A DNA stretch of 64,000 bases from Phlegmacium glaucopus (Eukaryota > Basidiomycota > Agaricomycetes > Agaricales > Cortinariaceae): NCBI GenBank assembly GCA_015039465.1, contig MU130695.1, forward strand, positions 645,394 to 709,393. The letters are read 5' to 3'. Each line of letters opens with the position of its first letter. The stretch's first letter is position 1. A program made the position numbers and the translations under genes. Shown here one piece after another: positions 1-64,000 of this stretch. Below the pieces are notes generated by a model. The model ran no database searches. It was not told the origin of the DNA and saw only the letters and a program-made list of their open reading frames with translations.

Positions 1-2641
1 GAAAATTGGGCAAATGTAAGTGATCTTTTTGCTGTAAATGAATTGCACTTATAACAGAAACTAGACCCAAAACCACTTGGTCATAATGGTGATTGATGCT
101 AAACGGTTTTTGAAAGAGAATTTTTATTTCATCAAAAGAAACAGTCTTGAAGGATGTCCCTCAGCATTAGCTTGGCTACCAGAAAAATCAGATATCTGGA
201 AAACATATGGAAGTAGAATAGAATGTCAATGGAAACTCTGTGTGGGAAGAAGAAATGCATGGAGCCTGTCTGAAGCAGTTCTAGAACATCCAGATTATGT
301 CAATTCTGTTGTCTTCTCTCCTGATGGTAGGCATATTGTGTCTGCATGTTGGGATCACACTGCATGGATCTGGAATACAGCCACAGGAGAGTGTGAAGCA
401 GAGCTGAAAGGACATTCAGACAGGGTCAATTCTGCTGTCTTCTCTCCTGATGGTATGCATATTGTATCTGCATCTTATGATCACACTGCACATATATGGA
501 ATACAGCCACAGGAGAGTGTGAAACAGAACTGAAAGGTCATTTAGGCAGAGTCTACTATGCTGTCTTCTCTCCTGATGGTATGCATATTGTGTCTGCATC
601 TGATGATTGCACTGCACGGATCTGGAATACAGCCACAGGAGAGTGTGAAGCAGAGTTAAAAGGACATTCATCCTGGGTTATATCTGCTATCTTCTCTTCT
701 GATGGTATGCATATTGTATCTGCATCTGATGATTACACTGCACGGATCTGGAATACAGCCACAGGAGAGTGTGAAGCAGAGCTGAAAGGACATTCATCCC
801 AAGTCAATTCTGCTGTCTTCTCTTCTGATGGTCTGCATGTTTTGTCTGCATCTTCTGATTGCACTGCACGGATCTGGAATACAGACACAGGAGAATGTGA
901 AGCAGAGCTGAATGGACATTCATTCTGGGTCAATTATGCTGTTTTCTCTCCTGATGATATGCATATTGTGTCTGCATCTTCTGATTGCACTGCACGGATC
1001 TGGAATACAGCCACAGGAGAGTGTGAAGCAGAGCTGAAAGGTCATTCAGGGAAGGTCAATTCTGCTGTCTTCTCTTCTGATGGTATGCATATTGTGTCTG
1101 CATCTTCTGATTTGACTGCACGGATCTGGAATACAGCCACAGGAGAGTGTGAAGCAGAGCTGAAAGGACATACAGATAGTGTCAACTCTGCTGTCTTCTC
1201 TCCTGATGGTAGGCATATTGTGTCTGCATCTTTTGATCACACTGCACAGATATGGAATACAGCCATGGAAGAGTATGAAGCAGAGAAAAAAGGACATTTA
1301 GACAGGGTCAATTCTGCTGTCTTCTCTCCTGATGGTATGCATATTGTATCTGCATCTTATGATCACATTGCACGGATCTGGAATACAGCCACAGGAGAGT
1401 GTGAAGCAGAGCTAAAAGGACACTCAGACAGGATTAATTCTGCTGTCTTCTCTCCTGATGGTATGCATATTGTGTCTGCATCTTATGATCACACTGCACG
1501 GATCTGGAATACAGCCACAGGGGAGTGTGAAGCAGAGCTGCGAGGACATTCACATAGTGTCAATTCTAGTGTCTTCTCACCTGATGGTATGCATATTGTG
1601 TCTGCATCTGATGATGACACTGCATGGATATGGAATGTAGCCACACGAGAATGTGAAGCAAAGCTGAAAGGACATTCATCTCAGGTTATATCTGCTGTCT
1701 TCTCTCCTGATGGAATGTATATTGTATCTGCATCTGATGATTGCACTGCACGGATCTGGAATACAGCCACAGGGGAGTGTGAAGCAGAGCTGAAAGGACA
1801 TTCAGATAGTGTTAATTCTAGTGTCTTCTCTCCTGATGGTATGCATATTGTGTCTGCATCCGATGATGATACTGCACGGATCTGGAATACAGCCACAGGA
1901 GAGTGTGAGGCAGAGCTAAAAGGACATTCATCTCAGGTCATATCTGCTGTCTTTTCTTCCGATGGGAGGCATATTATATCTGCATCTTCTGATTGCACTG
2001 CACGGATTTGGAATACAGCTACAGGAGAGTGTGAAATAGAGCTAGTTTATTCTGCTGCCTTCTCTTCTGATGATATGCATAATTTGTCTACATCTTATGA
2101 TTACACTCCACAAATCTGGAATATGGCCACAGGAGAGTGTAAAGCAGAGCTGAAAGGATATTCATCCAGGGTCAGCCCTGATGTCTTCTCTCCTGATGGT
2201 ATGCATATTTTGCCTGCAACTTCTGATCACACAGCACAGATCTGGAATGCAACCACAGAAGAATGTGAATCAGAGCTAGAAGGACATGCCTCTGTTCTAT
2301 CTTCATATGATAACACTCAATTACATGTTGTATCACCACTCCCTGAAGGTGTTTCTACCTGGAAAGATCCTTATGGCAACATTCATATCTCATCCCAGCC
2401 ATCTTTCCTTGCAAAATCTGAAAATACCATATTCCACACTAAAAACCTTCAGAGAATCTGGATTCCACCTCCTTTCTCCAAACCACAAATTATAAGTCAA
2501 CATCTGTCTAAGATATGCCTTGGATATATATCAGGGGAAGTTTTGGTTTTAGAGGTATGCATAATTCTTAGATTTTACTCAGCATTTTACTTCATTACTC
2601 AACATTTGTTCTCAAATATAGTTTCTGGATTAATGTTGTGA
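1..2641 (+). CDS. WD40-repeat C-terminal part of an NLR/STAND-type protein (5' partial)
   Basis: About 16 WD40 units of 42 residues (126 bp) run from about 281 to 2290. Each has a GH near its start, then VFSPDG, HIVSAS and an IWN strand end, so the protein should fold into one or two beta-propellers. The frame has no good start: the first in-frame ATG is at 86, just after an in-frame TAG at 62-64. A GTAAGT donor at 16 and a CTAG acceptor ending at 64 give a 49-bp intron that joins bases 1-15 in frame, so this is an internal exon of a gene starting left of the window. The stretch before the propeller (ALAWLPEKSDIW, residues about 29-40) resembles the linker before WD40 repeats in basidiomycete NACHT-WD40 proteins, so an upstream NACHT module is inferred. 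A possible last intron at 2555-2621 would end the protein at 2633 instead of 2641. Unit 15 is truncated and the last units are the most diverged. Confidence 0.8.
281..2290 (+). repeat. 126-bp coding tandem repeat, about 16 units (WD40)
   Basis: Near-identical 126-bp units, each encoding one WD40 blade. Central units share long exact stretches such as GGAATACAGCCACAGGAGAG. Differences cluster at a few codons: the two or three residues after GHS, and the residues around the SD/DD pair before TARIWN. The last three units are more diverged and one has lost about 6 codons. Confidence 0.9.
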
Positions 2642-4264
2642 ACTTCTCATCAAGCCTGGCTGACTGTTACCACAATTATTTTGCATTCTCCTTATTGTCA
2701 CTTGTCATTCAATTTTTTTTGCCATCCCCCCTGCATCCCCCAGTATGTTCTTACATCCATTTTTCTTGGTCTTTTTAGGTGATGTGTAGTGATGCCAGAG
2801 GTTTGAATTGGAACCAGTGGTATGTCAGGGAATAGCTTACAGTTAGCTATATCACTTACCTTCTTAGTGGTACATGTAACACACCTACCACCCCTCTTCT
2901 TTGGTTTACACCCATTTGATCTACACATCAGGAAGAAATAACTTGTATATGTAGCTGTATATAGTCACAGTAGTTTGAATATTCTGGTACACAAGTCCCC
3001 CCATACATAGCTTCTTGCAAGGTCTCAGTAGACATGAGTAGACATAGTAGCTGTTTGCTTGGTATAGGTAGCTGTGGATACCTCTCAATAGATTCAGGCT
3101 ATAGGAGCTACTGGTACTACCATGTTTAGATAGTTTCACCCTGCTGTATATATCCTTCAGTACTTTTCAAACTATGGGGGCTAACAGGGCTATATGTGGT
3201 ACTGAGACATGGTATTTGGAAGATAATTCATTGAATAATATATATTACAAACAAAACTCATGATATGATATGTAAAATGCTAGATCACTCCACCAGACTC
3301 CTGAAGATTCCCGTCGCTGCGCTCCATAGTAAATAAAAAAATAATACAACCCCCCTGGTGGGGGTCATCGTGTTCGTCAACCATATCATCGACATGAGGC
3401 TGTGCTGGTGGCCTCGTGGTTGTTGTTGTAATGGTCATCATCGTCATATAAGGTGGTGAGGTGGATGCAGTCGTGGACACGTTTGTGGTTGTTGTCATCG
3501 TTGTGTGACATGACGAGGTGTGGTTGTGGAGGGTGTGACATGGTGGTTGTGGGTGGTTAGTCGTGGTTGCTGGCGAAGTGTGGTGATGGCAATGGTGATG
3601 GTGACAACATTGAATCATCAGATTCAATGTCGTAGTAATCTAGTAGAAAGTAGGAAAATCCTCCCGGTGAAGGGGGACATTGTCATTAGCATTATAAGTT
3701 GTCAGAAAGAAATAAAAGTACCCCATGGGGGGTGTTTTGTTGAAGGGGGTTGTTGTTGGTACTGTGGCTGTTGTTGTCGCTGTAGAAGGGATGGGTGGGA
3801 AGAAAAAAAAAGATTGGTCGTATGATGTTACTGTTTGTTTGGCATCAATGTTTGCTGTTTGGGCGGTTTTGAACTTAGAGAATTTGTCTTGATGACACAG
3901 CCACTTTGGTTTGTCCGTCTTCTCTTGTAAGTACCTCTGTCAGAAAAATCTGATATGCCTTTTAATTCAGGTTTTCAATTTGGGAATTGTTGGTCAACAC
4001 TTGTCTTATGTAAGATTTTGTTTTACCTCAGAGCATCTCCACTTACAGATAATATAAGCCCAAAACAGAAATGAAGTTGAAATAAATTTAAGAAAACCAT
4101 AAGCCTACAACTAGAATACTGAAACTTACTTGCAACTTGATCATGCAACAGAAATTAAGTGAAGAATATGTGAACAACTGATGCTAGTGTGGGTGCAATC
4201 TGAGCAACTGATATTTATGTTGAATCTACTAGCAACTCCTGAGATAGTGGAATATGCTACTACA

Positions 4265-4326
4265 GACTACTGAGATGGTGCAATGGGCTACCACAGACTA
4301 CTGAGATGGTACAATGGGCTACCACA
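4265..4326. repeat. 31-bp tandem repeat, two full copies
   Basis: Two adjacent 31-bp copies (4265-4295 and 4296-4326) differ at a single base, GGTGCAATGG against GGTACAATGG. A more degenerate partial unit precedes them at about 4244-4264. There is no coding context. Confidence 0.75.
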
Positions 4327-4519
4327 GCTTATGACAACTATCAGATACAACTGGCAATGGTGGAAGAGCTACTGATGCAATGTACATTGGTGAGAAACTA
4401 TGGATATATATATTTTCCCCTGATGCAGTTATGTATATTTGTTATCTATGTTTGTATTTTTCTATTGATTGTTACCATGGTCCTGGCCACCTCAGGTACC
4501 ATTCATGTATAAGGTAGTG

Positions 4520-4541
4520 GTTGTCATTTTAGAATGACAAC
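4520..4541. other. Perfect 9-bp stem hairpin
   Basis: GTTGTCATT (4520-4528), a TTAG loop and AATGACAAC (4533-4541) form an uninterrupted 9-bp stem. It lies in apparently non-coding DNA and no function can be assigned. Confidence 0.5.
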
Positions 4542-5021
4542 TTTTCAACTAACTTGCTTACTCGGCAACATTGCCGCAACAATCCTCTCATTTAGTTCAC
4601 TGAGTTTGACTTGAAGAATTCATGTCCTAAGAATCACTGGAAACTAAGTAGCAAGAATTACATAAATCATACAATAATTGTGTAGGTAGGGCTGCACACC
4701 ACCTGTATTATGGGTACAGCCATCATTTTTACATGCCATAATGGCATAATGCTGCCAGGTCTCAATACCCATCCCATACTTCTTCATCCCATGATTCACC
4801 AAGGCAAGTTTGATATTGTTGACAATAGTATTGTCAGAAACAACTGTGAAAGATCATAATATCAGAAATGATTAGAAGACTTATGAAGAGAAATTGTCAG
4901 ACCAGAGGTTGGATGTGTTGAAGAAGAACCAGAGTTTTGAATGGACAGAAAATTGTCAAAAGGCTCTTGATGAACTCAACTAAACTGAAGCAACAATTCA
5001 CTGAGGAGTCAGGATAACAAC

Positions 5022-5374
5022 TTATTCTGGAACTCTGGACGACCTGTTGTGCCTCATGGATATGTACCTTGTTCTCATAATTTCATGACACCTTCCGTTC
5101 AAGTTAACACATACCCGGATCAAACTCCGGCGTGTGGATGGACGCGCAACGGAGCATTGGCTCCAATAACGATGCCAGCCAGTGACGACGGAGATAACAA
5201 TAGCGAGAATCGCAGCCTCGACGACATGAAAGGTTCGTTGAACTGCCTGCCAACCTACATAATAAGTTCTTCCTTCTAAGAGTATGTTATCATCAATGTA
5301 TCGTTTGCGTGAACAACCAGCGCAAAGTATAACCGCCATTTCTCGATACGGAAACAGCTAAACACTGAGACCAA
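5022..5374. other. 3' flank of the UstYa-like gene; doubtful 105-codon minus ORF
   Basis: A minus-strand ORF (5339 to 5022) starts 35 bp after the stop of the UstYa-like gene. It contains one hydrophobic stretch (AAILAIVISVVTG), and a GTATGT that could act as a splice donor lies inside it. I do not recognise it. Such close spacing to an upstream stop argues that it is 3' untranslated sequence rather than a gene. Confidence 0.3.
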
Positions 5375-6381
5375 TCAACTGATCACTGGAGGCGTCGGGA
5401 GATCGTCCTCAATAAACAACCGCGTATCTATCCATTTATGAATCCGCCGCTCCAGTGCCCAATCACGCAATTTGTTGAAATTTCGACATGAATGAGCCTG
5501 GGTGCTATGTCCCACAACCACCGACAAGTCGTTGTCCCACTGCCAGACATTCACGGAAATATCAGCATTACACCTATTAATTATCGTTCGTCAGATCAAA
5601 TCATCTCAAGACTCTGGGTCCAGGTCTTACATTAGGGATTGCCGTATCGAATCGACGCAATGTGATACATGCTCCTCATCCAGATCAGTGTCCTTGATGT
5701 AGTACTCTCGGTGGAGAGCACGCCTAATATTGTTCTATCGTCTGTCAGTTCGAATAAAAATATACATACAATGTAACCTGGACTAACGAGACAGTGAAGT
5801 TGGTGGAAAACATCAAGTTCTGCAATATAATAACCTGGTTGGTCCTTGATGGGATATGTCTTGTTCGGGAGAAGGATGGCCTCACTTCGTGTGATCTTCA
5901 TTATTGTATCTAGAGGCGCATTACTTGGAGTAAGCACGAGTGATCAAATAGAACTAACGGTTATAAAGCATTCCCCAAGCTCTGTCAACATCGTCTGAAA
6001 GGCCTTGGTAGATAGTTTTCTTTTCTCGTCCAGCAGTAAATGATTTCACCTCGTGTTCTAAAGCGACCTGAGCAGGTGCTGGAACGAAGCGTCAGCTACT
6101 AACCAACTTCAGCCAACCACGTGGACGATGGAACACCTACAACACAGCAGTGGGCGATCACTATATGGGCACATACATGACATCTTGGTGTCGTGAGAGC
6201 TTGTGAACATGGATACGACAAGAGCGACAGCCTGGATCAGGATGACGAAGAGAAGCACCACTTCCCGCAAAGCCAGCCCGTAGTATGTGGTCCTACATTT
6301 ATTCTGTGTAGAACATTCTTCTGAGGAGGACGGGTTCGAAACAAGAGGGAGATATACAGTAGATTCGTGGCCCATTGGCAT
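5375..6381 (-). CDS. UstYa-like (DUF3328) oxidase-family protein, 254 aa, five exons
   Basis: Exons on the minus strand: 6381-6162, 6078-5959, 5909-5788, 5734-5631, 5573-5375. Every junction is GT-AG and in frame, and the sum is 765 nt (254 aa plus stop). The product has a short N-terminal tail, one membrane segment (residues about 41-59), and the two HxxHC signatures of the family: HQLHC (149-153, in the context ELDVFHQLHCL) and HVSHC (176-180), followed by CNADISVNVWQWD. DUF3328 proteins are type II membrane proteins. In ascomycetes UstYa, UstYb and relatives oxidise and cyclise core peptides of ustiloxin-type RiPPs and act in cyclochlorotine and other pathways. Length and motif spacing match the family, and no lesions are seen. 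The gene is divergent from two secreted-peptide genes starting 711 bp and 1.8 kb away. The third intron uses the ATAG acceptor just upstream of AACAATATTAGG; the next AG would break the frame. The substrate is inferred, not shown. Confidence 0.88.
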
Positions 6382-6860
6382 ATCGGGGCGGAGGGGACAG
6401 TTGAGTAGAAGGTGGCTGCTTCATATTTCCCTGGTGTGACAAATGATCCCATCGAGATTAAGCAGTCCGCTGATCATTTGGAATGGGCGTTGAAATGGAC
6501 GTGAGACTTGGTACTATACCTCATGCAGGTCTCATGGATGAATATGTAGCGAGACATCGCGTAGGTAAATAATACCCGGGTGATATGCATCTTGCAAAGT
6601 TGTGCAACGGGTCAAACTGAATTTCCGCATTGTCCCCGCCGTCTGCAAAATACTTCAATTCAATAGGAATAGAATACATATAATCTGCGAATACTTGAGA
6701 GAACTCTGCTTGATCTGTTGAAAATTTGGCAATCTGGCTTCAAGTTCAATCAGCCGATGCGATTAACACCGAATGGTAAGGTGATAAGCAATCCTTGGGC
6801 AGTACACCAGGCTTGTTGCTATGTGCATGTCCAATTCATTTCGTGTGCAGCCCATGTCGA
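6382..6860. promoter_or_regulatory. Divergent intergenic region between the UstYa-like gene and the peptide genes
   Basis: It lies between the divergent UstYa-like and first peptide genes and must hold their 5' regions. I see no clear paired operator or TATA element. Short ORFs here (for example 6718-6963 plus) show no family similarity. Confidence 0.3.
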
Positions 6861-7091
6861 GCAGCCCATTCCTGGTACAAAACGACAGTCAGCAGATCCA
6901 TTTAATTACAAAAATACTGTAACAGAGGATCGGTCGTTCAATGTTACCACCCAGAGAAGTTGACGGCCGTCACCCTGAGTCCACAACGTGCCCGTAAAAT
7001 ACTAACTAGCCTCTGTCACAACCTCAAATACGGGCGTTGATGGTGCTATGAAGGTTCTTTTCTCCAGTCAACTCTGTGTCATCAACTCACC

Positions 7092-7455
7092 ATGAGATTC
7101 GCATTACTTTCTTCTCTTGCTTTAATTGTCTGCCTCGTTCACGCTGCTCCTGTTCAACTTCCGCGCATGGTAAGCGCAATTGAACACTTCATGTAGAATG
7201 GTATCCAAAGGACTCACTTTCCACCCCAATACCAGCGTTGTCCCATCCGTCGTGAAGTAGATCTCGACGTCTCTATCGCACACGGCCCTGACTCGTTTTG
7301 GGTTCGCCGAAATTCTGAATCGGCCTTGGTCCGCAAGGAGGTTAGAAGTTTTGTTATTGAAGCGCCAGCTCGATCCACGTTGACGCTATAACATTGATTT
7401 ACAGGCTGGTGTAGAAATAGATACGGATTTAGCCATCGCTACTGGCTGGTGCTGA
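7092..7455 (+). CDS. Secreted small peptide, candidate RiPP precursor, copy 1 (77 aa, three exons)
   Basis: Exons 7092-7169, 7236-7340 and 7405-7455, with introns of 66 and 64 bp (GTAAGC..CCAG, GTTAGA..ACAG). Residues 1-20 form a strong signal peptide (MRFALLSSLALIVCLVHA, then AP). Pairs of basic residues follow at 31-32, 50-51 and 59-60, as expected for Kex2-type cleavage. Two stretches after these sites resemble each other: EVDLDVSIAHG (33-43) with a Trp at 48, and EIDTDLAIATG (65-75) with a Trp at 76. Such repeated cores between basic pairs are the layout of UstA-type precursors. The protein ends in WC and has one further Cys in the mature part (28). All exons conserve frame with copy 2, which supports the model. 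Orientation and nearness to the UstYa-like gene suggest co-function. It could instead be an ordinary small secreted protein. Confidence 0.82.
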
Positions 7456-8145
7456 ATGAAGCCATCTGAGAAAAGGGAGAAGAGGTTGTTGGCGTGAAAG
7501 CAGGAACTTGACGGAAACAGGAATACAGCGGTGATGTGTATATTATAACTGTCGCAGTGCTGGGGATACCGGAATGAGAAGCTGGAACATGTCCTGTAAA
7601 TTCAGAAAGTAGTGAATAACTTAGGATAGCAGCTTCTACGAGCACTGGCAAAGAATCCACAAGATCATTTCGAACGTTAGTTAACCTCAATCATGGAGGA
7701 ACTTAGAGGAACGGGAAAGGCCATCGACCCTGCGCTTGATGAAACATTGATGTTGAATCCCGCTATACCTCGTAGGGCTTATTGTGCTTATCGATCTGCT
7801 CTACAATCGTAAGAACCCCATTCATGCTTACGTTCCCGAAGTCGTTTCTGTTAGATTCTTGTCTAAATATGGCATCCAAATTCTTACCTGGGTAGAATTT
7901 CCAGCCCAGATATTCCACTTCTTTTCGGGTGCGCACATGTCTAGCTGTTAATTATTCGACCAGTCCATTCCTGGTACAAAACGACAGTCAGCAGATCACT
8001 TCAATTTGGAGAGAGATACCGCAACAGCAGATCGGTCATTGAATGTTACCACCCAGAGAAGCTGACGGCCTTCACCCTGAATCCAGAACGTGCCCGTAAA
8101 ATTGTTAGCCTCTGCCACAACTTCAAATACGGGCGTTGACGGTGT

Positions 8146-8151
8146 TATAAA
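8146..8151 (+). promoter_or_regulatory. Possible TATA box of peptide gene copy 2
   Basis: TATAAA lies 31 bp upstream of the start codon of copy 2. The same place in copy 1 reads CTATGAAGG, so the motif is not shared. If it is used, the 5' leader would be very short. This is a weak call. Confidence 0.3.
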
Positions 8152-8181
8152 CTCTAGTCAACTCTGTGCCATCAACTCGCC

Positions 8182-8528
8182 ATGAAATTCGCATTACTTT
8201 CTTCCCTTGCTTTAGTTGCCTGCCTCGTTCACGCTGCTCCCGTTCAACTTCCACGCTTGGTAAGCGTAATTGAACACTTCGTGTAGAATGGCATCCAAAG
8301 GACTCACTTTCTACCAGCACTGTGTTCGTCGTGAAGTAAATGTCGACGTTGCTAACGAAAACAGCCCTGATACAAATTGGATTCGCCGAAATCCTGAATC
8401 GGCCTTGGTCCGCAAGGAGGTTAGAACTTGTGTTATTGAAGCTCGATCCATGTTGACGCTACGGCATTGATTTACAGGCCGGTGTGGAGATAGATACGGA
8501 TTTAGCCGTCGCTACTGGCTGGTGCTGA
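8182..8528 (+). CDS. Secreted small peptide, candidate RiPP precursor, copy 2 (76 aa, three exons)
   Basis: Exons 8182-8259, 8318-8419 and 8478-8528, with introns of 58 bp each at the same positions and phase as in copy 1. The signal peptide (MKFALLSSLALVACLVHA) and the C-terminal part (ESALVRKEAGVEIDTDLA, then VATGWC) are almost identical to copy 1. The segment between the first two basic pairs (residues 32-48) differs strongly: EVNVDVANENSPDTNW, against EVDLDVSIAHGPDSFW in copy 1. Basic pairs at 30-31, 49-50 and 58-59 are kept, as are the Trp before the second pair and the final WC. A variable middle core between conserved processing sites suggests diversification of a released peptide. Function is inferred from layout and from the neighbouring UstYa-like gene. 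Confidence 0.82.
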
Positions 8529-9030
8529 ATGAAGCCATCTGAGAAAAAGGGAGAAGGGGTTGCTGGCGTGAAAGCAGGAACCTAGACGGAAACAGGAATA
8601 CAGCGGCGATGTGTGTATTATAACCCCCGCTGCGCTGGGGATACCGGAATGAGAAGCTGGAACATGTCCTATAAATTCAGGAAGTAGTGAATGACTTAGG
8701 ATGGTAGCTTCTACGAGCATTGGCATCCAAAGAATCCACAGGATCATTTCGAACGTAGTTAACATCAGTCATGGAAGAACATGGAGGGAATCCAGAGAAC
8801 GGGGCCTGTCCTTGATGAAACCTTAACCATGAATCCCGCTATACCTCGTAGGAATCATTGCGCTTATCGATCTGCTCTATAATCGCAGGAACTCCATTCA
8901 TGTTTAAGTTCCCGAAGTCATTTCCGTTAGATTCTTGTCTAAATATGACATCCAGATTAGCACCTCAAGGGTTGGAAGAAACCCATATTCTTACCTGGGT
9001 AGAATTTCCAGCCCAGACATTCGGCTCTTA

Positions 9031-12000
9031 TGTAAAGCGTAGCGGTCACTGAGCCAAACAACATCGAGAGGTTAAGTGTCGAGCAGGCGTTCTTAGGGAC
9101 CCTGCGTTGCACGTCGAGCACCTCCCTAAACTCCGTAAACTCTTCAACGCCCTCGTCCGCCATCGCACCCATATCGTGCTCGAGTTCAACCCGGAGGTTG
9201 TACACGAACCCGAGCTCAACGACGAACCCATTGTGGAGGACACCAGTTGCCCAATGTCAAAGCGGAGAGCGGGACGCCTCTTCCTGTCCTGCGTTGTGCT
9301 CGAGCATCTCCCTAAACTCCAACGCCCTCGACCTCGTGCCCGTGTTCGTGTTCACCTCGGCCTCAATGCTAGACAACAACCCTACTTCAACGCATCCCGA
9401 TCTTGAAGAGGTATACAAAAGTGGCTGAATAAAGTCCTGTGTGACAGAAACGTGACAACGGTAACTTTCGTAGGAGTGACGTGAGGTGACGTGTCTACCA
9501 GCGGCCACTCCACGCTGTGATAGCAACTGGCCAGGAAACTCATCTCAGGCCTCAAATGGTTATCTTGTCACTCCCAAATATTTTAAAGCGAGATGGGATA
9601 CGAGCGAAATGGCCAAGTCCCACCGCGTTTAAAACCCACTTTCAACTTCCGTTTAACACTGAACAGAAGCTCCCCTGGCGGGTGACAATAGTAGTAAACC
9701 TGGATCTGAAAAAAAAAATCTCAATATATATGATATATGGACTCCCAACCTATAAACCCTCAAGACTCTCTGCTAGTGACTCCGAGGAAAGAGTGCGTCG
9801 GCATATCTTACGACACGACTGTCGAGGGAGAACTTCGATTTTATTTGACCAGCGCGATTAACTCTGGAGCTCGTTGTAACTGATTGCATGTCTATAGTAC
9901 CAAGGATACCGTATCCCCAGACTATCAAACTGGAGACGCTCTGGGTGTTTGCATAATTCTTTGCATCCTGGTTTCGGAACTCTGGTCTCTCCGGTTAAAG
10001 TTCCCTTGTACCTCTCCAAATTATTTAGAGTTGCCTGTTCTTCAGACCGACACTCGGACTGTATTAGAACCCGATTCTGTGCTTACGATGGACTCTTGTA
10101 GTTTGGGCTGTCATTGACTTGAAAGTCGGCTGAGTGCCAAAAAACATCACCAAAGCAACGGTGGTTATATTTGAAGTACAGAAAAAGATTGCGATAAGAA
10201 CAGGACCTTCAACGTCGAATCGACGAACACATACGTTACTATCATGGCTTCTGCACAAGACCTAGGTACACGTTTGGGCGAGTAACTATTATCTCATGGA
10301 AAAGAACAATGCGAAGGTTCGGATGCTGCCTCGCAGTGATGTCTCACAGCTGTCTACGATGCCTTCACCAGAAGTAGCATTTTTCGAGAAGATGGTGAAG
10401 AGAAAAGGACTTGCTTCACCACCGACTTCCGAGGTGACATTAACTTGCTATGTCATTTAGTATGGCGAAGCTCGGACTCTCCACCATGCCCAGTTATGCG
10501 GAACTCCCACCTCCATTCACAGGATGCCTTCTGCCCTGATCATGCTTGTTCTGTGGCGGCCGGACCGTTCGTTATCGGAATAGTGTGACAGGAGATGTTC
10601 GAGAGTGCGCAGTCGAAGATATTGGGGCAAAATGAAAGGAAGTTAGTATATGATTACGAACAAGGGCAGTGACGAGTAGATGAAAGATATCCTTGCTACG
10701 CGCCTGTAGCTGCATAGATCCGAATGCTATACATTTTCTTATTCACAAACTGTTTCAAAATGCCAGCGACGCCGGAGTTCTCACTCCTATGTAAGTGGCT
10801 GAGCTCAAAAACCTGTTATCGGCGTACTCGGACCATTAAAAAGATACTTTCTGAGGAGAACAGCCTTCCAATCCACGTAGGTCCTCTAAATATGGTCATG
10901 TCAATAATATGGATGTATGGGGTTCTCATGAAAAAAAAAAGTGTGAGAGTAGAGCTGAGTAGAGGCCATCCTGAGAGTTTCATTGAGAAGCTCCAAGTCT
11001 GGAAACTTGGGGGCCTTCGAAAAATGAAATTGCATGATTCGATGTAACGTTAGACCCAGCATAATGATCCTAAATTTATTTTTTTGTGATGTCGATTTTA
11101 GCTTTGGCTACACGGGAGTACACGGGACGACGAGAACTTAGTAACACCGGAACAGCTGATATACATCCACATAGAAGTTATTAGAACCAAACGACGTTCT
11201 GAGAATACACGCTGCTATGGGTGAAGCTCTCACACGCGTAATTTGAGAACACCGATTCGCTGGGCGATACTCACGCCGCGAAGAATTCTCTTCGCTATTA
11301 AGCCTTACGGAAAAAGTTCGGAATCCTAGCATGTACGGTGGGAAGCTGTGGGAAGAAAGGCTAAAAATCAAAGAGGACTCGGAGGGAGGCCCGAATTGAT
11401 CCGACATCCGGATTCTTGGTTGAATCATTCCGCCACGAAGTGTCCCCCCTGTGCAATTAAAGTATCAGTGAGAAAAGAAGTAAAAAGCCGTCTCACACTT
11501 ATTCATTCAGTATCCTATCTGCGGCTACAACGTTTTGGACAGATGGTGAAGCTCTTGAGGAATATCGAGAAATTACCATCAAGCGATGGTCTGCAAAGGT
11601 CGCATGAACCTCCTCGTCAGACGAGGTCAGACGTGTAACAGTGTATTCCACATTCTTTTCAACTTTCCCGAATAGGATGTATTACAAAGAAAATTTTTCG
11701 CTGTAGAACGATTCATTGTGAGTGTGGCAGCGCAAGGTTTCGTAGCTCCAACTCCAAAGGATGCCTCGGGGCACCACCACAGCCAAGGGAGTGAGAGAGT
11801 TTGACAGTACAATGAAAACACAGCGCGCGCGTGACCAAAGCGTGGGCTGGTGTAGTTGATCATGGGATAAGTGAATACTAAATACCAAGCTTGGAGACAA
11901 GGGACGAGGGGCCATAGCTCTTGAAGAGTAAGCAGGGTCTCTTACCGTTGAGAGAAAAAGCAGTGGCCATGTGCCTGCTTCCAAGACTTTGATGATATCG

Positions 12001-15000
12001 ATACGCCAAGCCCGTCAGTGTCACGTTCGAAATAAATATGGAACAGGAACGGACGGGGGAAATTTCGAAACCTGGTTATAAAACAATTGTCAATGGGATT
12101 CAGTTATTGACAACAAGTGAGAAATAAAGAGGAAAGCTCACAGCAGGGGCGAGAGTCAGAGAAGGCCAAGGCTGACCAAGGTCGAACAAGAATTTTCATA
12201 ATACTTATCCACTAATGGATAGATCATAGATGTACAAGTTGTTCGAACAGACCACAATTTGCAATGCTCCACAATGTCGCAATTTTGTGCAATGTTGTTA
12301 ACGAGATTAAGCAAGGTTGAAACATTGAGACGTTGATGCGTTGATATTTATAATTCAGATTGAGAGGATGTCGTCGAATGGAGAGAATTTATCCTTAAAA
12401 TGTGTGGTAAGCGGGGAGAACTCTAGGTAACTAGGGGTGGGGTAAGAGGCTAAGAGCGTATGAAACAAGTCTCCAGTTGTCTTCCGTATCAGTCCCGTAT
12501 CCGTATCTCGCCACTTTTTGATCTAAAACTTTTTGTACTTTTTTTACAGATTTAAAAATGGAAATCGTGGAAAACTGATGGAGGGTCCGGCCTGGCCTAT
12601 GTATATGTATAAATTAAGTGACAGTATACAATTGGCGACTTGGACATGCCACATATGGAGAAATCCAAGTTTTTTTTTTCAAATTCCTCTACAGAGATCC
12701 TTGTGAAGTTCCATTCCAATTTTCACCCCCATCGAGTTCAAAGAAGGGACATTTTGATCAACTTCAACACAAAGGGTTGCACAGCCTATAGGTTGGGGGG
12801 TCAAAACTGCACACATTGGAGTCAGCGTGCAAGAAACACGGGAGTAGTAGGGTCAAGATGTTTTCGAAATCCGGTAATCAATCCTTCAACTTGAAGCTCA
12901 AATTCAATAGATATCTGGGCCTAATGAATATTCAATATTTGCTCTAGTTTGTTCATTTTATTAACCGACAGTAAGTCTCCTCAACTGTCTAGATTGCCGG
13001 TTTTCTCAAAATTCATTCAATGGAGCCAGTGGAACTCGTCTCCTGGTCGGCGCTCCATGCAATCTAGTATTGAATTTATTTGAGCAAGAAGAAACATAGA
13101 TGGTGTGATATACCTTAAGACCTACTTACCCTGAAATGTCCCATTGGTTTAAGAATATCACGGTCCTGAATCCTGATTCACGGATCCTAGAAAAATGCGC
13201 CCAGAGAAAAAAAAATGCAGACATTCAACTGTTACCGAGGGTTATGATCATCGAATCCCCGCGGACGGACCCAGCACATCGTTAATCCCGTTAAAAAACC
13301 ACTTTTTTTTGAAATTTCATGATCAGCGATTCATACCCATGTAAATTAAGCATCGTACTGTATTAAGTCTAGTGCACTTTCAATTGATGGAACTTTGGGA
13401 TGAGTCAAGTATGTATCTTATTTCCGAGTTTCAGAACACCGGCATAAGCAGGGAGCTAAGCAGGGTTGCACAAGTAAGGGATTTCTAAATGTATTATACC
13501 AAGACTTTCACTTGAGTTTCGTCGCACCTGCCGCAGCTGCGACGTGTGAGTCCGTCGGCACTTGTGAGTCTTTGACATTAAATTTCGAATACAAGGAACC
13601 CTATATATACGGAACATATAGAGGCATTTTTCGTCTGGGAGCTATCATGCTCAGTTGGGAAACCTGAAAAAAAAAAAAATCATGATTGTCTCTACACCTT
13701 AGTCAATCATCTCGTTAACCTATATAAGAAACTTATATTACCGGCCTCCTAAATACGGTCATATTCACCTTCTGGGATGGTACGGAACGGCAGGCCCGGC
13801 CTGCGGTGGGTTACGGACTCGGATCAGAAACCGGTCCTTCCTTTGTGTGTGACTTTCGGATTTGTTCTTCCTCCCCGCTAAGTACTAAATATGATGCTCA
13901 TTTGATTATCATCATCATCACCAAGCGCTTTTCAGGTTTCATTTTAACCCACCCCACCCCTTCCTCCAAATATCATTGTTGGAGAAAAAAAGATGGCAGA
14001 TGATGATATTTCACCGTATTGTATGTGTGTGTGATATTTGCTTCTAGATCCTCCCCTGACATTGACATGAGAGAGTCGAGGGGATTGTTGTATACAATTC
14101 AGTTTCAAAAGGTTCGTACATGCATATATACATACCATATAGTATGTGGGGTTGATGGAAAAAAAATAGAAACGTTTGAGGCCGAGGCCTGTCGCATGCC
14201 ACAATATGCCAAACCAGTAAAATAGCCGTCGGTTGGGCGAAGCGTGTTGGAAAAAGGAAAAAGAAAAACTTCGACAATTTTTCGAAGCAAGGCTCGCTTA
14301 AACATAGGGCAACCAACATTTTCATAATATGCTCCAAGTGGCTCCAAGTGGCTCCAACTGAGAAATCAAGTTCCGAGATAAACCAGAATAATACAGTAAT
14401 AATACCCTCTCTCCACAGCTCTCCACTGATCATGGTATCATGTTTCAGCAACAACCCATATATATATATATATATCATAATTTGATCAAGTTCGAAGTTT
14501 GGAGTTGGCAAGTGGATAGATAATCAATATAGGGTCCGTAACTGGTTTTTTTCTCTGCACAGGTTTTCCGTATGTGCACGCATATGCAACTGATGAAACT
14601 CGACATTCGACGACAGAGCACAGCAATATTGCAGAGCCTCCTCGTCATGCGTGGGTTCGGTCGATTCTAGCCACCGTGGTGGTGTGATTGATATATGGCC
14701 TGACGTTAGAGGGTGAGAAGGTCATGCATTCTTGGCTGTTCGCTACTACTACGTGTTACAAACCGGTGTATAAAAAAAAACATGAACGGCATCAAAACAA
14801 AACAAAAAAAAACTCAATCATCATCATCATGCATTCACAAGGTCAGGCATACCGCCTTCCTATGTTCAAGTGGAGAGGTGGATATTCATCAAAAAACTCC
14901 AATAAGAACAAATGGAAGGTCTTTTTTTATTGAACAAAAAGCCGCTCTGTCAGGAGGTTGCCCAGGTTGCAACGAGTCAGCTGGCCTCGAATGGGATGTG

Positions 15001-16001
15001 TATCATGAATGGAAGAGTTTTTACTTTTGGATGAAGGCCGTGAGATAGTCGATGAGAAATTGATCATGATGGAGAACTACGGGCTTTTTTACATATAGAG
15101 GCTTTCAGGGTAATGCACCGCTGCGCATGCGAAAGTAAAAAAAAAAAGTGTTATGTATTGGAAAAAGGCAAGTCAACCAATTGTGTAAAAAGCCGCAGTT
15201 CGTTTCTGTACTTCTGATTGCGCAAGACCTCGTGAATCATAATCGGGGGGTTAGGATGTGTAATGAAGAATTCGAAGGGTTTGGAGCTTATGCTATTTTT
15301 CTACTGGTTTCCAATTCGACCTGCAAACGCTAAAAACCGAGGTTCTTTCTCAGTGGCGCGCGATATTACACACAGCGATTATCGATAAATTGGATGGATA
15401 GCAAGTTACATTGAGAATGGATTTCCCACCGATATCACAAATAGGAGTCAAGTAGATATCGATAATACGTATTGTAAGCTGGGAAGGGCAACTAGGTACT
15501 GAAGATTTATAAGGATGATATGATAGATTAAAAACACGTTGTATACAGTAAGTAGGATTTGGAATGGGATAAGAGACGATAAGGACCGTCTTTCATTTTT
15601 TTTGGGAGTCCGCAAAGTATGAATGGGAGATATGGTACAAATGGTGATGTGGCTGCATTGATGTAGAAGCCAATTAGGAATAGTAACAGGTACGATTAAG
15701 AATAAGTTGGACCAGAGTCTTGAAGTATTCAAGGGGGAGGGTCTGAGATGATTGATGAATGAAGATGAGTGCCGATGACCGTATGTGTGAATAGATAGAT
15801 ATAAGGGGGGCGTGTGAGCGCGACCAAAAGGAAAGGAGACGTTATTGTTGTTGACGTGCGTCTACCATCGCGAGAGCAAGGTGCAGACGACCGTGGAAAG
15901 GGGCGACGAAGCTGATTCCGCTTACGTGTAGATGCGGAGAAGAAAGTTGTTGTTGGAAGGGAAATGGTGTGAGATAATGACTGGAATGACTTGTGGAACA
16001 C
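9031..16001. other. Gene-poor intergenic region with simple repeats
   Basis: No ORF or exon chain with recognisable motifs was found. 9060-9440 is GC-richer and holds imperfect direct repeats around CTCCCTAAACTCC and CAACGCCCTCG; all frames are open there by composition, so its ORFs are not trusted. 14331-14360 holds about three copies of a 10-bp unit GCTCCAAGTG, and 14457-14475 is a (TA)n run. The 14044-14511 minus ORF is rich in Phe/Ile/Tyr and unlike any family I know. Bases near 16001 are probably 3' untranslated sequence of the zinc-finger gene. Confidence 0.45.
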
Positions 16002-16765
16002 TTATTCGAAAGCGTACTCCACTGCCACGGAACATGCTTCATTGGATTGAGCATCTCGTCCATGTTGACGCAGACTTTGCCGTGTGGGAAAGCAGGCATC
16101 ACAAGCAGGACAGGAATGCATTCCTAGTCCGAGTGAGATGATACTGCGGTCAGAACACACGCTGGAAGCCGAGCCCGATGAGCGTGAGCGTTTTGATGTG
16201 TGAGAGATCTAGAGGTGTAGCCGATTAGAAAATGCTAAGGTGAGTGTGTGTGAGTAAGATAGCATACATTATCGTCATTGTCAAGGATGTGCTGTTCCAT
16301 CTCTTCCAACTTTCGTTTTAGTGAAGTTGAATCTGGGATGAATAATTAATGAGACGATTAGAAGGGTACTGAGTGGCACATACCGGAGATGAGCTGAGGA
16401 GACTGTTCTCTCCATAGCAGTATACGCTTCATTCTTCCTGAGAAAGTATCTGTTGTTGTTGTTCTTGGAGACAGAGGGACCTCCATTTCGTCGAGTGGCA
16501 CATCAGAGGAGCAGTATGATGAGCCAATGGATTCCTCTTCCTCCTCCTCCTCCTCCTCCTCTTCTTCTTCTTCTTCAAAGGACGACGACGATGAGGATGC
16601 TGCTGAACTTGAGTTTATGACGGAGGAAATACGACGTGGTGGGGGTGAAGCGACCTCGACGAGCTCGATGACTCTGTGTGGTTGACGGAGATATAGATTG
16701 CCTGAGATGATTTTATTATCTTCGTTATGAATGAAGATATCTGATGAGATGTGTTGTTCGAACAT
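16002..16765 (-). CDS. C2HC zinc-finger protein with acidic tract, 217 aa, three exons
   Basis: Exons on the minus strand: 16765-16384, 16332-16268, 16208-16002; introns of 51 and 59 bp are GT-AG and in frame. The N-terminal part has Ser-rich segments and a run of about 17 Glu, encoded by CTC/TTC repeats at 16540-16576 on the plus strand. Exon 2 encodes a short charged helix (LKRKLEEMEQHI). Exon 3 has a Ser-rich stretch and then CDACFPTRQSLRQHG with a Cys further on (SNEAC), which is a C-x2-C-x11-H-x8-C finger at residues about 187-208. The protein ends VAVEYAFE. The tail, from the finger to the final E, is of a type I recall from basidiomycete nuclear proteins, so DNA or protein binding in the nucleus is likely; the target is unknown. 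It lies 272 bp downstream of the MKT1-like gene on the same strand. The start is the first ATG of the open frame. Confidence 0.72.
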
Positions 16766-17037
16766 TGTTGGAGGGGGGGAGTAATGGAACTCGGCGGTGA
16801 CATGTGCATTTTTGTAGTCGTTTGGGAGAGTCGCATAAAAAAAAAAACAGCGGTAACAGCAAAAGGGATCTGAGATCGGGTAAAAATGATTTTCTCATCT
16901 GGTCCCATTTGGGAAGTGTTAAATCGAGATCTCTCCAATAAACACGGACTCCCAGACTGCACATCTCCTTATGTTCTATCCATTTTAATTGCAATTGTGT
17001 CAATCTTATCGTCTCACGCCATCCCTGTCTCCTAATT

Positions 17038-20002
17038 CTAAGGCCTCATGGGAGCAAGCCAAACTTCAGCGGCTTCAAATTGCTCAATCAACTCGGTCAA
17101 CACTGCACTCTCAGAATGCAAATGTCGCATCGCAGCAAGTGCCTGGTAATTAATTTAAATTAAATTAAATATCACAACAAGTCACAAAATATTCAACTCA
17201 CCAAGTCCCAAAATCGGAATCCTCTTTCAACTTCAAGTTTAGGCGATTTGACACCAGGGAACGTTTCCTCGCAGAGATCAAGAGCCATTTCTTTTGCCAC
17301 TTGTACACCGGGCGCGTTGGGATCCCGAACTCTGGTCCCATTGTTAATGTGGGTAAGGGCGTCCAAGTACACCTTTGCCAAGACACCAAATCCAGTGTTC
17401 ACCTCCGTCTGGAAAGGAAGAGAGAGCGTGATATCCAAGAAATCATCCCGGGCCCGTCGTGCGTCGTTCCGGAGAAGCATATTTAACGAGGTTACCTCCA
17501 ATAACGTTCTCAGCGCTCGAGTCAAGGATCGTACGAAAGAATTGAACACAAGTAGTTCCCGGGACAACGGAGCGGACCACGGCACAGGCTGCGAAAATAA
17601 AAAAATATGGGTCATCAATTTCTCAAGTCCTATTTTGGTGGAACCGCGGAAGCGACGTCCCGTCCAAATAAAAAGTCGACATACCTTGAAGTTCAATGGG
17701 ACGATGCTGAGAACTCGCATGACTAACAGCATACACTTCTTCTCTTCGTCTATACAAGGATAAAAGATAACGTGAGAGTCCGCCTCACATCGGTGATGAC
17801 AAACATACCTGTTCCAAAACTCGGCCCTCCACTGAATGCCCGACCAGACCACAAGTGACCATGCATGACGCCTGCCCTCACTAGTTCCAAGAACAAGTAG
17901 AGAGGGTCTTGGAATTTATCATTGAGCCGAGCAAATTTAATCGTATTGTACATCGCCCGAGCCAATGGGGAGTGCGTATGCGAGTTAAGCAAGAACCTGC
18001 AGGCGGTGATAGAATCAAAAGTCAGCAACCATAAAATTAAATATGATGGGCAACAACGGGAAGAAGTATTGATGACATGGTCTCATGCAACCAAAGCCAG
18101 AAATAGATTGAAAAGAGCTCACCCTCTCAGCTCAAGGAAGCGCCAAATCACATTGGCTACTATTTCGTCCCTTTTGTCGAGTGGAGGGGGTGGAGGCGTA
18201 CTCTTGCCCTTGGTACGGTTGGCAAGTCGCTCCGTGGCAGTCGCACCTAAGCACAGTGCGAAATCGAGCGTAGCTGACTAGAAAAAGAGAAGCCACGGCG
18301 GGAGAGGCAAAGGAGATGGGAACAAAAAAGGAAAAATTAGTTTAACTTAATCATAGACCATCTTTTCCCAGGCAGTACAGCTAAAGAACGGAGCTTACGT
18401 TCTGCCTCCTCAACTCGTCTTCGACAACGACTGATGGAACGTGCCACCCAGTGACACGCTCGGCAAGCTGAGCCGTCTGAGGCGCATTGTGCTGAATGAA
18501 CCTGGGGTTGTGCGAATTGGGTTGTTCGAACCAGAAAAGACCTTGAACCTTCTTGCCACTCCAAAAAGTATGAGCAATGCTGCTTACAAGGGCCAAAGAA
18601 GTGGCCCTCGGTCCGGTTTGGCCTTCCGTTATAACTTCTTTGACAAAGCGTTTATATTCGTTGGTTTCCCCATTGTCCAGGGGCGGATTTTCTACAATTT
18701 GTCCAGTGGTAAGCCAGACAAGAGCTTGCGGGCCCAGAAGACCGCGCGAGAGATAAAAGTAGATTTCGTCAGGCAGCCGGTGTGTAAATATCTCTTGCAA
18801 ATCCTGTGGGATATCCGCGGCCGTAGGATGGTGATGATTCGAATGCCCATGAGCGGGGTTGGTGATAGCCAACGGCAACGGCAAAACTGTGCCTTCGGAT
18901 GAGAGAATCAAGGAGTATTTTATCATCGCGCGTGTACGAGCAAAGTGATCAGCATACTGAATTGTCTTTACCGCGGGATGGTCGGAGAAAGCCTGGACAG
19001 CTGCATGACCTGACTTGTAATATTTGACTATGTCAACGGTTGCTTTTAGGGCATGCTCATGGACAGTGGGAGGGAAAGGGGGTGAGTGATCGAAACCAAC
19101 GAGGATACCGATGTCCAGGAACTGGTCTTCCGATACGGAGAGCTCCTGCATGAAAGTCCGCTTAGACGTGTATTGAAACGATGGGTTCACAGAAGTCAGA
19201 TCAAGGGACGTAATCAGTTTATCAACGCCTGGGTACAGAAGAGTATCTGTTGGCCCAAAAATTGCATGGATGTAGGATTTGTGATGACGTTGGAGATAAA
19301 TCAGCTGTGAATTCAAGTGCAAATCAGCATTTTTATTCTTTTAAAGAAAAAAAAGAAACAAGTGCGTCCTTTGAAAGGACGGACGGCGAGAAGAAGCCAG
19401 TGTGGGAATGAAAATCGCATACCTGAGCCCAAGCAAGGTATGGCGCGATGAGGAACTCGACGTTTCGATGTTTAAAAATCCTCAAGACCATCCTCCATAA
19501 GTCCCACTGAGCGAAGTTGCTTCTTCCCTCAAATAATTTTGTGGCTGCTTCCTCCTGTCCCTGCTCGTATCTGGCCCACGCGTCACGTCTGTCCCTGCAT
19601 GCCTCGACGTGTTCTGAGTGGTGGTGTTGCTTCCAGCGTTTGTTAGGAAGGAGTCCTGGGAATACAAAGACGGGTTTTATTCGCAATTTTTCGAGTGCAC
19701 GTAAATCGGATTCGATGCGTTGGGTGAGCGCTAAAGGCAGTCCACCAGTTGCAGCCAGCAACGGTTCACGAGATGGAGGGTTGTCCATCAACAATTGAAG
19801 ATAATAAGAGGCATCGATACCAAGACGCGAATCCGAAAGTACAGAGAGAGGAAGAGTCTGAAAATGTTTTCGTTCAAAAAGATGGTCTGCGAAAAAAAAG
19901 GAAGAAGGGATTCGCGATTTAGTACGTTTAGAATAGCGTTTGGACGTCTCAAAGTCCATTGTATAACTAAGTTTTCTCACTTTCAAGGTGCTTGATAGGC
20001 AT
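17038..20002 (-). CDS. MKT1: MKT1-like post-transcriptional regulator (XPG/PIN-type fold), 763 aa, eight exons
   Basis: Exons on the minus strand: 20002-19981, 19886-19423, 19304-18399, 18277-18123, 17996-17809, 17749-17685, 17588-17202, 17142-17038. All junctions are GT-AG and in frame and sum to 2292 nt. The N-terminus (MPIKHLE, then LGIDASYYL at residues 29-37 and KPVFVFPGLLPNKR) is an XPG N-terminal domain. APYLAWAQLIYLQ and LDIGILVGFDHSP correspond to the XPG-I part, and the rest matches Mkt1 N- and C-terminal domains. In yeast Mkt1 binds Pbp1 and controls translation and stability of specific mRNAs in the cytoplasm; the nuclease site is usually degenerate. The tiny first exon (22 nt) was chosen because it restores the family N-terminus. 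The longer open frame from 20076 reads through intron 1 and is rejected. The gene looks intact. Confidence 0.88.
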
Positions 20003-23000
20003 TGGAGGCTAGTCTTTGGCGCTGTGGGCGTTTGAGCGCAAACGGTTGGTGGTCTTGTCCCAGCAAAAGGCGTCACAACAGACAGGCGTGTTGGATTAGC
20101 TTAAGTAAGCATCCGAACTTGACAGCAGAAAGCCATCATTCATCGATAGCCTCTCATCCGAGTCCAGATATCATAGCCATCCTTTTTCAAGTTGACTGGT
20201 CTTTGTGTCTTTCCTTAGCGATTGGCTGCGCACGCTGCATAGGTGAGGCTGGACGATCAAGCACCGCCGCATGATCATGATATGGCCTGAGACCATCAAA
20301 ATGATGGATGGTTCGTACCCTTGAATGCTGCACGCTTTTCAAGAACACGTTTATATTGGGTTCAATCTTCCAAGGACATTGCAAAGGTCCGCTCATCAGT
20401 GAATTCGGAACCGCAGCTATCTCCCATACACATGACAGAGATAGAAATTCAATATCCACAGCTTTGGTTCAGCGCTCATGGCATCTGCCTATTTTCTTGT
20501 GCGGTCGGCCCCCTAGTTGGACTAAATTTTGTCTGCGCAGCCTTGCTCTTTTCCCACCTCCAATGGGTTCCTATTACAACGGACACACTAAAATTCGCCT
20601 GGGCCTTTTTTGGGGTACCTTGTCCTTATTCTCAAACCCTTAATACAACCATTCTTGGATCCGATACATCCTATAGACTTTCCTGCTGACCGCAGCTCAT
20701 CCTAATCATCTGACTGAAAAGGGCGCATCTTGTTCAAGCATAGACAGGCTGTTTACTTATATGCTGCACTCTTTAAGCTCTGTGTTGCTCTGTTGATTAC
20801 TCGATCCTACTTGATCATGTTATCGGTCAATAAACCTACACACCAGGCCAGGGAGGTATGCTCGCCGCACATACTAGCGATAGATCCGATATCTATTGTC
20901 TTCATCCGGGAATAAGTACTATATCGTTTTGGGCTCTTAGGGAACATATCTTTGCGTCTCTCCCCATTTAGTCTTCCATGACTCCCGCGAAACTGGAAAA
21001 ATGCGCTTTTTGGTCCTCAGGGGTTCGCTGATGACCCCACCGTTCTTTCAAAATGCTATGTACATACGTACATTGGGTCGCGGAAAGTCGCTCATGAGCC
21101 TCCCTCTCATGTCAGCTTTTCCCTCATCATCGGGCGAAGTCGCGCGCCACGAATAATGCTATAATTAACGTTAGCTTGGCCTCGAGAATCGGGGGGAGCA
21201 AGCTGTCGCACTCTGGACCTTCTTATCCGTCAAAGAACTTCCAACGACATCGTGGAAACCCAAATCCCATAATATGCCACAACGAGGTCAGATGACTATA
21301 AATATTGACATATCCTGGCTTGGCTTTGATCCGGCAGGACGAAGGACCTTAGCACACAGCGACTAGTAAGTATGTTAACCGATGAGGGAGACGACTATTT
21401 AATATGCCTGAGGCTGCCTCGTGTCTTGACTCTTTACAGGTACTTCATCACTTATGTCTGCCTGATGACCCAAGGAGCCAGCCTGATCTAGACCTCTGGA
21501 AACTGGCCCCCACGATATTCAGGGAGAAGTCAAGATAGATGTCTAACCGGTAAGCAAAATTTTGGCCGTCTATGTATGCATGTTTCCTATGCTTTGGCGT
21601 GTAAATTGCTTAATATATCAGTCAAGTTTCCATGTACCCCAATGATGAATGGAAATACATTTCAAGTCAAACTCTAACATCAGAATATAGTCGCAATGTT
21701 GATCACATGAATTAAATGAAGTCGTGCCACTTATCTACTCGGTCCACTTACACGGTATACCAAGACTGAACGAAAAGGGTGACTGATTTGGACTTTAAGT
21801 TGAACTGGTGCCCATGAGGTGGATTCTTATTGGCTGGTGTAAGCCTACTTACTAGCTTGACAGAGCGAGGCTTGCTTGCCGAAGTTGCCGTCAATCGATT
21901 CACAGCCTCGGCGTTTTAAAATCGCCTATCCTGAGAGAAAGAGTATATAATGATCAAATTACCCAATGACATACTGCAGATTTATTTATTTAGAACCCGA
22001 GGTATTATTGTCGCCCCCATGAGGCGTCAGATGATACCGCTTGGGAAGGCCGGTATCGGAAACTACAAGACCATCAGCGCATTAGCACGTCGGAGGGGTG
22101 AGCAGTATTTTTGGTTTTTGAAAGCAGGGGACAAGAATAATTACTAACTTACTGGCCGAGAAACGGTATTCCGAGGCATCAGGACCTACGAGAGCATGCT
22201 TGCAGATGGGGCGAAGGACGCTTATATATTGATACCAAGCGTATCGACGCTCGCTATAATAAGAATTCCGCATGTTTAGGATCCCAAACGCAATGAGGTA
22301 ATTTAAATTTGGATTGAGTAACTTACGATTATCAGCAAATCAAGATAGTTTTACTTAGATAAATGGTTATAGAGAGGTGGTAAGTAGGCCTTCAACAGGC
22401 CAGCACGCATTTCGTATTGGATTCTAGACCATAAGCGGCTCTTTGGCGGGTCTCTGTCTCCGAGTGCTGTGTACAATTTGAATCAGAAGGAGACAGGTGT
22501 ACGTTGCCGTAGAGACTTCGAATTTCGATCTGTTGCATAGCACAGCATAAATCTCCCGACATTGATACCAGCAGTCCCCGCCACAATGTGCCAGAAATAC
22601 ATTCAAGTTGTGGGGAAGCATTTAGCCCAGATTGTCTATAGATATCTTGTGGACCAAAACAAGACAACTCTATGAGGCTATCCATGAAAGAGCCGAGTTC
22701 CATGGACAACTGAGCGGTTCCCATTCTCACAAGATTCACCTGACGAACAGTTAGTATAGCGGTTAGTGCGGACAGCGACTCGGACAGTGAGTGGCAATTG
22801 AAGACCAGCCAAACGTAACCACGGAGTTGACAGATGTACCAAGCATCGCAAAGCCATAGATTCAGAAGAAAGCCACGACAGCGATCATGGACAATTAAAA
22901 TAGTATCACTTGACCCTCATCTTATCAACGAACTGACTGAAGGTGAGACGTTTCTAGGGACCCAGCGTCGAATCCGACTGTAATTGGGGGTAGAAAGGGT

Positions 23001-26000
23001 CATGGTGGTCCAATAGAGAGAATCTGGCCGGAGCCACGCGGACAGTTGTGTGAACTTTCAACATTTCAGGTTTTGAGGCCAGACTCTGACCTCGGCGAAA
23101 CCCTCCAGTGGCAACTTCTCTCAAGAAGGATTACGCTGATCTAGATCCCTGATTGTTAGAGGTTCACCCCACGAATTCAAGCTATTTGTTGCGTTTTATA
23201 GTTAGGAATATTTCACGCAGGTGCTTACAAGGGGTTTCAGCGGAGGTGTGCGAGACAGCGTGGCATATCAGCTAGTTGTGCATGAATGGATTACAATAAA
23301 TCACAGGGTATACCATGGTAAGAATGTTTATATATGCAATCTAATTACCGTCCTGGGCTCTTCACGGGTCTAGGAGCTTCTAGCCATACACTTATTATGG
23401 TCGCGATAACTGAAAGCCCTCCAAAGTTGCAAATTTCTGTTCAATAACCGAACCTTTAATCCTGTCATCTGTATGCTTTCCATAGCCGTTCACATCATAC
23501 TCATAAAAAATAGTATGTTTTGACAAAATAAATGTGGACATGACCCCACCCAGTGCTGCCAATTGACTGAGTTTGACTCTGGTCCACTTTTTCACGCGAC
23601 CTATCACCTGCGAAGGCACTCAAGCACATATTTTTGACTAGGAAGATGACAGGACGCAGCCCGAAGAGTCTAGAGTGTGCTACTTATTTGTTACGCTGTC
23701 TTTTACAAGAATACCTGACACCTATATAGTGGGCCCTGGTGGGCTGTGGTTTTGTTCCATATTGCACAGCTCAACTAAAATTACCCTTTCAATAAATATA
23801 TGTAGACATTCGGCGTTTTCTGGATATTCATTAGATTTCGGGTCCGGGTATACAGTAAAGGAGAGGGTAACCGGCAACCAAGCGGCAATAATTCGGAGTT
23901 CGAAAACTAACAGGCAAGAGAGTCCCATGATGGACTTCCAAGTTCCGGTGACACAGAACCATCTAGTAGTACCACTGGCAGGCGACAGGTTTCCTCTTCA
24001 AAGCTGCAAAACCCCAGCCTGTACACACGACAGTGACGATATGGAAACTGAACGACAGGACACACTCATTTAGACTAAGTTTACTCTCACCAGTTATAGA
24101 TCTTCGAATTCCCAGCCTTCACTTTCGAATTGGGCTACTTGGGTAATAGATAGAGGACTCAATTGCCTGGACCCAAGTTCGACATTCAAGTTTCCAAGCG
24201 TTTGGCACTTTCGAGCTTTGAAGTTAGTACGAACCCTTAGGCTCCTCGTTCCTACAATCAACAAAGCAACGGATCATCAATATCAGCACAACTTGAGATG
24301 TCAATTCGCTGTTTAGAAGCCCTTATGCATAGGCATTCCTCCCCCAGCTGACATCTTTGGCAGACAGCTTCTCACACAACCTTTGTCTCCAAATTTAAAC
24401 ACACTAGAGCCTTTTCAGTCCTAGTCGAATACCAGTGGGACGATATTAAAATAGGTGAGAAAATTCTGCACTACAATGTATACATCTCTCTCTGAAGCGT
24501 TCTGTGAAATTTCTGTCATGGGATGATAACACTAGAAGCATGATCACCATGGACATTACTTATCGTGAGCTTCTGTCGCATCTGCATTGTCGAGTACCAA
24601 TATCGTTCTGCCAGGATCGCGGAAATTGACGTAACTCTCTTCGATTTATTTAAGCGCCACATGAACTTCTATCGAATTCGAACTTCCACGATAGATAATG
24701 ATCATTGAGGGAAAACGACCCTCGTGGTTGCCAGTTTTTCACAGGTCGCGTTAAAGCTGTAGTTGACCGCGGATGAATGGTCTTACAGCGGAGTACGTCT
24801 CTTCAATGACCGGGACTAAATCATGTGCCATTTGCCAAGAGAAGATTTGGATGTCCGTAGTATTCCATGCTACATAGTCGAGGTGAAATATGATTTCGTG
24901 AGTGTGCGCGCGGCGAATTCGTTGTGACGTGCGACCGCTTGACGTTACCTCAGGAGGTTAGAACACGCTCATCACGGCATAAGGAAGTCTCGGAGTGGAA
25001 ACCATGAGTTATATCGCTTGCAGCCACGACGAACTTTCAGGGTCTATTAACAACTGTGTGTTCTTCCTAGTTACCTGATAACTACGTACATGGCGGTTGC
25101 TATTTCTTAAAAATGAACAAGGAAGTTCTACTCATCTGGATAAGATTCTGGAGTGAAGGTGAGTGACTATTTTGAGACAGATGAATATGTATGTTGTTAG
25201 AGATCGTCCTCGTAAACAGGTTCAAGAATTTCCTGAGGATGTCGTCGAAATCATAGATATGATTCACTGGTAGAAAGTGCGGGGAACAACCCATACTGTG
25301 GTTATCTTACGAACTTGCCCTTATTAATCAATGGTCCAAGGGATGCTAAAACCAGAGAGGCGTGAAGATTTCGCCAGAAGCGATGATAGAAATGCTAGGA
25401 TCGGAATAATTGTCTACATCTCTTGATGAAAACAAGATGAAGAGGAAGCCGTAAGGCAACGTCGCGAGGATAGAACTTCCATTGCAGAACTTTAGGCACA
25501 TGCGCTGGTCAGAGAGATCGGATACTAACACAAGACCAGGCTACCTGGGAAGCGGCCGTAATAATCTGATATTCTCACAGCCAGGAGATGGAGAAAATCA
25601 CACGAAGATCACTGTGCGCAATGGCCAAAATTTGGGAAGTATGCTGATTGTTTGTATCAGGATATTCAAAGCTTAGGTCCTGTTCGGTTATAGTTGAACC
25701 ACAAGATGGGAAATTAAATTATGAAAACGTTCCAAGGCTGTTCCAAGCTTAAGATACGAACTCCACTCATGTCAATTGATCAAGATGAATTACAACACCC
25801 TTTTGTCAGACTTCGAAGTTGGTTACCAGATTAGGGCTGCGTAGGCTACGGCATACGGTTGCTAGTACTACAGTGTACGTCGTGGAAGGCCTGGGTTATC
25901 GAAAACACGGTTGTGGTTGTTCTTGTCGGCTTGGGTTGGCCAAGTGATGTATATCCGAGCTCAGATTGAATCCCGGCTGATTCCTCAGCTGCCGAAGCGT

Positions 26001-29000
26001 TTCGATATGGCGCTGAACAAAAGTGATAGGATCGAAGGGGTTATAGAGACGCGCTATAATTGCACCTAAGCTGACTACCATGTAAGCTATTCCTCAATCC
26101 ATTTTCTTTGTGACAATATTTCCCTTTGTTGCATCATTTTTGTGAATATTAATGATAATATTACATAATAATATAAAGTTAATTGCAACGTTGCAGGGTC
26201 ATCATCTGCAAAGTCGGTGATTGGCCACAGAAAGCTAAACCTCTATCTAGATCGAAATTTTTTAGTATCGCTGTACTCACGTGACGACGGCAATCTGTTT
26301 ACGTAATCTGTATGGGTCTCTTATATATTTTTTCAGGCTTCGACGGCTTTATCTCACATTAAGGCGCCACTGGGATTGTATGACTAGAATTCTTTTGGAA
26401 AGTGTACAATGCCTTTCATTTTGAGAAAGTTGCTTCCGCCATCCGAATGTATCCTTGCGTACTTTCAATGTCCACAAGTGCCACAAAAGTTGCACAAAAG
26501 TCAGTGTCAACTTTCAAGGCACTGAGAGTGGCACTGGCAGTATTCTCAAATTCCCATATGGTATCATTTTCTTGCACCGATTGCAACAGTCTGTCGTTGG
26601 AGGTTGCAAATAGTTCGCCAACTTAGCAAGAGTTGGGACTTAGTGCTAGGCTTTGGATGTCAGGTCGAGACCAGTCACATTACATACCATAATTATGTAA
26701 TCAACACTCTGACACTTTTTTTTTCTTCATTTGCGGTCGCTCTCTCATGACATTTGACTGGTTTTAAAGGTGCCATACTCGTAAGCTCTTCCTCGAAAAT
26801 CGGTCAACGAAATATGTATAATGGATGACAGGCTTCAGATCCAGGTTGGGTTAGGCTTGCATTAAGAACTATAGAATGACCGCTTACGAAAATATAGCTT
26901 CTCACGTCTCCACCACGCAAGTTGAACACTGTCTTGGTCTTGGATCGGTACTTTTGCAGGGGTTACGCCCCTTCTGCAGTGGCCGTATCAAATGACGAGC
27001 TTCTTGGATGCGGTGGAACCACCTTGCCTGTATTCACACCTTCCTCCGTCTCGGGAGGTATATAGCACTGTGCCGGGAGCAACGACCTTGCCAGATCTGC
27101 GAACGCAGGGTCATGTTATCAAAGGTATACTTTCTCTTGTTTGAAATTCTAGTATATTCTCATTGATGTATTGAGATTGTTTAGAACACCGGCTATCTTA
27201 ATGTCAGTACTTTCACGTGCAAATGGACTTCCGTATGCCTCGGCATTCTGTCAACACATCACCGTTAAGCTCCTCTGACAGCCCTGGGCTTGAAATGGTC
27301 CTGATTTGTGAGTGGTGTATTTCGCCCTCGTTTCAAGTTTACACTTGCCCGAACAATTCGGATTGTAAGGGTTCGGGCTTTGCATGGCACCGAATCTAAG
27401 TTGTGTGGCATTCAGTCCGCTGCAGCAGCTATTCCACAACATGTACAAATGCTAGGCATTGTATGTCAATAACTGGTATACGACCGGATCTGGGAGAACG
27501 GCCCTGCTCTTTACCTGAAATTAAATGAGCCTATCGTAGATTTATTTCTGACAGTCATGTCCGTTACAATGCGGGCGCCGGCCTTGAAGCTTGAGGATTT
27601 TCATTTCTCTCACGCCTAGAAGCCCTATGGCTTAAATCTATTAACGACACGTTAAACAAAGGAGTCTGGCCCCTTTCATCTAGCAATTATTTATCTGGGA
27701 TTTATCTGGCAACACACAGGTTGATCGAAGGCTACCCACGCCCTTACTTGGCCTTGTTATTGGTTGCGCAGGTCAACCCCAACAATTTGAAATTGTGTGG
27801 GATTATTGCTCCTGTTCATTTCGATCTTGGCCCCGAATGCGATAGTTGATGACAGGCATTCCGTATGACCACGAGGTCAGTGCCTATTGTCTCTCCTGTC
27901 CATGGTACTCTAACCTTGAGGCGATTTCAGAAGAGCTTGTAGAGTGTTTTACTGACCTTCGATCAAATGGCTTGTGCCTCAGTCATTACCACCATGTGCA
28001 CTTTCCTCTCCGTCATTCCAATCGAATTGTCTACTTTGTCCTTATATTGTCTCTTGGTTCTCTCCAAGTATGTACCCCTGTCTGTTTCCTCTCATTTGCG
28101 CTGTGGCTACCCCCAACTAGACACTTGCTGATCACGAGCGGTTTAAATGTAGACTGTCGCTTGACGCTGGACCTTTAAAGCTCACTCAGGACATCGTCCT
28201 TTGGGCTTGTTTATACCGCCGTTGACCCTGAAATGCAACCTCTTATGTCAACCTTCCCATCGTCTATGATCTTTCGGAATTTCACTTGGGGCGACAGGAG
28301 ACACATTTCCTCCCCTCATCTTATGGCACCGGTTCACCAGTGTCCTCCTTACCCGGCGTGGGTTGCACGCACATGTCGTTCATTGAATCACTTGAGTGAT
28401 TAGCTTTCTACACACTAGAGCTGTTTCGAAACAGCTCGATCTGCTGTGTTCTGCCTCCACATTGAAAATTTGATTTGGGAATCTGCCAATACGGCAATCC
28501 CAGTGGCTGTCCATCTTCTGAGTCCATTATCACCGTACATGTCCCGATTACGAAAAGGTATCTGTGTCTTAAGGACTTTCATATAGATATGGCAACTCCG
28601 AAGTGATTAGCAAAGGATAGCCCGCCATCTACGTTTCATTTTCTCTTCTTACAGGATCGATATTCAGACTGCAACGTCAACATTGACTCGGCCTCAAGGT
28701 GGTCCTAAATAGACAATGAGCGAGAAATGCTATTAAGTCAAGCGCTTTGACTGAGCTTCCTTCTATCCCACGAACATTTACTCGCTTTCAATGCGCAATG
28801 ACCGACATGGAGGATGCTACCGTTAAGATTAATGAATCCAAGCCCCAACGAGAAATCAATCGTCCTAAAACTGATAAAGTGTCTGCAGCTGAAAGAAACC
28901 CTGCAGTGAGTCGACTATGCAAATCTCAATTCTGATTGACTGCCCTTCCCTTACCAAGATCAGCCAAAATTGTGGAAATGCGGTAACCCGTATCAGTACC

Positions 29001-32000
29001 CGTTTGCCCAAACCAAATGGTAATTTCTGGACAGCGGTCTTGGATGAAAAGCTCAAGGATGCAAGATTCGATGCGATGCATGGAAAGACGACAGTTCAAA
29101 ATCTTTTGGTTTTGTAAGCCCTTAGTTTCCTTTGATATCGAAAATATATGGTAATTTGGACTTGGATATAGGCTTCTCTGTTCTCCGCCGTTGTAACGGT
29201 GTTCATTCATCGATTCCTACAAGAATCTCTCACCGAATTACATATGACACAATGGTCCTTCCCTTCTCAGTCGGATCGCAAAACCAAACGTTTACTCAGT
29301 CTGCGTATGCGGTTTGAACCAACATCACTGGTTTCTCAGCCTTACTCTCAGCATGACAACTGTCCTTGTCGACACAACAGTCAATCCGCTCAATTTCGGA
29401 TATCCGGGAAAAGATATCATGAAAAGCTCCCTTCCCTTCTATTTTTCCGTAAATTGACAGTGATGACGATTTAACTTTACCTGATCCTCGATTACTTGAT
29501 CAGGAAAGCAGCAGAGGTAAAGCTGAAGGAAGACCAATTATCCTCGTCAAACAAACGCACGACATATACAGAATGTCTCCGTGCTTCAAGTGAAACCCTG
29601 TGGGAGGGCGGTTAAAAGTCACGCGCACAAGGATATCTCTACACTCTACTTCAGTAGACCTTTTTAACCCTGGACAAGGCCATAGCGGAAGCTACTCAGT
29701 GTCCCTTACTATTTCTTTCAGCTTCCTAGTACTTTTTGAATGAAATATTCAAAGGTTTTGTAAAAAGGAAACGGGTACCAATCGAAGATTTGGGTCCAGA
29801 ATCACTGTACCACTTACTGAGGCTAGATTTGAAAAATGGGATCCCGATCCCGTATATTCTAGACTTACGATTTCAATGAATACCTTGTTCAGATATCGGG
29901 TGTACTTTAATCCGACAGTCAGGCCGCCATTCGCTCAATATCCCCCCTGCACTTGGAATATTGGATCGTCCTTTGGGCTAGAGAATAGCAGGATTTGGAG
30001 AGTGACAGGGTGAGAGTGTATCACTTGTGCATGCAAAATTTCGCAGAGCTTGTAGGACACGTACGTTGACGTCTTTTGGAAGTGTTTAGTAAACGTGCGG
30101 CGAACTTCGAAGGTCATCCACCGCCACAAAGCCTCTGCGCGAAGCCCGAGGACAATAGACTGTACGAGATAAAAATATTCCACGAACCTGAGACTTCTCA
30201 CTCCATTAGCATACCTAACTTAATCGACATTCGACTTGAAATTTGGAGTACTGAAGGGGAAAGAAAAAGAGGAAAAACACACGCGCCAACATCACGTCAA
30301 AAACTGACGATATGTAACGTGAGTTTCCAGGATTATTAAACCAGCTGTCTCTTTTTTTTTATAGTGTACGGTCTGTGAATTCAACATTTGAAGGCATGCA
30401 CCAGAAAGTCAACTATATACCCAGGAAGCTACAGGCAATATTGTTTCACCGGCTCCAACTATTACTAGGGTTATCAACTTGCAAAAAAAAGGAAGAACTA
30501 ACACGCACCATGTACCACGCACGTCGCAACTTGAACGGAACGTGTGTGTGTGTGCGTTGGGAACTCTTCTGTGAATCGGATGAGTATTCCCGAATCTAAA
30601 ATTGTTTGACAAATTGCCAGAGAGTTTGTCTTTCGGCTCGCTGGCGACTGGATGGACGTCATGGCCAAAAAAGAAGAAGGATTTCGGCCCGTGTGAGGTT
30701 ACTAAGATGTGCATATGTCAATGGGGCCCGTCACTCTCAGTACAAAGGGAATATTGTGTGAATGTTGACACTTTCAATGATGTTATGCACGCATTCTGAG
30801 TCGTGTGAGTGTCATACGTGTGAATGCCGTGCGGATGTTACAGTAAAATTACAACCTTTCTGTGTGTACAATATTCTACATGAGCAATAATAATGCCGAC
30901 TTCATCCAATGAAAACTTACCAAATTAATGACTCCCAATCATTAGCACCCTTTTCAGGTCGAGAAATTTATTCCAAAAAAATCAAATTTTAGGCAGATCT
31001 TTTCATCCTGTAATCCGTTTAGGTATTGCAGAGGTGCAGTCTTTTAAAACATTCGCTTTTTAGTCAGCGTCACTATACCTATACGGACGACCACGTCTAC
31101 AATGATAGATGAGAACATATGAACTGTCGGAATTAAAAGAGGAGATACCCTTATCCATCCATACTTATTACCATAGACACGCCTTGAGGGTTTTCTTCGG
31201 GGATTAACACGCCATGTCATGTTGCCAGTTTTGAATTATGACAACGGTGTAATCGATGATGGTCGGCGCCAAAAAAAAACAAAACAAAAAACAAACTGCA
31301 CGCATGTCGCACAACAGAATTGGCGACTACTTACCGCCGAGTCTAAAAAAAAAGAGAAGTATCAACGGTTCGATTCCGCAGCATGAGAAATAATTATGAA
31401 GGAAACTGCACCTTGTCAAGGTAAATTTAAAAACCGCTTCTTGACCGCTTCTTCTTTCAACCCGTATCCGCTGGAAAGGGATTGACGACCATACTTATAT
31501 CTATATTGTGGATTCGAAACATGGATTCATTGTTGATATGAACATTATGAAACATGTCCTTTCTTCAGAAAATTAACCCTGGTACCTGTTGTGGTCCGAC
31601 TTGGTCTGGAACCTGCGAAATGCCTGAGAACACCGCAGTTGTGTAAGCATGGACTCGCTTCGGAGTTCCATCTTTAGGACTTCGGTAATATACGTATCTA
31701 TAAATGTGAAGGGTGCACGGGAAAAATCATTAGGACTGGCCTCGCGCTCGAGCTATTTCGAAGAAGACGCAACGTCGATGACATCGGGATAAACAAGCCT
31801 GTAACAAAAGCTAACAAAAGCTGAACCATGAACTTCCGCATGGCGACCTCCTGAAATATGTGGATGTCCGATGAAGGTGAAACACACACGTACATTCATC
31901 TACATTCATCCTATCATGCTTTTTTTAATCCAGAGATGCTCAGTTCAGTGTACCGGCATCAGTTTGCAACTTGCCGAATTCCAAGGAGTCTGCATGTAAA

Positions 32001-33280
32001 ATAAGCCTTTTAATTTACAAATGTACAAAATTACTTGCTGGCAACGAAGGCATCTGACCAACTTGCAGTTGCACGTGCTTGAGGATTGTGCCTTAAGCTG
32101 CCAAGCCAGGATGATGATCGCTGCCTATCGATGTCGGGCCGCCCGCGCCAGAAATCGGACCTCAAGGACCTCTTAATCCTTTTGCCAAGAGGTATTTTCG
32201 ATATCTTTACATAAAAATGTGTGAAGGAGGATAATCATAGAGGTCAATTCTATAACAGGGACAATCTGACCTTTGCGAATCAATGATCCGAAGCTTTTAT
32301 CAAGAGATATGTGGTTATATCGTGCTTTACACAAGAAATGAGCAAGAAGTAAATGCCCCAGACACAGAAAATCCATGCCCTCGAGTCGAGGCAACCTCAT
32401 GTTCACTGATAATTAACCGCTAGTAATTGGCGTGCCTGAAATAATAACACTCACCTAGAAGCGGGGACTAAGTGAACGCTGTTGTTCTGTGGACTTGAAG
32501 GTCCCGTGTTACACCACGAGGTGACCCTGGCAATGAAAATTATGTTTTTCGGATCATTTAGGAGTAGTAGATGAGAGTCAATCTTTGAGACCTTTGAAGG
32601 ATAAGCAGAGAAAAGGATAGTAGGAAATTGAATAATAAGCGCTCGGCATACTAGTTAGTGAGTTTGTACATTGTGGGAAAAGGTACAAAAAAAACTCCGA
32701 CGGAATGGATCGGAGAGGCGTCTGATCCGAATACCGTGACTTGAACCTTTATAACTCCCCAATCCCCACTTGCCAACGAAAGATAGAATCTCGGACTCCC
32801 AGTCGGGGGGCATACCACTACCACTACTCCACCACTACTCACGCCACAGCCACCGACAGGTTACAGCTACAATTAGAGTCACCTGGACAGCAATTAATTT
32901 ATTGGTCACACGAATCCCATTTCAGAGCCATAGTCGTCCAATTGGTTGCACAAGAGCCTTATATTGATCAGAGAGCAAATGGATACTTGGCTTTCCTAAC
33001 AAAAGTGTGTACCTGTAGCTTCTGCCAGATACCCTGACTGACTCCCTGCTCTTATTGCTTAGTTTGGTTTCTTCTCTTCCTTTCGTCCGATATCTTCCGA
33101 AAAACCCAAAACAAGTCAGAGCACCAAGCAGAGCTCAGGGGATTCATCTGGGTCTTATAATAACTGTCGGCGTTCGGTTCCAGACTTATCCTAGGCTAGA
33201 AACGCCCCTCTCTTTTCTCGCGCACATCCATATCCCCACAAAAAAAAATCCAAAATCCAAAAAAAAACACAGCTTCCAGA
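20003..33280. other. 13-kb gene-poor region, no supported gene
   Basis: Both strands were read for recognisable motifs and for exon chains joined by short introns, and none held up. ORFs are short, overlap in conflicting frames and lack domain signatures. The minus strand at about 26400-26620 has an open, acidic, protein-like frame without a start codon, which I do not recognise. About 33000-33280 is pyrimidine-rich and probably the promoter and leader of the next gene. No LTR, terminal inverted repeat or tRNA gene was found. Confidence 0.4.
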
Positions 33281-35771
33281 ATGAAGGGTTGTCTCAAACT
33301 CACCTCTTGCCCGGATTCTCAGGTCCACCATCTTGACGGTCTTAACAAGCCTGGAGGTGGAGCTCGGTGTTGTCACATTCCTACCACTACGTCTTCTTCT
33401 GACACCGCCTCCCCTTCCTCTTGTACCACTGCCACCACCGACGCTGCTAATACTATTCAAAGTCAGTCTCAGACCCACACGCACCGCAAATGCGTCGCCT
33501 TCTGTGCCAAAGGATCCGAAACAGTGTATACAGCCGATGAATGGGATAGAACGCCTACCGAGCCTGCTCGGAAACTTTCGTACCAGTGAGTTTCGTCTCG
33601 CTGCGTTGCCTTTTTTTTTGGGATTCGTCTCGGAATTTCGTTCCGTTCAACGACTTTTGTTGCCCCTGGATTTTGTGATTCGTTACGCTGCGTTGGCTGG
33701 ATTTGTTGTTGTGTGGTTATTTCCGTTTTTGTTTCTTGGCGAGTTGCGCTTTTTTCCAGTTTGTGGGTTTGGCTTTGCTTGTTTCGTTTCTTGCTTGAGC
33801 TTCTTGGTTTTCACTTTTCGTTGGTCTCGATCCTATTTTGTCGCCTCTCCGTTTTGTTTCCTTTGCTTTCATTTACTTACCCCCCTCCTTCCCCTCTCCC
33901 AATTTTTACACAGGGACCTCCTGGAACTGAAAGAAATTCAACGTTCTTTGCCACATGCCAACCAACCTCCAGACGTGGCTACCGGAAGACCTGGTAAACA
34001 CTTTTTGTCGGGTGTACCAATTATTTTGTTGCCCCTTCTGGGTTCAGATGCAAGTGCGAGTGGAGTTGACGAAGGGCGTGCAAAAGAGGGTGAGGCGAAG
34101 AAATCGTCAAGTTCTGATTACTTCTCTGCTGCGCATGGGCGTATCAACGGAAATGGCACTAGCTGGGGCCCTCCGAGTCTAACAGGATTCGGAAGACAAG
34201 CACAGCAAGCCCAGCCGCCAACGCAGACACAAGCACAACAAACTACACCCGTTCGACCACCTTTCCCTTTCCCGCCTCGTCCCATCCCCTTCTCTGCTCC
34301 TGCTTCAATGACAACTTTTACTTCTGCTCGTGCTCCAGGCCCTCCGACTTCACCAAGCCCAATAACTCAACCGTGGCGTATGAATGTCCAATCACAAAGT
34401 AAAACTAGTACTTCTCCCCCCTTTCATTATTCACCCACTGCTCCCTATCCCGCTCCATATCCCAATCGTACCTCATCCACTTCCACCTCACCAACATACC
34501 TCCCCCAACAACACAACCAAACCCGAACGGCATGGTCACCTCCACCTTCTCTCAGCCATCTCATGCCTTCCAGGCCTGTTAAACCTCGAGAGAAACCCAA
34601 ATTTGAGTTTATCACTTTGTTGGATACTGGTGCGGGGAGCGATGGCGGCTCTACTCCTGCTGCCGTTACTCCTGGCGGAGTGAATGGTGTAGGAACTCCA
34701 ACTACTAAAGTAGGCCCTGAAGTTCTTCATCCTATATCGAAGTTTCCATCTGGTTTGATAGAAGGAAAATTAGAGAGAGACCATCACCACCATCACCACC
34801 ATCACCACCACGACGAACATGACCTTGAAGATCATGACCAAGACGATCATGACTTGATTTCGGTTACTTCGTCTTGTCCTTCCCTTTGCGCTTCGTCTTG
34901 TTGTCCTTCTTCATGTTCAGCATCCGAAGTTGACACCGATCATGAACATGAACCTGAGATTGATACTGAAGGGCAACATCATTCTCCAAAGGGATATTCT
35001 GGTCTTGATTCTTACGACTATGCGGTTGCGAAAGGTTGGAGAGGTGGGAATGAGAATGGTGCTGCTAAATTTTTCCGACCGACGTGTACGACCACATCTC
35101 TTGATCTCGACATTAATCTTCCCTGGGATGACGAAGTAAAGAGGGACAAGATGGTGAAGAAGAAACCCGAATCGAAGGAGAAGAAGAAGAGGTTCATATT
35201 GGTCAATGATATGGAGATTGAATTGGATGATTCTGAATCTGAATCTGATTGTCAGGAGGATTCTGTTGCGTCGTCAGGAAGGATCACGAGTACCAGCATC
35301 AGCACGACTAGAGAGACTACCACGACCACCACGACGAAGACTACTACCACGGAAAAGACCACTACTACCACAACCACAACCACTAGTAGTAGTGGAAGTC
35401 CTTCGGGTATCATGGCGCCTCTACCAGTTAAATCAGCATTATGGGGTTCTTCCCCTCCTCCCTCTTCATCGGCATCGGTGTCGCTTATAACTCCTCCAAC
35501 TACACCTCCTTCAGAGCAGATTGCACGATATGGAGCCAACAATAAACCCAATCATTCTCCTACATCTTCTCCTTCGGCAGCCAGTCGTGGGTGGAAGGCG
35601 ATTCAGAAAAAATGTCAGATAGTGGGGAATTCGTCTTCGCGAGAACGTAGTGGGAGTATAGGCAGTGATACGAGTGGCGGTAGTGTTGGTAGTAGTCCAA
35701 GTCCAAGTCGGAATTGCAACACCGTGAAGATAGGATCGCCTGTGAAGTCCGCAGGTCTGCGGCGGAGATAG
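33281..35771 (+). CDS. Conserved fungal low-complexity protein, 702 aa, three exons
   Basis: Exons 33281-33585, 33914-33993 and 34048-35771. Intron 1 is unusually long here (328 bp, T-rich) and intron 2 is 54 bp, so it does not change the frame. The conserved block spans the first splice: HRKCVAFCAKGSETVY, TADEWDRTPTEPARKLSYQ, then DLLELKEIQRSLPHA. I recall this arrangement from uncharacterised fungal proteins. KCVAF fits the RVxF docking pattern for type 1 phosphatase, which is only a hint. The rest is disordered: Pro/Thr/Ser-rich, a run of about 10 His encoded near 34780-34810, acidic segments, and a Thr-rich run encoded near 35315-35390. The open frame starting at 33333 is an artefact of reading through intron 1. 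No catalytic domain is seen. Function unknown. Confidence 0.75.
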
Positions 35772-36612
35772 TGTGGGGTCGTCCTGGTTTCGTCGGTTTG
35801 TGGAGTTGCTTTTTCCGTTATGTCGTTCTCACTTACACTTATCCCTTCAAATAGTTTGTTCAAATTTAATTAGCTTCATCATCCCGGCCGGCTTACAATA
35901 TTCATTGAAATTCTCTCTCTCTCCTACATACCTTCATAGACCTACAATTTTCAGCTTCCTCTTTTTTTTTTAACCTACCATCTTATACAGCCATAGTGTC
36001 AACGTTTACAGAGCACATATACGCTTGTCCCTTTTTCCCCGTCCTCGTATCAAACATTATTTCATGAACATCCATTCATCCCATAAAGTTCTGCTATACA
36101 CCCTCAAATTCAAGTTCACTTCAAGTTAATGCTCAGTGGCTACATATACGATTCAGATTGCCCGTCAATATCTTGCTATTGATCCCCGTCTCTTCAAAAG
36201 CTTACACCTTGAATGCTCTTCCGACTGCCCTTTCATCAATGGCAAAGGTGTCACAGGGGTGCATAGGATCACACTATTTTTTTAGCCGACGACATGAACA
36301 ATGAACATTATCAGTATTACCAAGTTAATACCAACTGCCAACAATGCCTGGCTAGGTCATGCCAAGGTGAGGTGGTGACTGGCACTTGAGTGAGAAAAGT
36401 GGATTGTTGATTTTGCTGGTTCCCGGAGTCTGACCAAGGGGTCCACATTGTTCTTAAATAGTTTTTTTTTATTAGCCCAAAAGTCAATTAAAATGAAAAA
36501 AAATTGAATAAATTGGACTCAATCTTTTAAAAAAATATCTGTTTACACTATCTTTATATATAAATCTCCACAAATGGCTACGCCTGCACATGCAGCATTC
36601 CTTCCTCCAGAT
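35772..36612. other. 3' flank of the low-complexity protein gene
   Basis: AT-rich, with pyrimidine-rich stretches (35900-35970) and no ORF of interest. It probably contains the 3' untranslated region and polyadenylation area of the upstream gene. Confidence 0.45.
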
Positions 36613-37733
36613 TTAAACAGATTCCAGAATTCTCGTACACTTCTCTGTAGTAACTGGGGAATTTGATATATTTCCATGGGTTGTAACACCAGAGTTCTGG
36701 CTATCGTCTTGCGATATAGAGCCTACGGCAGCAAACACAGGCGCCTCGGAAAGTCCTATGTTTGTTGCGTTTGTTCTTGCGTCCAGCTCTGCTGCTAGTC
36801 CGGCACGCAAGATGATTGTCGCAAAAATTATCCCCACCAACTTGAGATGTGACCTTCAAATTTAGTTAGTCCACTTGTAAACGTTTCAATCTTAACATGT
36901 CGAATACTGACTATGGATGCCATGAGTTATGGTATATGCGAGCAAGTAAACCCTATTAATGGCCCCAGATTCGATTACTATCCGCACGATAGGAGTCATA
37001 CTGCTCTCGTTCGATGTTGACAGAGTCTGCTTGATTCTGCCTTCCAGATCTTGTAAGCCAGGGGAGCTATATCACAATAAAGTTCCAGCAAAGGACAAGT
37101 GGCTAGACTCGGATACACACAGGTCGCAATGAAATTAGCTCCAAAGCTCAGGGAAAATATAACGAAACTCATGTTATGCTCTAATCGCATGTGGAAGCTG
37201 AAATGTCTGATGGCTCAGATGGTCTGATAGTCACAGGCTGTATCACAGTAAAAACAAGGTCATCATAATAGTCCATGGATAGTTGTGGTCGTACACTTAC
37301 CTCCGCTGCCTAAAGAACATAATACAGGGAAAACTACGATTCAGAAATTGCAATTCTAGACGAGATAACATCAGTAAACATAAGCATACGACTCGACTTG
37401 AATTTGCTAAGATGACTGAATGTAATTAATAATAACTTACGACAATAGCATCGCCGACCAACATGATCGTGAAGTATAGATGGGGTGCGTCAAGTCAGAG
37501 AAGAAAGCAAGTCGGGCCACTCTCACGTGGGATAAATGTCATGAAATATTGGAGGTGTCGACGATGAACTGGGTCGACAAAAATAACATCACGAAGCCGC
37601 CGAGAATCAAAGGAATGCTGGGACGACTGTATCATCTTCGCACGGTTAGAGTGTAGATGGCTGCAAGGTCGAGGACCAAAAAAATCGGAGTAGCTGAGAT
37701 GCCGCCGAAGACAACTAGTTGGGCGGTCGGAGC
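36613..37733 (-). pseudogene. Decayed basidiomycete seven-helix membrane protein gene
   Basis: On the minus strand from 37733, after a TGTGCACAG acceptor, the frame reads AQLVVFGGISATPIFLVLDL, then SIPLILGGFVMLFLSTQFIV, and later IMLVGDAIV, PIVRIVIESGAINRVYLLAY and LVGIIFATIILRAGLAAE. These are hydrophobic helices in the order of the 7-TM-like integral membrane protein family common in agaricomycetes. The gene is broken. There are in-frame TGA stops at 37632-37634 and 37539-37541, 93 bp apart, where the family context suggests Trp. A one-base loss lies near 37460 before IMLVGDAIV, and another frame change near 37040. The first exon was not found. Family function is unknown; a receptor role is sometimes suggested. 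Confidence 0.6.
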
Positions 37734-38885
37734 CTGTGCACAGAGTTGTCAGGCTGCGTGTGATTAATGAGAAGAGTGGTAATTGACATTGACAACTAAG
37801 ATGGCTGAGGTAGAAGAACACATATATCTGTGGCTATATAACAAGTTCTCAGAATTGGTTGATATGTTGTCCAAATCTTGACAGGAATAACTCATCGAGA
37901 CCTTCGATCTTTGGAAGTTGTTCGCGAATTTGGGTGTTCTTGACTTTGATTCCGGCGATGATAGGTTAGGCGTTGGGCAATGACACAGAGATGATGCTAT
38001 CACAAACCAAGGTCTTCGTGGAGTTGTTTCTCTGTTTCTACACGGTCCCCATCGGAGAGTTCCGTGAGAGTTTCAATATGCTTCACATTTCTTCAATATT
38101 CTAAACGTAAGAATAAGAAAGAAGAAATAGGGAGGCTAGGAACAGAAAATATAGCTTTCCAGGCATGAAGTTACATTCCATTAATCGTATGACCATGTCT
38201 TCGGAACTAAGTGCACCATCCGGTTAGTCTTTCAGTCAGTCATTCGATTTCGAGGCCGGCATTAGATAAGAGTTTCTTCGTCAGATGCTATTGATGTTGC
38301 AAGGCATCAGTTTACACCTTCAATGAATCAGGACTCGGCAGAGAAAGCAAACCGACCTCAAGTTTCTCAACAGTGGCAAAACCTTTACTGCATATCGGAT
38401 ATCCGTTCACGATGTTCTTGATGCGTTTCTTGCGTCGTGTCTCGCAACCTGACATCTAAAAAATTTAGATGGTGCAATAATGATCGGTATAAGAAACTGC
38501 CTCCCTGAGTCGTTTATTTTGTTTCTCGCACCAGACAATTTCTCCTTCTTTCAACTCTGCCCCAGCCGTCTCTCTCGCAACTTCCTTATCTAACACAATC
38601 ACTTCCGGTGCATCAAGTTTCAACAAGGTGATTTCCAGGCAGTTGTGATATTTGCTGTGCTATTTACACCAGTCAGCTCGTTCTGGAGCTTTCTGGGTTT
38701 GGCTGAGGTTCGTCCGATGGCCAAGGGATGGTGTTTTGTCCTAGTACGGGATATTGGAAATGAGGGAGGACAAGAACGTTGTAGCAAGTGTGCAGGTGGG
38801 AATTGTTGTTTATGTAATCGAGAGCATCTTTCATCGCCCTCATTGCTCACCACAACTCACTCACCACAACTCACTGTTCAACGAT
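37734..38885. other. Intergenic region upstream of the NB-ARC/TPR gene
   Basis: Contains the unlocated 5' end of the membrane-protein pseudogene and the promoter of the following NLR. ORFs at 37764-38003 (minus) and 38645-38902 (plus) show no family features. 38520-38620 is pyrimidine-rich. Confidence 0.4.
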
Positions 38886-41800
38886 ATGAAACGTATTTTT
38901 AAGAAAATTTTCAAGTCCAAGAAATCAAAATATTCATCTCTGACCATCAATGATCCTCTGGGTTCAAGCTCTGAACCAGCAACATCGACATCGACCATCA
39001 AAACAAGCACCGTTGATCCCATGCTATCCGTTCCTGCTAGTACTGCGGCTGCAAACGCACAAGTTATTCAAGTCCCTGGCGTTACTGTGAGCGTTCAACT
39101 TCACCCATCGCATCCTCAAATATTTAACCATCGTCATTGATCAGGCTGCCCATGACCTTCGAATCTCCACTTCGGTTTCCACTTTGGCAATCAATGATCT
39201 TGCTCCTGCAAGCGTCCCAACTGCTGGCGTTAATGTGAGTGTTCAACTTAGCCTATCACATCCATAATTACTCAATCATTGTCATTGATCAGGTAACCCA
39301 TGAATTCCAAGTCTCCCCTTCGGTTTCCACTAAGTTGGCGGTTGCTCCTGTAGCCCATCCGGAAAGAACTTCATCCTCCTCACCTGATGGGATAATGCAA
39401 GCCAATTTGGGGTTCACGGAATCAGGACAAAATCCCTCGGTGAGTTGCTTACACATTGTGTTCTTGGCTTTTGCTGATGATTGGCAGACTCAGCATTCTG
39501 GCTTATGTCTTCCAACCCCCTTTGCGAATGCCCAGACTGTTTTCATCACAGGCGGTACTTTTGTAAGTCATTTTCATAAGCTGTGTGTAAATATTTAGCA
39601 ATTATTTGTCTGCCAGTATCATATTGTCAATAATTTCCCTGCCAATACCAGCAAACAGCAGATGAAGATTCCTGTACCTCAGAAACCACTTTCCAGTCTA
39701 TTCTTTACTGGACGGAAAGATGAACTCAACAAGCTTGGGAATATTTTTGTTTCTCATGCTAATCATGGACCAGTGTCAAGGCGCTCTTGTCTCCTCTGGG
39801 GAATGGGAGGGATTGGAAAGACCCAGATCTGTCTTAAGTTTGCAGAAGAAATGTCTGGTAGGTAAGTATTTCATATTACCATTCCCAACACTGGATTCAT
39901 TTCTTGCTCTAGTTTTTCACATGTGTTCTGGGTTGATGCCTCCTCTTATGAGAGCATTATAATATCTCTCAAAGGTATATCCAACATTCCTGCTGCACAA
40001 GCTTCTGGTGTGGATAGCTCAGTTGAGTCTGTCCTCCAGTGGATATCTTGTATTCAAGGGGAATGGTTGATTGTGTTTGATAATGCTGGTGATCCTCCTC
40101 CAGAGGTGATGGCCAAGTTCATTCCCCCAGGTAACAGAGGTAATATTCTGATTACCAGCCGAAACCGATCTGTGGGGAGAGTCATAGGCTTTGTGAATGT
40201 GATTGAGATCACTGAAATGGAGGAGCCAGATGCTATAACTCTACTTCTCAGGGCTAGCTATTTGAATCCTTCACCTGAGCATTTACAAGCTGCCAAAAGT
40301 ATTGTTGCTGAACTTGGTGGCATTCCTCTTGCTGTTGATCATGCTGGTGCTTATATTGATGCTGGGAAATGTGATATCAATGAATATCTGACCCAATTAT
40401 CTTTACATCATCAAACTCTTATGTCAGATGCTATATTCACAGGAGCATCAAACTATAACCAAACAGTATATGGGACTTGGGATCTATCTTTCAAAGAAAT
40501 AGAAAAGAGAGCTGCTGGACATTCCACAGCTAGAGATGTACAAGCAGCCCAGGCTGCAATCCTAATTCTCCAAATATGTGCTTTCTATCATCATAGCAAT
40601 ATTTCTAAAGACATATTCCAATCTGCTGCTGAAGAGGCTAGAAAACATGGTGATAGTGACATACCAGAAAATATACCTCTGGCAGTCACTTTACTGGATC
40701 ATACTTTGCTTGACTTGAAAAATGATGGTCACTGGGATGAATTCATCTTTGGACAAGGGATTAGTGTCATTCTCTCATTCTCCTTGATGAAAAGGGGGCA
40801 ATCATCTAGAATGTTTTCTTTTCATCCTCTAGTGCATGTTTGGAGTCGCAAGAGAATGTCAAGATCTGAGCAGCAAAGAATGTGTCAGATGGGAAGCATA
40901 ATCTTGTCCTGTGCAATTTCATGGAGACATGAAAGTCAGGATTATGCACTGCGACAGTTGATTTTTCCACATATTAAGGCAAATAAGTTACATGGAAGGC
41001 AGATAGGACTTATTGAGCAGTACTATGATGATATATGGAGCAATTTTTCACTAGTAATGTGGGAAAATGGAGACTGGAACAATGCAGAGCAGCTGGAGGT
41101 TCAAGTTGTGGATATGAGGAAGAAGCTCCTTGGTGCAGAACATCCCAACACCCTCACCAGTATGGAAAATCTAGCAAACACATACCAGGATCAAGGAAGA
41201 TGGAATGAGGCAGAGGAGTTGGAAGTTCAAGTTATGGACATGAGGAAGATGCTGCTTGGTGCAGAACACCCAGACACCCTTAAGAGTATGGGAAATCTAG
41301 CAAGCATACACAAAGACCAGGGAAGATGGAATGAAGCAGAGCAGCTGGAGGTTCAGGTTCTGGACATGAGGAAGGAGCTGCTTGGTGCAGAACATCCACA
41401 CACCCTTAACAGTTTGGGGGGTCTAGCAAGCATATACAGAGATCAGGGAAGGTGGAATGAGGCAGAGCAGCTGGAGGTTCAAGTTCTAGACATGAGGAAG
41501 GAGTTGCTTGGTGCAGAACATCCACATACCCTTAACAGTATGGCAGGTCTAGCAAGCACATATGGAAATCAGGGAAGATGGAATGAGGCAGAGCAGCTGC
41601 AGGTCCAAGTTATGGACATGAGGAAAAAGCTGCTTGGTGCAGAACATCCACACACCCTTTACAGTATGGCAAATCTAGCAAGCACACACAGAGATCAGGG
41701 AAGATGGAATGAGGCAGAGCAGCTGCAGGTTCAAGTTATGGATATGAGTAAGAAGCTACTTGGTGCAGAACATCCAGACACCCTCAAGAGTATGGGAAAT

Positions 41801-43912
41801 CTAGCAAGCACATACAGAGATCAAGGAAGATGGGATGAGGCAGAGCAGCTGCAGGCTCAAGTTATGGATATGAGTAAGAAGCTACTTGGTGCAGAACATC
41901 CAGACACCCTCAACAGTATGGGAAATCTAGCAAGCACATACAGAGATCAAGGAAGATGGGATGAGGCAATGCAGCTGTGGGCTCAAGTTATGGATATGAG
42001 TAAGAAGCTACTTGGTGCAGAACATCCAGACACCCTCACAAGTATGGCAAATCTAGCAAGCACATACAAAGATCAAGGAAGATGGGATGAGGCAAAGCAG
42101 CTCAAGGTTCAAGTTATGGATATGAGTAAGAGGCTACTTGGTGCAGAACATCCAGACACCCTCAAGAATATGGGAAATCTAGCAAGCACATACAGAGATC
42201 AAGGAAGATGGGATGAGGCAGAGCAGCTGCAGGCTCAAGTTATGGACATGAGCAAGAATCTGCTTGGTGAAGAACATCCCAGCACCCTCACCAGTATGGC
42301 AAATATAGCAAACACATATTGGGATCAGGGAAGGTGGAAAGAGGCAGAGCAGCTGGAAGTTCAAGTTATGGACATGAGGAAGGAGCTGCTTGGTGCAGAA
42401 CATCCAGATACCCTCAACAGCATTTCAAATTTAGCAAGCACATACAGACATCAGGGAAGATGGAATGAGGCAGAGCAGCTAGAGGTTCAAGTTATGGACA
42501 TGAGTAAGAAGCTGCTTGGTGCAGAACATCCAGACACTCTTATCAGTATGGCAAATCTAGCAAGCACATACAGATATCAGGGAAGATGGAATGAGGCAGA
42601 GCAGCTGCAGGTTCAAATTATGGACATGAGCAAGAAGCTACTTGGTGCAGAACATCCAGACACCCTCAACAGTATGGGAAATCTAGCAAGCACATACAGA
42701 GATCAGGGAAGATGGAATGAGGCAGAGCAGCTCAAGGTTCAAGTTATGGACATGAGGAAAAAGCTGCTTGGTGCAGAACATCCACACACCCTTAACAGTA
42801 TGGCAAATCTAGCAAACACATACTGGGATCAGGGAAGATGGAATGAGGCAGAGCAGCTGGAGGTTCAAGTTATTGACATGAGAAAGAAGCTGCTTGGTGC
42901 AGAACATCCAGACACCCTTAACAGTATGGAAAGTCTAGCAAGCACATACTGGGATCAGGGAAGGTGGAATGAGGCAGAGCAGCTGCAGGTTCAAGTTCTG
43001 GACATGAGGAAGAACCTGCTTGGTGCAGAACATCCAGACACCCTCAACAGTATGGGAAATCTAGCAAGCATGTACAGAGATCAGAGAAGGTGGAATGAGG
43101 CAGAGCAGCTGGAAGTTCAAGTTGTGGACATGAGCAAGCAGCTGCTTGGTGCAGAACATCCAGACACCCTTAACAGTATGGCAAATCTAGCAAGCACATA
43201 CTATGATCAAGGATGGTGGAATGAAGCAGAGCAGTTGGAGGTTCAGGTTCTGGACATGAGGAAGAAGCTGCTTGGTACAGAACATCCAGACACCCATAAT
43301 AGTATGGGAAATCTAGCAAGCATATACAGAAATCAGGGAAGGTGGAATGAGGCAGAGCAGCTGGAGGTTCAAGTTCTGGACATGAGGAAGGAGCTGCTTG
43401 GTGCAGAAAATCCAGACACCCTCAGGAGTATGGAAAATCTAGCAAGCATATACAGAGATCAGGGAAGATGGAATGAGGCAGAGCAGCTGGAAGTTCATGT
43501 TCTGGACATGAGGAAGAAACTGCTTGGTGCAGAACATCCAGACACCTATAATAGTATGGGAAATTTAGCAAGCATATACAGAAATCAGGGAAGGTGGAAT
43601 GAGGCAGAGCAGCTGGAGGTTCAAGTTCTGGACATGAGGAAGGAGCTGCTTGGTGCAGAACATCCAGACACCCTCAAGGGTATGGAAAATATAGTGAGCA
43701 TATACAGAGATCAGGGAAGGTGGAATGAGGCAGAGCAGCTGGAAGTTCAAGTTATAGACATGAGGAAGAAGCTGCTTGGTGCAGAACATCCAGACACCCT
43801 CACCAGTATAGAACATCTAGCAAGTATATACAGGGATCAGGGACAGTTGAATGAGGCAGAGAAATTAGACCTTGAAGTTGTAACTACAAGGAAGAGAATG
43901 GGAAGAGAATAA
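38886..43912 (+). CDS. NB-ARC/TPR NLR-type STAND protein, 1585 aa, six exons
   Basis: Exons 38886-39086, 39145-39234, 39293-39439, 39488-39562, 39617-39861 and 39913-43912; all introns are 48-58 bp GT-AG and in frame. The N-terminus is basic (MKRIFKKIFKSKKSK) and Ser/Thr-rich. Exon 4 ends in VFITGGTF, a motif found before NTPase domains of many basidiomycete NLRs. The NTPase has a P-loop GMGGIGKTQ (residues about 233-241), a kinase-2 strand WLIVFDNAG (about 304-312), GNILITSRN and a GGIPLA motif (about 388-393). FHPLVHVWSRKR is the winged-helix region with an MHD-like position. From about residue 645, 22 kinesin-light-chain-type TPR units of 42 residues follow (RWNEAEQLEVQV..LLGAEHPDTL..NLAS), ending at about 1578. 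STAND proteins of this build are ATP-dependent molecular switches in fungal non-self recognition and programmed cell death. The gene is intact. Confidence 0.88.
39087..39292 (+). repeat. Tandem duplication of an exon with its intron inside the NLR gene
   Basis: Introns 39087-39144 and 39235-39292 are both 58 bp and clearly related: GTGAG, then GTTCAACTT, and both end CATTGATCAG. The exons that follow (39145 and 39293) encode related starts, AAHDLRISTSVST and VTHEFQVSPSVST. An exon-intron unit was therefore duplicated in the disordered N-terminal region without changing the frame. Confidence 0.8.
41086..43888 (+). repeat. 126-bp coding tandem repeat, 22 units (TPR)
   Basis: Twenty-two successive 126-bp units each encode one 42-residue TPR. 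Unit-to-unit identity is very high: the codons for LLGAEHPDTL and NEAEQLEVQV hardly change. Variation concentrates at the residues after DM (RKK, RKE, SKK), after DTL (NS, KS, TS, IS) and in the Y-x-DQ position. Confidence 0.9.
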
Positions 43913-44057
43913 AGTGGCCTAATCATAGTATCAAAGTGTTCTACTCTACCTTGTTTACTTCTCTATGCATTATGTTTTGGAACAAAGGATTAAAGTTCAA
44001 ATTTTAGCAGAAAATGAGAGATAAAGGTGCAGTTTTAAACTAACACATACTTTAGCA

Positions 44058-44399
44058 TCACTTGATGGGTGAGATAAGGACTGGAGGAGCAAAAACATCC
44101 TCAGTAACAAGCATTCCTACATCTGAATCACTTGAGCCTGGGGATACTGAAGGAAAGCACTCTCCTGGGATCTCAAACTGCAGCTGATGTGCCTGGACCT
44201 GTGGCTGCGGGGGTGGAGTAACAGGTGGGTTCAGTGGTACATGATCAGCATGATCAGTAAGGGCTACAGAGGCTGCAGGCACTGCAGTAGCAGATTTTCC
44301 AGCCTTATGAGCCTTGCCTAGCAGCCCTGGGAGCAGCCCTGGGAGCCATAACATCTGACAAGCACAGGGGAAGGGAAGCAAAGTCCTGAAACCACGCAC
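44058..44399 (-). pseudogene. Unidentified 113-codon ORF, possibly a transposon relic
   Basis: An open frame on the minus strand with a Pro/Ala-rich, protein-like composition (TPPPQPQVQAHQLQFEIPGE, then SSDSDVG). It lies between the NLR gene and a truncated LTR. I do not recognise the product, and the start (a Cys/Leu-rich N-terminus) may be false. Confidence 0.25.
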
Positions 44400-44484
44400 A
44401 GCAATTGATAAGACTGCAGAATCATGTGTGATGGCAGAAATTGAAAATTGATCTATATTTAGTACTAGCTTATCCAGATATCCA

Positions 44485-44776
44485 CAGTTCCGCTCCGACT
44501 CCGATCCTCCGATTCACTCCATCTTTTATTTCTATTTTTCATATCACACCACTTCTTATTTAATTAATTAATTATTATCATATCATTCCTTTATTTATTT
44601 TATATCTCTGTTATGTCCATATTAGTACTTAAACATCCCCAGCCTAGCAGGGATCCCCATCCTTTCCTCTTTGGATCCCCTGCTAGGTAAGTCACTTGTA
44701 GATATATTTTCTGAAATATTATTAACTTTGGATCCCCTGCTAGCTTGACTAAGTCAGCATCACAGTTGCCCTAACA
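44485..44776 (+). mobile_element. Truncated LTR of the chromovirus family
   Basis: Matches the 3' two thirds of the LTR at 50151-50563, including the GTCCATATTAGTACTTAAAC stretch, two GGATCCCCTGCTAG motifs and the terminus GTTGCCCTAACA. About 120 bp of the TGTTAGGGGACACC end are missing, so no target duplication can be read. Same orientation as the copy at 50151. Confidence 0.8.
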
Positions 44777-44880
44777 GTTGAGCTCTAGGGCTCATTAAGC
44801 ACCCTCAATAAAGTGACACACCCCAGCCTACTATAAACTAGCCAATTTACCCAGTTATTGTCAGTTATGTATTCTTTCTC

Positions 44881-45330
44881 TTGATTTACTACAGTACTAC
44901 CCTCAGCTATGCTCAGCAGAGCCTCAGCCTGCAGAGGAAAACAAAAGGATTATCTACTCATCAAATGATATTCCCACCTGCCACCTACCCTCCATCGGAT
45001 TCAGGAATACTGCAGATCTACAAAGTCAATCAATCAAAAATCCATCATTTTGACACACCTGCTATGGCTGCCAAAATGGATGTACTCCGACAAGCCTATC
45101 TTGTGTCTCTCCAGGAGATTGTGGATGGTTATGGCGGTGAGGCCTGGTTGAACTGAGTCAAAAAGGTGTGGAAGCGTATTGATACTCTAATCACACTTCA
45201 AGAGGGTGAATGGCGTTGAATATTAGTTATCCTCCAGCAAGAGGGGTATAAACTTGGCCAAGGGAAAGTAGAATCTGTTTGAGATCTGTGAAACAAACTT
45301 TTGAAAGAGGATACAATGTCCTGAGATAGG
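44881..45330 (+). pseudogene. Decayed ORF of unknown family with in-frame TGA stops
   Basis: The frame that starts at 44881 stays protein-like through four TGA triplets (45154, 45217, 45280, 45289) and encodes charged helical sequence such as KKVWKRIDTLITLQEGEW and ILVILQQEGYKLGQGKVESV. No TAA or TAG interrupts it in that stretch. All four stops would be Arg codons if read as CGA. The product is not recognised. Its place among transposon relics suggests it belonged to a mobile element. Confidence 0.45.
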
Positions 45331-45353
45331 TTCACAATTTTGTACTGCTGCAT

Positions 45354-46372
45354 TTAGTGTTGGGAACTGCACAGCAGAATTTTGATTTCTGACGAAGTCA
45401 TTTCAACAATCACTATATGGGAGATGCTGAATCTATACTTTGAAGTTGAAGCAGACTGTGGAGTTGTTGACGTTGAGACTGCCTTGGTGACAGGCACGGG
45501 TGCTGGGAGTCGAAGATAACTTTCGAATTTGACCTTTATGCGTTGAGAATATTGATCCTCTGGGGCAAGCCAGAATTTAACGACAAAGCCCTCTTCATTA
45601 TGCCAATTCATCTGGCTAAGTTTTTTTGGATTAACCTCACGAGCGTCATGAACCTTTGGCCTCGCGAATGGAAATGTAGTCCAATCAAAGTTATAAGGTG
45701 GCTCTTGTCCGTCCTTTGCAAAAATCGCTAGCAGTATGAGGTCCACTTCTTGATAGACAACGCGTTTTGGATTTATCAAGTTTCATCAAAACATTTGGAT
45801 ACAGTTTATCCAGAATCCTACGAGCTGAAATGGTATGCTGGGTTTTTGAAAGCAGATCTACTGGCCATCATCCATTTGTTTTGTAACAGAAGAGGCTAGT
45901 GATACTCCCATCAACTTTCTCCTCTATAGTGAAAGCATATTCACCTCCTGTGGGTGTATAGGCTTGTTTTTCGTGATGGTTGAAGAATTTTGAGAAGCTT
46001 TTGGAAACAACTTGTCCTGAATTTGATTCAGTTATGAGCGGCCTTGCAGCCTCAGCCATATCATCAGTTTGGTTGCGCATGAAAGCCGCTTGGTATAGTT
46101 GTGGATGGTGAGAGGAAGTGTAAGGTGGTATTTTGTCGTGGGCAATGTTTGGTTAGGAGACCTTGGACGCACTGCTGTGTAGTCTCTGAGTTGTGTAATA
46201 TCGATGACAAGAGACCGGGTCTAGATATGGCGTGGTCATTTCTCTGTAGAGCTGAGACTGACTCAAGCATGAGATTTTCAAAGGCGAAGTCGCGGCCTCG
46301 AGGCATTGGAAGCTTAGAAAATGAAACTTGCGCTTCAGTCATGCCCAGAAGCTCCCACAGAAGGGCAGTCAT
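45354..46372 (-). pseudogene. Decayed T4 Rnl1-like RNA ligase gene
   Basis: Three minus-strand ORF pieces (46372-46064, 46080-45868, 45779-45354) read as one protein broken by frameshifts. Piece 2 has VVSKSFSKFFNHHE and EEKVDGSI, the nucleotidyl-transferase motif I (K-x-D-G-S) whose Lys takes AMP. Piece 3 has DLILLAIFAKDG, EEGFVVKFW (motif IV) and IKVKFESYLRL (motif V). This order is that of T4 RNA ligase 1-type enzymes, which seal RNA ends with ATP. An extra base near 46070 separates pieces 1 and 2, whose residues would otherwise continue (HAQPN into DDMAEAARPL). A TGA at the end of piece 2 and a deletion before piece 3 remove the part that should hold motif III. It is non-functional as it stands. 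The C-terminal domain is missing or unrecognisable. Confidence 0.6.
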
Positions 46373-46705
46373 TTCTTGATGGTTCTCTACATAGAGCTAG
46401 TCTTTGTTTAGTTGGCATGCTCAACCCATACTGCAGTGATTCAGACTTTCAACCATCACATGCATGACCAAACAAACACGACACGCCAATTAGTGGTGGT
46501 GGGCAATGCCTGTCACCTGTGACATCTGGCTTGGCATGTGTCACACATATGTCACATCTCAGAAACTGAGACACTGAGCTCCCTCTCTGTACAACACTCC
46601 CAGAGGGGACTTTCAGTGATGTATATCCATAAAAATATGATGTGAATCAGCTACAATAAATCAAATTTTGTGAATTTGTACTGTTGTGTCTGGATGCATG
46701 TTTCC

Positions 46706-47027
46706 CCAGCCAATTTGATGGCTGAAACTTCTAAGGTATAGAACTCTTCAACAACTCATTTATGGGATCTATTTTGGTGGGATAATATGTTATAATTTTG
46801 ATTCTGAACATTTTGTTGGGAGTAGAATTTTAAATTTCATGCTCCAAGTATGAGATATGGGCTCTTACCACCCAATATCTCATACTTGGAGCATGAAATT
46901 TAAAATTCCACTCCCAACAAAATGTTTATAATAAAAAATATAACATATTCTCCCACCAAAATAAATCCAAGAAATGAGTTGTTGAAGAGTTCTATTCCTT
47001 AGAAACTTCAGCCATCAATTTGGCTGG
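46706..47027. repeat. Long imperfect foldback (arms about 155 bp)
   Basis: The left arm from CCAGCC at 46706 is matched by the reverse complement of the right arm ending GGCTGG at 47027, around a loop of about 12 bases near 46860-46872 (CTCTTACCACC). Long exact stretches are shared, for example TAGAACTCTTCAACAACTCA and TTTAAATTTCATGCTCCAAG, with a few mismatches and small indels. Confidence 0.85.
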
Positions 47028-47559
47028 TATTGGCTTGATATCACTTGTTTTATTAAGCTCAACATGTAAAATCAGAAGATTAGACTTCTGAGAAGTGTTT
47101 AGGATACATTGTAGAGCATTTCTTATCACCAATATGAGTTACAGAGACTAGTTTATGAAGTGTTCTATAGGTTGGAAGTCTCAAACATCACATATTTGAT
47201 GAAATTGGCCAAAGATCACTCAGTTGTGAGGGGTTGAAAGCAGAATAAAAAAATCTAACTCCTAATAAATGCTGAGAATACATGGTAGAGTGTATTTTGT
47301 CACTATGATAGGTTGCAGAACCCAGTTTCTGAAGAGTTCTATAAGCTGGAAGTCTTAAAAATTGCAAATTAACAGGGATTTGGGTGGGTTTTGCTTAATT
47401 GTGGGGTTCTAAGTGTGAAATAAAATAATGAAATTCTTGAGGAATACTTTTGACACACCATAGATAATTTTTGGTCCAGGAATAGCTACAAAGACCAGTT
47501 TATGAACAGTTCTATAGGCTGGAAGTTTCAAATTTGTATTGGAATTGGCACTAGCTCAC

Positions 47560-48144
47560 TGTTACATTCCGTCATACGTTACTCCGGTCCAGCTCCGTCG
47601 GAGCTGTTTCCGGTAGTCCGTACTCCGTGCAGTGCCTTCCCTTATATCCCGAACTACTCCTTCTATGTTCAACTCCGAGACTTCTCCGTGACATTCCGGT
47701 TCCTCCGACTATACTCCAAACCCGTTATCACTTCTTCGCCACTACCACTATTCTTTGTCATCATCTTTCCCATCATCAGTCAGCACACCAGCCATGGATT
47801 ATTCACCCAAGAATGCAGGACCTTTCCCGGGAGCAGAACGCAGCACTTATATTTATATTCTATATTTCGGTTGCAATTCCTTTGATATTTAAAGTACTCA
47901 AACTTGTATGTTTTCCCTTAGTTCGAATATCAACTTAGTTCCCCTCCTCTTGTTTTTCCTCTAAGTCACTGAGGTCTTCCGACTTATTACTTTCTTCTTC
48001 CATTCCGAAATCAGGACACCTTAGGAGCTGGGCGGCACAGCACATACACTGAGGCCAACGTCTTTTCCGGGTTACTGTTCCGGTTCCGTTCCGTCCGTTC
48101 CGGAGTAACTCCGACATGACTTCTCCTTTGCTTTAAACTTAACA
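47560..48144. mobile_element. Solo LTR of a second LTR-element family, 585 bp
   Basis: Begins TGTTACATTCCG and ends AACTTAACA (TGTT..AACA inverted ends). It is flanked by CTCAC on both sides (47555-47559 and 48145-48149), a 5-bp target duplication. GC-richer than its AT-rich host and full of CTCCG motifs. It interrupts one of the degenerate internal repeats of the hAT-like element. Orientation cannot be fixed without a coding copy. Confidence 0.75.
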
Positions 48145-48979
48145 CTCACTCATTTTTAAGGGCTTGAGTGTGAAATAAAAAATTATAACTCCTGAGAGAT
48201 GTTTGTAATACATGGTACACTATTTTGTGTCAGTAATATGAGATACAGAAACCAGTTTTAGATGTGTTCTGTAGGCTAGAAGTTGCCAACACTGGATTTT
48301 AGCAGAGATTTGGGTGGAAACTGATCATTTATAAAGGTCTGGGTATGGAAGAAAAAAAATATAATTGCTGAGAAATATTAAAAATACATATTAGAACATT
48401 TCACATCACCAAGACAAGTTACATAAACCAGTTTCTAAAGTGTTAAGTTGCAAAAATGGCATTTTGGCAGGTATTTGGGTGGAAATTGTTCATTTGCAAG
48501 GTCCTGAGTGTGCAATAAAATAAAATAACTGCTGAAAAATATTTAAAATACATAGTAGAGAATTTGACATCACCAAAACATGTTGCAGAAATGAATAATT
48601 GAAGTCTTATATTGCCTGGAAGTTTCAGTCCATCAGATAAAGAAAGCACAGTCACCTCAAAAAACCACTTAATTACCATTTTTATGATCAAAATTCATTC
48701 AGTATATATTCCTATGATGCTATAATACATTTATCATACAAAAGCAATCATCCAGGATGATGCAGAACTGAGTGAGCAAGCTATGTTTCAAGTGTTTCAC
48801 ACTTTGTCACGCATTTGGCAATGTGACATGATGTAACACTGCCAAATCCGTAATAGGCATTGCCCACCACCACCACAATTAGTGAGCACGTCGGCTAATC
48901 ATAAAATGGATAAATTTTCACCTGCGTTGCTAGTAGCTACTCTATCTATACAAAATATATCTTATGTTCATATAATTAA

Positions 48980-49503
48980 ATGGACCCTCCAATTGCTGCT
49001 CCCAATACCTCCTTGTCTCATACAGTCTACACTACAGCCTCTGGAAGAGCACTAGTACACCAAATTCTGTCCCAATATGAGCCTGTTGCCATTGAACCAC
49101 ATGATTATCAATATGAAGGAATATGTCAGGCACTGGATGGTGATGATGTTATTGCCACAATGGCAACAGGTGCAGGGAAAACGGGGCTGTTGAGCTTCCT
49201 AATGTTGGTGGTCCGCACAATCTCTCGGGATCCCAGTCTGGCATTGCAAAAGTGCACCTTCCCAAAGGATCCTTGTATGCTTGTTATATGCCCTACTAAG
49301 GCCCTAGAAGAAGATATGGTTGTAAAGTACTCCTGTGGCTGCAAATTGTTCAAACTGATGACAGTAAATTCAACAGAGCTCAAACATGACAGGATTTGGA
49401 CTGCATACAGTGGTCATCAATGCAGACACCACAGCTCAAGCATGAGTGACCAAACAAAACCTGTGGCTTGAAGCACGGACAGACCCAGATGTTATTCTCC
49501 TCT
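48980..49503 (+). pseudogene. RecQ-like helicase pseudogene, 5' part (split by a retrotransposon)
   Basis: The frame from the ATG at 48980 encodes YQYEGICQALDGDDVIATMA followed by the P-loop TGAGKTG, then MLVICPTKALEEDMV, the front half of a RecQ/DEAH helicase. After about 49370 the frame must shift. A possible short intron (GTAAAT at 49362 to ACAG near 49410) does not keep phase, so a lesion is likely. The shifted frame has a TGA at 49443 and then NLWLEARTDPDVILL, which runs into the retrotransposon and continues after it at 56228 as SPEELGSRE. The genes are of the RecQ-like type that is amplified in agaricomycete genomes. Confidence 0.65.
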
Positions 49504-49917
49504 TGTTAGGGCAACTGCGATGCTGACTTAGTCAAGCTAGCAGGGGATCCAAAGTTAATAATATTTCAGAAAAGGTATCTACAAGTGACTTACCTAGCAG
49601 GGGATCCAAAGAGGAAAGGATGGGGATCCCTGCTAGGCTGAGGGTGTTTAAGTACTAAATATGGACATAACAGAGATATAAAATAAATAAAGGAATGATA
49701 CAATAATAATTAATTAATTAAATAAGAAGTGGTGTGATGTGAAAAATAGAAATAAAAGACAGAGTGAAATGGAGGATTGGAGTCGGGGCGGAACTACGGG
49801 GTTCCGGAGTGAGGTGGTGATGGAAGCGGAGTTGGTTGGAGGGTCGGAGGTCGTCGGAAAGGCGGGGTGTATGATTCTGAGGTTGAGGTTTGGGTTAAAG
49901 TCAGGTGTCCCCTAACA
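49504..49917 (-). repeat. 3' LTR of the chromovirus
   Basis: 414 bp, TGTTAGGGCAACTGC to CCCCTAACA on the plus strand. It is the downstream LTR because gag-pol runs on the minus strand. Target duplication CCTCT at its left edge. Confidence 0.88.
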
Positions 49918-50150
49918 GCCATCCCCCCCTTCAGTAGGTGATGTCCCGGCATGAAAGGAAACTGTTCGAATTTGGCCATCCTGATGTGCTTAGGAGCTCC
50001 AGGGTACTTGTGGAATTCCGTGACTAATTCAGGGGCATGTATGTTTTCCTGAGGCTCCCAGGTGTTATGTTCAATTCCGAAGTCTTGCCATTTGACGAGG
50101 TATCGGAACCTCCTGTTTATAACTCTGCTGTCGAGGATTTCCTCGATGAC
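49918..50150 (-). pseudogene. Chromodomain at the C-terminus of the integrase
   Basis: The minus frame reads EEILDSRVINRRFRYLVKWQ followed by FGIEHNTWEPQENI, a canonical chromodomain with the Y-L-V-K-W and T-W-E-P core. Chromodomains of this retroelement class steer integration to marked chromatin. A solo LTR at 50151 separates it from the integrase: upstream EEEWV would join directly to IEEILDSR. Confidence 0.85.
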
Positions 50151-50563
50151 TGTTAGGGGACACCCGACTTTAACCCAAACGTCAACTCTAGAATCATACA
50201 CCCCACCTTTCCGACGACCTCCAACCTTCCGTCCAACTCCGCTTCTGTCACCGGTTGACTCCGGAATCCCGTAGTTCCGCTCCGACTCCGGTCCTCCAAT
50301 TCACTCCGTCTTTTATTTCTATTTTTCATATCGCACCACTTCTTATTTAATTAATTAATTATTATCGTATCATTCCTTTATTTATTTTATATCTCCGTTA
50401 TGTCCATATTAGTACTTAAACACCCCCAGCCTAGCAGGGATCCCCATCCTTTCCTCTTTGGATCCCCTGCTAGGTAAGTCACTTGTAGATATCTTTTCTG
50501 AAATATTATTAACTTTGGATCCCCTGCTAGCTTGACTAAGTCAGCGTCGCAGTTGCCCTAACA
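50151..50563 (+). mobile_element. Nested solo LTR of the same family
   Basis: 413 bp, TGTTAGGGGACACC to GTTGCCCTAACA on the plus strand, opposite in orientation to the host element. Flanked by ATGAC at 50146-50150 and 50564-50568, a perfect 5-bp target duplication. A full element inserted here and later lost its interior by LTR-LTR recombination, or a solo LTR results from another route. Confidence 0.88.
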
Positions 50564-53500
50564 ATGACCCATTCCTCTTCTCCATCGATGATTTCCGGAA
50601 GTGGAGGAGTCAGAATACATCTTCCAGGGATCGGGTCTATCGGGGCTGGAGTCAGTTTGAATTCATTAATGGACTCCATTCGGGATTCTGGTTGGCTCAG
50701 TTCAAAACCCATTCGGGGGATTCGTCTGGAGTCTAGGAGGAAAGGTGGGTGCTGTGTGGTGGAGTGGACATGATTATTGTACTGGAATTCCGCAAGGGGA
50801 AGGAGTTCGGCCCAATTGGTTTGTCGCTGGTTTGTAAAGAGTCGGAGATACTGTTCCAATTCCTGATTTACTCGTTCCGTCTGGCCGTCTCCTTGCAGAT
50901 GGTAGGCGGTAGTGGCTGCTAACTTAATTCCGAGGATCCGGTAGAGCTCGCACGTGAATTCCGCTACGAACTGTGGTTAGTGATGCCAAAGTTCAGTTCT
51001 GAACTGACTCACTGAACCTGAACTGACTGAACTGAACTGAACTGAACTGAAAAGTTCAGTTCAGTTCAGGCATATGGAGAATTGGCAGTTCATCCAGTTC
51101 GAACTGAACTGAACTGCTGAACTGATAGGTCCTGGAAGGATGAGAAATTCCTATATATTGATCCATGTTTCCTGGAAATTGGTTCTTTGGTGATGTACAA
51201 ATGATTTGGAAGTCCTTTTGGGAGTAAAACAATGATTGAGCAAGGAGATAATGACCATATGATGTGATTATGTTATATATTAGCATTATCCATTTTGGAA
51301 CATAAATACAAATCAGTGGTGTTATATATTCTCAAGGGGTCCTGAGATCATACATGAGTAGAAATTGGGTGCCTAAGGCCTAAGGATGGTCCTTGGACGA
51401 TAGAATTTCCAATAATAAGTAAAATATAGAATTTATAACAGTTCTTCAGTTCAGTTCAGTTCGAACCGGTTCTTTAACAGTTCAGTTCAGTTCAGGAAAA
51501 ACTTAGTCAGTTCAGTTCTCAGTTCAGCAAAAAATGCTGCTGAACTGAACTGAACTGAACTTTGGCATCACTAACTGTGGTCCTCTGTCTGATACCACTC
51601 TCCGGGGTAGTCCATGATGTTTCCAGACATGTTGAATATAAAGACGAGCAGTTCCGGATGTGGAGGTGGTAGTAAGGGTTGGTGCAAAATGAGCTCGTTT
51701 GGTGACCGAATCCACTACTACCATCACCAAGTCGTATCCTGAAGACTCTGGAAGTTCCACTATAAAGTCCACATAACTGTGTCCCATGGAGCATTTGGAA
51801 TCGGAAGGGGATGGAGTTCACTGACTGGGTGGCGTCTTTGAGCCTTAGTCCGAAGACACAGGTCACAGGTTGAGGCGTATTTTCCAATATATTGGGACAT
51901 CTGTGGCCACCAATAGTTTCGGGATACGAGTTCGAGGGTCTTCCATCTTCCGGGATGCCCAGCAATTAGGGTGTCATGGCAGAGGGATACAATCTGTCTC
52001 CGCAAGTCAAACATGTCCGGAATGTAGATTTTTCCTTGGAAGGAGAGGATGTCATTGTCATGAGACCATTCCGCTGATCGGACGGATCGCGTGTGAGTGG
52101 TTTTCAACTCCTTTACCACTTTAGCTATGGCCTCTTCTTTTACACCTTCTTGGGTACCTTTCCAGATATCCTTCAAGACGTCTCGTTCTTCTCCTATGAC
52201 TTCCAGTCCTTCTAAGGCCCGAATTGCGAAAAAGCCTGGGGTTAGGAGTGTGATGTTGTCATTGTCACTGGTTCCGGTTCCGTGATCCGCTTGTCTGGAC
52301 AAGGCGTCCGGTTTTCCCATGCTCTTGCCTGGTCTGTGGTGCATGAGGAAATCAAACCGGGCTAGGAACAACGACCAATGGGCTTGTCTCCAGTTGAGCT
52401 TTTTGGCTGTCATGAAGTATTCCAAGTTCTTGTGATCAGTCCAGATCTCGCACTTGTGTTCCACTCCTTCAAAGAAGTGTCTCCACTCTTCTAGGGCTCG
52501 GATGATCACTAGCATCTCTTTGTCGTGGATCTCGTAGTTCCGTTCAACCAGAGATAAGGATTTAGACAGGAACGTGACTGGGTGCCATTTCTCATCATCA
52601 AGGGATTGTTGGGAGAGTACAGCTCCGGTTGCAAAATCGGAACTGTCTGCTTTGATGCGGAATGGCCTGGAGTTGTCCAGAGAGGCTAGAATCAGGGTTG
52701 AAGTGATCAGGTTCTTGAGAGAATTGAATGCCAACTGCTCTTCCATATTCCATCTCCATTTAATGTCACTTTTGGTGAGATCAAACAAGGGACGGGTGTG
52801 ATGAGAAAAGTCTTGGATGAACCTTTGGTAAAAGTTGGTAAAGCCTAGGAATGACTGGACTTCCTTTTTGTTTGTCGGAATTGGCCATTCTGCTACTCCA
52901 GCAACTTTTACGGGGTCCATCTCGATGGAGTTATGAGATATTATGACTCTGAGGTATTCCACCTTGGTTTGTTCGAATTCGCACTTGTCTGGTTTTAGGA
53001 AGAGTTTATGCTTCCATAAAAGTTCCAGTACTCTCTGAGTTATGGACCGGTGTTCCTCTAGTGTCTCTGTGAATATCAGGATATCATCAAGGTAGACCAC
53101 TACAACCCCTTCCATTATGAGCTTGCAGAAGATGTCATTCATCATTGTTTGGAAAGTAGCCGGACTGTTGGTGAGGCCGAAGAACATAACCAGGGGTTTG
53201 AATAATCCCCGGTTAGTTCGGAAAGCCACTTTCCATTCGTCCCCTTCCTTCATTCGGACATTGTTAAAACCCCATCGGACGTCCAACTTAGTGAAGTATT
53301 TAGCACCCTGGAGTTGGGTAATCAGTTCCGAAATGAGGGGAAGTGGGTACTTGTTTTTGATGGTGATCGCATTGAGAGCCCGATAGTCCTGAACAAGCTG
53401 AAGACTTCCGTCTTTCTTTTTGATAAAGAAAACTGGAGATGCCATTGGAGATTTGAAAGGTCGGATGCGTCCGGAGTTTGAATTTTCCTGGAGGAACGCA

Positions 53501-53649
53501 TAAAGTTCCTTTTGTTCTGTCGGAGCTAGAGGATAGACCTTGCAACCTGATGGTTTTTCTCCCGGAATGAGCTCTACTGCATGGTCCCAAGGTTTTGGAT
53601 CAGGTAGGATATCAAAGGATTCTTTGGCAAAAACACTATCAAATTCTCA
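50564..53649 (-). pseudogene. Retrotransposon pol: reverse transcriptase, RNase H, integrase
   Basis: Reading leftward from about 53640: [32 protein letters not shown] and the catalytic YLDD of reverse transcriptase; [20 protein letters not shown] of RNase H; DHKNLEYF; an H2C2 zinc region ([19 protein letters not shown]); then the integrase core ([24 protein letters not shown]). Lesions: a TGA at 53647-53649 where PDYL-x-EFDSVF needs one residue, a one-base loss near 51773 that shifts frame just before VDFIVEL, and a 596-bp MITE after SDRGPQ, beyond which FVAEFTCELYRILGIKLAAT resumes. Confidence 0.88.
50978..51573. mobile_element. hAT-like MITE with GTTCA-rich ends, 596 bp
   Basis: Perfect terminal inverted repeats TAGTGATGCCAAAGTTCAG at both ends and an 8-bp target duplication ACTGTGGT (50970-50977 and 51574-51581). 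The subterminal regions are arrays of AGTTC/GAACT pentamers in both orientations. No coding capacity. TAGTG ends and 8-bp duplications fit the hAT superfamily. Inserted in the integrase core of the chromovirus. Confidence 0.88.
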
Positions 53650-53736
53650 GAGATAATCCGGAACTCCTTCTTTTGTTTCGGATTGTGCGTTGCCCTGGAA
53701 AGCTTCTGCAAGACGTTGGGAGATGGTGGAGGTGGC

Positions 53737-54540
53737 TCAGATATCTGCCTGCGGTGGTAGTAGGCCAGTGGCAAATATTCTGTCACCATCCTCAAATTCA
53801 GGGTCTGGGCTACTTTCCTCCTTGTCATCCTCATCACAATCCTCTACATGAGCTGGAAGTGGGCAGGTCGAACATTTTTCAATTCGGCGTATTTCCACCT
53901 TTTGAATTTTTTGTTCTTCTCGGATCTCATTCCTGCATTCCAAACAACAACGGGGTGGACAATGGGACATTTTTACTTCTCTGGTTGCCCAGTCGATCTC
54001 CGGGTTGTGCATCTTAAGCCAGGAATGTCCAAGAATCAAGGTTTGTTTTCCTAGTCCAGTGACCGCGAACAAGGATCTCTCGGAATGTCCTTTGTACCTG
54101 AGTATCAGATCAACCACTTCCGTGATTGATCCAGCTTTGTTCGGAGTACCGTCAACGTTAAATACCGGAATCGGATTTGACAGGGACTTTGTTGTGAGCC
54201 TATTAGTTTTGACATAGTCTCTGTTGATAAACCTTCTGTCGGCTCCGGAGTCTATTAAGGACAGAAAGGAGTTTACTTCTCTGGTGTCGGTCGTCTCAAT
54301 GCTGACTTTGAGTTCCAATGATTTAGAGTCAGCATCGAGGGAGCCAATAGTGAACTTTTTTGGGAGGGTTCTTTCCCATCGGGGTCGGAACACTCGGATT
54401 TCTTTCGGAATTTCTGATGTTTCTACAACTTGAATGTTTTCAACCGTCTCATCTATTTCATCAATGCTATCTACATGTAAAACAGAGAACCGGTTGGTCA
54501 TTGACAGTGAGGGCGTGCAGTTCACTCGCTGTTTTGGCAA
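53737..54540 (-). pseudogene. Retrotransposon aspartic protease region
   Basis: The minus frame encodes a retroviral-type aspartyl protease: FLSLIDSGADRRFINRDYV contains the D-S-G-A active site, and GKQTLILGHSWLKMHNPEID is the usual C-terminal region. It overlaps the end of gag by a few bases in another frame. This ORF is open throughout. Confidence 0.85.
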
Positions 54541-55649
54541 AAATCCTTTAAATCTTCAGTCTGACTTTTGTGTACAGTGTTCTCTGAAGGTTCCATTGGT
54601 TCCAGATCAGGTACCTTGTCGTATTCGGCCAACCGGAACTCCGAGAGAGTATGGAGTTTGTCAATGGACATTGTTCGGACATCGAAACATTTTTCGCAAT
54701 GTCTCCCGATGTGTCTGACACCTCCACACCAGAAGCATGACAGTGGTACAGAACCTGCTTTTCGGGCCGTGTCAATGTCCATAGGTACCGGGTTTCCCGG
54801 AGTTGGTACGAGGTGTGCATTCCTTTGTGGCGGAATCAACAGATTGAACCGGAGTGTGGTAGTACTGGTTGGTTGAGAAGTGGTTGCTGCCGGGCTTTTG
54901 TAAGTTGACTGGAAGGCCTCATTAGTGGCTTGATTCTCGTCTACTGTCCGTGCCATTCTGTACCATCCTGTCGGATCCATATCGGATGGTCTTCTGGAAG
55001 CCATTGTAGCAATGGAGTTCTGAATCTGGGCATTCAGGCCTCTTTGGAATTTTACTACAATAGTTTTCGGATCGGTGTATCCAGAATCCGTGATTAGGTC
55101 TTGGAATTCATCCACATATTCTTCCAAGGACCTGGTTTTCTGGAAATATCCAGTCGATTCTAGTCGGTTGATGGCAACTGAGTCCACATTTGCAGGACAG
55201 AACTCCTTTTTGAAGTCATCTCAGAAATCAGACCAATCCAGGAACCATGTTGACTCAGGGTTGTCCGTTTCCCATCAGAAAACCCTAGCAGCCCACTTCG
55301 ATGCTCTTCCGGATTTCATGTAGGACATGGCCCAGATAATTTTTGTTTGCTCGTCCGTGCTCGTCCGAGAATGCATCGGAACAGAGCTGGATGTACGTTT
55401 GGCAGGAGTGAAGGAATGCTGTTCCTTTGGATTGTTCTCTGTCAAACTCTGTTGGGAATGCCGGCCTTGCGGAGCACGTCCGGGGTATGTTTTCTGTTTG
55501 AGGAGGAACCTCTTGTTGTGGTACAGGTGATTGTACATTTGGAACAAGTCGATGGATTGTTTCCATGATTCAGTCAAATCTGTTTTGGTATTCAATGTCC
55601 CAAGCTCGCAATAGGACAACTTCTCTTTCCAGCTGGGTGGTGCATTCAT
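54522..55649 (-). pseudogene. Retrotransposon gag with CCHC zinc knuckle
   Basis: The C-terminal ORF has QKTRSLEEYVDEFQDLI and IVVKFQRGLNAQIQNSIATM, followed by a zinc knuckle CFWCGGVRHIGRHC (C-x2-C-x4-H-x4-C). Upstream, MSYMKSGRASKWAARVF continues after a TGA at 55275-55277 and then another at 55221-55223, both in frame with SDF..DDFKKEFCPANVDS. Where the family is known to me these two positions hold Arg. Confidence 0.8.
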
Positions 55650-55822
55650 TGTCCATGGCTGATAAGAAGGAGCCGCTTGGAGATGCGTGCTGTGAAGACA
55701 AGGAGGGAGCCACAGTCTGGGAGTGTACGGAGTCTGATTGGCCCAAATCGGGGGCTGTAAATCGGACTATCGTTCCACTGTGTGGACCAGACTCAGTCCA
55801 TTAAGGGGTGATCCTTTCCTAA

Positions 55823-56227
55823 TGTTAGGGCAACTGCAATGCTGACTTAGTCAAGCTAGCAGGGGATCCAAAGTTAATAATATTTCAGAAAAGGTATCTA
55901 CAAGTGACTTACCTAGCAGGGGATCCAAAGAGGAAAGGATGGGGATCCCTGCTAGGCTGAGGGTGTTTAAGTACTAATATGGACATAACAGAGATATAAA
56001 ACAAATAAAGGAATGATATGATAATAATTAATTAATTAAATAAGAAGTGGTGTGATGTGAAAAATAGAAATAAAAGACGGAGTGAAATGGAGGATCGGAG
56101 TCGGAGCGGAACTACGGGGTTCCGGAGTGAGGTGGTGATGGAAGCGGAGTTGGTCGGAGGTCGTCGGAAAGGCGGGGTGTATAATTCTGAGGTTGAGGTT
56201 TGGGTTAAAGTCAGGTGTCCCCTAACA
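55823..56227 (-). repeat. 5' LTR of the chromovirus
   Basis: 405 bp, same orientation as the LTR at 49504. It lacks a stretch of 8-9 bp (around TTGGAGGGTCGG) present in the other LTR and differs at several single bases. Target duplication CCTCT at 56228-56232. Confidence 0.88.
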
Positions 56228-57015
56228 CCTCTCTCCAGAGGAACTTGGTAGTCGGGAATGTTTTCAACTCCTCAACAACCTTGCATTTAGTGCACGTGTG
56301 TGTATTCTCGGGATTGATGAGCTCCACCTTCTCTACTGGTGGGGTAAATCCTTTTGGCCTGCTTTCCAACAGATAGGTGTCATCAGAGCTCAATTACCCC
56401 TGCGAGATGGCCGACCAATTCCTATCATGGGCATGTCAGCTACACTTTGAGAGGGTCCACCAATGGATTCTATACACGCTGTCTTAAGACTTATCCCTGG
56501 CAAATATCACCTCATACGCCGCTCCAACATGCGCCATGACATCCAAATCATCTGTCGCAAAATGGATTCAGGCATAGGAGGGACATCGTTTCCAGAACTT
56601 GACTGGGTATTAGACAGTGGTGAAAACACTGTTATTTTCTGCAAGACAATTGCACTCAGATTCCACCTCGCAAGCTATCTTTGGCGCTGTGCAAAGTCTA
56701 AAGGGTTGCACAACCTCTTCAAGCAAATTTGTCTATTTAATTCATTGAATTGGCCAAGTTTCAATACCAAGACTTTTGGATTCCTCAACAGCAATGAGTG
56801 GGCATCAATTACCATTGCCACTGATGTGTTAAGTGTTGGTTGGGACAGCAAATTCACCCGAGATGCCATTATTCTGGGAGAACCCAAGGATGTTGATGAA
56901 CTCATACAAAAGATTGGACGCATTGGGCGAAATCAAAAGGCAGTACCAAATCCACGGGCCTTCATATATTATACCTGAACAGCCCTCATTACAGCTCAGA
57001 ATGTTATTGCTCAGG
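56228..57015 (+). pseudogene. RecQ-like helicase pseudogene, 3' part
   Basis: Directly continues the frame interrupted at 49503: SPEELGSRE, then VCILGIDELHLLYWWGKSFW with a DEAH-type box (DELH), MGMSATL (motif III), GENTVIFCKTIALRF, ASITIATDVLSVGWD (motif V) and KIGRIGRNQKA (motif VI, IGRxGR). In-frame TGA stops sit at 56448-56450 (SATL-x-EGPP) and 56976-56978 (YYT-x-TALITAQNVIA). These fit Arg positions and are 528 bp apart in the same frame. The zinc-binding C-terminal region is absent or too decayed to see. Confidence 0.75.
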
Positions 57016-58110
57016 AATTGCCTGTTTGCTAAGGGAAGGAAGTACGTTGGCAAGTGGTTCATTTTCTTTCCGACGTTTTGAACCCCAATTATGAGACAGA
57101 ATAGGGGTGGATGGGTTTGTTGAAGTTCGCAAAGGTGTCTTGAAGCAATAAGTGTCAGGGGCTGAGTGTGTGAGGAAATTATGAGTATTATAGGGAGAAG
57201 GGCCTGGAATTGGAAAGCTAGGCTTATTGAATGGTGTGGCTGGTGAGGCCTCGAGGTTGAATGAGTTGAAGCTCATCGCGATTGAGTTCAATCAAGGATT
57301 CTTTGTTGATAGTGGCCCATCTGTAAAAGGAAAATACACGTGATTTATAGCGAAATCGCTGCGGTACAGGTTGGCACATGTGAAATCAGACTACATATGG
57401 GTGACAAATATTACTAGCGGTCGACTTCGTCAACTAACACCTTGCTGAGTTACTAAACATAGTTTGTATTGATACATTTGGTTTTACATATTAAGGGGAA
57501 AAGGATGCGAAAGATTAAGAGGTGAGTAGTCAGTGTTTATTTGTTCTGTTTTTTTTTTTTTGGGTGATGGATGTTCAGCAATGGAGGGTTCACCATCAGT
57601 CGCGGTACCCTCCTCGTCTTCTTCTATCGCTCTTTTTTTCCATCCACTTTTGAAAGCACAGGTTCTTTATGAAGGAAGTTTGGGTAATTTATTTCAGTAG
57701 TCGATCGGTTGCAGATGTTTATATTGGAATTGGATGTGTTGGCTTTGAAGTGTAACATTAGAATAGGGAAATAACGGGGTAAGATGTGTTACTGGGATGG
57801 AAAGCATTGATGGCATCCATCTGCTCCCTTTTTTTGGTGGGTGATTGGGGAAGGGATGTCGGCCCTTTTAGCATCCGGCTTTTGTAAGGGGTTGGATTAT
57901 GTTCGGCTTCATGTTCAAGTACCGTGACTTGGGTAGCAAGGGCAGTGAAAGTGTTGCTACCAATCCCATTTGTTCTTTTGTCTCTGATTGCGTAGTGTTT
58001 CAATTCGAAGTGAACCAGCACTAAGGACTGTCTCAGCTGCATTTCGAGATCATTTGCGTTGATGAATTTTTGTGTAGTATTGTATGCGGGTAAAGGCAAG
58101 ACACGCTATA
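57004..58110 (-). pseudogene. Hypothetical ORF remnants, minus strand
   Basis: Three protein-like minus-strand stretches. 58099-57758 has KFINANDLEMQLRQSLVLVH then FELKHYAIRDKR. About 57660-57510 has KKRAIEEDEEGTATDGEPSI then a Lys run. 57291-57004 has MSFNSFNLEASPATPFNKP. A TTTTACAG acceptor near 57324 and a TGA just before NSIAMSFN suggest a spliced gene that has decayed. The family is unknown to me. It lies tail to tail with the RecQ relic. Confidence 0.35.
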
Positions 58111-59716
58111 AATCATTGTTAGTGATTATAGCCTAGACTGCTTGAGGAGCAATGAAGACTACAAAGACAACCAGAGAGTGTTGGACCAGTCTTTAGATCA
58201 AAGGACTCCCTGTTATTCGTTTAGGGAAGGCTTAGCCTGTGACTTGTAACACACAACAGAAGGGAGAGAGTAGAAGACAAGGAGGATGAGGATGAAGACA
58301 AATTTAGAGGTGACTGAGATAGAGGAGGAAGGATGAGGATGATCAAGAGAGAGTCTTCTGTAAGACTATAGCAGTAGACAGTATGGATAGATTGACAGTT
58401 AAAGGCAGAAAAAGCGAACTTGAGGGAGGAATTCACTGGAATTCCACTGAGATGATGAAAGTGGGGGGGTAAGAATGAATTGAACTGAACTACCTATCCT
58501 GGTACAAAAGAGCAGTATTTATACCTAAGGATGAGGCTATGTAAAACAATAAAAAGAAAAGAAGTACGCGCTGTCAAAGGAAGAAAGATAAAGAGGGGAC
58601 AGCTGCGAGAAGAAAAGAACAATGGAAAAGAAGAAGGAACAATAAAAAAATCTGTACAAGTGTCAAAGTGCGAGAGAAAAGAAAAGAAGGCAGTGTACAC
58701 AGTCCAATAGCAAAAATATATCTACTCCATAGGCGTGTGGTCATGTCAAAAATGTGAAAGGTCCTGAGTCAACACTTGAAAGGCGCAGCCTTGTTCCCGA
58801 GAAAACACTACTTGCCCATGGTCCCATGTCGCGCAGCCTTGATAACACTTGACACTCTGCGAGAATAATCCTCTGCTGCTGATTCATCTGCAATTCCTGC
58901 TTAGTCGCGATCCTCCTGGACTTCCTAAATTGTCATAAAGAGGGTGGGAAGGCTTTGGGTATCGCGTGAATGATGGTTTTGGCAGTGAATGATAAGATAA
59001 GAGGTAGATGAGTGAGGATAGGGGACTGAGTGTGATCCAGGAGCGAGGTATGGCAAGATAGATAGCTGAAGCGAAGACTTGTGGGTCCATAGCCACAAGT
59101 GACAACAACGATGACAAAGCCTTTGACATAATGGGAGATGTAGCTGATGCGTCCATAAACGGGCCGTTCTTGAAATGATGGGCCATAGATGCGATCAAAC
59201 GCGAGCCGATGACCGATGTGAATATTAGATTGATCGCTTTGTTGTATCACTAGCCAAGGGACAAACGGATGGTAGATGTTAAGGAGCATGTCGATAGTGT
59301 AAATGATAGACAACATAGTGGAAGACATTGAGGATATGATGAGCGATGAGGATGTTATCGTTGAACGAATGGTTTTGTTGACCAGGAACGCGATTCAGGG
59401 CCGCTTCCAAAATAGGTAAGCAAATTCAAAGTCCGCTTATTTTCATGATGGCGACTTTTAAGCTTTCTTCTCATGCTACCAATCAGTATTGGTGCGCGAC
59501 AACGCCATTTAGGAACGATGTCCTCAAATGCATCTTTATACCTCTCAGTCATTGGGTAGCCATTCATCCAATCTTCCTCATCCGTTGCTGGAGTTTAAGG
59601 TTCAAAATTGACGGTATCTATTAGAAATATAAAAAGCTCACAATCATATTGTTTGGTCTACAGATGAATTTTCATCATTAGCGTGGATATGAATTTTAAA
59701 TAAAATAATTACACAC
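58111..59716. other. Intergenic, purine/pyrimidine-skewed, no supported gene
   Basis: 58240-58480 and 58540-58690 are purine-rich on the plus strand and give spurious Ser/Leu/Phe-rich minus ORFs; they may be the promoter area of the remnant to the left. ORFs at 58884-59567 overlap in several frames without motifs. Confidence 0.4.
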
Positions 59717-60178
59717 TCATTTTTCAAATAACAGCCAAGAGAATTTTAATGCTTTTTTTTTGTCATCCCAGACAACAAAATAGTTAGGGTTAGGGCCATC
59801 TGTGACTGCCTTGTTTTGAAGGGTCTCAATGTGTTTCATTCCGAGCTCGAAATCCGCATTGAGTTCTGGGTACATCGTTGGCAAAACAATTTGAAATAGT
59901 ACTTTTGATGTTTCCAACGTGGAATGTTCAAAAGTGGGATTGAAATTCCCATGTGGTTCTACAAAGAGTCGAAGGGGAGATACAGTGCCCATGACTGCGC
60001 ATGTCGCTCAAGTAGAAGGTCCATCATTCAGGTTGCTCAGTGTATTCATGAGGTCATTCATGTTTCCTGTTTTCAACCACATGATGTTAGACATGAAATT
60101 GGGGGAGCCAACATAAGTTGCGCCATCGTAATCTTGGTGGTTTTGTATGATCAATTTCTTTCTGTCGATGCAATTTTA
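59717..60178 (-). pseudogene. Unidentified decayed ORF, minus strand
   Basis: An open minus frame with one TGA at 60008-60010 (DGPST-x-ATCAVMGTVSPL). It encodes YDGATYVGSPNFMSNIMWLK upstream and, downstream, VLPTMYPELNADFELGMKHI, ending SWLLFEK. Composition is protein-like, but I recognise no domain. A further minus frame at about 60220-60330 (DGITFADFNSDDN) may be another exon. Confidence 0.4.
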
Positions 60179-60333
60179 GATGTTTTAGATTACATTTTCT
60201 GTAAGGCTTATTGATCACATTGTTTGATCCCATCAAATTCATGGAGTTGACCGGAATGTCTCAGACAGCAATTGTCATCACTGTTAAAGTCGGCGAATGT
60301 GATTCCATCATAGGCATTTAAAGCAGTAATTGC

Positions 60334-62929
60334 TGAGTAACATCTCTGAAACGTTGAGGGATGTGTGCGTGGTTTTCAAAGTTTCATCGATCTTGGAGGT
60401 TTGGGAATGTTCTGGGGAGACACTTGCGTCTTGGAGACAGCAGGGTCTTTATTTTCACTTTTATCCTGACAACAACCCTCGAAGGATTCATCTCAACGTA
60501 TCCAGATGTTTCTCTCGCCCATGCAGATTATGGCTGTTATTTTCATCTCGGGCATCCAAATTTAATGTTTTCATCTCCAATGCAACGATTTCAGTCATAT
60601 ATCGATATAGAGGGAAAGCCTTATTGATTCATGGTGATTGGACAGCTGATGTCTTACAAGGTGATGGAGAGCTCGGTATGTGTGTAATTAATTGCATGTA
60701 AAATTTTGAATTTTCAATGTCATTTTTAGTTTGGGCATCATCTAATGGTCAAGCTTTGGCAATGTGATTGCCCTAATCATTCTAGTTTTGGAGATACATT
60801 TTGAGAGCAAATGGATACTCTCCGAGAAATTGAAGGCGACGATAAAAGAATTGGCGGCATAAAAAGACAGGTATCATTTATAATTTTTTGTTTAAATGTT
60901 TCAATGAATAAGTTGATTGTGAACATAGTATGTACATTGGCATACTCCAAGCAATCAGTTGATCTTGAAGACATGCAGTGACTATGATTTGTTGAATTGT
61001 TTGCTGTCGCCATTGGATGTTGGTTTGTTGGTATTAGTGGTGGCAGAGCTCCGGTGTGTAGATGTTAGTAGCGGCTTGTTAAAATTTGATAGGGTGAGTA
61101 GGGGTTTTTTTTTTTGGATGCGAAGGACTTTTGTTAATGACGTGTGGCAGACATATTGGATTGAGGCTTATATGTTTCATATGTTTGCAACCATGGATTG
61201 TTTCAATGATGAGCTCGTAAAAGACCTCATTAATCATTTGGGTAGTTTACAGCAGATTGCAATGTTAAGAGAATGATTTGCACTATTCTGAATATATCAA
61301 TATTTTGATTGTAATTTTAAACAATATGTTGTTATGATGCATCCGATTTGTGTTAAAAACAAAATCTTTATTGTCAACTTGGGGGAAAACACAGGACGAG
61401 TGATCTCCATGTCTGATGTGATGAAACTTGACAATGGGAAGTATACATTCCACGATTTTCCAATGTGCAGGTTTTGAGTGTGGTTCAAATGCAGCTGGAT
61501 TGGAGGATGTATTTTCACATTAGATGGCAGGTTTGTTTGTAGACAGCTCTCGAAATGGGTGTTTGACATAATTTGAATGGGATGCAATCATCAATGACGT
61601 GCTGAATGGAGATCAGTCGGTTGATGGTAATCAATAGGATCAGGGCTAGTGCGAGGATGAGATGTATGCACTTGTGCAGTATGAAGGTTTCAGATGGTTT
61701 ATTAGAATCGATGACAATTTTCGAGTTTTAATAATAATTGCTTTTGGTAATGTGGGGTTTAAATCCCATAGATTGTTTCAGAACGGGATGGAGAGAAGAT
61801 TTCAGATTTCTGTGATGTAATATGCATACTTTTTGATGCCAACGAAGGAGAGAGGTGAATCCCATATACAATGCTACGTGAAATAGTGTTTGAAGAAAGG
61901 TGAGCCGTCAATTGGTGGGCAACACGGGACAGATGTTCACTTTGTGCAAAAGTGACACTTTAGTTCACTGGACGTTCAAGGATGGGGTGTCGGTCCATGA
62001 AGAGCTAGAAAACATCGAAATTAGTAAAATTAGAGTGGTAGGGAGGTCTAAGGATTGAACCAATAGCTTAGAGCATTGACTTTGTGTTGCTGCACGTGAC
62101 AAGAGAAGCTATCAGTGCACATAACCACTAAGCCAAAAGGTGTACACCCATTTTGTTACTCTTTGATTCTTAATCACTCCTGGTTCAGCAACCGAGGAGT
62201 CCATGATGTATGCATGATGCTATCACATGACCCCGATCCAACCAGTATCAGGTGGGGTTACGCCTCACAACATGGGGAGCAGCTTCCCAGCCCGCTGTGA
62301 CATGGGGCAACCATTGATGCGCTGATTGCAATGACTACCGACATAATGCTGCACGAATGCAGACTACTCGTGATTGACTCTGTGCATAGCTATCACCTCC
62401 TTCCTTAAGCACCCAGTCGGCAGTCTCTGAAGACAGTGCCAAAAACAGTGAACAAAGTATGCAATCAGCAGAGTAAAACCAAATGGACAGCAATCACTTC
62501 ACAAGGAAGGTTATATCAATTTATTGCCTTGTCCGATGAAGACACGCAACGGGAGATGCGAGGGACAGTGCAGTCATTGGTAGGTAGAAACAAAGCAGGG
62601 TCAACGTCGACAGGTACGGTTTCCACCACGGATTCATCCAGTGGTCCGAGTCAAGCAGGCATGGTGGAGACCTCCATATTGGAAACTGTCAGAGGTCGTA
62701 GAACGTCCATTAGTTTCACCAGGTTCTGGATGAGTTTGATCCACAAGTAGGGTTTGCCATTGATGAATTTTGGGGACAAATGAAATACACAGGGAAGGAA
62801 CTGTTCAGCATACACCTTCATTTTTTGACGGGCAAAGCATAGATGAGGTCTTGCATCTATATTCGCTCGCAAATCTTAAGAAAACCTGTCAACAATTTTT
62901 ATGCGGAATAAGAGGTTCGATGTGATGCA
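60334..62929. other. Degenerate AT-rich region, ORF fragments without identity
   Basis: Short protein-like fragments occur on both strands (60361-60627 plus, 60959-61276 plus, 61297-61587 minus, 62436-62750 plus). None shows a known motif and none can be chained. It probably consists of old mobile-element debris between the relic at 59717 and the Helitron-type relic. Confidence 0.35.
62044..62138 (-). repeat. tRNA-like / SINE-like sequence with A and B boxes
   Basis: On the minus strand, TTGGCTTAGTGG (62136-62125) matches an RNA polymerase III A box and GGTTCAATCC (62061-62052) a B box. They are about 75 nt apart, longer than in a plain tRNA. The stems do not fold well, so it is not called as a tRNA gene. 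Confidence 0.3.
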
Positions 62930-64000
62930 ATGTACCTGACTATAAGTCAAGCACCTACCCCAATTCAAGAAGCAATACGTCGGTCTGTGATTGCCAGTAT
63001 CCAAATGGGTGACCGCATGTATTCTCGTAGAGGCGGTTTAGCTGAACACAACCAGAAAACCATCCAACAAGCCGGACAACTTTCAAATGAAGGTGGCGAC
63101 TGGGTGGAGGAAACAAGTGAAAATAGTGGAATCCCTCAAATCTTATGCCAGAATGAATTTATGAAAGCGGCTTCCAAAGAAGGAGTGGAGAGCGCAATAG
63201 CAGAATTCATAGATCGTACAAACAATGCAGCACTTGCAACTGGGGTTTGTGCGGTTTGTGCTCGTGAAATAGGTGTGAAAGATATGGCAATACACCGGCT
63301 GGACTCTATTCCCAATCACCATCATTTAACCCCTACGGAACGTCACCCATGTCATCATATTTTTAATGGGATGTTGCTTCATCCACATGGGGTTAATAGT
63401 GATGAGGACGCAAACATGTGTTTGGACTGTACAAGGGCTCTGAACGCAGACAAGACGCCAATGTTCACACTTGCGAATGGATTGTGGATAGGTGACATTC
63501 CACACGAATTGGAGGTTTTGACATTGCTGGAAAGAATTCTCATAGCAAAATTTTTCCCTGCCGCATATATTATCAAACTCTATCCAAAAAAGACAGGCGC
63601 CTGCCGATGGGATAACTGTCAGATGTACAGCAGATTGAGGGGAAATGTGTCGACGTATTGACTGCACCAATCCCAAATTTCAACTATGATTGATGACACC
63701 GTTATGCTGCAAGGAGCGGAGGTGCTTGCAGCGACCATAGGCATCACTTTCATTGGACCCAAAAACCTTCCCGAGAAGACTTTGCCCAATATGTTTAAAG
63801 TTTGAAGAGGTTGCGTGAAGAGTGTGTTGGAATGGCTAAAAGAAAATAACCCACTTTATGAAGATATCACGATATCAATGTCAAGACTTGGACAATTACC
63901 AGAGGACAACATACCTTATGAGTTGTTGGCGAGGGCAAAATGCTTGACAGACGTCACCACACTGTATGCCGAGCAGGAAGGATACGTGCCATCTCAAGAG
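62930..64000 (+). pseudogene. DUF6570 / Helitron-type helicase relic (runs off the right edge)
   Basis: The open frame 62930-63661 encodes CAVCAREIGVKD, a CLDCTRAL Cys pair and FTLANGLWIGDIPHELEVLT, then ILIAKFFPAAYIIKLYPKK and GNVSTY. This is the DUF6570 region found at the N-terminus of Helitron Rep-helicase proteins of agaricomycetes. The same frame continues through TGA at 63659-63661 and 63803-63805 with GAEVLAATIGITFIGPKNLP, VLEWLKENNPLYEDI and VTTLYAEQEGYVPSQE to the window end. Known relatives have Arg at both stops (STYR, FRVRR). No Helitron end (TC..CTRR) can be judged inside this window. Confidence 0.7.

Follow-up and report, generated by a model that had tools for sequence, protein, structure and literature searches.

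The DNA analysed here carries what is probably a two-part, UstYa-modified, dikaritin-like RiPP module, in which a UstYa (DUF3328) gene lies beside two genes for small secreted precursors with Tyr-free cores ending in Trp. The module occupies part of a 64 000-nucleotide stretch of Phlegmacium glaucopus DNA (the window). The RiPP reading draws on a second intact module, on the hypervariability of the cores, on an [ST]-x-W motif, and on unrelated UstYa–precursor pairs in the same genome. A preliminary description of this DNA had already proposed a RiPP system; its pairing of a UstYa gene with secreted cores held up on these four grounds, but its conserved Kex2 pairs and its C-terminal WC as a family trait did not. 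The features are as follows, in window coordinates.

5375–6375, minus strand: UstYa (DUF3328) gene A; 259 aa, N-terminal transmembrane helix, HQLHC and HVSHC; identical to annotated P0004.
6376–7091, no strand: divergent intergenic region common to UstYa A and peptide gene 1, with a homologous counterpart at the corresponding position of module B.
7092–7455, plus strand: precursor peptide gene 1; exons 7092–7169, 7236–7340 and 7405–7455; 77 aa; identical to annotated P0001.
7254–7301, plus strand: putative core of peptide 1, EVDLDVSIAHGPDSFW (spliced sequence, copy comparison).
7405–7452, plus strand: C-terminal core-like segment of peptide 1, AGVEIDTDLAIATGWC (spliced sequence, shuffle test).
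8182–8528, plus strand: precursor peptide gene 2; exons 8182–8259, 8318–8419 and 8478–8528; 76 aa; tandem duplicate of gene 1, 84%.
8333–8380, plus strand: putative core of peptide 2, EVNVDVANENSPDTNW (spliced sequence, copy comparison).
8478–8525, plus strand: C-terminal core-like segment of peptide 2, AGVEIDTDLAVATGWC (spliced sequence, shuffle test).
6857–8958, plus strand: tandem duplication holding both peptide genes (about 6857–7882 and 7956–8958); 84% identity over about 1.0 kb.

The intact DUF3328 gene with both HxxHC motifs reported in the preliminary description is present. Its five exons on the minus strand (6375–6141, 6078–5959, 5909–5788, 5734–5631 and 5573–5375; introns GT..AG) encode the annotated, intact P. 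glaucopus protein P0004 (BYT27DRAFT_7121368), with HQLHC at residue 154 and HVSHC at residue 181. A 249-aa splice model, on which the dN/dS, homologue, Pfam and PDB sequence analyses were all run, matched the PF11807 profile with 153 bits (E 1.4e-44; cut-off 25). When P0004 was aligned with 42 others drawn from the best 120 of 274 homologues (43 sequences in all), H154, H157, H184 and C185 were invariant and C158 and H181 were at least 90% conserved. Named Agaricales relatives among the homologues listed, for example in Crucibulum, Flammula, Galerina, Gymnopilus, Cyathus, Armillaria and Coprinopsis, are 52–83% identical.

DUF3328 proteins are described as copper enzymes that require HxxHC(x)nHxxHC, a dicopper, O2-dependent dimer being shown for CctR only (PMC12435403, available text). 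The AlphaFold model of UstYa A (pLDDT 82.3, pTM 0.67) has a helix at 32–61 followed by motif-bearing helices at 151–165 and 179–195, a predicted arrangement that fits the one given for CctR in that text. Searching the PDB with the 249-aa sequence gave one chance match (E 0.91) and with the UstYa profile none, and the fold search found no solved structure at E 0.001 or better.

The two secreted-peptide genes that had been placed within 2.2 kb of the UstYa gene encode peptides of 77 and 76 aa, and the distance from the UstYa A start codon to where peptide 2 ends is 2.15 kb. The UstYa A gene is divergent from peptide gene 1 and 0.7 kb away from it. Signal peptides are predicted for both products, the hydropathy heuristic picking both starts. 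Peptide 1 is the annotated P. glaucopus protein P0001 (BYT27DRAFT_7264236), while protein homologue and profile searches found no database record for peptide 2. After the signal peptide, peptide 1 reads RCPI-RR-EVDLDVSIAHGPDSFW-V-RR-NSESALV-RK-EAGVEIDTDLAIATGWC, and peptide 2 reads HC-V-RR-EVNVDVANENSPDTNW-I-RR-NPESALV-RK-EAGVEIDTDLAVATGWC. The probability that a given locus falls by chance no more than 2 kb from a UstYa-like one is 7e-4 with the 11 loci counted and 9e-4 if 13 are assumed.

A related second segment in each peptide had also been proposed. Against six cores, the mean score of the C-terminal segment (EAGVEIDTDLA[IV]ATGWC) was reached by 0 and 1 of 5000 of its own shuffles in the two copies, and against single cores the shuffle fraction was below 0.05 in 10 of 12 comparisons. 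The proposal stands, the segment being a weak copy of the core.

A second intact UstYa gene with its precursor, module B, lies beyond the window on the same contig, 14 kb upstream. The modelled UstYa B protein (247 aa) is intact and differs from UstYa A (249-aa model) by a dN of 0.038 and a dS of 0.112. Divergent from it is the gene for P0002, which has two cores, EVDLDVSNGGPESIW and EVDLDVSIANGPTFW. The homology between modules A and B is unbroken over window positions 5301–7334; the two are therefore one segmental duplication and not independent cases. UstYa B also has a P450 exon 2.4 kb away.

Decayed copies of the module are present as well. Four truncated UstYa copies, two on contig C104 and one each on C124 and C213, have no DNA match to exon 1. 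Pieces of the intergenic region or of the 3′ flank adjoin them, with only 28 bases at the second C104 copy; pieces of the 6376–7091 region itself stand beside truncated copies on C104 and C213 and also elsewhere on C124. In translated searches of the 9.9-kb stretches around each, no signal-peptide or core exon was found beside any of the four. Precursor exons thus accompany two of two intact UstYa genes of the window clade and none of four truncated ones, which suggests, in small numbers, that Trp cores occur together with intact UstYa genes.

The annotation places a fourth precursor, P0003, with two Trp cores, on a contig of 7.1 kb. A profile built from four precursors matched six proteins among 1584 candidates, four from P. 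glaucopus and two environmental (P0124 and P0126). P0124 (E 1.2e-6) is without a Trp core, and its gene model seems to run on through an intron; P0126 (E 5.4e-3) has units REVDSDVSEGGIGTRW and REVDLDVSEGGDGTRR, the second without Trp. This narrow spread contrasts with the UstYa protein and its named Agaricales relatives. A conserved enzyme acting on a fast-changing substrate would be expected of a RiPP system, but absence of the precursor from other genomes is weak evidence, because short split genes are often unannotated. The preliminary description had held that homologues of the peptides occurring widely without a DUF3328 neighbour would count against it. One instance was seen: contig C240 carries a precursor-like gene, P0125, and a 5′ fragment, and genome searches found no UstYa gene on that contig; in P0125 the core Trp is gone too, and a contig end is only 4 kb away.

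The cores differ far more between the window copies than their surroundings do. In the nine codons of the core middle, copies 1 and 2 are identical at 17 of 27 nucleotides and differ at 7 of 9 residues, whereas elsewhere they are identical at 107 of 116 (introns), 170 of 185 (3′ region) and 71 of 78 nucleotides (signal-peptide exon). Against module B the contrast over the same core stretch is weaker (20 of 24 nucleotides identical for copy 1, 17 of 24 for copy 2). Within the variable stretch a single position is kept, the Ser or Thr two residues before Trp, encoded by TCG in copy 1 and ACA in copy 2. This residue is S, T, S, T, T and S in the six P. glaucopus cores and is Ser or Thr in all seven Trp-bearing cores, including T in unit 1 of P0126; both C-terminal segments have T. 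P0124, P0125 and unit 2 of P0126, being without Trp, were left out before this count. The core middle differs from the introns with a Fisher p of 3.5e-4, and within-core shuffles placed Ser or Thr at −2 in all six cores in 14 of 100 000 trials, and 122 of 100 000 gave such a result when every residue class and all six columns were allowed, but the core rows are paralogues and these p-values and shuffle fractions are therefore optimistic. The cores are free of Tyr, which supports the claim of Trp-ending cores distinct from the Tyr type, and none has a Cys.

The three conserved basic pairs (RR, RR and RK) that had been described are indeed shared by both window peptides, which are tandem duplicates at 84%, but this conservation does not extend to the wider family. 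Outside the window, the residues before eight cores are SAR, GR, CTR and GR (P0002 and P0003), HR (P0125), HR (P0124), and GR and ARR (P0126), that is, a single Arg in seven of eight and RR in one. Conserved dibasic (Kex2) sites were accordingly rejected as a family trait. After the Trp, RR follows in five of the seven Trp-bearing cores and a single Arg in two (VRQ and VRH). Arg followed by Glu is common to all cores, and it recurs in an unrelated precursor on contig C68 (GPR-ELEEFTDDIQAKYG, then GR-EEFTDDIQAKYG four times); the Arg–Glu bond may be the one that is cut. The C-terminal WC is likewise no family trait, as it is absent from P0002 and not visible in the annotated P0003 model.

At least eight UstYa loci exceed the cut-off in the genome, the one on C104 being a remnant. 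A candidate secreted precursor was recognised no more than about 1.5 kb from the UstYa match at five of the seven non-remnant loci (modules A and B, C68, C137 and C148), and none was recognised at those on C74 and C23. The C68 precursor, of 112 aa when spliced, combines a signal peptide with five repeats that are nearly identical and about 13 residues long, and each middle repeat occupies a 39-nt exon; its gene is single-copy and divergent from the UstYa gene at about 0.7 kb. Another family of secreted peptides, of about 54–67 aa, has six members on C137, one on C148 and one on C83, where no UstYa gene above the cut-off was found in the genome search. Its members begin alike, vary in the middle and close with a conserved [FI]FRG....[ED]EP.R stretch, and a simple splice rule yields a model for six of the eight. 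Since A and B share one precursor family and C137 and C148 another, the genome holds three unrelated UstYa–peptide pairings.

A test for repeats did not discriminate between UstYa loci and controls (1 of the 18 signal-like starts at five UstYa loci, against 4 of the 43 in control stretches), the controls including one stretch that adjoins a UstYa locus (L033) and one that holds precursor pieces (L017); the C68 precursor rests on its spliced sequence and not on this test. A scan for dibasic-bounded repeats near the other UstYa genes found nothing, but it misses the window precursors too and so carries no weight.

The surroundings were covered by 80 open frames of at least 85 aa in window positions 1–20000 and the 20 kb upstream, of which 76 were scanned, with 25 of 54 families listed. 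Among the matches listed for this region nothing was recognisable as a tyrosinase, peptidase or transporter, although short exons could hide one. A rescan of 35 window frames gave MKT1 (17196–19340) only, and a WD40-repeat gene occupies 65–2638.

The gene structures, the duplication and decay of the module, the hypervariable cores and the motif are observed; from them we infer cleavage, an enzyme–substrate relation and a crosslink, in the following scheme. The signal peptide would send the secreted precursors into the ER and Golgi. A cut after Arg (RR or a single Arg) and before the conserved Glu would free the start of the core, EV[DN]xD...[ST]-x-W, and a cut at the basic site after Trp its end. 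The divergent neighbour UstYa, held by a one-helix anchor, would oxidise the core, and the most likely oxidation would join the Trp side chain to the Ser or Thr two residues earlier, forming a three-residue ring. In ustiloxin and victorin the linked residues are two apart. Residues between the fixed ends would be free to change, and duplication would then give a small library of related peptides. A crosslink at exactly Trp and Ser/Thr(−2) is a possibility that we hold tentatively. The broadest form of the proposal is somewhat more doubtful still: a new class of basidiomycete UstYa RiPPs with a Trp–Ser/Thr(−2) ring, an Arg–Glu cut and diversifying cores that give a species-specific library, with at least three unrelated precursor families.

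Counted against the RiPP reading are the three precursor-like units without Trp (P0124, P0125 and P0126 unit 2), the P0125 contig on which no UstYa gene was found, the lack of Tyr in the cores, the unconserved dibasic sites, the non-independence of A and B and, among the matches listed, the want of a tyrosinase, peptidase or transporter nearby. A rival reading has linear secreted peptides with signalling, antimicrobial or symbiosis roles, that is, ordinary processed repeat proteins, with a UstYa enzyme that acts elsewhere and rides in the duplicated block. A single block duplication accounts for the second module, the contig of P0125 is as such peptides would have it, and in the available text of PMC7329392 no DUF3328 gene lies within 15 genes for 1577 of 1680 basidiomycete KEPs. 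We nevertheless consider linear peptides unlikely, since there are three unrelated UstYa–peptide pairings in one genome, precursor exons are missing beside all four truncated UstYa copies, and S/T-x-W is retained inside a hypervariable core. A KEP of the ascomycete alpha-pheromone type was rejected, no XA or XP dipeptides (STE13 sites) following the Kex2 site, where RR is followed by EV-DL or NV-DV.

Within the RiPP reading itself, UstYa may modify the core in another way, by hydroxylation, through a different crosslink partner, or at the C-terminal GWC only. DUF3328 proteins also hydroxylate and halogenate (PMC12435403, available text), and the GWC segment is nearly identical between the copies while the core varies. 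P0002 has no GWC end, however, and Ser/Thr(−2) is the one position kept in the variable stretch, and we regard this sub-case as conceivable rather than likely. A C-terminal Trp–Cys that serves as a tryptathionine site, relating the locus to the cortinarins, the disputed Trp–Cys cyclic peptides reported from Cortinarius, is highly improbable. Both window peptides do end in Trp–Cys, the genus is the same in the wide sense, and the part of PMC13289786 available reports that no prolyl-oligopeptidase-type precursor gene was found in its Cortinarius genomes; but no core has a Cys, GWC is absent from P0002, a secretory signal peptide and a UstYa neighbour stand in place of a cytosolic pathway, and no similarity to the published peptide was seen. 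With a signal peptide present and Cys-free cores, an MSDIN/cortinarin-type precursor was likewise set aside.

MSDIN/cycloamanide precursors (amatoxins, phallotoxins) form a gene family with a variable core between conserved ends, as in the window family, and are not known to carry a signal peptide. Unlike the window locus, with its signal peptide and UstYa neighbour, that family uses a cytosolic oligopeptidase pathway (PMC9769878, in part). CctR, a DUF3328 hydroxylase of cyclochlorotine, resembles UstYa A in having a membrane helix at the N-terminus and its two HxxHC motifs on adjacent helices; unlike the role proposed for UstYa A, it hydroxylates a non-ribosomal cyclic peptide (PMC12435403, available text).

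A close likeness is to the dikaritins (ustiloxin, phomopsin, asperipin-2a, victorin), with a signal peptide, cores bounded by basic residues and an adjacent UstYa with both HxxHC motifs. Dikaritins are recognised by several cores between KR, RR or KK; the window peptides have RR on both sides and a weak second core, and their relatives a single Arg in seven of eight. The window family differs from dikaritins in its Tyr-free cores with Trp at the end, the Ser/Thr partner proposed, and the single Arg before Glu in relatives, and the window locus in being basidiomycete, with no tyrosinase or peptidase recognised nearby. The crosslink residue of ustiloxins, phomopsins and asperipin is given as Tyr (PMC7329392, in part), and the aromatic-to-aliphatic links of dikaritins, which PMC9233826 in its available text lists under ascomycetes, are Tyr–Ile in ustiloxin and C-terminal Phe–Leu in victorin, as against the Trp–Ser/Thr proposed here.

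Basidiomycete systems of this kind are already known from genome surveys, and the novelty implied in the preliminary description falls away to that extent: the available text of PMC7329392 counts a DUF3328 gene within 15 genes for 103 of 1680 basidiomycete KEPs and lists one type with W (P-3). The architecture and neighbourhood of those KEPs are the same; unlike them, the window genes have one full core and a weak second copy. Pleurotus has 16 UstYa-like genes (PMC8893723, in part). No chemically proven basidiomycete UstYa RiPP is described in the parts available of PMC9233826, PMC9769878, PMC12435403 and PMC8893723, and the open-licence literature gave neither a characterised one nor a description of the window precursor family. 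What the window locus would add is a candidate crosslink site, [ST]-x-W, that is open to testing in a compact two-gene system with a predicted loss of 2 H. The window family offers natural core variants for comparison, together with unrelated UstYa–peptide pairs in the same genome. If the RiPP reading is correct, UstYa chemistry, set beside the Tyr and Phe links of the dikaritins, would extend to Trp paired with hydroxy-amino acids and to a mushroom peptide family that diversifies fast.

The region that holds the UstYa module of the window and module B, each a UstYa gene with divergent secreted-precursor genes (two in the window, one in module B), is flanked on both sides by WD40-repeat genes and looks fast-changing. 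An exon of a cytochrome P450 lies 2.4 kb from UstYa B, the UstYa gene of module B, and on the same strand; the remainder of the P450 gene model is a guess.

Window 65-2638, plus strand: WD40-repeat gene, one side
L015:2631-3086, minus strand: WD40-repeat gene, other side
L015:8155-8652 (C237:633654-634151), minus strand: P450 exon

Copies on three other contigs of the genome are decayed UstYa modules, consisting of truncated UstYa and flank pieces, and translated searches of the 9.9-kb stretches that hold them found no precursor exon.

C104, L019 989-1919 and 4224-4620: truncated UstYa and flank pieces
C124, L031 4720-5656: truncated UstYa
C124, L031 9065-9757: flank pieces only
C213, L032 4247-5060: truncated UstYa
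C213, L032 1411-1555: flank pieces only

UstYa genes also adjoin members of another family of small secreted peptides, in which both ends are conserved and the middle part varies. The genome search for UstYa loci (at least eight over the cut-off) found none on C83, which carries one member.

C137, L020:8046-9200 and L033:667-5500: six members, beside UstYa genes
C148, L024:6504-6780: one member, beside a UstYa gene
C83, L034:4974-5200: one member

The distant precursor relative P0126, from an environmental contig of 913 bases, has two EVD.DVSEGG.GTR[WR] units, which suggests that the precursor family extends beyond P. glaucopus.

Another UstYa gene adjoins a single-copy precursor gene on C68.

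L021 (G000:C68:1-9900) 5255..4649, minus strand: repeat precursor

Its signal peptide is followed by five repeats of EL/E-EFTDDIQAKYGR, the middle ones encoded by one 39-nt exon apiece. By its predicted sequence, the protein is a textbook repeat precursor.
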